A stretch of 64,000 bases of DNA from Bacteroidales bacterium (GTDB taxonomy: Bacteria; Bacteroidota; Bacteroidia; Bacteroidales; UBA932), in NCBI GenBank assembly GCA_015060245.1, contig SUYU01000011.1, forward strand, positions 1-64,000, in the 5' to 3' direction. Positions 1 through 64,000 of this stretch are shown here, piece after piece (position 1 is the first letter of the stretch; each line of letters begins with the position of its first letter). Both the position numbers and the translations under genes were made by a program. A model generated the notes under the pieces. It was given only the letters and a program-made list of their open reading frames with translations. It had not been told where the DNA came from and searched no databases.

Positions 1-94
1 CGTTCCAACTCAGCGTCTCAAAATCATCCTCTGTATAGTTTCCTGCTGCACCTGAAGCCTTGAAGAGTTCGTTGTTCTCTGTGTTTGAATTCAT
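1..94 (-). CDS. Type II topoisomerase B subunit, N-terminal fragment (ParE/GyrB-like)
   Basis: Only the first 31 codons lie inside the window; the gene starts at the ATG whose complement is at 92-94 and runs off the left edge. The visible peptide starts MNSNTENNELFKASG and continues NYTEDDFETLSWN. An N-terminus with YTED followed by a D/S-W segment is what Bacteroidetes topoisomerase IV subunit B proteins show just before their HIRRRPGMYIG ATPase entry motif, which would come next. ParE is preferred over GyrB on that memory alone. The reading frame and start are clear, but the product name is an inference from a very short stretch. Confidence 0.5.
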   Translation of the reverse strand, partial: MNSNTENNELFKASGAAGNYTEDDFETLSWN

Positions 95-119
95 TTGGTC
101 TTTTCTTGAAAATATCCTG

Positions 120-127
120 CAAAGATA
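120..127 (-). promoter_or_regulatory. Promoter -7 box for the topoisomerase gene
   Basis: The minus strand reads TATCTTTG, a match to the Bacteroidetes TAnnTTTG -7 element, about 26 bases before the start codon. No clean TTTG -33 box is seen at 19-21 bases, so only half of the promoter is supported. Confidence 0.4.
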
Positions 128-153
128 ATCAAAAAAAGTGAGCAACGCTTATC

Positions 154-1404
154 TTATGGGCAACGAATCTGTCCGTTGCCCTCTATAATATATTTGTAAG
201 TGGTTAGTTCGGCAAGGGCCATTGGGCCTCTGGCGTGCATTTTCTGGGTGGAGATACCTATTTCTGCGCCAAATCCGAACTGTGCCCCATCGGTAAAGGC
301 TGTAGATACATTTGCATATACGCAGGCGGCGTCAACCTCTCTCTGGAAACGCCTGATTGCTGCAGAGTCATCGGAAATTATGCACTCGCTGTGCTTTGAA
401 CTGTATTTTGCAATGTGCGCAAGGGCCTCATCAATACTGCCTACAGTGCGTATGCTCATTTTGTAGTCAAGAAACTCGGTTCCGTAATGGCTCTCTGTTG
501 CAGGTTGCAGAAGAGAGTCGGGATAATGGCCTGCGAGGGCATTGTAAGCCTGTTTGTCGGCATATATTACAACACTCTTTCCTGCCAGTGGCATACAGAG
601 TGAAGGAAGGTCGCACAGACGCTCCCCATGTATCAGAAGCGAGTCAAGGGCATTGCAGACACTTACCCTTCGGGTCTTTGCATTTTCAATTATGGCACTT
701 CCTTTCTTTACATCTCCCGACAAATCAAAATATGTGTGGCATATGCCTGCTCCTGTCTCAATTACCGGAACCCTGGAGTTCTGGCGCACATAGTTTATCA
801 ATTGGCTGCTGCCTCTGGGTATGATGAGGTCAACCAGTCCCACGGCATTGAGCAATTGCGCTGTAGCCTCCCTGCTTGATGGCAGGAGTGTGCACACAGC
901 GGCATTCACACCATGTGAGGCAAGCACTCCGTGGATTATTTCCACTATTTTGCGGTTGGTGCACTCTGCGTCTGAACCGCCTTTGAGGAGCGAGGCATTG
1001 CCGCTCTTCAGACATAATGAAAATACATCTGCCGTTACATTGGGCCGTGCTTCGTAGATTACACCAATGACTCCGAACGGTACAGTTATTTTGCTAATAC
1101 TCATGCCGTTCGGCCTTGTATAACTGTCAAGAGTCCTGCCAAGAGGGGAGGGGAGAGTTGCCACATGCTCCATATCATCTGCTATGGCGCATATTCTCTC
1201 TTCTGTAAGTTTGAGGCGGTCATACTTGGGGTTGGCCTTGTCCATACATTCAAGGTCAAGAGCATTGGCCTCCATAATTGAGCCACATGCGTTGCGAAGG
1301 GCATGGGCTGTGTCAACAAGGATTGAATTTATTTTGGAGTCTGTAAGCGAAACGAGTTCCAGGGCTGACCTGGAACTCATCTCCATAATTTCCTGGAGAG
1401 TCAT
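154..1404 (-). CDS. proA: Glutamate-5-semialdehyde dehydrogenase (gamma-glutamyl phosphate reductase)
   Basis: A cytoplasmic NADPH-dependent enzyme that reduces gamma-glutamyl phosphate to glutamate-5-semialdehyde, the second step of proline synthesis. The 416 residues match the usual ProA length. The family signature [10 protein letters not shown], with its catalytic cysteine, lies near residue 222, preceded by the substrate-binding [12 protein letters not shown] segment. It is the last gene of the minus-strand run metY-metX-thrA-asd-proB-proA and begins only three bases after the proB stop, so it is almost certainly cotranscribed and perhaps translationally coupled with proB, which makes its labile substrate. 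Its final codons contain an 8-bp hairpin (158-181). No odd residues were seen. Confidence 0.95.
158..181 (-). other. Hairpin at the 3' end of proA
   Basis: A perfect 8-bp inverted repeat (GGGCAACG and its complement) with an 8-base loop overlaps the last proA codons. It is not followed directly by a U-run (a T7 stretch comes about 20 bases later), so it may be an imperfect terminator or mRNA 3'-end stabiliser for the operon. Confidence 0.3.
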
Positions 1405-1407
1405 TTT

Positions 1408-2184
1408 TCAAATATTTGAGGGTTCAAATCTGGTGCAGACGGTATCTTCCGGATAATCTATGAGTTTGAGAATAATGTCCTCATGGCGTCCGTTGGCTAT
1501 TATTACAGGTATGCCCTTGTCGGCCACACTGTGGGCTATACGTGATTTTGTAACCATTCCACCGCGTCCGAATGCCGATTTTCCGGCTTGGATATATTGC
1601 GTCATATCATCCGATGCGGAGAGCACTTTGCGTATTACTCTGCTCTTCGGATCAAGAGGATTGCCATTGTATATCCCATCAATATTGCTCAAAAGTATGA
1701 GCAGGTCAACACCCATCATTTCGGCCATAATGCCCGACAGTTCATCATTGTCGGTAAACATCAGTTCCGTAATGGAGAGCGTGTCATTCTCATTTATGAT
1801 TGGAATGACGCGCTCTTTGAGCATTACCTCCATGCAGTTCTGCTGGTTGCTGTAATGGTCAGCCTTGTCAAGCCCCTCCTTTGTGGTAAGGACCTGACCG
1901 CAGATTATGCTGTGCTCACGGAACATGGTGTAGTATTTGCCCATAAGTTTGGCCTGCCCTATGGCAGAATAGAGTTGACGTGACGAGACCTCATCAAGCG
2001 TATGGTTCATCTTGATTTCGCTGCGGCCCGAAGCCACAGCACCGGATGATACCAGAATAACCTCCATTCCGCGTTTGTGTAGAGCAGCCAACTGGTCAAC
2101 GATTGCCGACATGCGGGTAACATCAAGGGTTCCGTCGGGGCGAGTCAATACATTGCTCCCGACTTTTACGGCTATACGTTTCAT
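1408..2184 (-). CDS. proB: Glutamate 5-kinase, short form without PUA domain
   Basis: Phosphorylates glutamate with ATP to gamma-glutamyl phosphate, the committed step of proline synthesis. The 258 residues cover the amino-acid-kinase fold only: KVGSNVL near the N-terminus, the SGAVASG loop, NENDTLS, and LLSNIDGIYNGNP. The E. coli enzyme is about 367 residues because it carries a C-terminal PUA domain, absent here; the stop codon comes right after the kinase fold, so this is a short form rather than a frameshift. In characterised enzymes loss of PUA alters proline feedback and assembly, so regulation may differ. It starts 22 bases after asd and ends 3 bases before proA. Confidence 0.93.
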   Translation of the reverse strand: MKRIAVKVGSNVLTRPDGTLDVTRMSAIVDQLAALHKRGMEVILVSSGAVASGRSEIKMNHTLDEVSSRQLYSAIGQAKLMGKYYTMFREHSIICGQVLTTKEGLDKADHYSNQQNCMEVMLKERVIPIINENDTLSITELMFTDNDELSGIMAEMMGVDLLILLSNIDGIYNGNPLDPKSRVIRKVLSASDDMTQYIQAGKSAFGRGGMVTKSRIAHSVADKGIPVIIANGRHEDIILKLIDYPEDTVCTRFEPSNI

Positions 2185-2206
2185 ATGTGGGAAAAGTGGG
2201 GCAGCG

Positions 2207-3358
2207 TTACGCTATGAATCCTTTCTTGTAAAGAAGTTCAGCAATCTGAACTGCGTTGGTGGCTGCACCTTTTCTGAGGTTGTCGGCTACACACCATAGG
2301 TTCAAGCCATTTTCAAGGCTCGGATCCCTTCTGATTCTGCCTACAAATACCTCATCCCTCTCCTCTGAGTAGAGCGGCATTGGATATGGAAGTTGCTGCA
2401 ATTGGGCAAATTCAGCCTCTTTGGCCGATTTGTCAATGGCACCCTTGTTTGCATTCTTGCCTGTTCTGCATGCCTCCTTTACACTCTCCTCTCCAATTGC
2501 AGGATTCTGCTCATCACCGTTTGGCGCAACATTGTCAATTACTGCAACACCCGGAGTGTTTCTCAATATCTCTACAACCTCCTTGTCGTCAAAAGGTTTT
2601 TCAAACTCAAGGTTGATTGATTCTGCGTGGCCGCCCAAGACAGGGATTCTCACTGCTGTAGGAGAGACCTTGATCTGCTCATCCCTCATGATCTTACGGG
2701 TCTCATTTACCATCTTCATCTCCTCTTTGGTGTAACCGTTCTCAAGGAACTTGTCAATGTGCGGAAGCATGTTGAGGTCAATCTGGTACGGATATGCGCA
2801 TTTGTATTCTCCGCCAATGATGTTCTCTTCAATGCCGTTCCATCTCTTCCTCTCTTCTACCAATTGGTCTACAGCCTTTTGTCCGGTACCTGTAATACAT
2901 TGGTATGTAGAGACTACAATTCTTTTGATTCTGTATTTTTTGTGCAGATCGGCTATTGCCACGAGCATCTGTATTGTAGAACAGTTGGGGTTTGCAATAA
3001 TCATGTCATCCTTGCCTATCACATCACCGTTTATCTCTGGAATTACAAGTTTCTTGTCGGGATCCATTCTCCAGCATGCCGAGTTGTCTACAACCCTGCA
3101 GCCTGCTTTTGCAAATTCTGGTGCATAGACCTTTGAAGCATCGCTTCCTGCTGAAAAGATTGCAAGTACAGGTTTCATTCCAATTGCCTCCTCCGGAGTT
3201 ACAACTTCATACTCTTTTCCCTTGAACAATACCTTCTTGCCTTTGGATCTTGCCGATGCTACAGGTATAAGTTCACTGATTGGAAAATCTCTCTCTTCTA
3301 GGACTTTTAACATTTTGGAGCCTACCAGTCCTGTTGCTCCCACTACTGCTACTTTCAT
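2207..3358 (-). CDS. asd: Aspartate-semialdehyde dehydrogenase
   Basis: Reduces aspartyl-4-phosphate to aspartate semialdehyde, the branch point to homoserine and to lysine/diaminopimelate. At 383 residues it is slightly long for the family. The nucleotide-binding GATGLVG is at the N-terminus, the catalytic cysteine sits in NPNCST near residue 126, and the catalytic-histidine segment is GGHAESIN. It lies between thrA (70-base gap upstream) and proB (22-base gap downstream) on the same strand. Its placement next to the bifunctional aspartokinase is biochemically natural, since ThrA makes its substrate and consumes its product. No -7 box was recognised in the 70-base gap, so it is probably read from the upstream promoter. 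Confidence 0.95.
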   Translation of the reverse strand: MKVAVVGATGLVGSKMLKVLEERDFPISELIPVASARSKGKKVLFKGKEYEVVTPEEAIGMKPVLAIFSAGSDASKVYAPEFAKAGCRVVDNSACWRMDPDKKLVIPEINGDVIGKDDMIIANPNCSTIQMLVAIADLHKKYRIKRIVVSTYQCITGTGQKAVDQLVEERKRWNGIEENIIGGEYKCAYPYQIDLNMLPHIDKFLENGYTKEEMKMVNETRKIMRDEQIKVSPTAVRIPVLGGHAESINLEFEKPFDDKEVVEILRNTPGVAVIDNVAPNGDEQNPAIGEESVKEACRTGKNANKGAIDKSAKEAEFAQLQQLPYPMPLYSEERDEVFVGRIRRDPSLENGLNLWCVADNLRKGAATNAVQIAELLYKKGFIA

Positions 3359-3428
3359 TTTATATAGTTTTTAAACTTGGTACTTATTTTAATAAAAACC
3401 GGCATTAATTGCCTTTGTGCCGCGGCTG

Positions 3429-5927
3429 CTATTTCAAAATGTCGTTCAACAATCCGCTGGCAGTCTGACGGGCACCTGCGCCCGCACCCTTGATAACCAC
3501 TCCGTTAGGATAGTACTCTGTTGTAATGAGCATTGCATTGTCACTGCCCTCCAAAGAGTAGAAAGGATGGCTTGAGTCAACCTCAATAAGACCTACTCTG
3601 TAAACCGGTTTTTCACCCTCTTTGCTCTTGTCGAGAGTTGCAGCAAAACGGAGTTTCCTTCCGTTGGCCGCAGCATTGTCGTACATAGCCTTGAGGTTAG
3701 CCTCTTCAGCCTCGAGTCCTGCATAGAAACTCTCCTGGTCCTCTGCAAATGTGGCGCCTTTAGGCTCAAGAAGGGAGTGTGGAACAAATCCCTGAAAATC
3801 GATATCTGCACGCTCAATCTGCTCTCCAGCCTCTCTGGCCGATATTATGAACTTCCTCAATACATCAGTTCCCGACAGATCAAGTCTGGGGTCCGGCTCT
3901 GTGTAGCCCAACTCCTTGGCCTCCTTTACAAGTGTTGCAAAGGATTTCTGTGTGTTGTAGCAACTGAACAGGTAGTTCAAAGTGCCGCTAACTATACCCT
4001 CAATCTTGAGTATGCGGTCGCCGCTGTTGATTATCTGCCTTATCATTGCCAATACAGGTTGTGCTGCACATACGGTTGTCTCATATCTGTAGTTTACACC
4101 CTCGGCCAATGCGTTGTTGAAGAGTTCGCAGTACGAGTCGTAACTCAATGAGTTGGCAATCTTGTTGCAGGCTACAACAGAGAACTTGTTCCTGAACAGG
4201 TCTACATATGTTCCCGCAATCTCCTTGCTTGCTGTACAGTCAACAAAGATTGAGTTGCTCAACTTGAGTTTGCCAATAGCCTCAATGAACAGGTTGCCTG
4301 TCTGGTGCTGTGATTTTGACTGCACAGGCTCTCCGCCTTCCAATTGTGCAAGCATCTGCTCTTCTGTTCCCAGTGCAATGCCGTTTCTGTTGAGAATATA
4401 CTTTTTGCTGTTGCAAAGGCCGCATACCACAAGTTCTTTGCCCAAAGTCTTGAGCAGGAACTCCCTCTTTTCGCGTATAATCTGTACCAATGCCTTTGAC
4501 ACTGTGCCGTAACCTGCAATGAAGAGGTTTATGCGGTGTGCGTTGCTTGTAAAGAACTCCTCATGGATTGCACGGATGGCATCATTCACATACTCGGTCT
4601 GTACAACGGCCGATACATTCTTCTCCGAAGAGCCCTGGGCAATAGCCCTTATATTTATTCCCTCACGTCCCAGTGCATCAAACATCTTTCCGCTGGCACC
4701 CGACTGGTTCTTCATGTCATCACCTACAAGAGAGATGATTGAGAAGCCCTTCTCTACACGTAGAGGGTCAACTTTACCCAAAGAGATCTCATAGGCAAAG
4801 AGTTCGTCGGTGGCTTTTTTGGCCTTGTCGGCATCAGCCTCATCAATTGCTATGCACATTGTGTGTACAGATGATGCCTGGGTAATGAGGATGATGTTTA
4901 CATTGTTCTTTGAAAGAGTGTCAAACAATCTGCTTGAATAGCCCGGAATTCCTACCATTCCACTTCCCTCCATGGAGAGAAGTGCTATCTTGTTCGAACT
5001 TGAAATTCCCTTTATCTTGTTGTTTCCCTCAGGCGGATTGCGCTCGATGAGCGTTCCGGGATCCGAAGGCTCAAATGTATTCTTTACATATATTGGAATG
5101 CCCTGCTTTACCACCGGCTGTATAGTTGGCGGATAGACAACCTTGGCTCCAAAGTGTGAAAGTTCAAGTGCCTCCTTGTATGAGATGTTCCTGATAGGGT
5201 GTGCCTGTGGAACAATACGCGGGTCTGCGGTCATCATTCCGCAAACGTCTGTCCAGATCTCAAGAATGCGGGCCTGTACGCCAACAGCAATGATGGATGC
5301 GGTGTAGTCGGAACCTCCGCGCCCCAAGGTGGTGGTTCTGCCCTTAAGGTCCATGGCTATGAAACCGGGCATTATGAACAACTTATGTGAGCAACTCTCA
5401 AAAAACTCCTTGATATTCTTTCCTGTAACATCAGAAATCACAGCATTCTTGCCGGCAATCTCCTCTGTTTTGATAAGATCTCTTGAGTCTTTCCATAGGT
5501 GGCTTATATTTAGAGATTTGAGTTTTGCGCTTATGATTTTTGTAGAGAGCAGTTCTCCAAAACTTACAATATGGTCGAGACTCAGGCTGCTCAACTCCTT
5601 CAACAGGTAAACGCCTTTGCATATCTCCCTCAACTCGTTGAAGAGCGCTGCACACTCCTCCTTTATTGCGCTTGAATCGTCATTTACAATCAGTTCGTCA
5701 ATCAAGTCAATATGTCTCTGCTCCAACTTGTCAATAATTCCGGTGTAAGAGTCATCCTGAGCAAGAGCGGCCTTGCCTATGGCTATAAGTTGGTCTGTAC
5801 ATCCGCTGATGGCTGAAGTTACAACAATTGTCTTGTCTTTTGTCAAGGCCTCCCTTACAATGGCTATGACTTTATTTATGTTCTGGGCGTTGGCTACTGA
5901 ACTTCCGCCAAATTTCATTACTTGCAT
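3429..5927 (-). CDS. thrA: Bifunctional aspartokinase / homoserine dehydrogenase
   Basis: One polypeptide carries the first and third steps of the aspartate family pathway: phosphorylation of aspartate, and NAD(P)H-dependent reduction of aspartate semialdehyde to homoserine. The 832 residues match ThrA/MetL length. The N-terminal kinase opens with MKFGGSSVANA. Two ACT-type regulatory repeats lie around residues 315-460 (GMVGIPGYSSRLFDTL, then GDDMKNQSGASGKMFDALG). The dehydrogenase follows with a GYGTVSKALV nucleotide loop and ends in GAGAGARQTASGLLNDI. Regulatory ACT repeats imply allosteric control by threonine or methionine; its place in an operon with metX and metY rather than thrB/thrC makes a methionine role plausible, but this is inference. 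It starts 13 bases after the metX stop. Confidence 0.95.
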   Translation of the reverse strand: MQVMKFGGSSVANAQNINKVIAIVREALTKDKTIVVTSAISGCTDQLIAIGKAALAQDDSYTGIIDKLEQRHIDLIDELIVNDDSSAIKEECAALFNELREICKGVYLLKELSSLSLDHIVSFGELLSTKIISAKLKSLNISHLWKDSRDLIKTEEIAGKNAVISDVTGKNIKEFFESCSHKLFIMPGFIAMDLKGRTTTLGRGGSDYTASIIAVGVQARILEIWTDVCGMMTADPRIVPQAHPIRNISYKEALELSHFGAKVVYPPTIQPVVKQGIPIYVKNTFEPSDPGTLIERNPPEGNNKIKGISSSNKIALLSMEGSGMVGIPGYSSRLFDTLSKNNVNIILITQASSVHTMCIAIDEADADKAKKATDELFAYEISLGKVDPLRVEKGFSIISLVGDDMKNQSGASGKMFDALGREGINIRAIAQGSSEKNVSAVVQTEYVNDAIRAIHEEFFTSNAHRINLFIAGYGTVSKALVQIIREKREFLLKTLGKELVVCGLCNSKKYILNRNGIALGTEEQMLAQLEGGEPVQSKSQHQTGNLFIEAIGKLKLSNSIFVDCTASKEIAGTYVDLFRNKFSVVACNKIANSLSYDSYCELFNNALAEGVNYRYETTVCAAQPVLAMIRQIINSGDRILKIEGIVSGTLNYLFSCYNTQKSFATLVKEAKELGYTEPDPRLDLSGTDVLRKFIISAREAGEQIERADIDFQGFVPHSLLEPKGATFAEDQESFYAGLEAEEANLKAMYDNAAANGRKLRFAATLDKSKEGEKPVYRVGLIEVDSSHPFYSLEGSDNAMLITTEYYPNGVVIKGAGAGARQTASGLLNDILK

Positions 5928-5940
5928 AATAGTGGTACCT

Positions 5941-6987
5941 TTATAATATTTCTTTAAAAATCTCTGTTATCTGTTCCCATTCCAACAAAAAGCCGTCGTG
6001 ACCGAACATTGAGGTGATCTCCCGGTATTCTGCCCCGGCAATATGCTCTGTCATATATTTCTGCTCAGATGTAGGAAAGAGGTTGTCGCTGTCTATTCCG
6101 ATGCAGACCGTATGTGATGTAATCTGCTTCAAGGCATTTTCCACCCCAGAGCGGTTGCAGCCGATATTGTGGCTGTCGGTAAGGTCAAGCATGCTCAAAT
6201 ACGAATAGGCATCAAATCTGTCTACAAGTTTTTTGCCCTGATAGCGCTGGTATGATGCCGCCCTTGTTGCCCATACTGTATCATCTTGGGTCTCAGCCTG
6301 GGTGGTGTTGTATCCCTTGTAACTTCTGTATGAGATGAGTGCAAGCGAACGTGCTGCGGCCAATCCCTTTTTGCCTCCTTCGGCAAGCACCTTGCCGTTG
6401 CTGATGCTGTATTGTTGCTCCTCAAAAGTAGGGTCGGCATAGAGTGCCATCCTCTGTGATTCGTTGAATGCAGTTCCCCATGGAGTGACTCTGGCATTGC
6501 TGGCAAGCATTACAAGATTTTTGATGGCCTCCTTGTTCATGATGCTCCACTCGATTGCCTGAAATCCGCCCACGGATCCTCCAACCAGCATGTCAATTGA
6601 TTCAATGCCAAGTTCCTGGCGAAGAATCTCATGGCACTTTACAATGTCACGCACCGTAGTTTTGGGAAAGGATAGCAAATATGGCTTGCCGCTCCGGGGA
6701 TTTATTGAGAGAGGGGAGGTTGTTCCGTAGCATGATCCAAGTATGTTGGCGCAGATGATTGTGTATTTGCGCGGATCAAGGAACTTGCCCTCTCCTACAA
6801 GAGTGTCCCACCACTCGCAAGGGTTGGAGTTGGCAGTAAGGGCATGCGTTATCCACACAACCCTCCTGTTGCCGCTCTCCACTTTGCCGTACTCACGTGA
6901 TATGTGGTAGCATATCTCAAGTTCAGGCAGCACAGCGCCGCTCTCAAGTGTGAATTCCTTATTGTATTTGAATATGCGTTTTTCCAT
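5941..6987 (-). CDS. metX: Homoserine O-acetyltransferase
   Basis: Transfers an acetyl group from acetyl-CoA to homoserine, activating it for direct sulfhydrylation by MetY. The alpha/beta-hydrolase fold of 348 residues shows the nucleophile elbow as GGSVGGFQAIEW (the more common form is GGSMGGMQ) near residue 137 and a C-terminal catalytic-histidine segment, MFGHDGFLLE. The NPCEWWD segment after SNP near residue 55 is also characteristic. It begins 12 bases after the metY stop and ends 13 bases before thrA, so metY-metX-thrA form a tight unit. Acyl specificity is taken from the family; some MetX-like enzymes use succinyl-CoA and the sequence alone does not exclude this. Confidence 0.92.
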   Translation of the reverse strand: MEKRIFKYNKEFTLESGAVLPELEICYHISREYGKVESGNRRVVWITHALTANSNPCEWWDTLVGEGKFLDPRKYTIICANILGSCYGTTSPLSINPRSGKPYLLSFPKTTVRDIVKCHEILRQELGIESIDMLVGGSVGGFQAIEWSIMNKEAIKNLVMLASNARVTPWGTAFNESQRMALYADPTFEEQQYSISNGKVLAEGGKKGLAAARSLALISYRSYKGYNTTQAETQDDTVWATRAASYQRYQGKKLVDRFDAYSYLSMLDLTDSHNIGCNRSGVENALKQITSHTVCIGIDSDNLFPTSEQKYMTEHIAGAEYREITSMFGHDGFLLEWEQITEIFKEIL

Positions 6988-6999
6988 AATGGGCTTCTG

Positions 7000-8277
7000 T
7001 TACAAAACCTTCATTGCTTGTTCAAAATCTGCAATTATATCTTCAATATTCTCAATGCCGATGCACAGACGCAATGTTCCCGGTTTGATTCCCACATTCA
7101 GCAACTCCTGGTCGGTAAGTTGGGCATGGGTGGTTGTTGCCGGATGTGCCACAAGCGACTTGTTGTCACCAAGGTTGGCCAGAAGTGTAAATATCTTCAA
7201 CTGGTCCACAAAGGCGGCTGTATCCTGTCGGGAAGCCTTGAGGTCTACTGTAATTATGCCTCCAAAACCGTTCCTCAAATATTTTTTTGCATTGGCATGG
7301 GCCGGATGGCTCTCAAGTCCCGGGTAGTTCACCTTTTCAACTTTAGGATGGGCCTCAAGCCATTTGGCAAGGGCAAGAGCATTGTCACATACTCGTTGGG
7401 CGCGCAATGAGAGTGTTTCAACTCCGGTGAGCAACAGAAATGCGTTGAATGGACTCAAGCAGCATCCGTAGTCACGCAACATCTCTGAACGTGCTCTTAC
7501 CGCAAAGGCAGTTTTTCCAAAGTACTCGCTGTAACTCAAACCTTTGTATGCTGCAGCCGGCTGGGTAAACTGAGGGAAACGTCCGCATGCCCAGTCAAAT
7601 TTCCCGGCATCCACAACTATTCCGGCAATTGAGTTGCCGTGTCCGCCAATCCATTTTGTTGCGGAGTGGGTAATGATGTCGGCACCCCAATCTGCAGGAG
7701 CACACAAATATCCTCCGCATCCTACAGTGTTGTCCACTATCAACGGGAGATTGTGCTTTTTGCACACTTTGTGGAGCAGGTCAAAATCAGGTACGCTCAA
7801 ATCGGAATTGGCAATGGTCTCCACATAAACACCCTTTGTCTTCTCATCTATAAGCGCCTCAATCTCCTCTTCGTTCTGGCATTTGCAGAACTTTGTGGTA
7901 ATCCCCAAACGTGGCAGTGTGACCTTGAACTGGTTGTAGGTTCCTCCATAAAGAGAGAGGGAACTTATAATGTTGTCGCCTGCATCACACAGATTTACTA
8001 TCGCAAGGAACTGTGCGCTCATTCCCGAAGAGACTGCAACCGCTGCTGCACCATTCTCCAGTGCTGCTATCCTCTTCTCAAAAGTCTCTACAGTAGGGTT
8101 GTTTATTCTTGAATATATGTTCCCCGGCTCCTCAAGGGCAAAGAGTCTGCGGCCATGTTCAACGTTCTGGAATGCATAGGCCGCCGTCTGGTAAACAGGT
8201 GTTGCACAGGCTCCTGTTGTAGGGTCAGGGGTGTGTCCGGCATGAACCTGCAGTGTTTCAAATCTATATTGTGTCAT
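7000..8277 (-). CDS. metY: O-acetylhomoserine sulfhydrylase (PLP-dependent)
   Basis: Makes homocysteine from O-acetylhomoserine and sulfide. It is a cystathionine gamma-synthase-family PLP enzyme, 425 residues from the chosen start. The PLP lysine is in THSATKWIGGHG near residue 206, and the N-terminus (FETLQVHAGHTPDPTTGA) is typical of MetY rather than MetB. The frame extends 15 codons further upstream, but those codons overlap the structured leader and do not resemble the family, so the ATG at 8277 (MTQYRFETLQ) is chosen. It is the first gene of the six-gene operon and the one nearest the regulatory leader. Confidence 0.93.
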   Translation of the reverse strand: MTQYRFETLQVHAGHTPDPTTGACATPVYQTAAYAFQNVEHGRRLFALEEPGNIYSRINNPTVETFEKRIAALENGAAAVAVSSGMSAQFLAIVNLCDAGDNIISSLSLYGGTYNQFKVTLPRLGITTKFCKCQNEEEIEALIDEKTKGVYVETIANSDLSVPDFDLLHKVCKKHNLPLIVDNTVGCGGYLCAPADWGADIITHSATKWIGGHGNSIAGIVVDAGKFDWACGRFPQFTQPAAAYKGLSYSEYFGKTAFAVRARSEMLRDYGCCLSPFNAFLLLTGVETLSLRAQRVCDNALALAKWLEAHPKVEKVNYPGLESHPAHANAKKYLRNGFGGIITVDLKASRQDTAAFVDQLKIFTLLANLGDNKSLVAHPATTTHAQLTDQELLNVGIKPGTLRLCIGIENIEDIIADFEQAMKVL

Positions 8278-8298
8278 TTTTTTGCATTTTATTGGTTT

Positions 8299-8480
8299 TT
8301 CCCGACAGAGTGGCATCCACAATCTGTCCGGAGCGATATGTCATTTTAAAATTTGAGTCGTAATGGAGGTCCCCGTTATCCCCGCGAAAATCCTCCTGTA
8401 AAAAAGAACAGAGCATCTTAGCGATGCATTCGCATAGACATAGAACACACAGGAGACCCCACACCCGCTGTCCGGGAAGA
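8299..8480 (-). ncRNA. Structured leader RNA of the metY operon (candidate riboswitch)
   Basis: Between the promoter and metY the minus strand has about 320 nt of untranslated leader. The 5' strand TTCCC-G-GACAG (8478-8468) can pair with CTGTCGGGAA (8308-8299): ten pairs with one bulged G, closing a domain of about 180 nt. The same CTGTC can instead pair with GACAG at 8328-8324, forming a local hairpin with an inner GTGG/CCAC stem just before the start codon. Inside are CTCCTGT/ACAGGAG (8455-8449 with 8399-8393), a GCATC/GATGC hairpin (8427-8413) and GGAGG/CCTCC (8396-8392 with 8369-8365), the last two-strand element competing with the first. No SAM-I or SAM-II consensus core was recognised. 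Switching is inferred from mutually exclusive pairings; the ligand is unknown. Confidence 0.55.
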
Positions 8481-8607
8481 CAAAATTGAATTGATATGAA
8501 TGTGGAAGCCCATTTTTGCTTACAAATTGTAATCTTTTGTGTATAAATCTTGAGATTATTTAAATCAAATGACTTTTATAACCCTTTGCATAAGCCATTT
8601 GCGGAAA

Positions 8608-8638
8608 CAAATGTATGTAATAAATTTTAATCTGCAAA
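8608..8638 (-). promoter_or_regulatory. Promoter of the metY-metX-thrA-asd-proB-proA operon
   Basis: The minus strand has TTTG (8638-8635), a spacer of exactly 19 bases, then TACATTTG (8615-8608): a full match to the Bacteroidetes primary sigma consensus. Transcription should start near 8601, giving a leader of about 320 nt. The -33 box directly abuts the terminator of the upstream hydrogenase gene. Confidence 0.8.
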
Positions 8639-8640
8639 AT

Positions 8641-8674
8641 AAAATGAGGATGGTTTCATTGCCATCCTCATTTT
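8641..8674 (-). terminator. Intrinsic terminator of the hydrogenase gene
   Basis: A perfect 13-bp stem (AAAATGAGGATGG with its complement) and an 8-base loop lies 22 bases after the hydrogenase stop and ends in a T-rich stretch on the minus strand. It separates the hydrogenase transcript from the metY promoter immediately downstream. Confidence 0.8.
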
Positions 8675-8695
8675 AACAATCAAGTCAATCCTGAT

Positions 8696-10138
8696 TTAAT
8701 CCATCTTTTTAAGTTCTGCTGCAATCTGTCTTACAGAAGATGCCTTGTCGGTATAGATACAAGGTCCTGTAACGCAACCTGTTTCACAAGCCATTACCTC
8801 AATGAAAGGAGCCGGTGACTTGCCGGTTTTTGCATAAAGTTTCAACAGACCTATATTTTTCTTGTCGAGGTTGGCAATTTGAAGAGCCTGAAGGTTGGCC
8901 TGTGCAAGGTATGTTTTCACTGCTGTGGTAACACCTCCTGCCTGTGCAAATCCATGAGCCTCCTTTACAGATTTGAATGACATTGCATACGGCTCGGTTG
9001 TGTTGATGTCAATGCCCATTCCGTCAAGGATCGACCCCATCTCCTCAAATGTAAGTGTGTAGTCTACAAGTTCAGGGTACTTTCTGGCCTCTTTTCTCTT
9101 GGCAATACAAGGTCCTATAAAGACAGTCAATGCTTCAGGATCCTGTTTCTTTACAATCTCTCCGGTATAGTACATAGGAGATTTTGTGGTTGAAATGTAT
9201 TTTTTGATTTCAGGAACGTGCTTTTCTGAAAGTTCAATGTATGCCGGACAGCAACTGGTTGTCATGAAAGGTTCGCCCTCTTCCATTCTCTCTATGAACT
9301 CCTCTGACTCAATGCGTGTTGTCTCCATGGCCCCTTGGGCAACCTCAATCACATCTGTGAAACCAATCTGTTTCAATGCTCCATAGATATTCTCAATCGA
9401 GGTGTTGAACTGTGCAAGTATTGCAGGAGCAACCATTGCAACCACCTTCTTTCCCTCCTTGATTCTCTGAAGAACGTCAAATACTTGTGAAATCTCAAAA
9501 ATGGCACCGAATGGACATGCATTCAAACATTTTCCGCAGTAGATGCATTTGCTCTCGTCAATATGCTCGATTCCATACTCATCCTTGCTGATGGCCTTTA
9601 CAGGGCAAGCATCTTCACATGGAACCGGAATGTACAGGATGGCATGGTACGGACAACTCTTGTAGCATTTTCCACAACTGATACAGATATCGTGGTCAAT
9701 CTCTGCCTGACCCTTTTTATTGAAATGTATGGCATCTTTAGGACAGTTCATGTAGCAACTTCTGGCAACACACCCCTTACATAGGTTGCTGACTTCGTAG
9801 TTGACCTGCACGCATGAAGAACATGCCTCGTCAATAACGCACAAAATATTCTCTTTCAAATTTTTGTCACGCTCAACAGCCTGTTGCGCATAGTATGAAA
9901 GAGGGGTAAGTTCGTCCTTTTCGTCAGTCATGTCAAATCCCAATAGTGGGAATGATTTGTATTTCCATACGGCACGCTCCTTGTGAATGCAGCAACGTCC
10001 CATAACTCTTGATTTTTTTGGACTTAACTCTATAGGAAGGCGGTCAATGCCGGTTACCAAAGAATCCTCTTTCCAAAGTTTTACAAGTGTGGCCAACAAC
10101 TTGTGGCGCACAATCATAACATTATTTGTAAATGCCAT
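8696..10138 (-). CDS. Monomeric [FeFe] hydrogenase with ferredoxin domains (group B-like)
   Basis: Probably interconverts H2 and protons with ferredoxin as partner, disposing of fermentation electrons in the cytoplasm. In the 480 residues a cysteine-rich region (about 105-235) contains several [4Fe-4S] motifs (CISCGKCYKSCP, CEDACPVKA, CIYCGKCLNACP). The H-cluster domain follows: L1 as TTSCCPAY (about 289-296), L2 as FIGPCIAKRKEA (about 339), L3 as EVMACETGCVTGPC (about 446-459). L3 ends GCxxGPC instead of the GCxxGGG of classical group A enzymes, which points to group B; this assignment is inference. No hydE/F/G maturation genes or NADH-linked subunits are adjacent. It has its own -7 box and a strong terminator, so it is monocistronic. 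Confidence 0.85.
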   Translation of the reverse strand: MAFTNNVMIVRHKLLATLVKLWKEDSLVTGIDRLPIELSPKKSRVMGRCCIHKERAVWKYKSFPLLGFDMTDEKDELTPLSYYAQQAVERDKNLKENILCVIDEACSSCVQVNYEVSNLCKGCVARSCYMNCPKDAIHFNKKGQAEIDHDICISCGKCYKSCPYHAILYIPVPCEDACPVKAISKDEYGIEHIDESKCIYCGKCLNACPFGAIFEISQVFDVLQRIKEGKKVVAMVAPAILAQFNTSIENIYGALKQIGFTDVIEVAQGAMETTRIESEEFIERMEEGEPFMTTSCCPAYIELSEKHVPEIKKYISTTKSPMYYTGEIVKKQDPEALTVFIGPCIAKRKEARKYPELVDYTLTFEEMGSILDGMGIDINTTEPYAMSFKSVKEAHGFAQAGGVTTAVKTYLAQANLQALQIANLDKKNIGLLKLYAKTGKSPAPFIEVMACETGCVTGPCIYTDKASSVRQIAAELKKMD

Positions 10139-10173
10139 AGTTCAAGTTTATCAAAAGGGGTTTTTATCGGGTG

Positions 10174-10181
10174 CAAAGATA
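10174..10181 (-). promoter_or_regulatory. Promoter -7 box for the hydrogenase gene
   Basis: TATCTTTG on the minus strand, 36 bases before the start codon and just beyond the araC-family stop. No good -33 box is visible, which would fit an activator-dependent promoter, but this is speculative. Confidence 0.5.
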
Positions 10182-10190
10182 GAAAAAAAA

Positions 10191-11054
10191 CTAACTGTTC
10201 CTATATTCCTGTGGAGTCATTTTTACATATTCAAGAAAATATCTGTTGAATGCCGTAGGGGTAAAACCTAAAGATTTGGCAATCTTGTTGATGCGGGTGT
10301 CGCTGCTTTTGAGTTGTGCCTTTGCATCCATAATTATCAGTTGCCGAATGATGTCCTGTGCGGTTTTTCCGGTAGCCTTTTTGATTGTTGCGCAGAAATG
10401 CGAGAGTGTAAGCCCTATCTCGTTTGCATAGAAGGTGGCCTTGTGCTCATGAGGATAGTTCTCAAATGCGAGACGTATGAACTCGCGCAACACTTCCAGT
10501 TCCCTGGGACCCTTCTCTGCCATCTGCACGTTTGAGTTGCGGTAGATTATGGCGTGGGTCTTGTAGAATACCTCCATTATACTAGCCATGATATCGCCGT
10601 CGAGTAACTTGATCGGGGACTCTTCGGCTTTCATAATCAATGAAATGGAGTCTTTATAGAAAATGGCTACCTCCTTTGGCAGGTGCAGTATGGGATTATT
10701 GATTACCTCCGCCAGATTAAGGGTAATGTTCTTCCAGAAATTGATGGTGTTTATGTAAGTTGAACTGAATCCTATAAAGGCAATGGCTGTGTTGTCGTAG
10801 ATTTCATGAATCTGCAGAAAACTGCCTGGTATGACTGTTATGAAGTCATTCTCCCGCACCTCATATTCGCTGAGGTTAAGCGTTACTTTTGCGCCACCGC
10901 TGAGACAGATAGCAAATACTCCTGCCTTGATTTTGCAGGGGAACATCTTGTATAGTTCAAGTATTGAGCCGCTTACATTGTCGTCCATGATATAGTCAAT
11001 GGGAATGTCATATTTTGGGAACGGCTCCTTATAGATTTGGCTGAAAAGTGACAT
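10191..11054 (-). CDS. AraC-family transcriptional regulator
   Basis: A DNA-binding regulator of 287 residues. The C-terminal third has the two helix-turn-helix motifs of the AraC/XylS family (about 200-285): GLTLSHFCATIKKATGKT, then INKIAKSLGFTPTAFNRYF and the closing MTPQEYRNS. The N-terminal ~150 residues look like a cupin-type sensing domain (ENDFITVIPGSFLQIHEI). It lies between the hydrogenase gene (same strand, 52 bases downstream) and the divergent lipoprotein operon starting at 11211. Either neighbour could be the target, but the sequence does not decide. No signal peptide. Confidence 0.9.
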   Translation of the reverse strand: MSLFSQIYKEPFPKYDIPIDYIMDDNVSGSILELYKMFPCKIKAGVFAICLSGGAKVTLNLSEYEVRENDFITVIPGSFLQIHEIYDNTAIAFIGFSSTYINTINFWKNITLNLAEVINNPILHLPKEVAIFYKDSISLIMKAEESPIKLLDGDIMASIMEVFYKTHAIIYRNSNVQMAEKGPRELEVLREFIRLAFENYPHEHKATFYANEIGLTLSHFCATIKKATGKTAQDIIRQLIIMDAKAQLKSSDTRINKIAKSLGFTPTAFNRYFLEYVKMTPQEYRNS

Positions 11055-11079
11055 ATGTTCAATAATTGTTATTTGTTTA

Positions 11080-11087
11080 CAAAAATA
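11080..11087 (-). promoter_or_regulatory. Promoter -7 box for the AraC-family gene
   Basis: TATTTTTG on the minus strand, 25 bases before the start codon, matching TAnnTTTG. No consensus -33 box is apparent. Confidence 0.45.
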
Positions 11088-11150
11088 GCGATTTTGGGGG
11101 TAAAAATGATGAAAAACGATAAATTTGTATATAAAAATAGTATTATGCTC

Positions 11151-11182
11151 GTTGTTTTAAAAGAATACCTGATGTATTTTTG
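11151..11182 (+). promoter_or_regulatory. Promoter of the DUF4493 lipoprotein operon
   Basis: TATTTTTG at 11175-11182 with a near-consensus -33 (GTTG) 20 bases upstream would start transcription near 11189, just before the ribosome-binding AGGAGG (about 11203) of the first lipoprotein gene. A second -7-like TAAATTTG at 11120-11127 lies further upstream with a TTTG at a less favourable 23-base spacing. Confidence 0.5.
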
Positions 11183-11210
11183 CACCAATTTTATTTAATA
11201 TAGGAGGAGT

Positions 11211-13487
11211 ATGAATACTTTTAAACATCTATTGCTGCAGATTTTTGTGGTTGCCATATTATGCTCTTGCGGTAAAGAGGGGTATGATTTTGGGAATGAG
11301 GATAATGGCAAGGAGCCGTCGGCAAATCTGGGTGCTGTGGAATTTTCTGTATCAGCGGATTATACGCTCCGTACAAAAGCGGAGGGTACAAATCTGAATC
11401 TTGATCCCGACAAATTTTCATTTGCAATACTCAATGCCTCAAACTATATAGTTGAGCAGTGGAGTGAATTTTCTCAGGTCAAAGGACAAAGTGTGGAGTT
11501 GAATCATGGTGCCTACAAGGCGAGGGCATGGTACGGCGATTCCACCGCAACCGGCTTTGATGCAATCTACTTTACAGGAGAGAGCAGTTTCCAGGTTGAG
11601 AGGTTGCAGACAACCAGAAATGTGACAGTAACTTGCCGTCAGGGCAATGCAAAGGTTGCTGTGGCTTGGGGTGAAAACATCAAGAAAAGTGCAGATTACT
11701 CTGCAATAGTAAAAAGGGAGGGATATGCCGATTCTCTTCTCTTCTCAAAGGATGAGACAAGGGCCGGATATATACCTGCAGGAAATATAAAACTTAAAGT
11801 CTCTACAAAGGATTCGCAGGGAACGGAGAGAGTTTATGAGCATGAGGCTGCAATACCTGTCGCAGCACAGGATTTTCTCACTCTCCATATCGACAGCAAG
11901 AGCAGCGGTGGCGGGACTCCTGATACTCCGTCAGGCGAAGATGATGGATATATTGTCATTACCTATAATATAGATACTACTGTAACGGACAAGCCGCAGC
12001 AGATTACAATTCCTGCCTTTTTGGTTTCACAGGCTGCTCCTACAGTTCTTGGAACAGGGTTTGACCAGAACAACAGGATTGAGTTCTGGGAGGGTGAGAT
12101 TCCGTCGCCGGTAAAGGTCATGATCAACGCTCCTGCATTTGTGAAGTCATGCAAGGTGAGCCTTGTGTCGCCTTTTGTAAATGTCACATTGCCTGATACA
12201 GTAGATCTTGTAAGTGACGCAACAAACAGTGCAAAACTCAGGGATGCATTGGGAATTGTATGGGATGATGCTTTGCAGAGCAAGAGGTTTGCAACAATAG
12301 ACCTTACAAATTTTGCAAAAAGCATTGAGGTTACCGGAACAAATTCTTCATCTGAAACCTCAACATTCACAGTGGCTGTGGAGGATTTGAGGGGCAAGAA
12401 GAGCGGGGATGTTCTCTTTACACTTGTGGCAAAACGCCCTGTGCTCTCTTTGAGTGAGGTGCCTGATTATGACATGTGGGCCACCAAGGCATACATTGAA
12501 CTTGTTACCGACGTTGAGGACAAGAGCCTCTTCAAGTTCGAGTATCTTGTGAACAATCTTCCAAAAGAGGCAAATGCTACATTGGTGAGCACAACAGGAA
12601 ACAGAAGCAGGTATGAGATAACAGGCCTTACTCCGGGCAGTTCATATGTCTTCAGGGCAAACTACTGCAACGGAAGGTACTATACCAATACTGTTGCCGT
12701 TTCAACAGAGGCTGCACAGCAACTTGTCAACGGCGATATGGAGAGTTGGAGCAGCGACGAATGGAATACATTTGCATTGAAGAAAATATACCTGTATTAT
12801 CCGGGAGCGTCATCTTCAAACAAGAGTTGGGGCACAAGAAATGCTGTGACTATGGATGGTGTGGACAATGCTTCATCCAGCGCAGCATGGAATGAGCGTA
12901 CCGCATATGGGCATAACTCCAATACCATTCCAACGGGAGATGCTGTGAGCGGCAATGCGGCAGAGATAAGGACAATGGCATTTGCCAACTTTACAATAAG
13001 CAGCGGCTCATCTGCAACCAGGAGCGGCATGGCTTCAAATGTGTTGAATGACTGTACTGTATATGCCGGATATCTCTATACAGGCAGTGCAGATGTTACC
13101 ACCTCGTCACCAACACCTGCGGCCAAGGGCGTAGGTCACTCTTCGAGACCTAAGTCAGTGAAGTTCAGTTACAAATATGCTCCGTTCAATGGCGACCAGT
13201 GCAGGGTATATGCAAAACTCTTTGATGCAGACGGTGTTGCAATTGCCCAAACCGGAGAGTTTGTCTCTGGAGATGCAAAAACAGGTTACACCGAAAAGGA
13301 GTTGGAGTTTGCATATTCAAACCTTCAGAAGAAGGCGGCATCAATCATGGTATTCTTCCAGTCTGGAACAAACGAGACCGCAGCATATGTGCAGCATATA
13401 AAGGGCGGCTATGGTTCAAATCCTTGGTCTTTGGACACATTTGTAGGAAGCGTACTTAAGGTAGACAATGTGGTTTTGAACTATTAG
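11211..13487 (+). CDS. DUF4493/PCMD-type surface lipoprotein 1
   Basis: A predicted SPII lipoprotein of 758 residues with lipobox ILCSCG near residue 20, so it should be anchored in the outer membrane or at the surface. Modules in order: a DUF4493-like domain (about 40-230: FSFAILNASNYIVEQWSEFS, then the RQGNAKVAVAW strand); a middle domain of unknown type (about 260-410); a fibronectin-III-like domain (about 415-505, ending ITGLTPGSSYVFRANY); and a C-terminal PCMD (putative carbohydrate metabolism) domain from NGDMESW to the closing VLKVDNVVLNY. It opens the envelope operon. The same modules recur in two downstream genes. The molecular role is unknown; glycan or matrix binding is only suggested by the PCMD name. 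Confidence 0.8.
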   Translation: MNTFKHLLLQIFVVAILCSCGKEGYDFGNEDNGKEPSANLGAVEFSVSADYTLRTKAEGTNLNLDPDKFSFAILNASNYIVEQWSEFSQVKGQSVELNHGAYKARAWYGDSTATGFDAIYFTGESSFQVERLQTTRNVTVTCRQGNAKVAVAWGENIKKSADYSAIVKREGYADSLLFSKDETRAGYIPAGNIKLKVSTKDSQGTERVYEHEAAIPVAAQDFLTLHIDSKSSGGGTPDTPSGEDDGYIVITYNIDTTVTDKPQQITIPAFLVSQAAPTVLGTGFDQNNRIEFWEGEIPSPVKVMINAPAFVKSCKVSLVSPFVNVTLPDTVDLVSDATNSAKLRDALGIVWDDALQSKRFATIDLTNFAKSIEVTGTNSSSETSTFTVAVEDLRGKKSGDVLFTLVAKRPVLSLSEVPDYDMWATKAYIELVTDVEDKSLFKFEYLVNNLPKEANATLVSTTGNRSRYEITGLTPGSSYVFRANYCNGRYYTNTVAVSTEAAQQLVNGDMESWSSDEWNTFALKKIYLYYPGASSSNKSWGTRNAVTMDGVDNASSSAAWNERTAYGHNSNTIPTGDAVSGNAAEIRTMAFANFTISSGSSATRSGMASNVLNDCTVYAGYLYTGSADVTTSSPTPAAKGVGHSSRPKSVKFSYKYAPFNGDQCRVYAKLFDADGVAIAQTGEFVSGDAKTGYTEKELEFAYSNLQKKAASIMVFFQSGTNETAAYVQHIKGGYGSNPWSLDTFVGSVLKVDNVVLNY

Positions 13488-13532
13488 GCAGTATTATAGG
13501 GTTATATACAAGAAAAAAAGAGTATACGATAT

Positions 13533-14831
13533 ATGAAAAGATTTTTGATTATTACCGCAGCATTGATGGCAACGCTCCTTTGCAGTTGTCAGAAGGTCTC
13601 TGTAGAGAATTCTCTTCCCGAGGAGGAGCAGAAGGCCAGCGGAGTCTCTTTGAGTCTCATTCAGGAGGGCGAATTCACCAAAGCCCAGGATGTTGTGGAC
13701 GTAAAGGATTTTTATGTGAAGATTTTCAAAGGTGAGGAACTCTACAAGAGTTATGCAAAATATTCCCAGGTCCCTACAACCATTGAGATTGCCCCCGGAA
13801 CATACAGGATGGAGGCAGGAACACAGGGCCAGGCCAAGGCCGCTTTCAGCCAGCCTATATTTTTGGGTACAACTGATGTAACAGTGCTTCCGGGTTCAAT
13901 AATACCGGTAAATCTGGTATGTGTACTTACAAACGTAAAGGTTACCATGAACTATACAGCAGAGTTCAGGGAGGCTGTAAACGATAATTTTGAGGTTGCT
14001 GTTTCAAATGGCGTAGATGCCAACCTTGTATTCCGCAAATCTCACATTGATAATGGTATAAGCGGTTATTTTACTGTAACTCCGGAACTTACAATAACTC
14101 TTCAGGCATACAGGAGAGACAACGGCAAGGAGATTACCCACACAATCAAGGTTGATGATGTGAAGGCAAGGGATCATATTGTAGTTACTCTTGATGTTGA
14201 GGAGATTGACAATACCGGAAACCTCGAAATTGGTGAAGGCGGAATAACTGTGGATTATCAGGTTAATCCTAAGGAAGAGGTAATCGTAGTTCCTGGAGAG
14301 GGTGGAAGTGAAGGCTCTGGCGGTGAATCAGGCGGCGACAATGAAGGCAGTGAAGGCGGTGAAGGCGAAGGCGGCGGAGATGCCTCGTCATCTGCACCGG
14401 TAATTACAGGAAACGGCCTTGACTCTCCATTGTACCTTACAGCGGAGCAGGCTGCAGCAAATCCTGTTGTTGATATTATTTTCAGAACGTTGGAGGGCAA
14501 GACCATAAAGGATGTTTGGGTGAAGATTGATTCTCCTACCTTGACTGAAGATTTCTTGTGTGATATGGACTTGGGAGCAGCGGAGTTCAGTATCGTCAAT
14601 TTCAGCAATGATGATGCCGGCCAGACAAGAAAGGCCTTCCTGGAGGATTTGGGACTTATAGATCCGTCCAAGCCTATTGCAGGCCAGACAGAGGCAAAAT
14701 TCTCAATCGGAGGTCTCATGAGCATGCTTATAACAATTGCCACACCTGGCGAGCCGCACAAGTTCGTAATTACAGTAACCGACAGTGGAAATGTCTCATC
14801 TACTGCAACCTGCACAATAGTGAAGCAGTAA
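13533..14831 (+). CDS. DUF4493-type lipoprotein 2, short form with Gly/Glu-rich linker
   Basis: A predicted lipoprotein of 432 residues (lipobox LLCSCQ near residue 18). The first ~235 residues form a DUF4493-like domain (KDFYVKIFKGEELYKSY, EIAPGTYRMEAG, and VCVLTNVKVTMNY). A low-complexity linker rich in Gly, Glu and Ser follows (about 253-288), then one domain (about 290-432) that resembles the middle domain of the neighbouring lipoproteins. The fibronectin-like and PCMD modules of genes 1 and 3 are absent. The coding DNA of the linker is built of near-repeats of GGC/GAA codons and could vary in length by slippage. It lies 45 bases after gene 1. Function unknown. Confidence 0.75.
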   Translation: MKRFLIITAALMATLLCSCQKVSVENSLPEEEQKASGVSLSLIQEGEFTKAQDVVDVKDFYVKIFKGEELYKSYAKYSQVPTTIEIAPGTYRMEAGTQGQAKAAFSQPIFLGTTDVTVLPGSIIPVNLVCVLTNVKVTMNYTAEFREAVNDNFEVAVSNGVDANLVFRKSHIDNGISGYFTVTPELTITLQAYRRDNGKEITHTIKVDDVKARDHIVVTLDVEEIDNTGNLEIGEGGITVDYQVNPKEEVIVVPGEGGSEGSGGESGGDNEGSEGGEGEGGGDASSSAPVITGNGLDSPLYLTAEQAAANPVVDIIFRTLEGKTIKDVWVKIDSPTLTEDFLCDMDLGAAEFSIVNFSNDDAGQTRKAFLEDLGLIDPSKPIAGQTEAKFSIGGLMSMLITIATPGEPHKFVITVTDSGNVSSTATCTIVKQ

Positions 14832-14860
14832 CCGTATATGAACCATAAAATTTAAAGAGT

Positions 14861-17083
14861 ATGAAATTGAACAGACTATACATATTGATGCTTCTTCTCT
14901 TCTCTGTGGTCTCATGTACAAGGCAGGAAGACATTATATTGAATGAAGAGAGCGGATACATAAATTTCAATGTATCTCAGGACAAGTCACTCATTATTGT
15001 AAATACCAGAGTGGCAGATCCTATATATAAGGTAAAGATTCTGAACAGTGCCGGAGTGGCAATCAAGACATTTGACAACCACAAGGAGATAACCGGCCCG
15101 ATTGCGGTAAAACCCGGCAAGTATACTGTTGTAGGTATAAGTTACAATATGGAGAGCGTGTTGGCCCAGGATGCAAACGGAAAGTATCCGGAGGATTATC
15201 AGGCAATTTTTGATAAACCTGTATATCAGGCACAGCAGGAGGTTGAGATTGTAAAGGGAAAGACAGAGAACGTTGACCTTTTGTGTACACTCTCCCAAGT
15301 AAAGGTTACTGTTGCTGCTGATGATGCGATAAAGGCGAATTTCAAGGAGATAATAGTGACTGTTACAAATGCGCAGGATTTTACCAATGGCGACAATAAC
15401 CTTATCTTCAGTTCTGCCGACGGTACAATCGGCAAAGCAGGATACTTCAGGAACAATTTGGGTACATTAAGGTATACCATTACTTTGACAAACAATGACG
15501 GTGAGGTATCAAGCGGTGATGTTTCAGGTTTGATAGAGGGTGTAAATGCGAGGGAACACTATATTCTGAACCTTACACTTTCCGGTGATAACGAGGGTTC
15601 TGCGATTGTTCCAGGAATTACTGCCGATCCGTCAACCAATGACAGGTATTTTACAGTAAAGATCAATTTGAACAAGAGTGCAAAACCGGTATTCACATCA
15701 GAGGGACTTGACCTTACATCAACTCCATTGGCAGGCAACAGTGTTGAACCGGTTGTTACATATATTGCAGTGGGCTCCGATATGGCAAGAAAAGTGATGG
15801 TAGAGGCTGCTGCAGGAATAAAGAGCCTTGTAATGACCCACAACAATGAAACAATGATTAAGAACGGTTTCCCAAGAAGGGTTGATTTGGCAAACATTTC
15901 ACAGATGCAGAGTGATTCGCTTACAAGAAATCTCTTCAGATGGAGTGGAAGTGTTTCAGGAGCCACCCAGACCACAATGGATTTTACCTCGTTCATATAT
16001 TATCTGCCTCTCGGTACATATGCCATTACAGTTGAGGTTATGGATGAGCAGAACCAGATGGTGAGCAAGGATATCAACTTTGCAGTGATTCCTGCGGAGG
16101 AGACCAGCACTCTGGCTCCTGCATCAAATCCTGCAGTGAACAAGACCGGTGCAATTTGGGGCAAGCATGCATATCTGTATGGAATGTACAATACCCAGAC
16201 CCAGCCGGCCGGCATGGGATTTGAGTACAAGACGGTCGGTTCAGGTTCATGGACAAAAGTAACTTCTGGCCTTGTGGTTTCGGGTTCAACATATTATGTG
16301 AAACTTACAGGCCTTCAGCCGTCAACCCAATATGTGTACAGGGCTGTTTCAGACAAGGAGCCGTCGGCAACAGAGATAAAATTCACCACTCTTCCTGCAA
16401 ACCAGATGTACAATATGAGGTTTGAGGAGTGGGACGGCAACTCTGCAAATGCAAGCGGCGCTACCCAAATTTGGGACAACGGAAATGAGGCGGCAAGCAT
16501 GGCTGGCATTTCGCCTACAACCAGAACCACAACAACAGCCACATCAGGTTCACAATATGCCGTGCAGTTGAAATCCGAGAGTGCAATGGGCGTTTTGGCG
16601 GCGGGCAGCCACTTTATAGGAACATTCCAGGAGTTGGTGGGCATAAAGGGTGCAAAGATCAACTTTGGTAAACCATATGACTCAAAACCATTGACACTCA
16701 AAGGCTATTTGAGTTATTCGCCTGCTGAAATAACAAAGACAAAATCGCCGTACAACGACCTTAAAGGCCAAATGGACTATTGTCAGATATATGTAGTGCT
16801 CGCTGATTGGCCAGGAGGATATTTTGCTGTGAACACAGCCTCTGATCCTAAAGTGCTCATTGATCCTAAAGAGGGAAAAGACCCGTATATAATAGGTTAT
16901 GGTTCAATCGAGAAGAATGTGAACACAAACGGATATATAGAGTTTGAGATTCCTATTGAGTACAGAAATGACAGAGTTCCTACCTGTTGTACAATAGTTT
17001 GTTCTTCAAGTAAATATGGTGACTACTTTACCGGTGGCCCTGGAAGTGTTCTGTTGGTTGACGAATTTGAATTCACATTTTAA
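14861..17083 (+). CDS. DUF4493/PCMD-type surface lipoprotein 3
   Basis: A 740-residue predicted lipoprotein; the signal segment ends VVSCTRQ near residue 19. The module order equals that of lipoprotein 1: DUF4493-like (about 30-245; KVKILNSAGVAIKTF, then LCTLSQVKVTV); middle domain (about 270-415); fibronectin-III-like (about 420-520, ending LTGLQPSTQYVYRAV); PCMD (about 525-740; starts MRFEEWDG, contains SSSKYGDYFTGG, ends VLLVDEFEFTF). The stop codon overlaps the next start by one base (TAATG), so it is translationally coupled with the barrel protein. That suggests a shared outer-membrane assembly, which is inference. Confidence 0.8.
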   Translation: MKLNRLYILMLLLFSVVSCTRQEDIILNEESGYINFNVSQDKSLIIVNTRVADPIYKVKILNSAGVAIKTFDNHKEITGPIAVKPGKYTVVGISYNMESVLAQDANGKYPEDYQAIFDKPVYQAQQEVEIVKGKTENVDLLCTLSQVKVTVAADDAIKANFKEIIVTVTNAQDFTNGDNNLIFSSADGTIGKAGYFRNNLGTLRYTITLTNNDGEVSSGDVSGLIEGVNAREHYILNLTLSGDNEGSAIVPGITADPSTNDRYFTVKINLNKSAKPVFTSEGLDLTSTPLAGNSVEPVVTYIAVGSDMARKVMVEAAAGIKSLVMTHNNETMIKNGFPRRVDLANISQMQSDSLTRNLFRWSGSVSGATQTTMDFTSFIYYLPLGTYAITVEVMDEQNQMVSKDINFAVIPAEETSTLAPASNPAVNKTGAIWGKHAYLYGMYNTQTQPAGMGFEYKTVGSGSWTKVTSGLVVSGSTYYVKLTGLQPSTQYVYRAVSDKEPSATEIKFTTLPANQMYNMRFEEWDGNSANASGATQIWDNGNEAASMAGISPTTRTTTTATSGSQYAVQLKSESAMGVLAAGSHFIGTFQELVGIKGAKINFGKPYDSKPLTLKGYLSYSPAEITKTKSPYNDLKGQMDYCQIYVVLADWPGGYFAVNTASDPKVLIDPKEGKDPYIIGYGSIEKNVNTNGYIEFEIPIEYRNDRVPTCCTIVCSSSKYGDYFTGGPGSVLLVDEFEFTF

Positions 17084-17829
17084 TGATGAGGTATATTAGA
17101 AACTTTGTTTTGATGCTTTTTGTTTCTCTGTTTGCCTTCTCTCCGGCTACTGCCAGAAAGAGGGTTGACAGAGGAATAGAGAAGGTTACACTTGTGCCTA
17201 AAGGATACTGGTTGGGTGGAGGTTCATTCTCATACAGCGAGAATACAGCCCAGGATTATGATTTTCTTGTGCTGAACGACATTGAAGGTACCAATTATAC
17301 CTTCAAGGTAAGCCCTTTCCTTGGCTATTTTGTAGCGAATGACCTTGCTGTTGGAGCCCGTTTTTCATACAGCCGTTCAATGATAAACCTCGGTTCAATA
17401 TCTCTGGATATAAATGAAGACCTCAACTTCAGTGTGGAGAACTTTTACAGCATACAGCACATGTATACCGGTTCTGTGTTCATGCGTAACTATGTTGCCT
17501 TGGGCAAGAGCCGCAGGTTTGGAATATTCAATGAAGTAAGGTTCTCCATGGGCGGAGGCCAGGCAAAGCAGTTGAACGGGGAGAGCAATGAAGATATAAC
17601 AGGCAGTTACCAGGATATATTGAAGATGGAACTTGGCCTTATTCCCGGTATAATAGGATTTTTGACCGACAATGTGGCCGTAGAGGCCTCTGTGAATGTT
17701 TTGGGATTTGAGTACAAGAAGTATTCGCAGACAAGGGACAGAATATATGAGGGGAGTTTTGAAAGCAGTGGCGTAAACTTCAAGGTAGATATTTTCTCCA
17801 TCAATATTGGTGTAAGTTTCTACTTTTGA
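17083..17829 (+). CDS. Outer-membrane beta-barrel protein
   Basis: A 248-residue protein with a cleavable signal peptide (hydrophobic core about residues 9-21, probable cleavage after SPATA near residue 24). The rest alternates aromatic and polar residues in beta-hairpin fashion (GGGSFSYSENTAQDYDF, GARFSYSRSMINLG) and ends INIGVSFYF; a terminal aromatic residue is typical of barrels inserted by BamA. Length and pattern fit a small porin-like barrel of about 8-10 strands. It is coupled by overlap to lipoprotein 3 and is followed 26 bases later by another PCMD lipoprotein, so it may provide the membrane partner of these lipoproteins. Specific function unknown. Confidence 0.75.
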   Translation: MMRYIRNFVLMLFVSLFAFSPATARKRVDRGIEKVTLVPKGYWLGGGSFSYSENTAQDYDFLVLNDIEGTNYTFKVSPFLGYFVANDLAVGARFSYSRSMINLGSISLDINEDLNFSVENFYSIQHMYTGSVFMRNYVALGKSRRFGIFNEVRFSMGGGQAKQLNGESNEDITGSYQDILKMELGLIPGIIGFLTDNVAVEASVNVLGFEYKKYSQTRDRIYEGSFESSGVNFKVDIFSINIGVSFYF

Positions 17830-17855
17830 TGAAGCATTCAATTTATTTGTAATCT

Positions 17856-19421
17856 ATGGCAAACAGAAAAAACAATATAACAGCAAGCCGTTTGTGGGGG
17901 GGACTCCTTGCACTTCTGCTCTTTGCAGGCTGTATTGAGAATGATATACCCTATCCGGTACTGAAGGGCGCTATTACCGATATACGTGTCAGCGGCCAGA
18001 TAAGTTCTCCTGCAATAAACGAGGCAGAGCAGACTGTTGAGATATTTTTGGCAGATTCGGTAGATTTGAAGAGTGTCACGCTCCTAAATTTTGAGGTTTC
18101 AAATGATGCTACAGTCACTCCTCCAATTACAACACGCCTTGATTTGACGCAGCCGTTGGTGTATACCCTTACCACTTTTCAGGATTATGTCTGGACTATA
18201 ACAGCCAGCCAGTCAATAGAGAGGTACATTAAGGTAGAGAACCAGGTAGGGCAGGCAGTCTTTGATACAAACAGCAAAATTGTAATTGTATATGTTGCAG
18301 CCGATGCCGATCTTTCAAACATAAAGATCCTTGATATGAAGTTGGGCCCTCATGGCAGTGCAATAATTCCAGATTACAGGAACATAACAGACTTCACAAC
18401 CTCGCAACAGTTCGGATGGTTCTACAAGGACCGCTATGAAACGTGGACCATAAGGCTTGTAAAATCGAGCATTAGTGTAAGTACAGGCAGCGTCAATGCT
18501 TTTGCCAAATATGCTTTGGTAGAGGGTGAGTACAACACAAGTCTTGGCACACCATCTTTCCAGTTTAAAAAAAAAAGTGAGTCGCAGTGGCATGATTTCA
18601 CTGATATAAAGTTGGACGGTGGAGCCTTCTCGGCCAAAATTTCAGGTCTTGAACCTGAAACCGAGTATGTTGTAAAGGCAGTGGCCGGCAGTGTATCGGG
18701 GACAGAGAAGAGTTTCGTTACGGAGAGTGCTCCCCAGATTCCCAATTCAGGTTTTGAAAACTGGTGCAAGGAGGGCAAGTCATGGTTCCCCAATGCAGAT
18801 CTTACCGCTGCAAACTATATCTGGGACTCGGGCAATATAGGCTCCAACACTCTCGGCGAGAAGAATCCCACCACAGCAGAGGAGAGTGTTACAATTAAGG
18901 GTAAGGCGGCCAAACTTGCTTCAACGTCGATCGTGGGTGTATTTGCGGCCGGAAATATCTATACAGGCAAGTACGTAAAGACCATAGGTATTGGTGCGCA
19001 ACTTGATTTTGGAATTCCATTTACAGCCAGACCGTCGTCACTTAAGGGGTATTATAACTATACACCAAGTCCTATAGACAAGGCAAGGAGCCAGTATGCG
19101 CATCTGAAGGGTCAAAATGATTGTTGCAACATCTATATTATACTCGCGGATTGGGATAAGCCTTTTGAAATTAACACAACTGACGGGAAATTCCTTGATA
19201 TACAGAATGACAAGCACATTATCGCCCATGGCGAACTGCTTGATGACAAAGGTACCGGAGGAAAATATCGGGAGTTTGAAATTAAACTCAATTACAGAGA
19301 TTTGAAAAGAACTCCAAAGTATATACTTGTGGTGGCGGCTGCCAGCAGATATGGAGATTATTTTACGGGAGGAACATCGTCGCTTCTCTATGTGGATGAA
19401 TTTTCGCTTTCATACGAATAA
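17856..19421 (+). CDS. PCMD-type lipoprotein 4 with DUF5018-like N-terminus
   Basis: A 521-residue predicted lipoprotein (lipobox LLFAGCIE near residue 27). Unlike genes 1-3 it lacks DUF4493. Instead it has two Ig-like repeats (about 35-205) that resemble DUF5018-type modules (EAEQTVEIFLADSVDLKSVT, then FDTNSKIVIVYVAADADLSN), each ending with a VWTITAS or TWTIRLV strand. A fibronectin-III-like domain (about 210-295, ISGLEPETEYVVKAV) and a C-terminal PCMD domain (about 300-521, ASRYGDYFTGG, LLYVDEFSLSYE) follow, clearly related to lipoprotein 3. The shared C-terminal half with a different N-terminal half indicates module swapping. Confidence 0.78.
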   Translation: MANRKNNITASRLWGGLLALLLFAGCIENDIPYPVLKGAITDIRVSGQISSPAINEAEQTVEIFLADSVDLKSVTLLNFEVSNDATVTPPITTRLDLTQPLVYTLTTFQDYVWTITASQSIERYIKVENQVGQAVFDTNSKIVIVYVAADADLSNIKILDMKLGPHGSAIIPDYRNITDFTTSQQFGWFYKDRYETWTIRLVKSSISVSTGSVNAFAKYALVEGEYNTSLGTPSFQFKKKSESQWHDFTDIKLDGGAFSAKISGLEPETEYVVKAVAGSVSGTEKSFVTESAPQIPNSGFENWCKEGKSWFPNADLTAANYIWDSGNIGSNTLGEKNPTTAEESVTIKGKAAKLASTSIVGVFAAGNIYTGKYVKTIGIGAQLDFGIPFTARPSSLKGYYNYTPSPIDKARSQYAHLKGQNDCCNIYIILADWDKPFEINTTDGKFLDIQNDKHIIAHGELLDDKGTGGKYREFEIKLNYRDLKRTPKYILVVAAASRYGDYFTGGTSSLLYVDEFSLSYE

Positions 19422-19459
19422 ATTACTATATTTGGCCTTTCAAACAAAAATTGGAAGGA

Positions 19460-20890
19460 ATGAACAGATTTAAAACTATATGGCATAGCAGTGCGGTTGC
19501 ACTTCTATGCCTTTTTTCAATATTTTTTGCATCATGCGACCGTGATGATGACTTTGACAGGCAGTTGACACTTGTGCAGAAGGCAAACAAGTTTGTGCTT
19601 GATTACAGCGAACTCTATTACCTGTGGAATGACAAGGTGGACTATAACAAGAGTTATATTACGGCAACTGATCCGTTTGCACTCTTTGAGGGGCTGGTTT
19701 ACAGGGATTTGGACCAGTGGTCATACCTCACAGATGATGCAGAGGCGCTTTTTGGCAGTTACGAGGGTGTTGAGACCACCTATGGCTACAGTCTTACAGT
19801 AATAAACTTCTCCCAGTTGAAGGAGTATGCGGCTGTTGTAAACTTCATTTACCCTGGTTCACCGGCAGAGAAGGCAGGCCTGAAAAGGGGAGACATAATC
19901 TACCTGATGGATGGTGCACCAATTACAGAGAGCAATTACATGAATCTCTACTATTCCTCTTCAATGGTTGTTGAGACTGCCACTTATGACCAAGAGAACA
20001 GAAAATTGGTGCAGACAGGCAATACCTATGAGATGAGTGCGGTAAAGATGGATCTTGACCCGGTAAATGCCTACAAAATAATTGAAGTTGACAATCACAA
20101 GATAGGTTATATCTGTTATACCGACTATTTGATATCATCTCATGCAAAGATGAACCAGGTATGCGACGGATTCAAGAGTGCCGGCGTTACCGATGTAGTC
20201 CTTGACTTGCGCTATAACCTTGGAGGTGCAGCAAATTCGGCCTCTTACATAAGCAGCCTCTTTGCTCCAAAAAGTGCTGTGATCAATGGGGAGGTATTTC
20301 TTAAAGAGATGTGGAACACCGCTCTTACCAATTATTGGATTTCAAAGGGAGTATCGCTTTCGCAGAGTTTTGAAGAGTCTGCCGTGGGCCACAATCTCGA
20401 CCTGAAGAGGATTTACATACTTACAACGGCATCTACAGCATCGGCTTCGGAGGCCACAATCGTTGGATTGAAACCATATATGGAGGTGATTACCATAGGG
20501 GAGAAGAGCCATGGAAAATATTGTGCGGCAGTTCTGCTCCAACCGTTGGACGGCAAAGGTCAGATAATTCCGGAGATAGCAAACTGGGCCATGAGTCTTG
20601 TAGCCTACAAATATGCCAACAAGGATGGATTTACAGATTTTACCGGTGGGCTGGATCCTGTACATGAAGTTGAAAATGACATATTCTCATCAATACCTTT
20701 TGGCGATACATCTGAACCTTGCCTTGCAAAGGCAATAGAACTTATTACAGGGAAAGCACCTTCAGGTACTGTTCAGGTAAAATCATCATACTCTCCTGAA
20801 TTTGACTCCTCATGCTCAATTTTCAAATCTGCAACGGAGAGACTTAACGGAGCCAGGGGCGGAATGGTCAAGTTTGGAAATATACGCTAG
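19460..20890 (+). CDS. S41-family serine protease lipoprotein with PDZ-like domain
   Basis: A predicted surface lipoprotein (FFASCDRD lipobox near residue 25) of 476 residues from the chosen ATG; a TTG three codons earlier is less likely. Domains: an N-terminal helical cap (WNDKVDY...DPFALFEGLVY), a PDZ-like segment (about 110-170, FIYPGSPAEKAGLKRGDIIYLMDG), and the S41 tail-specific-protease core (VVLDLRYNLGG; the serine nucleophile within TTASTASASEATI, about residue 320). S41 lipoproteins of Bacteroidales include surface proteases and accessory factors. As last gene of the lipoprotein operon it may process or remodel the upstream products; that role is inference. It converges on the M16 gene without an obvious terminator. 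Confidence 0.85.
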   Translation: MNRFKTIWHSSAVALLCLFSIFFASCDRDDDFDRQLTLVQKANKFVLDYSELYYLWNDKVDYNKSYITATDPFALFEGLVYRDLDQWSYLTDDAEALFGSYEGVETTYGYSLTVINFSQLKEYAAVVNFIYPGSPAEKAGLKRGDIIYLMDGAPITESNYMNLYYSSSMVVETATYDQENRKLVQTGNTYEMSAVKMDLDPVNAYKIIEVDNHKIGYICYTDYLISSHAKMNQVCDGFKSAGVTDVVLDLRYNLGGAANSASYISSLFAPKSAVINGEVFLKEMWNTALTNYWISKGVSLSQSFEESAVGHNLDLKRIYILTTASTASASEATIVGLKPYMEVITIGEKSHGKYCAAVLLQPLDGKGQIIPEIANWAMSLVAYKYANKDGFTDFTGGLDPVHEVENDIFSSIPFGDTSEPCLAKAIELITGKAPSGTVQVKSSYSPEFDSSCSIFKSATERLNGARGGMVKFGNIR

Positions 20891-20931
20891 AGAGGCTTGT
20901 CGCTCAAATATTTGGCAATATTACCCGATTT

Positions 20932-22254
20932 TTACCGGTAGACAAGTTCACTCAAGCGCTCTTTTGTGAGAACCTCTTGGGCAACTGACAGCAGATCCTC
21001 TGCGGTGAGTTGCTCAATCTGTTTTCGGGTCTGCTCAAAAGGGAACATCTTGCCGTAGACCATTATTGATTTTCCCATAGCCAGACATTGGCTCTCGGCA
21101 TTGTCCTGTGATATGAAGAGTTGCCCAAGGAACTGCTTTTTTGCATTCTTGAGTTCGCGCTCGGTCAAAGGTACTGTGACAATCTTTTCCAGTTCCTTGT
21201 ATACCAACTCCCTGCATTTGCTGATAAGCGATTTGTCGCAACCGAAATAGATTGAGAAAACACCGGTGTCGGAGTAGGGGGTAAAGTTGGCCTCGATATT
21301 GTACACAAGGGCATGTTTTTCACGCAGGACATTGTTCAGGCGGGAAGTGGAGGCCGGACCTCCGAGAATGTTGGTAACAAGGGCCAGGGCAATTCGTCTG
21401 GTGCCGTCGGAATAGGAGTATGCAGAAGTTCCTATTATGCAGTGTGCCTGATGGTTGCGTTTTGTGAACTCCATCTGGAACGGTGTGCCTATTTTGAGCG
21501 AACTGCACCCCTCGGAAGCAATTTTTCTATCTTCTGAGGCGTATCCTGGATCAGAATCAAGTTCCCTGTTAGGTATGGCCTCAACGGAGCGGCTGCTGCC
21601 ATCCTGCAAAGATGTTCTGCAGTATTTATTGACACTCTTTTGCACAAGTTTCTGGAAAGCCGCCTCTTCTATGTTGCCCACAACCGTAAATACCATGTTG
21701 GAGGGTATGAAATTGGCGGCAAGAAACTCCTTGAGAAGGTTGCTGTCAATTTTGCGGAGTGTACGTTTCTCTCCGAGGATTGCCTTTTCAAGCGGATGTC
21801 CCTTAAAGAGGAGTGTCTCAAAATGGTCATAAATGGATTCCGCGGGCGAGTCCTTGTATGATATGATTTCATCATAAACCACATCAAGTTCCTTTGTCAG
21901 TTCCTTCTGTGGAAATGTTGATGTAAAGGCAAGTTCTGCCAGCAGGTCAACCGCTTTTGGAAGGTCTTCACGCAAAACTGTGGCGCATAGTACAATCTCC
22001 TCTTTGGTTGTGTATGCATTCAATTCTCCGCCTTCTCTCTCCAGAACATTGTTTATGCTGTTTGAGGAGCGTTTTTCTGTACCTTTGAAGAGCATGTGCT
22101 CCATAAGGTGGGCCATGCCGTTGTATTGTGCGGGCTCATGCCTTGTACCTCTCTTGATGCTCAAAGCGCAGTAGGCCACCGGTGAGGCGACCCTCTTGCA
22201 GGCGAAAATCATCTTCTCTCCATTCATGCCGTTCAAAGTTGGGTTGTGGGACAA
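20932..22254 (-). CDS. M16-family zinc metallopeptidase
   Basis: A 440-residue single-unit M16 peptidase. The inverted zinc motif HLMEH is at residues 49-53, followed by MLFKGT, and the distal glutamate is in the ELDVVYDEI helix near residue 125. The C-terminal half (LGGPASTSRLNNVLREKHALVY) is the usual second M16 lobe carrying the R/Y substrate clamp. There is no signal peptide, so it probably acts in the cytoplasm, where relatives degrade short peptides. The gene starts 3 bases after the stop of the upstream exported protein (22258-23127), so both are likely cotranscribed. Confidence 0.9.
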   Translation of the reverse strand: MSHNPTLNGMNGEKMIFACKRVASPVAYCALSIKRGTRHEPAQYNGMAHLMEHMLFKGTEKRSSNSINNVLEREGGELNAYTTKEEIVLCATVLREDLPKAVDLLAELAFTSTFPQKELTKELDVVYDEIISYKDSPAESIYDHFETLLFKGHPLEKAILGEKRTLRKIDSNLLKEFLAANFIPSNMVFTVVGNIEEAAFQKLVQKSVNKYCRTSLQDGSSRSVEAIPNRELDSDPGYASEDRKIASEGCSSLKIGTPFQMEFTKRNHQAHCIIGTSAYSYSDGTRRIALALVTNILGGPASTSRLNNVLREKHALVYNIEANFTPYSDTGVFSIYFGCDKSLISKCRELVYKELEKIVTVPLTERELKNAKKQFLGQLFISQDNAESQCLAMGKSIMVYGKMFPFEQTRKQIEQLTAEDLLSVAQEVLTKERLSELVYR

Positions 22255-22257
22255 GTC

Positions 22258-23127
22258 CTAAAAAATAGAGTTTGGTATGGCTATCTTCTTGAGGTCTTCA
22301 GGCAGGAATCCTTTAGGATTCTTTGCATTGACCTTCTGTTTCCTGTAATAGTATATGTCGTGGCTGTCGGCACTTACAACCATTTTGTAGCAATAGGAGC
22401 CCTGCTTTTCAACTTCAGGGCCTATGCAGATGGTGTAGGCTGTGTTGGCCTTTTTGTTGTCAATGGCTTCGTAAATTACATCTTCCTCCACAACTTTGCC
22501 GCTCTTCTTCAACATTTTGCCGGCCTCCTCCTTGCTTACAATGCCGCTCAAATCGGCCTCGTTTACAAGTACCTCCTTGCCTTTGAGTTCCTGAAGCCTG
22601 TTTGAGTACCAACTCAAGCCCAAAGTGGCTGCTATTTTCTTCTTCTGTACTCTCAATACATGTGACTTGATGATGTTGATGTAGGCATCGATATATGGTA
22701 TGATATAGCCGTCGGGATCATCTATTTGCTGGAAAGGGAGTGAAAGTACGTCATACATTTCGTCAAGTCCCATATAAGCCTCTTCACCGCCTTTGAGGAG
22801 TGAAAGGAATTCAATCGAAGGCTCCCTCTCCTTTTTGAAGATGCCTTTTACCCTTATGAGAAAATAGTATGAGGAGTCGGTCTTGATCTTTTCGAATTTG
22901 TCAGGGTCACAAAATTCAACTTTGCTCAAATCCCACTCCTTTTCAACAGATTGCTTGAGGGTGAGGTCTATTATTGAGTTGTTTTCAAGAACAACCATCA
23001 ATGTCTTGCCGTTAAGGTCCTTAAGGTCTTCCTTCTTTGAAAATACCTGGGCCATGGATGTGAAGGGTGCCGCTATAAGTATGGCAACCAATGCAATAAG
23101 AAAAAATTTGACGGATTTCATATTCAT
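22258..23127 (-). CDS. Exported protein of unknown function
   Basis: About 289 residues from the chosen start, with a clear cleavable signal peptide (KFFLIALVAILIAAPFTSMAQ). ATGs at 23127 and 23121 are both possible; the first has an AGAAAG in front. The mature part is mixed alpha/beta and lysine-rich, without cysteines in a pattern or a recognisable catalytic motif. Features include KTLMVVLENNSIIDLTLKQS at the start, a tract with PYIDAYINIIKSHVLRVQKKK near the middle, and KNPKGFLPEDLKKIAIPNSIF at the end. It is probably periplasmic and cotranscribed with the M16 peptidase. I do not recognise the family. Confidence 0.7.
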   Translation of the reverse strand: MNMKSVKFFLIALVAILIAAPFTSMAQVFSKKEDLKDLNGKTLMVVLENNSIIDLTLKQSVEKEWDLSKVEFCDPDKFEKIKTDSSYYFLIRVKGIFKKEREPSIEFLSLLKGGEEAYMGLDEMYDVLSLPFQQIDDPDGYIIPYIDAYINIIKSHVLRVQKKKIAATLGLSWYSNRLQELKGKEVLVNEADLSGIVSKEEAGKMLKKSGKVVEEDVIYEAIDNKKANTAYTICIGPEVEKQGSYCYKMVVSADSHDIYYYRKQKVNAKNPKGFLPEDLKKIAIPNSIF

Positions 23128-23164
23128 TATCTTTCTATTTAAATGCAAAATTAGAAAAAATACT

Positions 23165-23172
23165 TATTTTTG
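23165..23172 (+). promoter_or_regulatory. Promoter -7 box just before dnaX (near-leaderless start)
   Basis: TATTTTTG matches TAnnTTTG and ends only 6 bases before the dnaX ATG. Since the start site in this phylum lies about 5-8 bases after the box, the mRNA would begin at or next to the start codon. No good -33 box is visible. Confidence 0.45.
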
Positions 23173-23178
23173 TATGTT

Positions 23179-25110
23179 ATGGAAAAATTTATTGTTTCGG
23201 CACGAAAATACAGGCCTGACAACTTTCTCTCGCTTGTAGGACAGGAGAGCATTGCTGTTACCCTCAAAAACTCCATCAGACGGAACCAGTTGGCGCATGC
23301 ATATCTCTTCTGCGGACCACGTGGTGTGGGCAAGACCAGTACTGCCCGCATATTTGCAAAGACAATCAACTGCATGAACCCGTCGGCGGATTTGGAACCG
23401 TGCGGTGAATGTGAGTCCTGCAAATCGTTTGCCAAAGGTCTCTCATACTCCATACATGAACTCGACGCGGCCTCAAATAACTCCGTTGAGGACATCAGGC
23501 TGCTTACAGAGAAGGTGAGGATCCCTCCACAGACCGGAAAGTACAGCGTGTATATCATTGATGAGGTGCATATGCTCTCGTCTGCGGCTTTCAATGCCTT
23601 TCTCAAGACTCTTGAGGAGCCGCCTGCACATGCAATATTCATTCTTGCAACCACAGAGAAGCATAAGATATTGCCTACCATACTTTCGAGATGCCAGACA
23701 TATGATTTCAACAGGATATCAGTAGAGGATATTGTCGGAAACCTTAAGGATATTGCCTCAAAAGAGGGGATAACAATAGACTCCGACTCACTGCATGTAA
23801 TAGCCCAAAAAGCCGATGGCGCCATGCGTGATGCCCTTACACTTTTTGACCAGACGGTTGCTTTCTGCGGCACAAACGTGGAGTACAGTTCTGTGATAAA
23901 GAATCTGAATGTCCTTGACCATGACTATTATTTCAATCTGGTGGAGTGTGCTTTGTCGGGTAACTTTGCCAAGGCAATGCTCCTTTTTGACGAGATACTT
24001 TCAAAGGGTTTCAATGCCCTCTATTTTATAGGAGGTTTGAGCAGCCATTTGCGTAACCTGCTGGTATGCAAAGAGAGTTCTACCCTCAAATTGCTTGAGA
24101 TGTCTCCTGCTCTGATGGAGAAATACAAGAGCCAGAGCAGCCGATGTCCGTTCAAGTTCCTGTATGATGCGCTGGCTGCCACAACAAAGTGCGAGTATGA
24201 CTACAGGTCAAGCAACAACCAGCGTCTGCTGGTGGAGTTCATGCTCATAAAACTCTCGCAACTTGTAAAACCTTATGGAGAGGGAGAGGTTGCAGCAGCA
24301 CCGGCCCAACAGGCACCAGCCCAGCAGACTCCGGCGCCTACTGCCGGCATGAGTGTGGGACCTGCTCCGCAGCAGCAGCCTCTTCAACCGGGAGCCGCAG
24401 ATGTAAAGCCTGAACCTCTTCAGCCGGGTGCTTCGGGAGTCAAGCCTGAGCCTGTATTGTCTGCAGATGGGAAACAGAATCCGGTGCAGGGATCCCAACC
24501 TGAATCAGATAGGCAGCCTGCTGGCACTGGCGCTGCCGGGGTCAAGAGTGAAACTGCCTGGTCTGGTGTTATGGAGACTAAACAAGAGACTGTGCAAACA
24601 GCCGCTGATGTGCAGACCGGAGAGCCGTTGCAGAAACCGTCGGGAGTAAAGGCGGCGGCAGGATTATCAATAAAGGGCATACTCAAGAAGACCCAGGCAA
24701 ACAGCACAGCAAATGTGGAGAGTGTTGCAGTTGTGGAGGACCAGCCCATTACGGAGGAGGGATTGAATGTTGCATGGATGAAGATGGGAGAGAGCCAGAC
24801 CGCATACCCACGTCTTGGAAGTGCAATCAAGCAGTCAAAGCCTGAATTGACCGAGGATGGCCATACCGTAATATTCTATGTGAGCAACAGCGCACAGCAG
24901 GTGTGGATAGAGAAGAACTCGCTTTTAAGCCTGACAGGATTTCTGCAGAAAGAGTTGAAGAACAAATCCGTGAAGTTGGTCGTTAAGGTGAAGGAGGTGG
25001 CCCCGGAGGAGAAAAAACTCTATATGCCGCAGGAAAAGGCAGAGTTTTTGATGAAGAATTATCCGCAGATCAGGGAACTGCAGAAGGATTTGGATCTTGA
25101 CATTAAGTAA
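23179..25110 (+). CDS. dnaX: DNA polymerase III gamma/tau subunit
   Basis: The ATPase of the clamp-loader complex, organising the replisome; about 643 residues from the chosen ATG (MEKFIVSARKYRP). It shows Walker A GPRGVGKTS near residue 45, a zinc finger with cysteines in CMNPSADLEPCGECESC, Walker B IIDEVHML, and the sensor segment TEKHKILPTILSRCQ. After the AAA+ and collar domains (to about 370) comes a proline/alanine/glutamine-rich linker with a duplicated LQPGA-x-x-VKPEP unit (about residues 400-430), then a C-terminal tau-like domain from about 510. Whether a shorter gamma form is made is not evident. Its -7 box lies almost on the start codon. Confidence 0.95.
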   Translation: MEKFIVSARKYRPDNFLSLVGQESIAVTLKNSIRRNQLAHAYLFCGPRGVGKTSTARIFAKTINCMNPSADLEPCGECESCKSFAKGLSYSIHELDAASNNSVEDIRLLTEKVRIPPQTGKYSVYIIDEVHMLSSAAFNAFLKTLEEPPAHAIFILATTEKHKILPTILSRCQTYDFNRISVEDIVGNLKDIASKEGITIDSDSLHVIAQKADGAMRDALTLFDQTVAFCGTNVEYSSVIKNLNVLDHDYYFNLVECALSGNFAKAMLLFDEILSKGFNALYFIGGLSSHLRNLLVCKESSTLKLLEMSPALMEKYKSQSSRCPFKFLYDALAATTKCEYDYRSSNNQRLLVEFMLIKLSQLVKPYGEGEVAAAPAQQAPAQQTPAPTAGMSVGPAPQQQPLQPGAADVKPEPLQPGASGVKPEPVLSADGKQNPVQGSQPESDRQPAGTGAAGVKSETAWSGVMETKQETVQTAADVQTGEPLQKPSGVKAAAGLSIKGILKKTQANSTANVESVAVVEDQPITEEGLNVAWMKMGESQTAYPRLGSAIKQSKPELTEDGHTVIFYVSNSAQQVWIEKNSLLSLTGFLQKELKNKSVKLVVKVKEVAPEEKKLYMPQEKAEFLMKNYPQIRELQKDLDLDIK

Positions 25111-25173
25111 TGCGGCCCAATGGATGATTCCTTTAATGAAAGTGATATATTATAAAAAGTAAGGTATACAGAG

Positions 25174-25929
25174 ATGCGTTTATATTCGAAGGATTTGGTC
25201 AAGAAGTATGGAATGAGAACCGTTGTAAAAGGGGTCTCAATTGAGGTGGATCAGGGAGAGATTGTTGGTTTGCTCGGACCTAACGGTGCCGGTAAAACAA
25301 CAAGTTTTTATATGATTACCGGTCTGGTAAAACCCAATGGCGGCAAGATATTTCTTGATGATGAGGATATTACCGAATTGCCAATGTACAAGAGGGCCCA
25401 GAAGGGACTTGGATACCTTGCCCAGGAGGCGTCGGTCTTCAGAAAGATGAGTGTTGAGAACAACATCCTCTCTGTTATGGAGGTTGCCGGCATGCCGAAG
25501 GAGCAGAGGCTCGAAAAACTTGAGAGCCTGATTCAGGAGTTCGGTCTGCAGAAGGTGAGGAAGAGTTATGGTATACAGTTGTCGGGAGGAGAGAGAAGAA
25601 GGTGTGAGATTGCCAGGGCACTTGCAATTGATCCCAAGTTCATTCTTCTTGACGAGCCGTTTGCCGGTGTTGACCCTATTGCGGTTGAGGATATCCAGCA
25701 TATCATTGCAAAACTCAAGACAAAGAATATTGGCATTATAATTACTGACCATAACGTGCACGAGACCCTTGCAATCACAGACAGGGCATATCTGCTGTAC
25801 GAGGGAAAGATACTGGAGAGCGGTACAGCGGAGATGCTGGCAAACAATCCGGAGGTGCGCAAGAAGTACCTTGGTCAGAATTTTGAGTTGCGCAAGGCAG
25901 TGCTCCACAAGAGGGAGGGCGAAGAGTAA
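25174..25929 (+). CDS. lptB: LPS export ABC transporter ATPase
   Basis: The cytoplasmic ATPase of the LptBFGC machine that extracts lipopolysaccharide from the inner membrane for delivery to the outer membrane. In 251 residues: Walker [10 protein letters not shown] (about 35-43), the Q-loop region [15 protein letters not shown] typical of LptB, signature LSGGERRR, Walker [12 protein letters not shown], and the switch histidine in [10 protein letters not shown]. The high similarity to the LptB pattern, including [20 protein letters not shown], makes the assignment firm. It lies 63 bases downstream of dnaX with no recognised promoter, so it may be cotranscribed. Confidence 0.93.
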
Positions 25930-25995
25930 CCCTTGGGAGTGAGGTGATTGTTTTTGCACTTTTTTGCCTTTTTGATTGGATTTGTTGAGATTTTT

Positions 25996-26026
25996 TTTGC
26001 AAGTTCGTGAAAAATAAATACTTTTG
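25996..26026 (+). promoter_or_regulatory. Promoter of rpsU
   Basis: TTTG (25996-25999), a 19-base spacer, and TACTTTTG (26019-26026): full match to the Bacteroidetes consensus, giving a short leader of about 25 nt before the rpsU start. Confidence 0.8.
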
Positions 26027-26057
26027 CGGTCCTAAAGAAAAGGAGGTGGTTTAAGTT

Positions 26058-26249
26058 ATGATTATAGTACCTATCAAAGAAGGCGAGAACATCGAGAGAG
26101 CGTTGAAAAAATTCAAACGTAAATTCGAGAAGACAGGAATCGTTAGAGAGTTGAGAAGCAGAAAGACTTTCGTAAAGAAATCTGTAGCAAGACGTGATGA
26201 ACTTAAAAAGGCTATCTACGTACAGAAACTTCAACTTAGAGATGAGTAA
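26058..26249 (+). CDS. rpsU: 30S ribosomal protein S21
   Basis: A small basic protein of the 30S subunit, 63 residues, with the typical MIIVPIKEGENIERALKKFK start and a lysine/arginine-rich remainder (RKTFVKKSVARRDELKKAIY). AGGAGG occurs at 26041-26046, 11 bases before the ATG; such strong Shine-Dalgarno sequences are unusual in Bacteroidota. The gene is monocistronic, with its own consensus promoter and an intrinsic terminator 31 bases after the stop. Confidence 0.95.
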   Translation: MIIVPIKEGENIERALKKFKRKFEKTGIVRELRSRKTFVKKSVARRDELKKAIYVQKLQLRDE

Positions 26250-26280
26250 TTCATTTTTTTAGCGATTTTTCAAATATATT

Positions 26281-26315
26281 GAGCGGGAAGGTTACAGACC
26301 GGCCCGCTTTTTTTA
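26281..26315 (+). terminator. Intrinsic terminator of rpsU
   Basis: AGCGGG pairs with CCCGCT, with an inner GGT/ACC stem, followed by a T7 run. It lies 31 bases after the rpsU stop. Confidence 0.8.
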
Positions 26316-26354
26316 CAAATTCTAGAGCCCATGTGTGGGGCATTTGGCATAGAA

Positions 26355-26501
26355 ATGAAAAATAACAGTAATCTATTTTATGAGCATCCCAGTGTGGAGG
26401 TATTTGATGTGGAGGTTGAAGTGGGATTTGCAGAATCAGGTGGTGGTGGACTCACTTTAGGTGAAGATGATAAGGATGGGGGTTGGAGTGACTTCTTTTA
26501 A
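26355..26501 (+). CDS. Small acidic peptide of unknown function
   Basis: An open frame of 48 codons (MKNNSNLFYEHPSVEVF...; an alternative ATG at 26331 adds eight). It ends with the acidic, glycine-rich tail GLTLGEDDKDGGWSDFF. The pattern of a short MKNN start, a strand-like VEVFDVEVEVGFAESGGGG segment and an acidic C-terminus ending in aromatic residues resembles small peptides that recur beside exported-protein genes in Bacteroidales; this comparison is from memory. It lies after the rpsU terminator, ahead of the MITE-like repeat. It may be a remnant of such a locus. No promoter of consensus type was found before it. Confidence 0.4.
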   Translation: MKNNSNLFYEHPSVEVFDVEVEVGFAESGGGGLTLGEDDKDGGWSDFF

Positions 26502-26542
26502 TTGGCTATTGACAATATACAAATGTCAAAAAATATGTAGCG

Positions 26543-26642
26543 GAGGCTGACTCAAAAGTCATCTTTATGAATGGTAAATTCCTGTTGGAGTATTCTCCGG
26601 CGGGGATTTGTTGTAAATGGAGAGACCTTTTGGGGCAGCCTC
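26543..26642. repeat. MITE-like 100-bp element with imperfect terminal inverted repeats
   Basis: The left end reads GAGGCTGACTCAAAAG and the reverse complement of the right end reads GAGGCTGCCCCAAAAG, agreeing at 14 of 16 bases. The ends resemble the GAGGCTG-type inverted repeats of insertion sequences common in Bacteroidota. There is no coding capacity inside; a GGAG-TATT-CTCC hairpin lies in the middle. No target-site duplication is visible. It sits between the small peptide gene and the hutU promoter. Confidence 0.5.
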
Positions 26643-26658
26643 TGCTGTTATATGATTC

Positions 26659-26689
26659 TTGCTCTCTTCTCATTTTTTTTATACCTTTG
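26659..26689 (+). promoter_or_regulatory. Promoter of hutU
   Basis: TACCTTTG at 26682-26689 with a near-consensus -33 (CTTG, ending at 26661) at 20 bases spacing. It lies just beyond the inverted-repeat element, about 40 bases before the hutU start. Confidence 0.55.
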
Positions 26690-26729
26690 TTAGGTTTGCT
26701 TTAGAATAACAACAAAAAACAATATAATC

Positions 26730-28823
26730 ATGACAATTGATAATGAGATTCTCAATTTCAGAAATGAAATATTAGAGGGAATTCCGGCTCAAATTCCCCA
26801 GGCAAAGGCTTATGACAAGAGTGTTAACCATGCTCCAAAAAGAAAGGATATTCTAACGCTTCAGGAGAAGAGGCTTGCATTGAAGAATGCCTTGAGATAT
26901 TTTCCAAAGGAGCAGCATGCAGCCCTGGCACCGGAGTTTGCCAAGGAGTTGGAGGAGTATGGCCGCATATACATGTACAGATACAGGCCAAGTTACAAGA
27001 TTACAGCACGTTCAATTTATGATTTTCCGCATAAAAGCACCCAGGCTGCAGCAATTATGCTCATGTTGAGCAATAATCTTGACCATGCAGTGGCGCAGCA
27101 TCCGCATGAACTCATTACCTATGGCGGAAATGGTGCGGCTTTCCAGAACTGGGCGCAGTACAGGCTTACAATGCAGTATCTTGCAACCATGACCGATGAG
27201 CAGACACTTGTGCTCTATTCGGGTCACCCGCTCGGATTGTTCCCTTCACATAAAGATGCTCCAAGGCTTATCGTTACAAACGGTATGGTAATTCCAAACT
27301 ACTCAAGCAAGGACCATTGGGAGAAGTTCAATGCACTTGGCGTTTCGCAGTATGGCCAGATGACCGCCGGATCGTTCATGTATATCGGTCCGCAGGGCAT
27401 TGTGCATGGAACAACCATCACTCTTCTCAATGCTGCAAGGATGCAGGATGTGCGTGCGGCGCAGGCTGGTGAGAAGGCAGAGGAAAATGGCGCTGTCGGG
27501 AAGAGGAAGAGCAAACTCTTTATAAGTTCAGGATTGGGAGGAATGTCGGGAGCGCAGCCCAAAGCGGCAGTCATTGCAGGTATGGTAGGTGTGATTGCAG
27601 AGGTCAATGAGAAGGCCATAAATACACGCCATTCGCAAGGTTGGGTAGATGAGGTTTACGCCAATCTTGATGAACTCCTTGCAAGGGTAAAAGTTGCGGT
27701 TGAAAATGGAGAGTCCGTTTCAATAGCATACCACGGCAATGTTGTGGATTTGTGGGAACGTCTTGCCAATGAGAATATAAAGGTTGATTTGGGCTCTGAC
27801 CAGAGTTCGCTGCACAATCCTTGGGCAGGTGGCTACTATCCTGTTGGATATACTTTTGAGCAGAGCAATGAAATGATGGCAAATGAGCCTGAGAGGTTCA
27901 AGGAGTGTGTTCAGGAGAGTCTTCGCCGACAGGTGGCTGCAATCAACAAACTTGCTGCAAAGGGAATGTATTTCTTTGATTATGGCAATGCCTTCCTTTT
28001 GGAGTCATCACGTGCGGGTGCCGATATCTTCAATCCCGGGGCTGATGCAAATACACAGGATACCGAGCATTTCAGAAAATTCAAATACCCATCATATGTC
28101 CAGGATATCATGGGCCCTTTGTTCTTCGATTACGGCTTTGGTCCGTACCGTTGGGTATGTACCTCTTCAAAGCCTGAGGATCTGGCATATACCGACAAAC
28201 TTGCTGCAGATGTGCTTGAGCATATCATGAATGAGGCTCCTGAGGAGATAAAGTCGCAGTTGGCCGACAATATCCACTGGATCAAGGAGGCCGGCAAGAA
28301 CAAACTTGTTGTGGGTTCTCAGGCACGTATTCTCTATGCAGATTCGGAGGGCAGGATAAAGGTTGCCCTTGCGATGAACAATGCAATCCGTGAAGGCAAG
28401 ATAAGTGCGCCTATTGTGCTTGGAAGGGACCATCACGATGTTTCGGGAACAGACTCTCCATACAGGGAGACCTCAAACATTTATGACGGTTCAAACCTTA
28501 CTGCAGATATGGCCGTGCATAATGTTATAGGTGATTCGTTCCGTGGTGCCACCTGGGTATCAATTCACAACGGCGGCGGCGTAGGCTGGGGAGAGGTTAT
28601 GAACGGCGGCTTCGGAATGGTGATTGACGGGTCGGAAGATGCGGAGAGAAGGATAAAGGAGATGCTTTTGTGGGATGTGAACAACGGCATTGCAAGACGC
28701 AGTTGGGCGCGCAATAAAGGGGCAATGTTTGCGATTCAGAGAGAGATGGATAGAACCCCTGGACTGAAAGTTACCGTTCCATCTGTAGCGGATGATGATT
28801 TAATTGACACTATTATTCTATAG
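26730..28823 (+). CDS. hutU: Urocanate hydratase
   Basis: Hydrates urocanate to 4-imidazolone-5-propionate in histidine degradation, using tightly bound NAD+ as an electrophile. The 697 residues correspond to the long Bacteroidetes form (the proteobacterial enzyme is about 555). Recognisable blocks are TYGGNGAAFQNWAQYRL, TDEQTLVLYSGHPLGLFP, the NAD-binding GLGGMSGAQPKAAVIAGM, HNPWAGGYYPVGY, and FDYGNAFLLE. No hutH, hutI or formiminotransferase gene is adjacent in the window, so the pathway partners must lie elsewhere. The next genes are mutA and mutB, which have their own -7 box. Confidence 0.9.
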   Translation: MTIDNEILNFRNEILEGIPAQIPQAKAYDKSVNHAPKRKDILTLQEKRLALKNALRYFPKEQHAALAPEFAKELEEYGRIYMYRYRPSYKITARSIYDFPHKSTQAAAIMLMLSNNLDHAVAQHPHELITYGGNGAAFQNWAQYRLTMQYLATMTDEQTLVLYSGHPLGLFPSHKDAPRLIVTNGMVIPNYSSKDHWEKFNALGVSQYGQMTAGSFMYIGPQGIVHGTTITLLNAARMQDVRAAQAGEKAEENGAVGKRKSKLFISSGLGGMSGAQPKAAVIAGMVGVIAEVNEKAINTRHSQGWVDEVYANLDELLARVKVAVENGESVSIAYHGNVVDLWERLANENIKVDLGSDQSSLHNPWAGGYYPVGYTFEQSNEMMANEPERFKECVQESLRRQVAAINKLAAKGMYFFDYGNAFLLESSRAGADIFNPGADANTQDTEHFRKFKYPSYVQDIMGPLFFDYGFGPYRWVCTSSKPEDLAYTDKLAADVLEHIMNEAPEEIKSQLADNIHWIKEAGKNKLVVGSQARILYADSEGRIKVALAMNNAIREGKISAPIVLGRDHHDVSGTDSPYRETSNIYDGSNLTADMAVHNVIGDSFRGATWVSIHNGGGVGWGEVMNGGFGMVIDGSEDAERRIKEMLLWDVNNGIARRSWARNKGAMFAIQREMDRTPGLKVTVPSVADDDLIDTIIL

Positions 28824-28838
28824 AATAGAAAAATTGTG

Positions 28839-28846
28839 TACATTTG
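28839..28846 (+). promoter_or_regulatory. Promoter -7 box for mutA-mutB
   Basis: TACATTTG matches TAnnTTTG, 16 bases after the hutU stop and 62 bases before mutA. A palindromic TTCTATAGAA lies where a -33 box would be expected; no TTTG is present there. Confidence 0.5.
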
Positions 28847-28908
28847 CATGATATTTGGACTTGAAAGAAGACTAATATTAAATATCCATTCATATAAAAA
28901 TAACCAAT

Positions 28909-30768
28909 ATGGCAGAAAAATTATTTGCTGAGTTTCCACCTGTTTCCACTGAACAATGGGAAGAGGTGATCATTAAAGATTTGAAAGGTGCCGACTACGA
29001 GAAAAAACTCGTATGGAAAACCCAAGAGGGTTTCTCTGTTCGCCCTTACTACCGTGCCGAGAACCTGCAAGGTTTGAAACATATGGGTACTGCAGCAGGC
29101 AGTTTCCCATTTGTAAGAGGTACAAAAACCAATAATGACTGGTTGATCCGTCAGGACTACTGCGCTTGCGAGGGCAACTATGCAGAGGCTAACGCACAGG
29201 CTTTGGACGGCCTTAAGAAAGGTGTAACTTCTGTAGGTTTCTGCATCGACGGCAAGAAGGCTGTTTCTGAGGCAGAGATGCAGACTTTGCTTAACGGCAT
29301 TGACCTTGCAAAAGTTGAGGTGAACTTTACAGGCTGCTGCTGCGCTACTGCAGAGATTGTAAAATCATTCTTGAGCGTGGCAAAAGGTGTTCCTGCAGAG
29401 GAGTTGAGAGCATCATTCGACTTTGATCCTCTAAGAGTCCTCAACCAGACAGGTGCTTTCTGTTCAGACAAATCAATGGACCAGTTGAAAGAGGTTGTTG
29501 AGGCTGTCAAGGATTATCCAAGAATCAGAGTGATTGGTGTTGAGGCTTACTCATTCAACGATGCTGGTGCAAGCAGCGTACAGGAACTTGCTTTCGGCCT
29601 TGCTATGGGTAGCGAGTACATGAACAAACTTGTTGAGGCAGGTGTATCTCCTGACGAGGCTGCAAAACGTATCAAATTTACATTTGCAGTTGGTTCAACA
29701 TACTTCATGGAGATTGCAAAATTCCGTGCAGCACGTCTATTGTGGGCAAACATCGTGAAGGCTTACGGTGCAGAGTGCGAGTGCAGCCAGAAGATGAAGG
29801 TTCACGCTGTAACAAGCGAGTGGAACCAGACAGTTTACGATTCATACGTTAATATGCTAAGAGGTACAACAGAGGCTATGAGTGCTACAATCGCAGGTGT
29901 AGATTCTCTTGAGGTACTTCCATTCGACTATACTTACAACAAACCAAACGAGTTCGGTAACCGTATTGCAAGAAACGTGCAGATGCTTTTGAAAGAGGAG
30001 TGTCACTTTGACAAGGTTATTGACCCTGCTGCAGGTTCATACTTCATCGAGAACCTTACAGAGTCAATCATTGACGCTGCTTGGGCATTGTTCGGCAAAG
30101 TTGAGCAGGAGGGTGGTTATGTTGAGGCTTTCAAGGCCGGTTCAATCCAGGCTGCAATCAAAGAGACCTCTGCAAAACGTGACAAGAATATTGCAACACG
30201 TAGAGAGACTATCCTTGGTACCAACCAGTATCCTAACTTCACTGAGAAGGTTAATGAGGAGGTTACTCTTGACATCGTTACAAGAAAACCTGCTCCTGAG
30301 GTTTCAGGTGCAATGGTTGGCCAGCCTCTTGAGAAATACAGAGGTGCACAGGCTTTCGAGGCTATGCGCTACACTACAGACAAGAGCGGCAAACAGCCTG
30401 TTGCATTCATGGTAACCTATGGTAACTTGGCTATGTGCCGTGCAAGAGCACAGTTCTCATGCAACTTCTTTGCTGTTGCAGGTTTCAAAGTTGTTGACAA
30501 CAACCGTTTTGCAACTGCAGAAGAGGGTGTTAAGGCAGCATTGGAGGCTAATGCAGATATCATCGTGGCTTGTTCTTCAGATGATGAGTACGCAGAGAGC
30601 GTTCCTCAAATTGCATCTTTGGTAGGCGACAAGGCAATTGTAGTAGTTGCCGGTGACCCTGCATGCAAAGCAGATCTTGAGGCTAAAGGAATCACTAACT
30701 TCATCAACGTTAAGAGCAACGTGCTTGAGACATTAAAGGATTATCAAACTAAACTTGGTATTAAATAA
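28909..30768 (+). CDS. mutA: Methylmalonyl-CoA mutase small subunit
   Basis: The non-catalytic beta subunit of the heterodimeric adenosylcobalamin-dependent mutase that interconverts succinyl-CoA and (R)-methylmalonyl-CoA, the rearrangement of the succinate-to-propionate route. At 619 residues it has the mutase barrel ([19 protein letters not shown] at the start, [17 protein letters not shown] in the middle). The C-terminal cobalamin-like domain ([16 protein letters not shown]) lacks the DxHxxG cobalamin ligand, as expected for the small subunit. Codon use is much more biased than in neighbouring genes, which suggests high expression. It ends two bases before the mutB start. Confidence 0.95.
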
Positions 30769-30770
30769 TT

Positions 30771-32900
30771 ATGCGTCCGAATTTTTCAGAACTAAAATAT
30801 AACGGAGCCGCTGCTTGCTCAAAAATTGAGAACAACGAGTGGGTGACTCCAGAAAAGATTGTTGTAAAGACAAATTACAACGAGTCTGATTTGGAAGGGT
30901 TTGAACATTTGAACTATGCCGCTGGTATAGCACCTTTCCTTCGTGGTCCATACAGCACAATGTATGTACAAAAACCTTGGACTATCCGTCAGTATGCAGG
31001 TTTCTCTACTGCTGAGGAGTCAAATGCTTTCTACAGAAGAAACTTGGCAGCAGGCCAGAAAGGTTTGTCAGTTGCTTTTGACTTGGCTACACACCGTGGA
31101 TACGATGCAGATCACCCAAGAGTAGTTGGTGACGTAGGCAAAGCAGGTGTATCTATCTGTTCAGTTGAGGATATGAAGATTCTGTTTGACCAGATTCCTC
31201 TTAACAAGATGTCTGTTTCAATGACAATGAACGGTGCCGTTCTTCCTATTATGGCATTCTACATTGTTGCAGGTTTGGAGCAGGGCGCAAAACTTGAGGA
31301 GATGGCAGGTACTATCCAGAATGATATCCTTAAGGAGTTCATGGTGCGTAACACATATATCTACCCACCGGAGTTCTCTATGAGAATCATTGGCGATATC
31401 TTCGCTTACACTTCTAAATATATGCCTAAGTTCAACTCAATCTCTATCTCAGGTTACCACATGCAGGAGGCTGGTGCAACCAACGATATCGAGATGGCAT
31501 ATACTTTGGCCGACGGTCTTGAGTATTTGAGAACCGGTATCAAAGCCGGCATTTCAGTAGATGCTTTCGCTCCACGTTTGTCATTCTTCTGGGCAATCGG
31601 TATGAACCACTTCATGGAGATTGCAAAGATGCGTGCTGCCAGAATGATCTGGGCTAAATTGGTAAGCCAGTTCAACCCTCAGAACCCTAAATCATTGTCA
31701 TTGAGAACCCACTGTCAGACTTCAGGTTGGTCACTAACTGAGCAGGATCCGTTCAACAACGTTGCAAGAACATGTATCGAGGCTATGGGTGCCGCTCTTG
31801 GTCACACCCAGTCACTCCATACAAATGCTTTGGATGAGGCTATCGCACTTCCTACAGACTTCTCTGCACGTATTGCACGTAACACTCAGATTTACATTCA
31901 GGAGGAGACTAACGTATGCCGTTCAATTGACCCTTGGGCAGGTTCATACTACATTGAGTCTCTAACCAACGAGTTGGCTCAGAAGGCTTGGGCTCACATC
32001 CAGGAGGTTGAGGCTCTTGGCGGTATGGCTAAAGCAATCGAGACAGGTATTCCTAAACTAAGAATTGAGGAGGCTGCTGCACGTAAGCAGGCAAGAATTG
32101 ACTCTGGTGAGGATACAATCGTGGGTATCAACAAATACAGATTGGAGAAAGAGGATCCAATTGAGATCCTTGATGTTGACAACGCAAAAGTACGTGAGCA
32201 ACAGATCCAGAGACTTAAAGAACTTAGAGCCAACCGTGATAATGCAAAAGTACAGGAGTGCTTGGCAGCAATCACAGAGGCTGTAAGAAACAAAACCGGC
32301 AACTTGTTGGAACTTGCTGTTGAGGCAGCAAAGAACCGTGCATCATTGGGTGAGATCTCAGATGCTTGCGAGGCAGTTGTTGGCAGATATAAAGCAGTTA
32401 TCCGTATGAATACAGGTGTATACTCTTCAGAGGTTAAGAACGATTCTGAGTTCGAGAAAGCAAAAGAGATGGTTGCAGCATTCGCTAAGAAAGAGGGCCG
32501 TCAACCACGTATCATGATTGCAAAACTTGGTCAGGACGGTCACGACCGTGGTGCAAAAGTTGTGGCAACCGGTTATGCAGACTGTGGATTTGACGTAGAT
32601 ATGGGTCCTTTGTTCCAGACTCCTGAGGAGGCTGCAAAACAGGCTGTTGAGAATGACGTTCACATTGTTGGTGTATCTTCATTGGCAGCAGGTCACAAGA
32701 CTTTGGTTCCTCAAATCATTGAGGAGTTGAAGAGATTGGGCCGCGAGGATATCATTGTAGTGGCTGGTGGTGTAATCCCTGCTCAAGACTATGATGTTCT
32801 TTACAAAGCCGGTGCAGCAGCAATCTTTGGCCCTGGTACTCCAATCGCTTATGCTACCATTAAGATGATGGAGATGCTTAACCAGAAATTTGAGGACTAA
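30771..32900 (+). CDS. mutB: Methylmalonyl-CoA mutase large (catalytic) subunit
   Basis: The catalytic alpha subunit, 709 residues. The TIM-barrel region contains [19 protein letters not shown] and [15 protein letters not shown], the classic substrate-channel blocks. The C-terminal cobalamin domain has the ligand motif [11 protein letters not shown] (about residues 585-595), where the histidine replaces the base of adenosylcobalamin. It is the second gene of a two-gene operon and is followed by an intrinsic terminator. Codon bias matches mutA. No epimerase, decarboxylase or MeaB-type chaperone gene lies alongside. Confidence 0.96.
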
Positions 32901-32952
32901 TTGCTCCTGACTTATTTTAAGAAAGGGGGCCGTTGGTTCCATATACAGAAGA

Positions 32953-32985
32953 AGGGTTGACTTTCAGGGTCAGCCCTTTTTTTTT
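32953..32985 (+). terminator. Intrinsic terminator of mutA-mutB
   Basis: AGGGTTGAC pairs with GTCAGCCCT (9 bp, one G-U), 7-base loop, followed by a run of T residues; 52 bases after the mutB stop. Confidence 0.85.
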
Positions 32986-33045
32986 ACGCAAATTTCTGCC
33001 ACTATCTGACCGTCGGCACATAAAACAGCATATCGTTTCCTAAAT

Positions 33046-33076
33046 TTTGTATTATTGCAATTTATTCATAAATTTG
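33046..33076 (+). promoter_or_regulatory. Promoter of the leu operon
   Basis: TTTG (33046-33049), a 19-base spacer, and TAAATTTG (33069-33076): full consensus. Transcription should start near 33082, directly ahead of the leader peptide and about 335 nt before leuA. Confidence 0.82.
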
Positions 33077-33098
33077 CTCCCCTAAAAATGGAGAATAT

Positions 33099-33152
33099 AT
33101 GATTTACCGTCTACGACTGCTGGATTCTTTGCAACTGTTGCTCAATGTTTAG
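33099..33152 (+). CDS. leuL: Leucine-rich leader peptide of the leu operon
   Basis: A 17-codon frame translating to MIYRLRLLDSLQLLLNV, with leucine at positions 5, 7, 8, 11, 13, 14 and 15, so 7 of 17 residues are leucine. A GGAG at 33090-33093 precedes the ATG by 5 bases. It begins about 17 nt into the predicted transcript of leuA-leuC-leuD-leuB, and its TAG stop (33150-33152) directly abuts the antiterminator strand at 33153. This is the layout of a ribosome-mediated attenuator: ribosomes stall on leucine codons when charged leucyl-tRNA is scarce. The peptide itself probably has no function. Confidence 0.78.
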   Translation: MIYRLRLLDSLQLLLNV

Positions 33153-33238
33153 TTGGGAGGGGCTGTCGTATGTATTTGTTATTAAGGTAATTTGATATAA
33201 ATGTGCAGGTGCTCCCAATATGTTTGGGGGCACTTTTT
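33153..33238 (+). promoter_or_regulatory. leu attenuator: antiterminator strand and intrinsic terminator
   Basis: The terminator is GTGCTCCCAA (33209-33218) paired with TTGGGGGCAC (33224-33233), 10 bp with one G-U and a 5-base loop, followed by T5. The competing strand TTGGGAG (33153-33159) is perfectly complementary to CTCCCAA (33212-33218) in the terminator's left arm, extendable by one G-U pair. A ribosome that finishes the leader peptide at 33152 would cover 33153-33159, so the terminator forms. A ribosome stalled at leucine codons leaves this strand free to form the antiterminator. Pairings are seen directly; the mechanism follows established attenuation logic. Confidence 0.8.
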
Positions 33239-33308
33239 ATGTGTCCGTTCCCCGGATCTTGAAGTGCAGAAGTGCAATAGCGCACAAAAAAATGATTAAG
33301 CGCCGGAG

Positions 33309-33333
33309 GGAGTGCCGCAATGAGAAGCACTCC
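33309..33333 (+). other. Hairpin in the leuA 5' region
   Basis: GGAGTGC pairs with GCACTCC around an 11-base loop, between the attenuator and leuA. The rest of 33239-33417 has no frame with support. Possible mRNA processing or stability element. Confidence 0.35.
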
Positions 33334-33417
33334 AATGGAGCAAGAGAAGAGTGATGCAGTGGGGCAGCGGGATACAAAATTTGAAAAAAGAGTATATTTA
33401 AAAGATAGAATTAAATT

Positions 33418-34914
33418 ATGGACCAGAAAATTTACGTCTTTGACACCACTTTGAGAGACGGTGAGCAAGTGCCGGGATGTCAACTTAATACTATTGAAAA
33501 GATTGAGTTGGCCAAAAGTCTTGAGGCATTGAATGTTGATGTTATAGAGTGCGGATTCCCGGTTTCAAGCCCAGGTGATTTCAACTCTGTAGTTGAGATT
33601 TCAAAAAATGTAACCAATGCAACAATATGTGCCCTAACCCGTGCGGTAGAGCGCGATATTGAGGTTGCAGCAGAGGCTTTGCATTATGCGAAAAGGGGAA
33701 GGATACATACAGGTATTGGAACTTCGGATTCACATATACGATATAAATTCAATTCAAACAGGGAGGAGATTATTGAGCGCGCTGTTAAGGCTGTAAAGTA
33801 TGCGCGCAGATTTGTGGATGATGTTGAGTTTTATGCCGAAGATGCCGGACGAACCGACAACGAGTATCTTGCAAGAGTCGTTGAGGCTGTAATTGCAGCA
33901 GGTGCCACTGTAGTGAATATTCCTGATACAACAGGATACTGTACGCCTTGGGAGTATGGAGAGAAGATCAAATATCTTATAAACAATGTTCCCAATGCCG
34001 ACAAGGCCATATTGAGTACCCACTGCCATAATGATCTTGGTATGGCTACAGCAAATACAATATCGGGAGTCATGAATGGTGCCCGTCAGGTTGAGGTTAC
34101 AATCAACGGTATTGGCGAGCGTGCCGGCAATACATCCCTTGAGGAGGTTGTAATGACACTCAAGTGCAGAAAAGACCTTCCTTTCTATACAGATATTGAT
34201 GCCAAACAGATATATAAAAATTCACGCCTTGTAAGTACCCTTATGCGTATGCCTGTGCAGCCGAACAAGGCAATTGTGGGAAGAAATGCCTTTGCCCACT
34301 CTTCGGGTATCCACCAGGATGGCGTTCTCAAGAATAGGGAGAGTTATGAAATTATAGACCCTATGGATGTAGGTGTGAACGATTCTGTAATTGCACTTAC
34401 TGCAAGAAGCGGAAGGGCTGCGCTCAATCACCACTATGAGAGATTGGGCATACATCTTGCTCCGGAGGAACTTGATGTTGCATATGAAAAGTTCCTTCAA
34501 TTGGCAGATACCAAAAAGGATGTCAATGACAGTGACCTGCTCATCATTGTGGGTGTGAACCGTAACGAGGCCGCCCGTAAAATACGTCTTAAATTCCTTC
34601 AGGTAATATCGGGAAAGGGTTCGGTCCCTATGGCTACCGTAAAATTGAACATAGATGGCGAAATTTGTACTGCAACCAGCAGTGGAAATGGCCCGATAGA
34701 TGCGGCATTCACTGCTGTAAAACAGTTGGTGAACAGAAAAATTGTTGTGGAGGAGTTCTTGGTACAGGCAATAACACGCGGATCCAATGATATAGGAAAG
34801 GTTCATGTCCAGGTAGAAAACAGGGGTAACCTTTACTACGGATTCTCTGCAAATACAGATATCATCACAGCCTCTGTTGAGGCATTTGTAGATGCAATAT
34901 CAAAATTTATCTAA
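33418..34914 (+). CDS. leuA: 2-isopropylmalate synthase
   Basis: Condenses acetyl-CoA with 2-oxoisovalerate, the committed step of leucine synthesis. In 498 residues the HMGL-type barrel begins with the metal/substrate motif [12 protein letters not shown] (about 9-20), contains [16 protein letters not shown] (metal-binding histidines about 203-205) and the GAGNTSLEE-like segment [12 protein letters not shown]. The C-terminal ~120 residues form the regulatory domain where leucine binds. The start ATG follows AAAAGATAGA without a strong Shine-Dalgarno sequence. It is the first structural gene after the leucine attenuator, so feedback at the enzyme and attenuation at the mRNA probably act together. 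Related citramalate or homocitrate synthases are less likely given leuC, leuD and leuB downstream. Confidence 0.95.
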
Positions 34915-34970
34915 ATACAAGTTTGAATTGGTCAGGAGATTTTTCTGCCTGATTTAAAATAACTGTAATA

Positions 34971-36404
34971 ATGGCAAAGACACTATTTGATAAAATATGG
35001 GAGGCCCATGTTGTCCAGGAACTTGAGAATGGACCTACCCAACTCTATATTGACCGGCATTTTATTCATGAGGTAACCTCGCCACAGGCTTTTGGGGGGC
35101 TCGACAAAAGGGGAATAAAGGTATTCCGTCCGGACCAGACATTTGCAACATGTGACCACAACACTCCCACCCTCAATCAGGACAAACCGATTGAGGACCC
35201 CTCATGCAGAGTGCCAATAGAGACATTGGCGGCAAACTGCAGGAACCACGATATAAGATATTTCCCTTTGAGGCATCCGTCAAACGGCATTGTGCATGTA
35301 ATAGGACCGGAGCAGGGCATAACCCAACCGGGAATGACAATAGTCTGTGGCGACAGCCATACAGCCACCCATGGTGCCTTTGGTGCCATAGCCTTTGGAA
35401 TAGGTACCTCGGAGGTGGAGATGGTGTTGGCAACTCAAACATTGCTGCAGAACAAGCCAAAACAGATGCGTATAACAGTAAACGGCAAATTGGGCAAGTG
35501 CGTTACGCCAAAGGATGTGATTCTGTATATAATATCAAAACTCGGCACAAGCGGCGGTACAGGATATTTTGTGGAGTATGCAGGTGAGGTGTTTGAAAAT
35601 ATGAGTATGGAGGGACGTATGACTGTATGCAACATGAGCATTGAGATGGGTGCAAGAGGCGGTTTTGTGGCTCCCGACACCACTACCTTCAACTATCTGC
35701 ACGGACGCAAATATGTGCTTCCTTCTGTACTATCTGCAAACGGTCAGAAGTGTGATGGTATTGCCGGAGAGTGGAATGAGGCCCAGGAGGAGGAGTTCAG
35801 GGCTTTGGTTGAAAAATGGAGCAGACTCTACTCCGATGAGGATGCAAAATTTGACAAGGAGTTCATATTTGATGGCGCCGATATAGAGCCAATGGTAACT
35901 TACGGAACCGATCCGGGCAGGGGAGTGGCAGTTACAGGAACAATTCCGGAGTGTGATGAGAGCGGCCGCAAAGGGTTGGCATATATGGGATTCGCTGCGG
36001 GAGAGAAGATGTTGGGCAAAAAGGTGGATTATGTTTTTGTAGGAAGTTGCACAAACGGCAGGATTGAGGATTTCAGGGCTTTTGCAGATTATGTCAAGGG
36101 CAAGAAGAAGGCTTCAGACGTTACCGTATGGCTTGTGCCGGGCTCAGTTGAGGTCGAACAGAAAATAGCAGATGAGGGTATAGACAAGATACTTGCCGAG
36201 GCTGGTTTTGAGTTGAGACAGCCTGGCTGTTCTGCCTGTCTGGCCATGAACGCCGACAAGGTGCCAAGCGGGGCATACTCACTCTCTACATCAAACAGGA
36301 ATTTTGAGGGACGCCAGGGACAAGGCGCAAGAACAATGCTGTGCAGTCCGATTGTGGCAGCCGCAGCAGCCGTTACAGGCGTCATTACAGATCCAAGAGA
36401 GTAG
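34971..36404 (+). CDS. leuC: 3-isopropylmalate dehydratase large subunit
   Basis: An aconitase-family subunit that, with LeuD, isomerises 2- to 3-isopropylmalate. The 477 residues match the family. [4Fe-4S] ligands are expected in the [14 protein letters not shown] segment (about residue 347) and the [10 protein letters not shown] segment (about 418 and 421). [14 protein letters not shown] is the conserved active-site block. It lies 56 bases after leuA. The following 128-base gap to leuD contains two hairpins. Confidence 0.95.
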
Positions 36405-36405
36405 A

Positions 36406-36463
36406 TTTGCACCGCTGCAAAACAGAAATGCAAACCAATGCCTGCTTAAGTGTATGGCATTGG
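36406..36463 (+). other. Two hairpins in the leuC-leuD intercistronic gap
   Basis: TTTGCA-CCGC-TGCAAA (36406-36421, 6 bp, beginning right after the leuC stop) and CCAATGCC paired with GGCATTGG (36435-36463, 8 bp, 13-base loop). Neither is followed by a T-run, so they are unlikely terminators; RNA processing or differential stability of leuC and leuD messages is possible. Confidence 0.5.
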
Positions 36464-36532
36464 CACAAAATGGAAGATCAAGTGTATGATTGAAGGGCCG
36501 GTTTGTAGGGAAGAGAATAAAAAATATTGGAA

Positions 36533-37123
36533 ATGGCTTTTGAAAAGATAAATATTTTGAGGTCTGAAGTAATTGCTACTCCTGTGGAGAATATTGATAC
36601 AGACCAGATTATACCAGCAAGGTTTCTCAAGGCTACCAAAAGGGAGGGCTTTGGAGATGCCATGTTCAGGGATTGGAGGTATACCCAGAACAATGAGTTG
36701 ATAGAGGATTCGGTTTTTGCCAAGGGAAGCAAAGATGCAAGGATTCTTGTAGCCGGAAAGAATTTCGGTTGCGGTTCGAGTCGTGAGCATGCTGCCTGGG
36801 CTATTGCCGATTATGGATTCAGAGCAGTTGTTTCAAGTTTCTTTGCAGATATTTTCAAGAACAACGCCTTGAACAACGGCCTTTTGCCGGTTCAGGTGAG
36901 TGAGGAGTTCCTGGCTGCCATCTTTCAGGCAAAGGAAAAGAACGGTAAGGTTGAACTTGAAATCAATCTGCCGCAAAGAAGCATTGCTATAGTTGGAACA
37001 GATATGAAAGAGAGTTTCCCAATAGGCGAGTACAAGCGCCATTGTCTTGAGAATGGACTTGAAGATATTGATTATCTGCTCTCTACAAAAGAGATTATTG
37101 CCGCTTATGAGCAGAGGCGATAA
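36533..37123 (+). CDS. leuD: 3-isopropylmalate dehydratase small subunit
   Basis: The swivel-domain partner of LeuC, 196 residues from the ATG at 36533; a TTG two codons earlier is open but unlikely. Conserved blocks: [14 protein letters not shown] near the N-terminus and the substrate-binding loop [16 protein letters not shown] (about residues 67-82). The length matches LeuD. It lies 62 bases ahead of leuB and should be cotranscribed with leuA-leuC. Confidence 0.95.
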
Positions 37124-37185
37124 GATTCTCCATTTGGAAGAATTAAGAATTGATGCTCAGTTTAACACTATAAGCAGTATATAAA

Positions 37186-38262
37186 ATGAAGAAAAATATA
37201 GCAGTTTTACCGGGTGACGGTGTTGGCCCGGAGATTATAGCACAGGCACAGCGTGTGCTTGAGGCGGTTGGAAAGAGATTTGGTCATGAGTTCGTTTTTG
37301 AGTTTGGCCTTATTGGCGCTTGTGCAATAGATGAGTGCGGAGAGCCGTATCCACAGAAGACCCATGAGTTGTGCCAAAAGAGTGATGCGGTGCTTTTTGG
37401 AGCAATTGGAGATCCTAAATACGACAACAATCCCAATGCAAAGGTGAGGCCGGAGCAGGGTTTGCTCAAGATGCGCAAGAGCCTGGGACTCTTTGCCAAT
37501 TTGAGGCCCATTGCCCCTTTTGATTGCCTTATAGAGAAGTCTCCCCTTAAAATGGAGCGAATAAAGGGCGCAGACCTTATGATTGTGCGTGAACTTACCG
37601 GCGGACTCTATTTCGGTGAGCCACGTGGCAGAAGTGAGAATGGTTCTGTTGCTTTTGACACATGTGTGTACAGCAAGGAGGAGATTTTGCGAGTTGCCGA
37701 GAAGGCATTTGAACTCGCCAGAATAAGAAGGGGCGCGGTTACCATGGTAGACAAGGCGAATGTCCTTGCAACAAGCAGGCTCTGGAGAGAGACTGTAAAG
37801 GAACTTCAGGCGGAGAAGTATCCCGATATTGAACTTGATTTCATGTTTGTAGACAATGCTGCAATGCAACTTGTTACAGCACCGGGCAAATTTGATGTCC
37901 TTCTTACCGAGAATCTTTTTGGTGACATCTTGAGTGATGAAGCAAGTGTAATCACCGGCTCGATAGGTCTTTTGCCTTCTGCATCCGTTGGAAAGGAGGT
38001 TTCGCTTTACGAGCCTATACATGGTTCATATCCGCAGGCAAAGGGCAAGAATATTGCCAATCCTATTGCAACCATACTCTCTGCAGCCATGATGCTTGAG
38101 TACTCTTTCGGCATGAAGCAGGAGGCTCAACTGATAAGGAGTGCTTGCCAGAAATCAATTGAAGAGGGTATTGTAACCGAGGATTTGGCAGGAGTATCAG
38201 CCAAATCTTACGGAACCACAGATGTGGGCGATTATATATGTAAGGCAATTGCCGGTGAGTAA
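37186..38262 (+). CDS. leuB: 3-isopropylmalate dehydrogenase
   Basis: Oxidatively decarboxylates 3-isopropylmalate to 2-oxoisocaproate with NAD+, the third leucine-specific step. The 358 residues match the family. Visible blocks: LPGDGVGPEI at the N-terminus, the substrate arginines in KVRPEQGLLKMRKSL, RELTGGLYFGEPRG with the LeuB-type tyrosine, the metal-binding FGDILSDEAS, and PIHGSYPQAKGKNIANP (NAD-binding). It is the last gene of the leu operon and converges on the O-methyltransferase gene with an 8-base gap; no clear intrinsic terminator is seen. Confidence 0.96.
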   Translation: MKKNIAVLPGDGVGPEIIAQAQRVLEAVGKRFGHEFVFEFGLIGACAIDECGEPYPQKTHELCQKSDAVLFGAIGDPKYDNNPNAKVRPEQGLLKMRKSLGLFANLRPIAPFDCLIEKSPLKMERIKGADLMIVRELTGGLYFGEPRGRSENGSVAFDTCVYSKEEILRVAEKAFELARIRRGAVTMVDKANVLATSRLWRETVKELQAEKYPDIELDFMFVDNAAMQLVTAPGKFDVLLTENLFGDILSDEASVITGSIGLLPSASVGKEVSLYEPIHGSYPQAKGKNIANPIATILSAAMMLEYSFGMKQEAQLIRSACQKSIEEGIVTEDLAGVSAKSYGTTDVGDYICKAIAGE

Positions 38263-38270
38263 CCGGAGGG

Positions 38271-38909
38271 CTACTTTTTAAGGCGAACAAGATTGAGACC
38301 GTCGCGCAGGGGAATGATCACATTCTCAACGCGGGGGTCTTCTTTTATGAGTTTGTTGAAGTTGTAGATGCCCTGCGTCTGGGCATCTTTTGGAAGAGGG
38401 TCGGTATACACCTTGCCGTCCCAGAGGACATTGTCTGCAAGAATGTATCCGCCGGGTTTGACATAGTCAAAGACCATTTCATAATATTTGCAGTATTCAC
38501 GCTTGTTGGCATCTATGAATACAAGGTCATATTTTATGCCGAGAGATTTTATGATCTGCTCCGCATCTCCAAGATGAAGTGTAATTTTCTCCTGAAGACC
38601 GGCTTTTGAATGTGCTTCAAGAATGAGGTCTTCGAGTTCGTCGTTTATCTCAATGGAGTGGAGATGTCCCCCTTCGCGCAAGCCTCTGGCAAGGCAAATT
38701 GAAGAATAACCGGTAAATGCACCCAACTCCAGAATGGAGTCAGGTGCTATCATACCGCTTATCATTTCAAGGAATTTGCCCACTACGGGTCCACAAAGCA
38801 TCCTGCCATGGCTGGTACGCAGATGCGTCTGCTTCTCCAGCCAGTCAAGTACAGGGTCCTGTTCTTGTGAAAAATCGGTTATGTACCTGTTTTGTGGGTC
38901 TTTCATCAC
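38271..38909 (-). CDS. SAM-dependent O-methyltransferase (catechol/caffeoyl-CoA type)
   Basis: A 212-residue class I methyltransferase of the family-3 O-methyltransferases. SAM-binding motif I appears as ILELGAFTGYSSICLA (about residues 61-76), followed by HSIEINDELEDL (acidic ribose ligand) and the metal-binding DLVFIDANKREYCKYYE, LADNVLWDG segment (about 130-165), which in relatives coordinates a divalent metal at a catechol. The natural substrate cannot be read from sequence. It starts 8 bases downstream of the transglutaminase-like gene stop on the same strand. Confidence 0.88.
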   Translation of the reverse strand: MMKDPQNRYITDFSQEQDPVLDWLEKQTHLRTSHGRMLCGPVVGKFLEMISGMIAPDSILELGAFTGYSSICLARGLREGGHLHSIEINDELEDLILEAHSKAGLQEKITLHLGDAEQIIKSLGIKYDLVFIDANKREYCKYYEMVFDYVKPGGYILADNVLWDGKVYTDPLPKDAQTQGIYNFNKLIKEDPRVENVIIPLRDGLNLVRLKK

Positions 38910-38917
38910 TTTTCCTA

Positions 38918-40420
38918 TTAGTTGAGGTATTCAACCTCCATCTTGTATTTCCAGCGTCCAAAGTAGAGGTTCTCGCCTCTCCACTCAACCTCGCCTCTCT
39001 GGAAATCTACGGTCTCACTGCGAGGATGAGTCTTTGCAGGATAGAAATCACCTGAAAAGTCATCATTTACAATGTAACGGTAGGCATCAAGTCCGCGTGT
39101 GTAGAAGTGGTACACGTCGTCATTTGCCACTGCAGCATCGCGGCCCTCTTGCTCGGTTGCAGCATTCTTTGTATATGCGGCATCATAAACATGACCGAAT
39201 GACTGGTCTACAGGAACCCATCCTATACCTTCATAATAGGCCTCTGCCCAGTCGTGAAGGTTAACATCACCCGGATGCAACATCCAGCCGCTCTGCCATT
39301 TCGCAGGAATGCCTGCGTAGCGGGCCATTGTTATGAACAACAGACCAACCTGGCCGCAATCGCCATGTCTGTTGTCAATCACATACTGCGGAATGTTCTC
39401 AATGGTTGAGTATTCGCGTGCGCTTGCCCAAGGATATGTCTTGCCAATGTAGTCAAAGATCTTCACACTCTTGAGGTACGGGTTCTGCTCATCACCAACA
39501 ATACTGTCGGTAATGCGCTTGATGTCTGGAGTGAAGATAACGTGAGTCTCTCTCTCTGCTGTGTACTTCTTGTAAAGTTCGCTCTCCTTGTCATAAGGCT
39601 TCACATCTTCAGGATTGAATTTTACCCACCTGTTGTATGATGTGTAACTCAATTCATAACTGAAAACCGCTGCACTGTCTTTGTGGGCAACCTTCTCCAT
39701 ATATATGCTTTTGTGCGGATAGGTCTCTGGTGAAATCACATATTCAGGCTGTGAGGTTGAAAGAAGTTTGATGTTCTTGTGCTTCTCGTTGTTTCTTGGG
39801 TATGGCATCCATACGCGTATCATCTCGCCTGCAGGCACCTCTCCTGCGGGAACTGTGATTGTGTAGCGTATCTTCATGTCAACAGGCATTACCATCTTGC
39901 CGGTCATTGAATAGCCTTTGCCTGCAGCCTCAGTAACCTTTGGAAGGTACTCGCCAAGGAAGATGTCCAAGTCATCTGACTGTCGGCCCTGTATGCCTTT
40001 CTGTTTCTGCTGGGCCTCCTTGCTTATTCTGAATAGGTTGCGGGCTGCATTCCAGAAATATCTCTTCTCTCCGTCAATTACTTTGCACTCAATTGCGCCT
40101 TCTGCCTCCCATTTGGCAAGTTCTTCGGGGGTTACCTCCGGGTAGCGCTCCTTTATGAAGGCAAGTACTGTTGAGTCATTTTTGCTGAAATCCTTCCTTA
40201 TACGGTTCATCACGTCAATGCGGAAGTTAAGGTCGTAGATCTCCTCTTTTGTAAGGGAGTCGGTGGCAATCTTCAATTTGATGATCTGCTCTGCGGCAGT
40301 GTACTCTCCTTTTCTAATCATGTTGTCTATGTTCTCTGTGCTGAACATAGCCTCATTAGAAAATTGTCCACATCCGAACAGTACGGATATGGACAAAATC
40401 ATAAAAAACAATCTTTTCAT
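38918..40420 (-). CDS. Transglutaminase-like lipoprotein
   Basis: A predicted SPII lipoprotein of 500 residues (SVLFGCGQ lipobox near residue 17). After a helical N-terminal region and an Ig-like middle part with paired strands (YTITVPAGEVPAG, VFSYELSYTSYNRWV), the C-terminal half has the transglutaminase-core triad: cysteine in RHGDCGQVGLLF, histidine in NLHDWAEAYYEG, aspartate in WVPVDQSFG (about residues 350-410). Such bacterial proteins are usually cysteine proteases or amidases rather than cross-linkers. It lies 18 bases downstream of efp. Substrate unknown. Confidence 0.85.
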   Translation of the reverse strand: MKRLFFMILSISVLFGCGQFSNEAMFSTENIDNMIRKGEYTAAEQIIKLKIATDSLTKEEIYDLNFRIDVMNRIRKDFSKNDSTVLAFIKERYPEVTPEELAKWEAEGAIECKVIDGEKRYFWNAARNLFRISKEAQQKQKGIQGRQSDDLDIFLGEYLPKVTEAAGKGYSMTGKMVMPVDMKIRYTITVPAGEVPAGEMIRVWMPYPRNNEKHKNIKLLSTSQPEYVISPETYPHKSIYMEKVAHKDSAAVFSYELSYTSYNRWVKFNPEDVKPYDKESELYKKYTAERETHVIFTPDIKRITDSIVGDEQNPYLKSVKIFDYIGKTYPWASAREYSTIENIPQYVIDNRHGDCGQVGLLFITMARYAGIPAKWQSGWMLHPGDVNLHDWAEAYYEGIGWVPVDQSFGHVYDAAYTKNAATEQEGRDAAVANDDVYHFYTRGLDAYRYIVNDDFSGDFYPAKTHPRSETVDFQRGEVEWRGENLYFGRWKYKMEVEYLN

Positions 40421-40438
40421 AAGTAAGGTTTGTGCAGA

Positions 40439-41005
40439 CTATTTAACACGCTCGCCGTATGAACGATCCTCAGTCTTTACTCTGATTTTCTCTCCCTGCT
40501 GGATGAATAGGGGAACCATGATGATTGCACCTGTCTCCAAAGTAGCCTCTTTCTGTGCATTTGTAGAAGCGGTATCACCCTTTACTGCAGGCTCTGTGTA
40601 GGTTACCTCCAACTCAACGAACTGTGGAAGTTCGCAAGTGAGGCATCTCTCCTCATCTGCAAGGAACATCATCTCAACAGCCTGTCCCTCTTTCATAAGG
40701 TCTGCGTTCTCAACGAAGTCAGTATCAAGGTGAATCTGGTCAAAAGTCTCTGAGTGCATGAAGTTGTAACCATCCTCATCTTTGTAAAGGAACTGGTAAG
40801 GTCTTCTCTCTACAGTGATGATCTCAATCTTCTCACCTGCTGAGAAAGTGTTGTCAAGAGTCTTTCCGTTCTCAAGATTTTTGAATTTAGTTTTAACGAA
40901 AGCAGGACCTTTGCCTGGCTTAACGTGTTGGAAATAAATTAGTTTACAAGGTTTGCCATTGTAACTGAAATACAAACCGTTTTTAAAATCTGCTGTAGTT
41001 GCCAT
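40439..41005 (-). CDS. efp: Translation elongation factor P
   Basis: Binds ribosomes stalled at polyproline stretches and promotes peptide-bond formation. The 188 residues and three-domain pattern match EF-P. The tip loop, usually modified on a lysine, reads HVKPGKGPAFVKTK (about residues 27-40). Later blocks are YMHSETFDQI-like (NFMHSETFDQI) and the C-terminal VTYTEPAVKGDTA. No lysylating enzyme gene is near. It has its own -7 box. Confidence 0.96.
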   Translation of the reverse strand: MATTADFKNGLYFSYNGKPCKLIYFQHVKPGKGPAFVKTKFKNLENGKTLDNTFSAGEKIEIITVERRPYQFLYKDEDGYNFMHSETFDQIHLDTDFVENADLMKEGQAVEMMFLADEERCLTCELPQFVELEVTYTEPAVKGDTASTNAQKEATLETGAIIMVPLFIQQGEKIRVKTEDRSYGERVK

Positions 41006-41040
41006 ATAATTATATTATGTATTTATATCCTTTGAGGGGG

Positions 41041-41048
41041 CAAATATA
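41041..41048 (-). promoter_or_regulatory. Promoter -7 box for efp
   Basis: TATATTTG on the minus strand, 35 bases before the start, with a near-consensus -33 (ATTG) 20 bases upstream. Confidence 0.55.
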
Positions 41049-41092
41049 GTAAAAATTAAGGTTTTACACAATTATAGATTTCAGGCGCTCCA

Positions 41093-42025
41093 TTATAGTC
41101 CCATAACGAAAGCGGCGGCCTGGTCAAGTTGCCATTTTGGGGTTGATGTGGCTCCGCATATGCCTACGCTGTCGCCCTCCTTGAACCACTCCTTTTCTAT
41201 TTGAGACGTATCCTGGATATGGTAGGAGTGGGGATTTGCCGATTTGCACAATTCATAAAGCACCTTGCCGTTGGAACTCTCCTTGCCGCTTACAAAAACT
41301 ATCACTGATTTGCTCTTGGCAAACTCAACAAGATTGGAGTGCCTTTGTGCCACCTGCCGGCAAATTGTGTCGTGAATCTTTATATATTTTTCTGCCTCTT
41401 CTGCCGTGCACCCCTTTGCCATGGCAATCTTCTCTTTTATGACGCTGCAGACCAGAGCGTACTCCTGCGGATCCTTGGTGGTCTGTGAGAAGATGTATAT
41501 CGGTTTGGTAAACTCCATCTCCGATATGCCCTTGATGGAGTATCCGTCGCCGGAGTGGATCACATCAGTTATTACGGCATCACCGTTTACCTGTCCCACG
41601 AGGCCGTTTACCTCGGCGTGTCCCTCCTTTCCAAAAATTACAATCTGTCCTCCCGACAACTCTCCATCTCCATCTGCCGAGTTTATCTGGTCATATGTCT
41701 TTTTTATTCTCTCTTGAAGTTTGAGTACTACAGGGCATGTGCAGTCAATCAGCCGGATATTCTTCTCTTGGGCAATCCTGTATGTCTGTGGCGGTTCGCC
41801 ATGGGCACGGATAAGCACAGTTGTGTCACTCATCTTCTTCATCATCTCAATGTCAATGACTACCAACCCCTTGTGACGCAATCTCTCCAATTCTGCATTG
41901 TTATGCACAATTGCTCCGAGGGAGTAGAGTTCTTTGCCGTCAAGATTGGCTTCTGCGGTCTCTACGGCCCTTATTACGCCGTTGCAGAAACCTGATCCCT
42001 TATCTATTTCAACATGAAGTTCCAT
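41093..42025 (-). CDS. ispH: 4-hydroxy-3-methylbut-2-enyl diphosphate reductase
   Basis: The last enzyme of the MEP isoprenoid pathway, producing IPP and DMAPP with an Fe-S cluster. About 310 residues from the ATG at 42025 (MELHVEIDKGSGFCNG); the frame is open ten codons further upstream, but those overlap the promoter region of the divergent gene. Cluster cysteines are in GFCNGV, IDCTCPVV, and TICRQVAQRH; other conserved blocks are RAHGEPPQTY and GATSTPKW at the C-terminus. The divergent neighbour is cmk. The window shows no other isoprenoid genes. Confidence 0.95.
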   Translation of the reverse strand: MELHVEIDKGSGFCNGVIRAVETAEANLDGKELYSLGAIVHNNAELERLRHKGLVVIDIEMMKKMSDTTVLIRAHGEPPQTYRIAQEKNIRLIDCTCPVVLKLQERIKKTYDQINSADGDGELSGGQIVIFGKEGHAEVNGLVGQVNGDAVITDVIHSGDGYSIKGISEMEFTKPIYIFSQTTKDPQEYALVCSVIKEKIAMAKGCTAEEAEKYIKIHDTICRQVAQRHSNLVEFAKSKSVIVFVSGKESSNGKVLYELCKSANPHSYHIQDTSQIEKEWFKEGDSVGICGATSTPKWQLDQAAAFVMGL

Positions 42026-42066
42026 AATGTAGAGTATTTGTTGTGGAGGCAGCAAAACTGTCGCGA

Positions 42067-42095
42067 CAAAAATAGAAAAAAATATTGTACTTTTG
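42067..42095. promoter_or_regulatory. Divergent -7 boxes for ispH and cmk
   Basis: On the minus strand TATTTTTG (42074-42067) faces ispH, and on the plus strand TACTTTTG (42088-42095) faces cmk. The plus-strand box ends 5 bases before the cmk ATG, so that mRNA would start at or almost at the start codon. No consensus -33 box is seen for either; the two polymerase sites overlap and may exclude each other. Confidence 0.5.
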
Positions 42096-42100
42096 TGCTT

Positions 42101-42823
42101 ATGGACAATTCAAGGATCATAATAGCAATTGATGGCTATTCTTCTACAGGAAAGAGCAGTTTCGCCAAACTCATAGCGGGGAAATTGGGGTACATTTATG
42201 TGGACACCGGAGCCATGTACAGGGCAGTGACCTACTTTGCGTACAACTGCGGCTTCATAGACAGGAGGTGCCGCATAAAGGAAGAGTGGCTCAAGAGGGC
42301 CATAGCCAACATAAGGATCACATTCAGGCAGACCGGACCCGACGGCAGGTCGGAAACATATCTCAATGGAGCCAATGTGGAGAAACAGATACGTACAATG
42401 GAGATCTCCAACAAGGTGAGCCACATCTCGGCACTCCCTTTTGTGAGAAGTTTTGTTGATGATATCCTCAAGAAATTGGGTGAGAGCAGGGGTGTTGTGA
42501 TGGATGGCAGGGATATAGGAACGGCAGTCTTTCCCGATGCCGAGTTGAAACTCTTTATGACTGCATCGGTAAATGTGAGGGCGGAGCGCCGTCTTAAGGA
42601 ACTGCATGAAAAGGGGGGCAACGAGAGTTTTGAGGAGGTACTCAAGAATCTTCAGGAGCGTGACCGTATTGACACTACCCGTGAGACTGCACCGCTTGTC
42701 CAGGCTCCAGATGCCATACTGCTTGACAACAGCAATATGACAATTGATGAGCAACTTGTATGGCTTGACGGCATAATGAAGGAGCGTTTCTCATTTGGAC
42801 TTTTTGGGGAGGATGTGGCATGA
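42101..42823 (+). CDS. cmk: Cytidylate kinase
   Basis: Phosphorylates CMP and dCMP. From the ATG at 42101 (MDNSRIIIAIDGYSS) the protein has 240 residues; a longer frame upstream would run through the promoter and lacks family similarity. The P-loop GYSSTGKSS lies at about 12-20, followed by YVDTGAMYRAV, and VMDGRDIGTAVFPDAELKLF (about 132-151) is the conserved core. Its last codons overlap the next gene by ATGA, indicating translational coupling. Confidence 0.95.
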   Translation: MDNSRIIIAIDGYSSTGKSSFAKLIAGKLGYIYVDTGAMYRAVTYFAYNCGFIDRRCRIKEEWLKRAIANIRITFRQTGPDGRSETYLNGANVEKQIRTMEISNKVSHISALPFVRSFVDDILKKLGESRGVVMDGRDIGTAVFPDAELKLFMTASVNVRAERRLKELHEKGGNESFEEVLKNLQERDRIDTTRETAPLVQAPDAILLDNSNMTIDEQLVWLDGIMKERFSFGLFGEDVA

Positions 42824-43755
42824 GGATAGCGGTACTTGATTTGGGAACAAATGTGTTCAACATGCTTCTGGCTTCATTTTCAAAAGAGGGATGCAGTTAT
42901 ATTGATGAGTTCAAATGTGCGGCAAAACTTGGTGGTGGTGGGCTTGCATCAGGACTGATTGCGGAGGAGGCATTCGGTACAGCATGTGCGGCCATGGAGC
43001 GCATTATGGCCAGAATTGAAGAGTGCGGAGGCGCAGATGTCATAATTCCATATGCAACATCCGCAGTGCGTGATGCCAGAAACGGCAACAGGTTTGTGGA
43101 AATCATGCGCGAGCGCTTTGGTCTGGATGTAAGGGTCATTCCTGGAGAGCGTGAAGCGGAGTTCATATTCAAGGGTATTATGCAGAGCCTGCCTGCAGAG
43201 GCCAAAAGCGGCAAAGAGAATGTGCTGATGCTTGATATTGGCGGAGGAAGCAACGAGTTCATAATAACAGACGGCAAGGAGATATTGTGGAAAGAGAGTT
43301 TTCCTATAGGCATGGCCAGGATGAGGGAGAAGTTCAATTATACGGAGCCCATCGGTGCAGATGTGGTGGTGGAGTTTGAAAACTACTGCAACAGTGTGCT
43401 GGAGTCTCTTTGGAGGCAGGTTGAGATATACCGGCCGCGGCTCTTTGTAGGCTCTTCCGGCTCATTTGATACATTCAAGGATCTGATGTTCGGGCCTGGG
43501 GTTGAGGCAATGCCGTGCAGGGTGCTGCCGTCTGACCAGTTGCTCGATTTGCATAAAAGGCTTGTGGCCTCAACGGCGCAGGAGCGTCTGGCAATGCCGA
43601 GGATGTCCCCTATCAGGGTAGATTACATCGTTCTGGCATCTGTCTTTACGCAGATGGTAATCAGGAGAATCAATCCTGATGTCATATATCAGTCGGCATA
43701 CTCGCTTAAAGAGGGGGCCATGGCAGAGCATTATCAAGTTTGGCTCAATAGTTGA
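42820..43755 (+). CDS. Ppx/GppA-family phosphatase
   Basis: A 311-residue member of the actin-like ATPase fold family that hydrolyses polyphosphate or pppGpp. Phosphate-binding loop 1 reads DLGTNVFNMLLA (about 6-17; the more common form is DLGSNS), the catalytic glutamate region is IPGEREAEFIFKG (about 105-117), and loop 2 is MLDIGGGSNEFI (about 136-147). It lacks the C-terminal HD-type extension of E. coli Ppx, so it is a short form; polyphosphate versus pppGpp preference is undecided. It overlaps cmk by 4 bases and precedes the NtrC-like gene by 28. Confidence 0.9.
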   Translation: MRIAVLDLGTNVFNMLLASFSKEGCSYIDEFKCAAKLGGGGLASGLIAEEAFGTACAAMERIMARIEECGGADVIIPYATSAVRDARNGNRFVEIMRERFGLDVRVIPGEREAEFIFKGIMQSLPAEAKSGKENVLMLDIGGGSNEFIITDGKEILWKESFPIGMARMREKFNYTEPIGADVVVEFENYCNSVLESLWRQVEIYRPRLFVGSSGSFDTFKDLMFGPGVEAMPCRVLPSDQLLDLHKRLVASTAQERLAMPRMSPIRVDYIVLASVFTQMVIRRINPDVIYQSAYSLKEGAMAEHYQVWLNS

Positions 43756-43783
43756 TTGTTAAAGCAGGGTAAAAAAAGTAAAG

Positions 43784-44947
43784 ATGAAGGTACTTATAAT
43801 AGATGACGAGAGGAGTATCAGAAATACTCTTAAGGATATACTTGAATTTGAAGGCCATAATGTGGAGTTGGCCCAGGATGGCAAAGAGGGGTTTGAGAAG
43901 GCTTCTCAAGGGAATTATGATGTGGTGTTCTGTGATATAAAGATGCCCGGCATGGACGGCGTTGAGGTACTGGAAAAACTTGTCGAGAGCGGCGTGGACA
44001 CCTCAATTGTAATGATTTCCGGCCACGGAACAATAGATACTGCAGTTGAGTGCATCAAGAAGGGGGCATTTGACTTCATTCAGAAGCCTCTTGACTTGAA
44101 CCGCATACTTATAACATTGAAGAATGCCACCGACAAGACTTCGCTCATAAAGGAGACGAAGGTGCTCAAGAAAAAGGTGGCGGGCATTCCTGAAATAGTG
44201 GGCGAGTCGGCCGCAATAGTAAAGATAAAGGAGATGATTGACAGGGTGGCTGCAACTGACGCAAGGGTGCTCATTACAGGATCGAACGGTACAGGCAAGG
44301 AACTTGTGGCAAGGTGGCTACATGAGAACAGCAACCGCAAGCCGATGCCGTTCATTGAGGTCAATTGTGCCGCAATCCCGGGAGAACTTATAGAGAGTGA
44401 ACTCTTCGGCCATGAAAAGGGTGCCTTTACATCTGCAATCAAGCAGCACAAGGGCAAATTTGAGCAGGCCGACGGCGGAACGCTCTTCCTTGATGAGATA
44501 GGCGACATGAGCCTTGCAGCGCAGGCCAAAGTCTTGAGGGTGCTCCAGGAGAACAAACTTACAAGAGTGGGCAGCGACAAGGACATATCAGTCAAGGTAA
44601 GAGTGATTGCTGCAACCAACAAGAACCTGCAGGAGGAGATCCAGAAGGGAAATTTCAGGGAGGACCTCTACCACAGGTTGAGCGTCATCATAATCCATGT
44701 TCCGCCTTTGGCAGAGCGCAAGGAGGATATTCCTCTGCTTGTAAACCACTTTATAAAACTTATCTGCACAGAGAACGGAATGCCTGTGCGCAAGATTGAT
44801 GATGATGCAATAGAGTTGCTGCAGCAGCATGCCTGGACAGGAAACATACGCGAGTTGAGAAATGTTACCGAAAGGCTGCTGATTCTTGGTGGCAATACCA
44901 TAACAAAGGACGATGTAATGGCGTATGCCACTCCTAATGTGTGTTAG
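43784..44947 (+). CDS. NtrC-type response regulator lacking a DNA-binding domain
   Basis: A two-domain regulator of 387 residues. The receiver (1-120) has the phospho-acceptor aspartate in VVFCDIKMPGMDG near residue 51. The AAA+ sigma-54 activator domain (about 140-375) has Walker A GSNGTGKELVARWLH, Walker B GGTLFLDEIGD, and the sigma-54 contact loop as GAFTSA instead of GAFTGA. The protein stops just after GNIRELRNVTERLLIL, so the Fis-type helix-turn-helix of standard NtrC proteins is absent; nothing downstream suggests a frameshift. It may act without specific DNA binding, like the flagellar regulator FlgR of Helicobacter. Its likely partner is the NtrY-like kinase at 46046. Confidence 0.88.
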   Translation: MKVLIIDDERSIRNTLKDILEFEGHNVELAQDGKEGFEKASQGNYDVVFCDIKMPGMDGVEVLEKLVESGVDTSIVMISGHGTIDTAVECIKKGAFDFIQKPLDLNRILITLKNATDKTSLIKETKVLKKKVAGIPEIVGESAAIVKIKEMIDRVAATDARVLITGSNGTGKELVARWLHENSNRKPMPFIEVNCAAIPGELIESELFGHEKGAFTSAIKQHKGKFEQADGGTLFLDEIGDMSLAAQAKVLRVLQENKLTRVGSDKDISVKVRVIAATNKNLQEEIQKGNFREDLYHRLSVIIIHVPPLAERKEDIPLLVNHFIKLICTENGMPVRKIDDDAIELLQQHAWTGNIRELRNVTERLLILGGNTITKDDVMAYATPNVC

Positions 44948-45016
44948 CATAACGGCTCTTGAACTCTCCGGTAGCGTAATGGTTGGAAAGAGGGTATGGA
45001 GTCGTCTGAAATGACA

Positions 45017-45053
45017 GGACCGGTCAGGATTGTTAATCCGACCGGTCCCTTTT
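45017..45053 (+). terminator. Intrinsic terminator after the NtrC-like gene
   Basis: GGACCGGTC pairs with GACCGGTCC (9 bp, perfect), with an inner GGATT/AATCC stem, followed by CTTTT. It separates the convergent NtrC-like and DUF4783 genes. Confidence 0.8.
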
Positions 45054-45076
45054 GTATAACTTTAATCTAAAAACAT

Positions 45077-45469
45077 TTATTCACGTTCAATCCTCAGTTG
45101 CTGTATCTGGTTGCCGTTTGCCTGAGTCTTTACAAAGAGTGTGACCCTGAAGGTTTCGCCACCTGCGTTGAGGTCTCCTATGGCATATTTCATGGGCGCC
45201 TTTCCGCTTTTGTGTATTATCTTGAACCCTTTGGGTGTATAGTTTACAAAAAAATCCTTCATTATCTGGGTGGCCTGAACCTTGCTGCACTCATTGGTGT
45301 TTCCAAGAATGTCCAATTCCAGATTGCTGGCAAACCATGCCGACAGGCTCTCCGCATCACCCAACTGGATATACTTGCCAATTGGAACAAACACATCCTG
45401 TGTCTGCTGCGCCTTTGCCCCTGCTAGAGGAAAAATTGAGAACAATAGAAGAATCAATGCAAATCTCAT
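45077..45469 (-). CDS. DUF4783 exported protein
   Basis: About 130 residues from the ATG at 45469, with a cleavable signal peptide (MRFALILLLFSIFPLAGAKAQ). The longer open frame upstream is not supported. The mature domain resembles the SnoaL-like DUF4783 family: VFVPIGKYIQLGDAESLSAWF, LGNTNECSKVQATQIMKDFF, then APMKYAIGDLNAGGETFRV. Its neighbourhood next to rlmH is common in Bacteroidetes (recalled, not searched). Function unknown, probably periplasmic. Confidence 0.8.
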   Translation of the reverse strand: MRFALILLLFSIFPLAGAKAQQTQDVFVPIGKYIQLGDAESLSAWFASNLELDILGNTNECSKVQATQIMKDFFVNYTPKGFKIIHKSGKAPMKYAIGDLNAGGETFRVTLFVKTQANGNQIQQLRIERE

Positions 45470-45534
45470 ATATAAGTTCGTTATCAGATATTCTAAAAAG
45501 TTGCAAAAATCAAGCCAATTTACAATTTTATTCT

Positions 45535-45542
45535 TAAATTTG
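45535..45542 (+). promoter_or_regulatory. Promoter -7 box for rlmH
   Basis: TAAATTTG, 28 bases before the GTG start. No consensus -33 box. Confidence 0.4.
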
Positions 45543-45570
45543 CAAGGATAGCCCAATTAATTTTAAAATA

Positions 45571-46044
45571 GTGAAGATAACGCTTTTACTTGTCGGCAAG
45601 ACAGCCTTCCCATATATAAATGAGGGAATATCTCTCTATGAGAAGAGGTTGTCATTCTATGTGAACTACCGCAAAGTTGAAATTCCCGAACTTAAGGGGG
45701 TGGCCTCGTTGAGTGAGCAGCAGATAAAGGAGAAGGAGGGGGAACTGATTCTTAAAAACATCAAGCCTTCGGATGAGGTAATTTTGCTTGATGAAAGGGG
45801 TGAGTTCTTCACATCTGAAAATTGGGCACGCCATTTGGAGAGAAAAATGACATATGGCGCAAAGGATATTGTCTTTGTCATTGGTGGTGCCTACGGCTTT
45901 TCACAGGAGGTCTATTCCAGGGCAAACGGAATGTTGTCGCTCTCAAAGATGACCTTCTCCCACCAGATTATAAGATTGATATTTCTTGAGCAACTCTACA
46001 GGGCATTCACAATAATAAAAGGAGAACCATATCATCATAGGTAA
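45571..46044 (+). CDS. rlmH: 23S rRNA (pseudouridine-1915-N3) methyltransferase
   Basis: Methylates pseudouridine 1915 in helix 69 of 23S rRNA on assembled 70S ribosomes. The 157 residues match RlmH. The start is a GTG, chosen because MKITLLLVGKT is the family N-terminus. SPOUT-knot blocks are VILLDERGEFFTSENWA, DIVFVIGGAYGFSQEV, and the C-terminal LLEQLYRAF-like FLEQLYRAFTIIKGEPYHH with terminal residues YHHR. The kinase gene starts one base after its stop, so the two are probably cotranscribed. Confidence 0.95.
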   Translation: MKITLLLVGKTAFPYINEGISLYEKRLSFYVNYRKVEIPELKGVASLSEQQIKEKEGELILKNIKPSDEVILLDERGEFFTSENWARHLERKMTYGAKDIVFVIGGAYGFSQEVYSRANGMLSLSKMTFSHQIIRLIFLEQLYRAFTIIKGEPYHHR

Positions 46045-46045
46045 G

Positions 46046-49000
46046 ATGCGCAAAAGATTGGAGAGTTCTATACGGAAAATTGCCGGAAAACTGTCGGGAC
46101 CTTATAATGCAGTTATGAGGCACAGGACTCTTTTGGCCTTTCTGTTTACCTTGATCTTCTTTGCTGTATCATTTGTGATCTCTCCTGGAGGCTATACAGC
46201 CCGAGGCGACGCCTTCAAACTTGAGAAGAAGATACATCAGAGGCAATATCTGCTTGAAGAGTATGTACAGCAGGCTTTTGACAATCCTGTGGACCAATGG
46301 CTGGAGATTGAGGATTTTCCTCAGGATATGGTCATCTACAAATACAATGCCGATACGCTCCAGACCTGGGTGAACCAGTTCCCGATCCATAATGATGATG
46401 TTGATGTGCTGCCGTTGTGGTACCGGTTGCACTACCTCAATAGCAGGAATCTTTACAATACACCCCTGGCATATCTTACCGAGAGGGAGCAATATGTGAA
46501 CCTCGGTTCGGCCTGGTATATAATCAAGGTCTACAAAAAGGAGAGGGTAAAGATTATAGCAGGATTGCTTGTAAAGACCGAATATCTTTCCGACAATGCG
46601 GTGCTTGTGGGCAAACTCAATCCCGAGTTCAACATTGACACCAAACTCACCCTTACCCAATTCAATATTGATGACGGCTGGATGGTCAAGGGAAAAGATG
46701 GAGGGGTTCTCTTCTCGGTTGTTGATGATGTCCACTCTGCGGTGAGGGGAAACAATGCTATTCTCAAATGGCTCTCATTCCTTTTGGCATTCATGACCCT
46801 CTATTTCTATTTTTATGAACGCAAGAATTTTACATCATTCTTCATATTCATTCTGGGCATTACGGTGCTCAGGTGCATAACATTCATTTATGGTGAGATG
46901 TTGAGGATGGAGGCTCCGCTCTTTTCACCCAACATCTATGCCGATACCGGGCTCTTCACTTCTTTGGGTAACCTGCTGCTGAACAACCTCTATGTGGCAC
47001 TCGTGCTTTTGGCCATACATATCATCAGAAGAAGGCTGGTGCGCTTCTTTGGCCATACAACCCTGCGTAAGGTCGTGCTGACTCTCATGCTCACTCTATT
47101 GGCATGTCTGGCAATTGCCTACATACATGGCACACTGCTTTCACTTATAAACAACTCAAATATTGTACTGGAGTTGTATCATGTGGAGAGACTCAATATA
47201 TATTCGTTCCTCTGCTACATGTCATATGGCCTGCTCTTCATGTCGCTGTTGCTCCTTTTGCAGACTATACTGATGTTTACCCCGTTTTACAGCAAGGAGT
47301 CTCTTCTCAAGCCAAAGAACATGTTGGTGTACATATTCATTGTCGCTTCGTACATGCTTGCAGTAGTGTCGTGCCAGGGTTACAGAAAAGAGGAGCAGAG
47401 GTGCAGAATGTGGACCAACAAACTCTCCGTGGAGAGGGATCTGGGGCTGGAACTGCAGTTGAAGGAGATTGAGAACAAACTCCTTTCGGACCCGATAATA
47501 AGGACTATCCTCCGGGCTCATATTCAGGGTGCGGATACCAGGGGACTGCTCAAGAACCGTCTGAATGAGAATTATCTTCAGAACATAAGCCAGAAATATG
47601 AGATACAACTTACTATCTGCCGCCCTAACGAGACCCTAATGCACAACGACGGCAAGAGGCTTGTTGATTGCAACTCATACTTCAAGAATGAGGTCCTGAG
47701 TGCGGGTTCTCCAATTTCAGACAAGTACAACTTCTTCTTCCTCAACAACTACAATGGACGTGTAAGTTACCTTGGTGTCTTTACCTATTATACACCGGAG
47801 GGTGCGGTAATGCTCTATCTCGAACTCAATTCAAGGTTCATGAAGGATGTTATCGGATATCCTGCGCTGCTGTTTGACTACAAGCAGGCCGACAATATAA
47901 ACATGCCGAGTTTCTATTCGTATGCAAAGTATACCGACAATGAACTCATCATGTACCGCGGCAACTACAACTTCCCCATTACCATAAAATCAGAGGAGTT
48001 TGAAGAGGGTTTCTCAGCATCCAGGTCGGGCAAGTATGCACTTTTCATCAACAAGTTCGCTCCCGACAATGTGATAATAATAAGTCGTCCGAAGAGGCCA
48101 CTTTTTGTGTACTTCATCTCTTTCTCATACATGATGCTCTTTTTCGGCTCATTCTTCTTTATGGTTGCCAGGGTGAGGCAGACTTCAAAAAGGTCAATGA
48201 GGGCAAGGCTCCCCAAATACTCTTTCAGACGTAAGATTACCTATCTCGTGGCATTGGCACTGGCTGTTTCCCTGCTTCTTATGGGTTTGGGAAGTGTTTG
48301 GTTTGGAGTCAGTTATTATAACAAGACCAACCGTATGCAGATGGAGGAGAAACTTCAGACCGTGCAGTCCACCCTTGCTGATTTCTGCAAATATATAGGG
48401 GAGTACAACGAACTTAACTCTGCTGACCTTTTCCAGACAATAGACAGGATGGCCAACAATATTCAGGTGGACATAAATATATATGATCCGCTCGGCAGGC
48501 TAGTGAGAAGCACGCAGCCGGAACTCTTTGAGCGCTATCTCATGTCTTCGAGAATGAACCATGATGCCTACCGTCAGATAGTGATTGAGAGCAAGAGACA
48601 TGTTGTCAACAGGGAGCAGATAGCGGAACTCTCATACTATTCGCTCTATGCCCCTATAATAAATATTGACGGCAAACTCATTGCCATTGTCAATATACCG
48701 TATTTTGTCCGCACAACAGATTTCAGTGGTGACATTTCATCAATTGTGGCGGCCATTATAAATATCTACATACTGCTCCTCATTGGAGCAATCCTTTGCG
48801 GTATCTGGGTATCCAATTCGCTTTCACGCCCATTGGCAGAGATCAGCCGCAAGATGCATACTGTAGATGTGTCCCGACATGCTGAACATATCAATTATAC
48901 CCATAATGATGAACTTGGAGTGCTTGTAAAGGCCTATAACCAGATGGTCGACGATCTTGAGGAGAGTACCAAACGTCTGGCCCAGACGGAGCGTGAGCAT

Positions 49001-49672
49001 GCCTGGAGCGAAATGGCCCGGCAGATTGCCCATGAGATAAAGAATCCCCTTACCCCAATGCGCCTGAGCCTTCAGCATCTGGTACGTATGAAGCAGCGCA
49101 ATGTCCCTGGATGGGAGGATAAGTTTGAAGAGACTGCAGGATCTATTCTTGAGCAGATTGATATACTTTCAGATACTGCCTCCGAGTTCTCAAGTTTTGC
49201 CAAATTCTACTATGAGGAGAGTTCTGTAATCAATCTGTACAATATAATATCGGAACAGAAGATACTCTTTGATACAAGGGAGAATATAAAGATTCTGTTC
49301 AGCAGTTCTTTTGAAGATGCATTCGTCTACGCCCGCAAAGGACAGATCATAAGAGTTCTTGTCAATCTCATATCCAATGCGGTGCAGGCTCTGGAGAGTG
49401 TGGGACGTGGCTACATAAGAATATCGCTGCTAATGGAGAATGGAAACTATCTGGTTTCAATAGAGGACAATGGCCCTGGAGTCAAGGAAGAGGATGAAGC
49501 AAAACTCTTTACTCCAAACTTTACCACCAAGAGTAGCGGAACAGGTCTTGGACTTGCCATCTGCAGCAATATCATTGAGCAGAGCGGTGGAACAATCGGG
49601 TACTCGCGTTCTGAACTTGGAGGTGCCAATTTCCACTTCACGCTGCCTGTCCATTATGGGCATGAGGCGTAA
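46046..49672 (+). CDS. Large membrane sensor histidine kinase (NtrY-like)
   Basis: A 1208-residue kinase. It has about eight predicted membrane helices in the first ~460 residues (for example LLAFLFTLIFFAVSFVI, WLSFLLAFMTLYFYF), a large extracytoplasmic part, further helices near 690 and 735, a second sensor loop, and a helix before the HAMP (SNSLSRPLAEISRKMH, about 930). The kinase core follows: H-box ARQIAHEIKNPLTPMRLSL with the histidine near 996, N-box NLISNAVQAL, G1 EDNGPGV, and G2 GTGLGLAI. The NPLTPxRLS form of the H-box is typical of NtrY. Together with the NtrC-like regulator at 43784 it probably forms a two-component system, although DUF4783 and rlmH separate them. Signal unknown. 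Confidence 0.88.
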   Translation: MRKRLESSIRKIAGKLSGPYNAVMRHRTLLAFLFTLIFFAVSFVISPGGYTARGDAFKLEKKIHQRQYLLEEYVQQAFDNPVDQWLEIEDFPQDMVIYKYNADTLQTWVNQFPIHNDDVDVLPLWYRLHYLNSRNLYNTPLAYLTEREQYVNLGSAWYIIKVYKKERVKIIAGLLVKTEYLSDNAVLVGKLNPEFNIDTKLTLTQFNIDDGWMVKGKDGGVLFSVVDDVHSAVRGNNAILKWLSFLLAFMTLYFYFYERKNFTSFFIFILGITVLRCITFIYGEMLRMEAPLFSPNIYADTGLFTSLGNLLLNNLYVALVLLAIHIIRRRLVRFFGHTTLRKVVLTLMLTLLACLAIAYIHGTLLSLINNSNIVLELYHVERLNIYSFLCYMSYGLLFMSLLLLLQTILMFTPFYSKESLLKPKNMLVYIFIVASYMLAVVSCQGYRKEEQRCRMWTNKLSVERDLGLELQLKEIENKLLSDPIIRTILRAHIQGADTRGLLKNRLNENYLQNISQKYEIQLTICRPNETLMHNDGKRLVDCNSYFKNEVLSAGSPISDKYNFFFLNNYNGRVSYLGVFTYYTPEGAVMLYLELNSRFMKDVIGYPALLFDYKQADNINMPSFYSYAKYTDNELIMYRGNYNFPITIKSEEFEEGFSASRSGKYALFINKFAPDNVIIISRPKRPLFVYFISFSYMMLFFGSFFFMVARVRQTSKRSMRARLPKYSFRRKITYLVALALAVSLLLMGLGSVWFGVSYYNKTNRMQMEEKLQTVQSTLADFCKYIGEYNELNSADLFQTIDRMANNIQVDINIYDPLGRLVRSTQPELFERYLMSSRMNHDAYRQIVIESKRHVVNREQIAELSYYSLYAPIINIDGKLIAIVNIPYFVRTTDFSGDISSIVAAIINIYILLLIGAILCGIWVSNSLSRPLAEISRKMHTVDVSRHAEHINYTHNDELGVLVKAYNQMVDDLEESTKRLAQTEREHAWSEMARQIAHEIKNPLTPMRLSLQHLVRMKQRNVPGWEDKFEETAGSILEQIDILSDTASEFSSFAKFYYEESSVINLYNIISEQKILFDTRENIKILFSSSFEDAFVYARKGQIIRVLVNLISNAVQALESVGRGYIRISLLMENGNYLVSIEDNGPGVKEEDEAKLFTPNFTTKSSGTGLGLAICSNIIEQSGGTIGYSRSELGGANFHFTLPVHYGHEA

Positions 49673-49745
49673 TTATGTTTTGAAATGCAATTGAGGCATG
49701 CATCTCCTGTCTGGATTTCAGGTTCCTTTTCAGGAGAGAGTCAAC

Positions 49746-51053
49746 CTATTTTTGTCTCAAGAAAATCTGCAAAGGACATCCACAGAAATTGAAATGCTCC
49801 CTCAATCTGTTCTCAAGATACCTCTTGTAAGGGTCTCTTACATATTGAGGCAAGTTACAGAAGAATGCAAATGAGGGGCTCTTGCTCGGCAATTGTGTGA
49901 TATACTTGATTTTAATGTATTTGCCCTTGATTGCCGGTGGCGGATAGTTCTCAATCTCCTCAAGCATGACCTCATTGAGTTGTGATGTAGGGATTTTGCG
50001 TGAGTAGTTTTCATAAACCTCGGTAGCGGCCTTGAGGACATCAAAGATTCTCTGTTTGTTAATGACTGAAGTGAAAATGATTGGAACATCGTTGAATGGG
50101 GCAATGCGTTTGAGGATAGCCTCTTTGTACTGCTTCATTGTATTGTTGTCCTTCTCAATGGTATCCCATTTGTTCACTACAATTACACAGCCCTTCTTGT
50201 TCCTTATTATAAGGTTGAAGATGGCCATATCCTGTGCCTCAACACCATTCTGTGCATCAAGCATGAGAATGCATACATCCGAGTTCTCAATGGATCTTAC
50301 TGCGCGCATTACAGAGTAGAACTCAAGGTCTTCGGTAACCTTGTTCTTCTTTCTCATTCCTGCAGTGTCAACGAGCATAAACTCATAGCCAAACTTGTTG
50401 TAGTATGTTGAAATTGAATCTCTTGTAGTGCCTGCTACAGGAGTGACTATGTTTCTTTTCTCTCCCAAAAGGGCATTTGTCATTGAACTCTTGCCAACAT
50501 TCGGTTTGCCCACAATGGTAATGTGCGGAAGTTCCTTCTCCTCCTCTTTTACCGGCTCATCTTCAGGCAACAGTTCGCAAATTTTGTCAAGAAGGTCGCC
50601 TGTACCGCCGCCATTTACAGCAGCAATGCAGAATGGCTCTCCAAGCCCCAATGAGTTGAACTCGTATGAACCGTACATCTTGTCGCCTGTATCAACTTTG
50701 TTTACAGCAAGAACTACCGGTTTTTTGCATTTCCTCAAGAAGCCTGCAATCTCCGCATCATAATCGGTAACACCTGTTTCAACCTCGCACAAAAAGAGAA
50801 TGACATCAGCCTCCTCTATTGCCAAAGCAACCTGATCCCTGATCTCCCCCTCAAAAACATCATCGGAATTGCTGGTGTAACCACCTGTGTCAACAACAGA
50901 GAACTCCCTTCCGCACCACTCTGCCTTTCCGTAATGCCTGTCTCTTGTAACACCTGCAGTCTCATCTACAATTGCCTGTCTCATACCTACCAACCTGTTG
51001 AACAGAGTTGATTTGCCCACATTCGGGCGGCCTACTATTGCTACTATTCCCAT
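49746..51053 (-). CDS. der: Ribosome-biogenesis GTPase Der
   Basis: A double-Era-type GTPase of about 435 residues from the ATG at 51053 ([16 protein letters not shown]). The open frame extends 16 codons further, but family starts fit the chosen ATG. Two G domains each show G1 ([18 protein letters not shown]), G3 (DTGG; DTAGM) and G4 (NKVD; NKWD). The C-terminal KH-like domain ends [13 protein letters not shown]. It acts in 50S assembly. It has its own -7 box about 100 bases upstream and is divergent to the PqqD cassette. Confidence 0.96.
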
Positions 51054-51152
51054 AATTCTGATTTTAATGAATAACCTCTGAATATATATGCAACAGGTCA
51101 CATAATCTTACATAGATCAGGTCCCGACAGCGCAAAATACACAAAGATGTTG

Positions 51153-51160
51153 CAAAGATA
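51153..51160 (-). promoter_or_regulatory. Promoter -7 box for der
   Basis: TATCTTTG on the minus strand, about 100 bases ahead of the der start. TTTG repeats lie upstream but at a spacing (11-15) that is too short for a consensus -33. Confidence 0.45.
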
Positions 51161-51180
51161 CAAAAAGATGTCAAACAAAC

Positions 51181-51230
51181 AGGAGGAAATGGCTAAACAT
51201 GCAAGTTTACATGCCGTTTCCTCTTTTTTT
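51181..51230 (+). terminator. Strong hairpin with T7 run between der and the PqqD cassette
   Basis: GAGGAAATGGC (51183-51193) pairs with GCCGTTTCCTC (51213-51223) over 11 bp with one G-U, extendable by two pairs; an inner TAAAC/GTTTA stem caps it, and T7 follows. It has the orientation of a plus-strand terminator, yet no gene is read into it from the left. It ends two bases before the -7 box of the cassette and could insulate it or end an unannotated transcript. Confidence 0.65.
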
Positions 51231-51232
51231 AT

Positions 51233-51240
51233 TACCTTTG
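51233..51240 (+). promoter_or_regulatory. Promoter -7 box of the PqqD cassette
   Basis: TACCTTTG, 20 bases ahead of the pqqD-like ATG. The -33 region lies inside the right arm of the upstream hairpin and has no TTTG. Confidence 0.5.
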
Positions 51241-51260
51241 GGGGTGTAATTTAAGTGCTT

Positions 51261-51527
51261 ATGAAAATAGATCCAAAATATAAACTGAGAGAGATTGCAG
51301 GTGAGTGCATTATTGTCAACCAGGGCAAGGTGGGCACTGACCTCACACGAATAATTTCATTGAATTCATCAGCCAGGTTCCTTTACAATGCCATGGAGGC
51401 AAGGGAGTTTGAGGTGGAGGATGCTGCACATGCACTCGTTGAGGAGTATGGGATTGACAATGACCTTGCCATGAAAGATGCCGGCAAATGGGTTGAATCG
51501 CTGAAGAATTGTGGCGTAATTTTATAA
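51261..51527 (+). CDS. PqqD-like peptide-recognition protein
   Basis: An 88-residue stand-alone PqqD/RRE-type protein from the ATG at 51261; a GTG two codons earlier is also open. Family hallmarks: the strand pair YKLREIAGECIIVNQGKVG, the TRIISLNSSARFLYNAM segment (compare the LNxxxxxIW block of PqqD), and helices ending GKWVESLKNCGVIL. Such proteins bind the leader of ribosomally made peptides and present them to modifying enzymes. It heads a plus-strand five-gene set (51261-55856), followed 31 bases later by the nucleotidyltransferase. No precursor peptide gene is adjacent, so its client is unknown. Confidence 0.8.
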   Translation: MKIDPKYKLREIAGECIIVNQGKVGTDLTRIISLNSSARFLYNAMEAREFEVEDAAHALVEEYGIDNDLAMKDAGKWVESLKNCGVIL

Positions 51528-51558
51528 AGTCAGGATATCCGGAAATATCAGTTGCCCT

Positions 51559-52803
51559 ATGGAGGATTTCAATTTGAATGGTACGGAGAATCTGCTTTTT
51601 GCGCTGCTCAGACTCGGTTTGGGGTATTGTGCGGAGAATGGGCAGGATGATGCTCTCTTTGACCGGGTTTCTGCCGGAGAGTGGAGTGACTGCTACAGTA
51701 TGGCATGCAAACAGGGCGTTATGGCATTGGCTTGGGATGGAGTCTTGAAATTGCAAAAAGGGAAGCAGCCTCCGTTGAACGTAAAGATTCCGTGGGCTAT
51801 GGCTGTAGAGAGATATGAAAAGCGCTATGCCGAGTTCTGCAAGGCAATTGAGAAGTTGAGTACCCTTTATCGGAACAATGGTATAGCAACAGTACAGTTG
51901 AAGGGTGTTGGCCTCTCTTCCTGTTACCCTGTGCCACAGCATAGGGAAGGCGGGGATATTGACATATACACATTTGCCCTTGAAAATTTGGAAAGTTCAG
52001 CAAAAATTCCCGAACGGTCATCCGAAGATGCCTCTTGTTCAAAGGATAGAGGTGATTGTGAATCGGTTGCCATGAAGAGTGACCGTCAAGCAAATGACTT
52101 TGCAGATGAACTTATGCGCAGAGCCGGAATTGAAGTTGAGAATCATTCCTACAAGCACAGCAATTTCAATTACAAGGGTATTCCAATTGAGAACCACAAG
52201 TGTTTCCTGAATGTGAAGCATTACAAATATGGCGCACATCTTGATAACTTTTTAAGGAGGGAAATGGAGCCCGAAAAGGTAGTGCTGCAAGGTTGCAGCA
52301 GTGCGGTACTTGTCCCTTCATTGAAGTTCAACTCTGTTTTTATACCTTTCCATGCATTCCAGCACTATGGCTGCGGACTTACCTTGCACCACCTGTGTGA
52401 CTGGGCTGTTCTGGTGCGCAGAGGAGCCTTGGAAAAGTGGCCACAAGAGGTTGACGACAAAGATTTTCTTACTGGAATTGCCGCTTTTTCAATTCTCAGT
52501 GACGCATTGATGGGAACTGATTCCCGCATGCATGAGAAATGGTGCGCCATCAGGAGCGGCATTGTGGAGATGAACCGGGCAAGGGAACTTGCATGCAAGA
52601 TGCTGAAAGAGATGCTCTCTCCTGAGTTTGAAAACGAGATCCCTGTAAATGGGAAGGTGCAGATACTTGTGTACAAGACCCGCAGGCTGCTGCACAGATA
52701 CCGCCTGATAAATGAGGTAATAAAGACATCACTATTGTCAAATCTGTGGAAGTCGGTGGTTGTGCATGTAAAAAATCCTTTATTGATTTTCAAGACCAGA
52801 TGA
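51559..52803 (+). CDS. Nucleotidyltransferase-family protein (NTP_transf_5-like)
   Basis: A 414-residue cytoplasmic protein. The diagnostic block is LKGVGLSSCYPVPQHREGGD followed by IDIY (about residues 114-138), the LKG...YP...R..GDIDI signature of NTP_transf_5 proteins, with two active-site aspartates. The second half (FIPFHAFQHYGCGLTLHHLCDWAVL, about 255-280) is also typical of this family. Relatives occur in lasso-peptide and other RiPP-like clusters, where their target is unclear, and beside surface-polysaccharide genes. Here it follows the PqqD-like gene and precedes an exporter. Confidence 0.78.
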   Translation: MEDFNLNGTENLLFALLRLGLGYCAENGQDDALFDRVSAGEWSDCYSMACKQGVMALAWDGVLKLQKGKQPPLNVKIPWAMAVERYEKRYAEFCKAIEKLSTLYRNNGIATVQLKGVGLSSCYPVPQHREGGDIDIYTFALENLESSAKIPERSSEDASCSKDRGDCESVAMKSDRQANDFADELMRRAGIEVENHSYKHSNFNYKGIPIENHKCFLNVKHYKYGAHLDNFLRREMEPEKVVLQGCSSAVLVPSLKFNSVFIPFHAFQHYGCGLTLHHLCDWAVLVRRGALEKWPQEVDDKDFLTGIAAFSILSDALMGTDSRMHEKWCAIRSGIVEMNRARELACKMLKEMLSPEFENEIPVNGKVQILVYKTRRLLHRYRLINEVIKTSLLSNLWKSVVVHVKNPLLIFKTR

Positions 52804-52834
52804 GTCTGTCCGGTAACTTGCAGGAGAGTGTGGA

Positions 52835-54481
52835 ATGAATATTTTCAAAAGAATATACAGGTTGCTCAACAAGGAGGAGCGTAGTCGTGGAGTCAGGGTC
52901 GCGGCAGCATTGTTTCTTACTGCGCTGCTTGATTTTGTAAGTCTTGCATCGTTGCTTCCGGTGCTGTACTGGCTTCTCAAGGGGGGCGAGAACAATAGGG
53001 CAGCATTGCTCTTTTCGCTTCTTGCGGTTGCACTGATAATCATCAAAAGCAGTGTGGGTATCCTCTTTTCACGTTTCCAGAACAGATATATGCTTTCAAT
53101 CTTCAGAAGATTGAGTCTTTCGCTTTATAATATCTATTTCAACAGGGGACTGCTCTTCATAAAGGAGGAGGGTTCAAACCGTCTCTCCCACGATACAAAT
53201 TATATATCATACCTTTTCAGCCAGAACATTTTACCGTCAATTCTTAAGATGAGCAGCGACGCACTTCTGCTTCTGCTTGTGGCCATGGCCCTTGCCATTT
53301 ATGATTTCTGGACCTCCATGATCCTCGTATGCAGTTTTCTTCCATTTCTATTCATATACATATTTGGAGTAAGGGAGAGGGTAAAGAGAATAGGAAAGGA
53401 GGATGTAAAGGTAAAGCGTAACCAGAGCAGGGTTGTTATGGATACCTTCAAGGGTTATGCCGACCTGCAGGTGAGCGGTGCTTTTCCTTATGTACAGGAG
53501 ATGTTCAAGTCGGGTCTGGACAAAATTTCAGAAAACAGACTTCAGATGGATACATTGAGGCGTATTCCGCTTTTCCTTGGAGAACTGGCTGTTGTAATAG
53601 GTTTGGCTCTGATGGTGGTTACCCGCAGTGGCGATGTATCATTGCTGGTAGGAGTCTTTGCTGTGGCTTCATTCCGTCTGCTTCCGGCCTTGCGCAGCAT
53701 AATGTCAGGATATGCCCAGTTGGAGAACGCATCTTATTGCCTTGATGTTATTGAGGCGGCTGTGTATGACGGTGGAGAGGATTTGGGGGCTGCTGTAGAA
53801 GAGGTGCCGGAGAACTCTCTGTCGGGACCATTTTCAGACAAAATTGAATTTTCCGGAATATCATACTCTTTTCCCGACGGCGAGATTCTCTTCAAGGATT
53901 TCTGCTGTGAAGTGGGGCGTGGCGAGTTCGTGGGCTTGAAAGGGTATAGCGGAGTGGGCAAAACCACACTTTTCAATCTGCTTCTTGGATTTATCTCTCC
54001 GCAGGAGGGCTCTATTCTCATTGATGGTACACCTCTTGATGCAGGCAACAGAAAGGGGTGGTTGGACCAGGTTGGCTATGTGTCGCAGGATGTATTCATT
54101 TTCTATGGTACGTTGGCAGAAAATATAGCCTTGGGAGAGGCCTCTGTAGACCGGGAGAGGGTAGCGCAGGTGCTTGATATGGTGTGCCTCAAGGAGTGGA
54201 CTGCCACTTTGCCCCAAGGAATTGATACCAATATGAGCGAGGAGGGCAAGAAACTCTCTGGAGGACAGAGGCAGAGGATAGGTATAGCGAGAGCAATTTA
54301 CAAGAGGGTGAATGTATTGCTTCTTGATGAGGCTACATCTGCATTGGATAATGAAACCGAGAGTGAGATAAACAGTATGCTGTTGCAGTTGAGAAAGAAC
54401 TTGGGCAATTTGACTATTTTGTCGATAGCCCATAGGGAGAGTTCCTTGAAGTTCTGCGACAGAGTGGTGGAGATAGGATGA
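52835..54481 (+). CDS. ABC exporter, fused membrane and ATPase domains
   Basis: A type IV (MsbA-like) half-transporter of 548 residues. The membrane domain occupies about 1-310 with six helices (for example AALFLTALLDFVSLASLLPVL, and VAMALAIYDFWTSMILVCSF). The ATPase domain has Walker A GYSGVGKTTLFNLLLG (about 371-386), Q-loop VGYVSQDVFIF, signature LSGGQRQRIGIARAI, Walker B VLLLDEATSALDNETE, and the switch histidine in SIAHRESSLKF. There is no N-terminal C39 peptidase domain, so any substrate processing would need a separate protease; the SipW-like peptidase two genes on could serve. The stop overlaps the next start (ATGA). Confidence 0.88.
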   Translation: MNIFKRIYRLLNKEERSRGVRVAAALFLTALLDFVSLASLLPVLYWLLKGGENNRAALLFSLLAVALIIIKSSVGILFSRFQNRYMLSIFRRLSLSLYNIYFNRGLLFIKEEGSNRLSHDTNYISYLFSQNILPSILKMSSDALLLLLVAMALAIYDFWTSMILVCSFLPFLFIYIFGVRERVKRIGKEDVKVKRNQSRVVMDTFKGYADLQVSGAFPYVQEMFKSGLDKISENRLQMDTLRRIPLFLGELAVVIGLALMVVTRSGDVSLLVGVFAVASFRLLPALRSIMSGYAQLENASYCLDVIEAAVYDGGEDLGAAVEEVPENSLSGPFSDKIEFSGISYSFPDGEILFKDFCCEVGRGEFVGLKGYSGVGKTTLFNLLLGFISPQEGSILIDGTPLDAGNRKGWLDQVGYVSQDVFIFYGTLAENIALGEASVDRERVAQVLDMVCLKEWTATLPQGIDTNMSEEGKKLSGGQRQRIGIARAIYKRVNVLLLDEATSALDNETESEINSMLLQLRKNLGNLTILSIAHRESSLKFCDRVVEIG

Positions 54482-55380
54482 CAGTTACGTTAAAGTTAGT
54501 TGGAACAATGGAATCAGAGAGATTTTTAATAGGTGGATATGTTGTTGAAATAGAGGGCCGTGAACTGATTGACGGAGTGGCTGCTCTGGGTAGTTTTGCA
54601 AATTTCAGGTACAATGGCGGAGCCGACCGTAAGGCTCTGTTGAGTTTTTCATATTCTACAGAGGATTGCGGTGAAATGTGCGGTGACTTTCTCTACTCTT
54701 CAGAGAATGACGGTGTTGTAAGTGAGTTCTACTCTATGCCGGAGAAGGGATGCTTTTTCCAGAAGATGAGGCATGAGAATGGAGAGTGGCTCAATATGAA
54801 AATAAGTGGAGAGAGTGGAGTGGCTGTGATTTACGGCTCTCTCATGCCCCAGATGTTGAGGTTCGCCATGTGGATAGGATTTGGTGTAATGCTGTCGGGA
54901 AACAATGCCATAGCAATCCATAGCAGTTGTATTGTATATGAAGGAAAGGCTGTACTCTTTTTGGGAGAGAGCGGTACGGGCAAGAGTACGCATACGCGTT
55001 TGTGGAGAGAGTCTATACCGGGAGCCTCGCTTCTGAATGACGACAGTCCTATATTGAGGGCCGAGGAGGATGGAATATATGTGTATGGTTCGCCGTGGAG
55101 CGGCAAGACACCATGCTACAAGCAACAGAGATGCCCTTTGGCAGCAATAGTAAGGCTATACCAGGCACCATTCAATAAAATTGAAAAATTGCCGCTGCTG
55201 TATGCCTACGGGTCGGTGCATCCGTCGTGTCCGCCCGATTTTGCCTATGATACCCGGTTGTATGACGGCATAAGTTCAACTATAGGAAAGGTTCTGGAGT
55301 CAGTGCCAGTATATAGAATGGGATGTCTGCCCGACCATGCGGCAGCACAACTCTCATGTGAAACAATCTTCAAGGGTTAA
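54478..55380 (+). CDS. HPr-kinase-like serine kinase
   Basis: A 300-residue protein with the HprK/PEPCK-type P-loop LGESGTGKSTHTRLW (about 162-176), followed by SLLNDDSPILR, whose DD pair fits the catalytic aspartates, and GSPWSGKTPCYKQQRCPLAAI (about 203-223). HPr itself is not expected as target: the N-terminal half differs from HprK. In lasso-peptide clusters such kinases phosphorylate a C-terminal serine of the precursor (established for the paeninodin type). Here the setting with a PqqD-like protein and exporter suggests a similar role, but no precursor is seen. It overlaps its neighbours by 4 bases and 1 base. Confidence 0.75.
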   Translation: MTVTLKLVGTMESERFLIGGYVVEIEGRELIDGVAALGSFANFRYNGGADRKALLSFSYSTEDCGEMCGDFLYSSENDGVVSEFYSMPEKGCFFQKMRHENGEWLNMKISGESGVAVIYGSLMPQMLRFAMWIGFGVMLSGNNAIAIHSSCIVYEGKAVLFLGESGTGKSTHTRLWRESIPGASLLNDDSPILRAEEDGIYVYGSPWSGKTPCYKQQRCPLAAIVRLYQAPFNKIEKLPLLYAYGSVHPSCPPDFAYDTRLYDGISSTIGKVLESVPVYRMGCLPDHAAAQLSCETIFKG

Positions 55381-55856
55381 TGCTGGTTATGGAGGGTACA
55401 TCAAAGAGGGTTCTTCCCAACAATATATTTTTTGCATGGGTGGAGGAGGAGATAGCGGCTGGGCGCAGTGTACGTTTTGTAGTAAACGGCTTCTCAATGA
55501 TGCCCCTGTTGCGCAACGGCAGGGATGAGGTATTGCTTGAACCGTGCGATCCACAGAGTATTGCCAAAGGCAATATACTGCTCTTCAGGTATAAAGGTGC
55601 CCATATTCTCCATAGGGTGACCGGCATGGAGCGGCAAAGCGGCAAAATCCTTTTCAGGGGCGACAATGTCTTTGGCCGGAGAGAAGAGTGCCTGCCTTCG
55701 GATGTGGTAGGAAGGGTTTCTGAAATATACAGATGCAACGGTGGTAAAACAGTGAAGAGGGCACCGGAAAGTGCAGTTTACAATGTAATACTCCTGTTCT
55801 GGCGCATTTTGCGTATGGGAATGATTGCAGCCGGCAAGGTGAAGCGCCTCTTTTGA
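55380..55856 (+). CDS. S24/S26-type (SipW-like) serine peptidase
   Basis: A 158-residue protein with the signal-peptidase fold. The nucleophile is in VNGFSMMPLLRNG (serine near residue 39). In place of the usual lysine there is a histidine in ILHRVTGM (near 77), and an aspartate follows in FRGDNVFG (near 94). This Ser-His-Asp arrangement is that of SipW/ER-type (S26B) peptidases, unusual in a Gram-negative. A weakly hydrophobic C-terminal segment (VYNVILLFWRILRMGMIAAG) may contact the membrane. Its start overlaps the kinase stop by one base. It may cut the leader from an unknown peptide; substrate and location are inferred. Confidence 0.75.
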   Translation: MLVMEGTSKRVLPNNIFFAWVEEEIAAGRSVRFVVNGFSMMPLLRNGRDEVLLEPCDPQSIAKGNILLFRYKGAHILHRVTGMERQSGKILFRGDNVFGRREECLPSDVVGRVSEIYRCNGGKTVKRAPESAVYNVILLFWRILRMGMIAAGKVKRLF

Positions 55857-55860
55857 GCGG

Positions 55861-56115
55861 CTATTCGCAGCCTGCACTGCAACTGCCGCAGTCGCTGTTG
55901 CACTCTGCAGCCTCTTTTTTGCCTGGTCTTTTACCCTTTTTGCCCCAAAGTCTCTTCTCTTCAACTTTTGCACATTGGATTCCTCTTTTGCGCATCTCTT
56001 TGTTATGTTCTATTTCAGTGTCGGGAAACTTGCCGTCCTTTCTGAAGATTATATTGAAGCACAACAGAAAAACGGCGATTCCAACTATCAAAACGCATAA
56101 TAAAACAAGTTTCAT
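55861..56115 (-). CDS. Small membrane protein with cysteine-rich tail
   Basis: An 84-residue protein with one N-terminal membrane helix (LVLLCVLIVGIAVFLLCFNII) followed by a charged cytoplasmic or periplasmic segment, GKFPDTEIEHNKEMRKRGI, a basic KKGKRPGKKE stretch, and a cysteine-rich end CNSDCGSCSAGCE. Similar small membrane proteins with a FP..H..N..MR..GI core occur in Bacteroidales genomes, as far as I recall. The cysteines could bind metal or form disulfides. It lies 15 bases after nadE on the same strand and converges on the peptidase gene with a 4-base gap. Function unknown. Confidence 0.65.
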   Translation of the reverse strand: MKLVLLCVLIVGIAVFLLCFNIIFRKDGKFPDTEIEHNKEMRKRGIQCAKVEEKRLWGKKGKRPGKKEAAECNSDCGSCSAGCE

Positions 56116-56130
56116 ACTTTTTCCCTTTCT

Positions 56131-56988
56131 CTATAAGATACATTTTGATTCATGAACAAGCGGCTTGCCGCTGATGTTCAGAAGTGGTGGCGCCTGCAGT
56201 AACTTTATTTTTGCTCTCTCCCGGAGCGATGTAATCTTTGTAACATGATCCCTGTCATATCCGGCAGCAACAAGTTCATCAAAAACTTTGCCTTCATCGT
56301 TGATAGCATAGAGCAGCGGGTCAAGGAGAGTGTAGTCCGGCAGAAAGTCATCATCTTTCTGTTCGTGTCTCAACTCATCAGACGGGGCTTTCGTCATGGT
56401 TGATTGCGGAATGAGAGCAGAGTTCCTGTTGATGTAGTCTGCCAATTCATAAACCTCGCTTTTGTAAAGGTCTCCCAATACCATTACCGCCCCCGACAAA
56501 TCTCCATACAGGGTGCCGTAACCCACGCTTAGTTCGCTCTTGTTGGTTGTGTTCAGCAGCAGGGCGTTGAACTTGTTGGCATATGCCATGAGAAGCGTAC
56601 CCCTGATTCTGGTCTGCAGATGCTCTTCAGCCACATTCCATTGGTTCTCCCGGCCAAATATTGGCTGCAGTTCCTTCATGAATTTCTTGAATATTGTGCT
56701 GATTGGAATGATGTGGTACTCTATGTCAAGGTTGTCGGCCATATCCACAGCATCCTGAATCGAGTGGAGTGTGGAGAACTCGCTCGGCATGAGCAGGGCG
56801 TGCACATTCTCCTTGCCGAGAGCACTTACGGCAAGGGTTGCCACAACTGCGGAGTCAATTCCTCCCGACAATCCTATGACAGCCTTCTGTCGGCCATTGT
56901 TGCCAAAGAAGATTCTGATTCCTTCAACCAGCCTGTCGTGGACCTCGTCTATCCGTAAATCGCCTGAAAACATCTGCCTTGTTGCCAA
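56131..56988 (-). CDS. nadE: NAD+ synthetase, ammonia-dependent form
   Basis: Amidates nicotinic acid adenine dinucleotide to NAD+. The 285 residues carry only the synthetase domain, with the pyrophosphatase loop GLSGGIDSAV (about 38-47), NTTNKSELSVGYGTLYGDLS, and PSDELRHEQKDDD. The N-terminal glutaminase domain of the long form is absent, so it should use ammonia. It starts 57 bases downstream of the prs stop, with the prs terminator between. prs product PRPP also feeds NAD synthesis, so the pairing is sensible though likely not one transcript. Confidence 0.93.
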   Translation of the reverse strand: MATRQMFSGDLRIDEVHDRLVEGIRIFFGNNGRQKAVIGLSGGIDSAVVATLAVSALGKENVHALLMPSEFSTLHSIQDAVDMADNLDIEYHIIPISTIFKKFMKELQPIFGRENQWNVAEEHLQTRIRGTLLMAYANKFNALLLNTTNKSELSVGYGTLYGDLSGAVMVLGDLYKSEVYELADYINRNSALIPQSTMTKAPSDELRHEQKDDDFLPDYTLLDPLLYAINDEGKVFDELVAAGYDRDHVTKITSLRERAKIKLLQAPPLLNISGKPLVHESKCIL

Positions 56989-56990
56989 TT

Positions 56991-57027
56991 AAAAAGAAGG
57001 TGACTAAATGTAACTATAGCCACCCTC
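56991..57027 (-). terminator. Intrinsic terminator of prs
   Basis: On the minus strand GAGGGTGGCTA (57027-57017) pairs with TAGTCACCTTC (57006-56996), 11 bp with two G-U pairs, followed by T5. It lies 18 bases after the prs stop and immediately before nadE. Confidence 0.75.
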
Positions 57028-57045
57028 ATTATACCTGTTTTATTG

Positions 57046-57996
57046 TTAGAAAACGAAAGTAGGAGTAATTGATTTGTAGTTGTAAACCTTGTCAATTACA
57101 TCACCTATCAACTCTGCAATAGAGATGACCTTGATTTTTGAAGTGTCTGCACCAGGGGCAGGACGCAAAGGAATGGTGTCTGTAACAATAAGTTCTGCCA
57201 ATTGTGAGTTTGCAATGTTCTCATAAGCGGCACCTGACAAGACAGCGTGTGTAGCCAGAGCCCTTACAGAGAGTGCACCCTTCTCCATAAGCATGTTTGC
57301 TGCTTTGGTAAGTGTGCCTGCTGTGTCAACCATATCATCAATGATAATGATATTCCTGCCCTCAACTTCACCGATGGCTGTCATTGAACCTACAACATTT
57401 GCCCTCTCTCTTGATTTGTGGCAAACGATAAGAGGACAACCAAGGATACGTGAATATGCATTTGCCCTCTTTGCACCACCCATGTCAGGAGCAGCGATTG
57501 AGATGTTCTCCATGTTGAGGCTTCTCAAGTATGGAAGGAAAATAGAACTTGCGTAGATGTGGTCTACAGGGAAATCGAAGAAACCCTGAATCTGGTCTGC
57601 GTGAAGGTCTACAGTCATTACTCTGTCACAACCTGCAGCGCCAAGCATATTTGCAACCATCTTTGCTCCGATAGAGACTCTTGGACGGTCTTTTCTATCT
57701 TGTCTTGCCCAACCGAAATAAGGCATTACCGCAATAACCTTGTATGCAGAAGCCCTCTTTGCAGCATCAATCATAAGAAGAAGTTCAAAAAGGTTCTCTA
57801 CCGGCGGGTATGTAGATTGTACGATAAATACTGTTGCACCTCTGACGCTCTCATTGAAAGCAGGCTGGAACTCTCCGTCACTGAATACTGTAACTTCTGA
57901 TTTTCCCAACTCCAATTTTAGTGATTGTGCAATCTTCTCTGCAATTGGTCTAGACCCTCTGCATGAAAAAATTTTGATGGTATGAGTGTGATCCAT
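57046..57996 (-). CDS. prs: Ribose-phosphate pyrophosphokinase (PRPP synthetase)
   Basis: Makes PRPP from ribose 5-phosphate and ATP for nucleotide, histidine, tryptophan and NAD synthesis. About 316 residues from the ATG at 57996 (MDHTHTIKIFSCRGS); a start 12 codons upstream is open but not family-like. Conserved: FSDGEFQPAFNESVRG, YFGWARQDRKDRPR, VDLHADQIQGFF, and the PRPP loop IIIIDDMVDTAGTL. It is followed downstream by an intrinsic terminator; upstream on the same strand lies engB, 46 bases away. Confidence 0.95.
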   Translation of the reverse strand: MDHTHTIKIFSCRGSRPIAEKIAQSLKLELGKSEVTVFSDGEFQPAFNESVRGATVFIVQSTYPPVENLFELLLMIDAAKRASAYKVIAVMPYFGWARQDRKDRPRVSIGAKMVANMLGAAGCDRVMTVDLHADQIQGFFDFPVDHIYASSIFLPYLRSLNMENISIAAPDMGGAKRANAYSRILGCPLIVCHKSRERANVVGSMTAIGEVEGRNIIIIDDMVDTAGTLTKAANMLMEKGALSVRALATHAVLSGAAYENIANSQLAELIVTDTIPLRPAPGADTSKIKVISIAELIGDVIDKVYNYKSITPTFVF

Positions 57997-58042
57997 AGTG
58001 TTTATTATAGTGTTTAAGTGTGTTTGTATCAAATTATTCTTG

Positions 58043-58648
58043 TCAGTTCTCTTTCATCATCTGCAAAACCTCTTCAATGTACCCGAGTACCTCCTCCTTT
58101 CCCAAGCCGCTTTCTGATGAGGTTACAAATACCGGTGGAAGTTCTTCCCAATACTCCAGCAGCGTCTTCTTGTTCTTTTCTATCTGGTTTGCCAGGGCAG
58201 TCTTGCCGAGTTTGTCACCTTTGGTAAAGATGATGGCAAATGGAATCTGTGCCTCGCCCAGAGCCATAAGGAATTCAAGGTCTATTTTCTGTATGGGCAG
58301 ACGGGAGTCAAGCAACACAAAAAGTACGGCAAGTTCTTCGGACTTGCTTACATATGTGTTGATCATGTTGGTAAGCCTCTCCCGGCCTTTTTGGGAAATT
58401 TTTGCATATCCGTATCCTGGAAGATCAACAAGATACCAGGAGTCGTTTATAAGAAAATGGTTGATAAGCAGGGTCTTGCCAGGTGTGGCAGAGGTCTTTG
58501 CCAATTTGCTTACGCCGCATAGTGTGTTTATGAGCGAAGACTTGCCCACATTTGACCTCCCTATAAAGGCGAACTCATGCAATCTGGCCTTTGGCCTGTC
58601 ACTCAATTTCTCACTGCTGCCTGCAAAAACTGCTTTGGTTATCTTCAT
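58043..58648 (-). CDS. engB: Ribosome-biogenesis GTP-binding protein EngB (YsxC/YihA)
   Basis: A 201-residue TrmE-Era-EngA-type small GTPase needed for 50S assembly. G1 GRSNVGKSSLINTL (about 29-42), G3 DLPGYGYA (about 74-81), and G4 TKGDKLGK (about 141-148) are intact. No extra domains. It has a -7 box on the minus strand 17 bases before its start, and the divergent neighbour is xseA. Confidence 0.95.
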   Translation of the reverse strand: MKITKAVFAGSSEKLSDRPKARLHEFAFIGRSNVGKSSLINTLCGVSKLAKTSATPGKTLLINHFLINDSWYLVDLPGYGYAKISQKGRERLTNMINTYVSKSEELAVLFVLLDSRLPIQKIDLEFLMALGEAQIPFAIIFTKGDKLGKTALANQIEKNKKTLLEYWEELPPVFVTSSESGLGKEEVLGYIEEVLQMMKEN

Positions 58649-58664
58649 TTCTTAAATTTTACTG

Positions 58665-58672
58665 CAAATCTA
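58665..58672 (-). promoter_or_regulatory. Promoter -7 box for engB
   Basis: TAGATTTG on the minus strand, 16 bases before the engB start codon; no clear -33 box. Confidence 0.45.
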
Positions 58673-58724
58673 CTAAAGATATGCGAAATTAATTGTAATT
58701 TTAAGAAATTTTTAGGGAAAAAGA

Positions 58725-59927
58725 ATGGAAGATAAGATATCATTATGCCAACTTCAGCAAAGGTTGAAAGGCGCAGTTGATGATGCGGTGCCCGGATATG
58801 TTTGGGTAACGGCTGAAATTGGTGAGGTAAAGGGCAACCCTAACGGACACTGGTATCTTGAACTGGTAGATTATGATCAGGAGGGAAAAACCATAGCGGC
58901 CAAGGCCCGTGCTACCATCTGGAGCAGGGCTGCATCGCTGCTCATACCATATTTTACTACCACGGCAGGTGTGCCTCTTGCGGCAGGAATGAGGTTGTTG
59001 GTAAAGGTTCAGGTGCAGTATTCTGCCGTATATGGCCTTTCGCTCAACATACTTGATATTGACCCCTCTTATACTATAGGGGAGTTTGAACTGGAACGGC
59101 AGCGAGTCATAAACCGTTTGCAGCGAGAGGGAATGTTCGGGGTCAATGCACAGTTGCAGTTGCCGGTGCTTCCAAAACGTCTGGCCGTGATTTCTTCACC
59201 GGCTGCCGCAGGATACAGGGATTTCATGAAGCACCTTTCGGAACAGGAGAGCGGAGTCTCGGTTTATACACGGCTCTTTGTCGCCCCGATGCAGGGCGCA
59301 GATGCTCCGCAGGGAATAATAGCGGCACTTGAGGCTGTGGCCGACGGGTTGTCTGCCGATGAGGCATATGATGCCGTTGTAATCATAAGGGGCGGTGGCA
59401 GTGCCCTGGAACTTGCATGTTATGATGATTATGAACTGGCGCTGAATATTGCTCAGTTTCCTCTGCCGGTTATTGTGGGTGTGGGGCACGACCATGATTT
59501 TCATGTCGCAGACATGGTGGCTCATACATCCTGCAAGACACCTACTGCAGTTGCCGATTTTATCATTGGTCTCTATATGGAGCAGTCTGCAAGGCTTGAA
59601 GCCATGTTGCACCGATGCAGGATAGCGCTCAATGGAATTATTGCAGCAGAGGAGGGAAAACTTGCAAGATTTGCCGACAGACTGAAAAATTCTTGCAGGA
59701 TGATGGTGGCCGATAAGGAGAATAAACTTAACTTTGTGGAGTTCAAGATAAAGGCAATGGATCCGCGGCAGATTCTCCAGAGAGGATTTGCAATGGTTGC
59801 CGGAGAGGATGGAAGACGCCTGGTTTCGGCAGATGATATACCGTCGGGAGGAAAGATGAAACTTTTTATGAAGGATGGTGTTGTTGAACTGGATTTTGTT
59901 GTCAGGGAACGTAAAGGAAAAGAATGA
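58725..59927 (+). CDS. xseA: Exodeoxyribonuclease VII large subunit
   Basis: The catalytic subunit of exonuclease VII, which degrades single-stranded DNA. The 400 residues are near the family range. An N-terminal OB-fold (VWVTAEIGEVKGNPNGHWYLEL) is followed by the catalytic domain with LAVISSPAAAGYRDF, IIRGGGSALELACYDD, VGVGHDHDFHVADMVA, and TPTAVADFI. A coiled-coil region follows, then the C-terminal segment DPRQILQRGFAMV. The stop overlaps the start of xseB, so the subunits are translationally coupled. Confidence 0.95.
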   Translation: MEDKISLCQLQQRLKGAVDDAVPGYVWVTAEIGEVKGNPNGHWYLELVDYDQEGKTIAAKARATIWSRAASLLIPYFTTTAGVPLAAGMRLLVKVQVQYSAVYGLSLNILDIDPSYTIGEFELERQRVINRLQREGMFGVNAQLQLPVLPKRLAVISSPAAAGYRDFMKHLSEQESGVSVYTRLFVAPMQGADAPQGIIAALEAVADGLSADEAYDAVVIIRGGGSALELACYDDYELALNIAQFPLPVIVGVGHDHDFHVADMVAHTSCKTPTAVADFIIGLYMEQSARLEAMLHRCRIALNGIIAAEEGKLARFADRLKNSCRMMVADKENKLNFVEFKIKAMDPRQILQRGFAMVAGEDGRRLVSADDIPSGGKMKLFMKDGVVELDFVVRERKGKE

Positions 59928-60112
59928 ATATGAAAGAAATGGGCTATGACGTGGCGTTTGCGCGTCTGGAGGAGATTGTAAAGAGGCTGGAGAGCAGTGA
60001 TACCTCTTTGGATGAGGTGGAAGGATACCTCAAGGAGGCTGTATCCCTTGTTGAGTACTGCAAGAATGAACTCAAGGGATACAAAGAGAATTTTGAATCA
60101 TTGTTGGACTAA
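59924..60112 (+). CDS. xseB: Exodeoxyribonuclease VII small subunit
   Basis: A 62-residue helical subunit of exonuclease VII. It shows the family pattern FARLEEIVKRLESSDTSLDE followed by VEGYLKEAVSLVEYCKNEL. Its ATG overlaps the xseA stop (ATGA); a second ATG two codons later (59930) is also possible. It ends 10 bases before glgB. Confidence 0.93.
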   Translation: MNMKEMGYDVAFARLEEIVKRLESSDTSLDEVEGYLKEAVSLVEYCKNELKGYKENFESLLD

Positions 60113-60122
60113 AATTTTTGTT

Positions 60123-62096
60123 ATGATATTTGATAACGACGCATATTTGGAGCCTTTCAAAAAGCAGATTACCAACAGGTATATGCAATTGGTCATAAGA
60201 AGAAACGAGTTGGCCGGCTACGGAAAGAAATTGAAGGATGCCATAAATAACCACCTCTACTATGGTGTTCACAAGGAGGGAGATTGCTGGGCCTTCAGGG
60301 AGTATGCCCCAAATGCAACGGCAATATATGTTGTAGGAGATTTCAACGGGTGGCAGCAACTTCCGGAGTACAGCATGCAGAATATTGGAGGCGGCAACTG
60401 GGAGTTGAAACTTCCCCACTATATGGTTCGTCATGGAGAACTCTTCAAGTGGCATGTCTATTGGAACGGAGGCGACGGAGAGAGGTTGCCATCATATGCA
60501 ACAAGATGTGTACAGGATAAGCAGACCTACCTGTTTGCAGCCCAAGTGTGGCAACCTGCACAGCCTTATGAGTGGAAACACAAGTTCGCAAAAAAAGTGG
60601 ATAATCCGCTTATATATGAGGTCCATATAGGTATGGCCGGGGAGGAACTGGCTGTTGCCTCATTCCGTAACTTTACAAAAAATGTATTGCCTCATGTGGC
60701 AAAAATGGGTTACAACACTCTGCAGATAATGGCTCTGCAGGAGCATCCGTATTACGGCTCTTTCGGTTATCAGGTTTCAAACTTCTTTGCATTGAGTTCA
60801 CGTTTCGGAACGCCTGAGGATTTCAAGGAACTTGTTGATACAGCGCACTCAATGGGTATAGCAGTAATCATGGATATAGTGCACTCGCATGCAGTGAAGA
60901 ATGAACTTGAGGGGTTGAGCAATATCGACGGTTCGGGCGGATTGCCATATTTTCATGAGGGTGCAAAGGGTGACCATCCTGCCTGGGGAACCAGATGTTT
61001 CAACTATGGCAGATATGAGACACTGCAGTTCCTTTTGAGCAACTGCAAGTTCTGGATGGAGGAGTATAATCTCGACGGTTTCCGCTTTGACGGCATAACC
61101 AGCATGCTCTATTGGGACCACGGACTCGGCAAGTGCTTTACAACATATGACGATTATTTCAGCGGAAATACAGATGAGGATGCGGTTACATATCTTGGTC
61201 TTGCCAATATTCTTGTAAAGGAGATTAAACCTACTGCATTCACAATAGCGGAGGATATGAGTGGAATGCCGGGCCTTGCAGCCTCGATCCAGGAGTATGG
61301 AACCGGTTTTGATTTCAGGATGAGCATGGGTGTGGCGGACCATTGGATCAAGTGGATCAAGGAGGTGAGCGATGAAAACTGGAATGTCTGCAACATGTGG
61401 TATGAACTTACAAACAAGAGGGCAGATGAAAAGACCATAAGTTATGCCGAGTGTCATGACCAGGCTATGGTGGGCGACAAGACCATCATATTCAGGTTGA
61501 TGGACAAGGAGATGTATACAAGCATGAACCTGGAGTCGCAGAGCCTGGTTGTAGACAGAGGCATTGCCCTGCACAAGATGATAAGGCTCCTTACCGCTGC
61601 AACTTCTGGCAACGGCTATCTTACATTCATGGGCAATGAGTTCGGCCATCCGGAGTGGATAGATTTTCCGCGTGAAGGAAATGAGTGGTCATACATGTAT
61701 GCAAGGCGCCAGTGGTCGTTGTGTGAGAGTCCGTTCTTGAGATATGGAAAACTGATGGCATTTGAGCAGGCCATGATAGGATTCATGAAAAGGAAAAAAA
61801 TATTGTCAGCACCTCCGGTATCCATATACAACGATGAGCATAAACAGATTCTTGTAATGGAGAGGAATGGTTATATTTTCGTATTCAATTTCAGCCCTTG
61901 CAACTCTTATGAGAACTATTTTGTAAAGGCGCAGCCGGGTGAATATAAAATAATTCTTGATACCGACTGGAAAGAATTCAACGGATTTGGCCGCAACAAC
62001 AGGCGTGCGGCGCATTTTACAATGCCTCAAGGAGATGATAATTTCTTGTCGCTTTATTTACCGTCTCGAAGTGCTTTTGTTTTGCGCAAAAAATAA
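60123..62096 (+). CDS. glgB: 1,4-alpha-glucan branching enzyme
   Basis: Introduces alpha-1,6 branches into glycogen. From the ATG at 60123 (MIFDNDAYLEPF) it has 657 residues; the frame is open 42 codons further upstream but there overlaps xseB in another frame. An N-terminal CBM48-type domain (FREYAPNATAIYVVGDFNGW, about 55-75) precedes the GH13 barrel: MDIVHSHAVKNE, nucleophile in DGFRFDGITSMLYWDHG (about 322), acid in IAEDMSGMPG (about 375), and CHDQAMVGDKT. The pattern resembles the eukaryote-like GH13_8 branching enzymes known in Bacteroides. The debranching enzyme gene follows. Confidence 0.93.
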   Translation: MIFDNDAYLEPFKKQITNRYMQLVIRRNELAGYGKKLKDAINNHLYYGVHKEGDCWAFREYAPNATAIYVVGDFNGWQQLPEYSMQNIGGGNWELKLPHYMVRHGELFKWHVYWNGGDGERLPSYATRCVQDKQTYLFAAQVWQPAQPYEWKHKFAKKVDNPLIYEVHIGMAGEELAVASFRNFTKNVLPHVAKMGYNTLQIMALQEHPYYGSFGYQVSNFFALSSRFGTPEDFKELVDTAHSMGIAVIMDIVHSHAVKNELEGLSNIDGSGGLPYFHEGAKGDHPAWGTRCFNYGRYETLQFLLSNCKFWMEEYNLDGFRFDGITSMLYWDHGLGKCFTTYDDYFSGNTDEDAVTYLGLANILVKEIKPTAFTIAEDMSGMPGLAASIQEYGTGFDFRMSMGVADHWIKWIKEVSDENWNVCNMWYELTNKRADEKTISYAECHDQAMVGDKTIIFRLMDKEMYTSMNLESQSLVVDRGIALHKMIRLLTAATSGNGYLTFMGNEFGHPEWIDFPREGNEWSYMYARRQWSLCESPFLRYGKLMAFEQAMIGFMKRKKILSAPPVSIYNDEHKQILVMERNGYIFVFNFSPCNSYENYFVKAQPGEYKIILDTDWKEFNGFGRNNRRAAHFTMPQGDDNFLSLYLPSRSAFVLRKK

Positions 62097-62106
62097 CTTA
62101 TATTTG
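62076..62106 (+). promoter_or_regulatory. Promoter of the debranching-enzyme gene
   Basis: TTTG (62076-62079), a 19-base spacer, and TATATTTG (62099-62106): full consensus. The -33 box lies within the last codons of glgB, so the next gene can be transcribed separately. Confidence 0.78.
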
Positions 62107-62128
62107 CGCCGTAAAAAAAATAGTTAAA

Positions 62129-64000
62129 ATGGCTTATTTGGAATTTAATAAAGAGGAACTTGTAAATCTTGAGTATTCTTTGGAGAGGGAGATTCTTTTG
62201 ACAAACAGGGCCGGTGGTTATATCAATACCACAATTGTAGGGTGCAATACCCGAAAATATCATGGTCTGCTGGTTGTTCCAATAGAGAAATTCGGCAATG
62301 AGAGACATATCCTGTTGTCAACTCTTCATGAATCATTGGTTCAGCACGGACAGGTTTTCAATCTTGGAATCAGTTCTTATGGCAAGGTATATGAACCGAG
62401 AGGCCATAAGTACATCATAGATTTCGAGATGGATTATGCTTCTACCATCACATATAGGGTCGGTGGTATGAAATTCAGTAAAACAATAATGTTTGTCAGG
62501 GAGACAGAGGAGGTGTTGATAAAATACACATTGCTGGAGGCTCACTCTGATACAAAACTGAGAATAAAACCTTTCTTGGCTTACCGCAACATACATGCCC
62601 TAACCAAAGCGAATGCAGGTGCAAACACCAAATATGAGAAGATTCAGAATGGTGTTGCGTTCAAGATGTATGACGGATTCCCTACTACCAATCTTCAGTT
62701 GAACAAGGCTGGGGAGTGGATTGCAAATCCGGACTGGTATTATGGCGTTACATATAAGGAGGAGAGCAGAAGAGGATTTGATGACAAGGAGGATTTGTTT
62801 GTTCCCGGTTATTTTGAAGTTCCAATCAAGAAGGGCGAGAGCATCATTTTGTCTGCGTCAACTTCACAGATCAAGACCCGCAGCCTCAAGAAACGCTTTG
62901 ACGATGAGGTTGCAAAGAGAGTTGACAATGCAAGAAACAGTTTTGAGGATTGTCTCAAACTTGCCGGACAGCAGTGTGTGCTCAAACAGAACAACAAATA
63001 CAGCGTTTGTGCAGGTTATACCTGGGATTATGAGGATTTGCGTTACTCACTTATCGCAATTCCGGGCTTGACCCTTTTCAACGATGGTGATACCAAACAT
63101 TTTGAGGCTGTAATCGAGAATTTGCTTACAGAGAAGAGAGACCGCATATTCAAGGCCGGAAACGAACCTGATCTTCCATTGTGGCTCTTCAGAACTATGC
63201 AACAATATATTGAGTTTGGTGCAAAACCTGAGTATGTATGGAAGAAATACGGTAAGGATCTTGTGGCCATTCTGGATACGTACCGTAATGGAGAGAGAGA
63301 TGAGGTGATGTTGCACGAGAACGGACTTCTATGGTGCAAGAAAGATGGTGTTCCGCTCTCATGGATGAATGTCTGTGACAAGGTTACAGGTCAGCCGCTT
63401 ACTGAGAGGGCAGGTTATCAGGTTGAGACCAATGCCTTATGGTACAATGCTCTCTGCTTTGCAGTTGAGATGGACAAGGAGTATGGCAAGGGCAAACTTG
63501 AGGCTACATGGAAGCGAACAATCCAAAGCATAAAGAACAATTATACAAATTACTTCTGGGTAGAGGAGCGCAGACATCTTGCGGATTATTGCGACGAAAG
63601 GGGCAAAAACATATTTACCCGTCCTAACCAGTTGGTTGCTGCTGTCCTTCCGTACTCTCCTGTTGAGGATGATATCAAGATGGAGGTGTTGAGGGCTGTA
63701 AAAAGAGAACTTCTTACAATGCGCGGCGTAAGGACATTGTCTCCAAAGAATCCGCTTTACAAAGGTGTCTACGAGGGTGACCAGTTCCACAGGGATACGG
63801 CTCACCATAACGGTTGCGCCTTCCCATGGTTGCTCGGATTGTACATTGAGGCCCAACTCAAATTGGTAGGAAAATCATTTGCAAAACAGGCCAGGGAGTT
63901 GCTCGGTGCCTTTGAGGAGGATATAAATATCCATGGCGTGGGTTCAATAGCAGAACTTTATGACGGAGACCCTTCTCACAGACCTCATGGATGCATATCA
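62129..64000 (+). CDS. Glycogen debranching enzyme, partial (runs off the window)
   Basis: An open frame of 624 codons without a stop up to the window end. The N-terminal domain reads LEREILLTNRAGGYINTTIV followed by CNTRKYHGLLVVP, the hallmark of bacterial/archaeal-type amylo-alpha-1,6-glucosidase N-terminal domains. The C-terminal (alpha/alpha)6-type domain shows ALWYNALCFAVEMD, and GVYEGDQFHRDTAHHNGCAF with FPWLLGLYIEAQL. In the place where the family usually has WGRDTFIALPGL, this protein has WDYEDLRYSLIAIPGL, so the usual RD pair is absent. It should act on glycogen branches with GlgB; activity is uncertain because of that change. Confidence 0.85.
   Translation, partial: MAYLEFNKEELVNLEYSLEREILLTNRAGGYINTTIVGCNTRKYHGLLVVPIEKFGNERHILLSTLHESLVQHGQVFNLGISSYGKVYEPRGHKYIIDFEMDYASTITYRVGGMKFSKTIMFVRETEEVLIKYTLLEAHSDTKLRIKPFLAYRNIHALTKANAGANTKYEKIQNGVAFKMYDGFPTTNLQLNKAGEWIANPDWYYGVTYKEESRRGFDDKEDLFVPGYFEVPIKKGESIILSASTSQIKTRSLKKRFDDEVAKRVDNARNSFEDCLKLAGQQCVLKQNNKYSVCAGYTWDYEDLRYSLIAIPGLTLFNDGDTKHFEAVIENLLTEKRDRIFKAGNEPDLPLWLFRTMQQYIEFGAKPEYVWKKYGKDLVAILDTYRNGERDEVMLHENGLLWCKKDGVPLSWMNVCDKVTGQPLTERAGYQVETNALWYNALCFAVEMDKEYGKGKLEATWKRTIQSIKNNYTNYFWVEERRHLADYCDERGKNIFTRPNQLVAAVLPYSPVEDDIKMEVLRAVKRELLTMRGVRTLSPKNPLYKGVYEGDQFHRDTAHHNGCAFPWLLGLYIEAQLKLVGKSFAKQARELLGAFEEDINIHGVGSIAELYDGDPSHRPHGCIS

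Follow-up and report, generated by a model that had tools for sequence, protein, structure and literature searches.

A putative leucine attenuator upstream of leuACDB in an uncultured gut Bacteroidales bacterium and similar leaders in related genomes

The 64,000-nt stretch of DNA analyzed here (hereafter the window) belongs to the genome of an uncultured gut Bacteroidales bacterium (G000; 2.2 Mb, 92% complete) and carries genes for leucine synthesis on its plus strand, on which all window features described below lie. These genes are leuA (33418–34914; 2-isopropylmalate synthase, NCBIfam TIGR00973, 661.4 bits), leuC (34971–36404; TIGR00170), leuD (36527–37123; TIGR00171), and leuB (37186–38262; TIGR00169). 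All four scored over their NCBIfam cut-offs, in agreement with the order leuA-leuC-leuD-leuB given in a preliminary description of this DNA. The leuD ORF was listed from a TTG, and its actual start may be a few codons further in. The gene order leuACDB is unlike that of E. coli, leuABCD. A tblastn search of the window with LeuA as query matched no cimA-like gene. Upstream of the operon, a terminator-like hairpin (32948–32982) lies 3' of a methylmalonyl-CoA mutase gene; the segment 32941–32982 folds at −20.0 kcal/mol with a T run at its end, and the predicted hairpin would insulate the mutase gene from the leu promoter.

A promoter-like motif read from the sequence (33046–33076) comprises TTTG at 33046–33049, a 19-nt gap, and TAAATTTG at 33069–33076, with both boxes lying where the preliminary description had placed them. 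We take the TTTG/TAnnTTTG motif to be the Bacteroidota promoter type. Apart from one match within the terminator described below, TAAATTTG is the sole match to TAnnTTTG in 32986–33420. Of 61 leaders compiled from leuA loci, 44 have TAnnTTTG in the 70 nt that precede their ATG, compared with about 4 expected from shuffles; the nearest relative of the window locus, L002, is without the exact motif. Transcription probably starts just upstream of the leader. The leader ORF, MIYRLRLLDSLQLLLNV (33099–33152), was confirmed by direct reading as the 17-codon peptide with seven leucines reported earlier, encoded by CTA CTG CTG TTG CTG TTG CTC, and is presumably translated. L002 has the leader MIYRLRLLDSLQLLLNL, with DNA nearly identical to that of the window leader.

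Downstream of the leader is an intrinsic terminator (33209–33238) with a 10-bp stem, a 5-nt loop, and T5. The stem-loop, GTGCTCCCAA-TATGT-TTGGGGGCAC (33209–33233), contains one G-T pair among its ten and has a folding energy of −18.7 kcal/mol, bearing out the terminator described earlier; a simple hairpin scan lengthens the stem to 12 pairs (33207–33235). Termination would be expected at 33238. The segment from the terminator to leuA (33239–33417) is about 75 nt longer than in L002, and we saw no function in it.

Folding also identified a competing helix between an antiterminator strand, GTTGGGAG (33152–33159), and its partner, CTCCCAAT (33212–33219). The preliminary description had noted TTGGGAG at 33153–33159 and its complement CTCCCAA inside the left arm of the terminator; both are present, and folding upheld their pairing. 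It had also placed the start of the strand after the stop codon, which required correction: the strand is 8 nt long, so that its first base is the final base of the stop codon. A further stem-loop between the two strands (33163–33208) was absent from that description. When the RNA was left free from 33148, the predicted fold was the antiterminator over this stem-loop (−26.8 kcal/mol), and when the RNA was covered to 33162, as a ribosome resting on the stop codon would do, it was the stem plus the terminator (−26.7 kcal/mol). The two predicted folds are thus nearly equal in energy and mutually exclusive. Pairing between the left arm of the terminator and the sequence that follows the Leu codons reached −18.1 kcal/mol against a shuffle mean of −5.7 kcal/mol, stronger than in 400 of 400 dinucleotide shuffles (p 0.0025). 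In the full fold, TACGAC (33112–33117) pairs with GTCGTA (33165–33170) as a possible protector strand. This protector pairing did not reach significance against shuffles at the window locus (p 0.086) and gave p ≤ 0.05 in 45 of 93 loci.

Leaders of this kind recur among relatives. A LeuA match (E ≤ 0.001) was found in 35 of 61 genomes, the window's own included, with some of these being distant paralogs only. A contig search for LeuA, from which the best 80 of 372 loci were taken, brought the set to 104 distinct loci after removal of duplicates. A detector for an L/I/V-rich short ORF followed by a terminator matched 49 of these 104 loci. Applied to 346 other ORFs (250 aa or longer) at the same loci, it matched two, and one of the two is apparently ilvD with a genuine leader. 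Three leaders were added by hand (L009, L039, L023), and the second-ranked ORF was used for L060. A class-wide search contributed nine more, picked among ten same-order loci (L136, without a terminator, was left out), and an order-wide search, with 80 loci drawn from 220 matching genomes of 391, contributed 32, for a total of 93 leaders. Detector matches at L227, L255, and L283 were dropped, as their ORFs lay far upstream or within another gene. The detector found nothing at 45 of the 80 order-wide loci, some of which repeat loci of the earlier set; L236, L263, L267, and L279 have a leader-like ORF with a terminator below the threshold. Among 59 loci from other orders (L141–L199), we found no convincing leader directly before leuA. 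Weak short Leu-containing ORFs or hairpins precede leuA in several of these, including L148, L150, L171, and L188.

The competing pairing was also common. A first antiterminator test, with its starting point 12 nt upstream of the stop codon end, gave p ≤ 0.05 in 24 of 52 leaders and missed strands lying inside longer leaders. Later tests, redefined after earlier results had been seen, took the Leu/Ile cluster end as the starting point (in two slightly different definitions) and gave 38 of 52, then 46 of 61 once the nine leaders were added. In the set of 61, p was ≤ 0.01 in 32 leaders, and the strands comprised 43 distinct sequences. The last definition, run unchanged on the 32 new leaders, gave p ≤ 0.05 in 20. 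Values above 0.05 were obtained for 15 of the 61 and 12 of the 32, with L005, L006, L008, L091, L210, and L280 near chance. We note that the leader loci are related to each other, so all of these counts overstate independence.

The preliminary description had proposed comparing leuA upstream regions of relatives, and this comparison supports it: Leu codons and competing pairings recur, and the two strand sequences vary in concert. Within one genus, the strand pairs include GTTGGGAG/CTCCCAAT, AAAGAAGT/ACTTCTTT, GTGAGAG/CTCTCAT, and TGAGAG/CTCTCA. Conservation was incomplete, with 10 of 16 same-genus loci (leuA at least 68% identical) keeping a leader and six, L010–L014 and L026, without one. 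Under the refutation condition set in the preliminary description, these six count against the interpretation, though we read most of them as losses. The leuA of L026 is only 68% identical to that of the window and is placed elsewhere on the LeuA tree. The absence in L010–L014 looks like a loss of attenuation. At these five loci leuA follows a hairpin and an rpsU-like gene, while the related locus L009 has a leader. The gene in question presumably encodes ribosomal protein S21. On the LeuA tree (108 rows), leader presence changes 11 times, a count that missed leaders would inflate. Many other loci have leuA with no leader directly before it, and some of these leaderless genes presumably follow ilvC. 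The same kind of putative attenuator is common to many related bacteria and is not universal.

The position of the antiterminator strand relative to the Leu and Ile codons was constrained. Counted from the last Leu/Ile cluster codon, the start of the longest antiterminator helix had a median distance of 15 nt in the 61 leaders (interquartile range 12–17); the helix was picked by the fold itself, a choice for which the shuffles control. The standard deviation of the strand start was 4.7 when counted from the last Leu/Ile codon, compared with 10.0 when counted from the stop codon and 18.4 in shuffles, and the start fell 3–20 nt past that codon in 89% of leaders and 35% of shuffles. The 32 new leaders gave a median of 16 nt and a standard deviation of 5.1, compared with 9.1 when the stop codon was the reference. 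A distance of 14–16 nt is about that expected, from ribosome footprints, for the front edge of a stalled ribosome. In many relatives, the antiterminator strand lies inside the 3' codons of the leader itself. The geometry proposed earlier, in which a ribosome at the stop codon masks the strand and one stalled in the Leu codons does not, agrees overall with the computed spacing, except that the last regulatory codon, rather than the stop codon, is the steadier reference (4.7 versus 10.0). The window strand starts 14 nt past the CTG at 33135 and 8 nt past the last Leu codon, CTC. By the computed spacing, this CTG is suitably placed and the CTC is borderline; with the CTC so close to the strand, only stalls at earlier codons would clearly free it.

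Synonymous codon choice in the leaders differed from that in the genes downstream. CTA was the most common Leu codon in the 61 leaders (110 of 294, compared with 45 of 2021 in their leuA genes), its share was higher in the leader than in leuA at 53 of 61 loci, and it made up 54 of 157 Leu codons in the 32 further leaders. Among leader Ile codons, ATT accounted for 166 of 198, against 930 of 2706 in leuA genes. The window leader uses one CTA and three CTG among its seven Leu codons, whereas six window genes seldom use either codon (23 of their 190 Leu codons; the chance of at least 4 in 7 is 0.006). One paper cites CUA as the codon of the Salmonella leu attenuator and argues why codons of this type make the response sharper (PMC1183508).

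Taken together, the Leu-rich ORF (7 of 17 codons), the terminator, and the mutually exclusive antiterminator, all predicted from sequence and folding, make it very probable that the leuACDB leader is a classical ribosome-mediated transcription attenuator. That interpretation had been advanced in the preliminary description, and it is supported by the parts, the competing folds, the recurrence in relatives, the codon choice, and the spacing. The signal sensed would be leucine. Following transcription initiation just upstream of the leader, plentiful charged tRNA-Leu would allow a ribosome to reach the stop codon and cover 33152–33159, and the terminator at 33209–33238 would form. When leucine is short, the ribosome would instead stall on the Leu codons with its front edge ending before 33152. 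The strand at 33152–33159 would then pair with 33212–33219 across the stem-loop, no terminator would form, and the operon would be read.

Other explanations account for parts of these observations. A leader that binds a metabolite or a tRNA, that is, a riboswitch or T-box, could control the terminator with the ORF being incidental. T-boxes likewise have a terminator ahead of an amino-acid gene, as a portion of a 2010 paper describes (PMC2965389), and the simplest attenuator model does not need the central stem-loop. We consider this highly unlikely: the Rfam search of the window and of 10 related leuA loci matched no family at gathering score and gave no sign of a conserved pocket, and different families share the codons, the spacing, and the pairing but not the strand sequences. 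The skew towards CTA is, moreover, a synonymous choice that an element without translation would not need. It is harder still to credit a leader that acts only through translation, by reinitiation or transcript stability, with the hairpin an ordinary small-RNA terminator. A role in reinitiation has been proposed for leaders near structural genes, which in Bacteroidetes peak at 11–14 bp according to one section of a study (PMC4833913), but the window leader stops 265 nt from leuA with a T-run terminator between them, and neither antiterminator pairing nor spacing plays a role in such a model.

A further possibility is chance, with short Leu-rich ORFs and hairpins being frequent and their pairing fortuitous. 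The number of hairpins at this single locus is indeed near expectation (2, against a shuffle mean of 1.2). Chance nevertheless seems a next to negligible explanation given the pairing p of 0.0025 and the contrast between 49 of 104 leuA loci and 2 of 346 other ORFs. The comparison with L002 points the same way, with leader ORF, antiterminator strands, and terminator nearly identical between the two loci while the flanks differ.

The predicted ribosome-mediated attenuator resembles leuL of E. coli K-12 in several respects. Both have a Leu leader peptide (annotated as such in E. coli) and a terminator with a T run, followed by leuA, and both folds include extra pairing between the two strands. 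leuL contains four CTA in a row, a preference common to it and the Bacteroidales leaders, and the same folding procedure placed its first antiterminator pair 14 nt past the last CTA of the run, matching the strand start past CTG 33135 in the window. The two differ in leader peptide and strand sequences, in the TAnnTTTG-type promoter motif of the window, and in the position of the antiterminator strand, which lies within the leader ORF, before the stop codon, in leuL and at the stop codon in the window. Leu leaders are among the leader families of Rfam 15. A search of the window and two locus sets at gathering score gave no leader family and, as sole match, one tRNA; the window leader would thus work like leuL without being a member of those sequence families.

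The preliminary description considered such attenuation little documented in Bacteroidota. Flavobacterium belongs to a different class of Bacteroidota, and the Bacteroid-trp RNA holds a Trp leader. In the part of a transcriptome study that deals with leader peptides, amino-acid operons of Flavobacterium psychrophilum are said to provide "strong clues" for leader-peptide attenuation, so this mechanism has already been suggested in print for the phylum (PMC9723704). These operons share with the window a leader peptide and a structured 5' region, and the passage on leader peptides names no leu attenuator (PMC9723704). Bacteroid-trp (Rfam RF01692) is presented in a portion of another paper as a probable cis-regulatory RNA of Bacteroidetes (PMC2864571); by name it is a trp element, and it had no match in the window or the loci scanned. 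The phylum is thus not blank (PMC9723704, PMC2864571). Part of a study of Bacteroides thetaiotaomicron mentions short ORFs in 5' UTRs that are reminiscent of leader peptides (PMC7366714). Outside Proteobacteria, a leucine-rich attenuator peptide for branched-chain amino acids is described in an excerpt on Staphylococcus aureus (PMC5794164); it is Leu-rich like that of the window and differs in acting together with CodY. A passage from 2010 lists leader-peptide systems as shown only in Proteobacteria and Actinobacteria, to which Firmicutes were then added (PMC2965389). Among the literature matches listed, mostly titles and the starts of abstracts, no paper concerned a leu attenuator in Bacteroidota. 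The leader would place textbook control, with rare-codon choice and spacing like those of E. coli, upstream of leucine synthesis genes in a major gut order, and such leaders offer testable markers for when uncultured gut Bacteroidales sense amino-acid shortage.

Other amino-acid operons have comparable leaders. In the window's genome, a Val/Ile-rich leader, MSGQILDVIVVVVLSVIIIK, with an antiterminator, GAATCCATTA, and a terminator lies upstream of ilvD (L128, G000:C30); its strand starts 13 nt past the last Ile codon (pairing p 0.037), and it is likely a second attenuator of this genome. A likely third lies upstream of hisG (L203, G000:C30), where a His-rich leader, MQFTSFNHLHHHHHEKQ, is followed by a terminator and an antiterminator with the strand start at 14 nt and pairing p 0.005. 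The codons of the three leaders each match the product of their own operon. Judged by eye, 16 of 20 ilvD loci have an L/I/V-rich leader, and 10 of the 12 ilv, his, and trp leaders chosen by eye for the pairing test reached p ≤ 0.05. Upstream of trpE in a relative (L207), the leader MQLFSNIWWWQSLIIFVERSY is followed by a terminator, with a pairing p of 0.08.

On balance, we favor the view that the leaders belong to an order-wide, largely undescribed group of Bacteroidales leader-peptide attenuators (leu, ilv, his, and probably trp) that follow a single spacing rule. In the leu leaders, the sensing codons would be retuned to the operon's product, to Leu and Ile where the operon has a citramalate-synthase-like gene and to Leu alone where it does not. 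At least two leader Ile codons were present in 65 of 65 leaders with such a gene in the operon, compared with 2 of 20 without (L003, L036); 8 of the 93 leaders, with operon content that could not be assigned, were left out, and five of the negative assignments come from incomplete genomes in which LeuA gave no second match. The gene is about 25–32% identical to LeuA, and for the one tested the best match was CimA (NF042433, 651.6 bits, below the model cut-off of 950). On the LeuA tree, the operon trait changes three times, with the leader changing in the same direction in 2.9 of the three on average and in the opposite direction in none; with only three independent changes, significance is out of reach, and the link between Ile codons and cimA is a lead rather than a proven rule. 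If it is true, leader codons would be a readable record of the operon's product, and the link could help assign operon products from sequence. At one locus, L230, leuA is without leuC, leuD, or leuB in the stretch examined and is preceded by a Leu-only leader.
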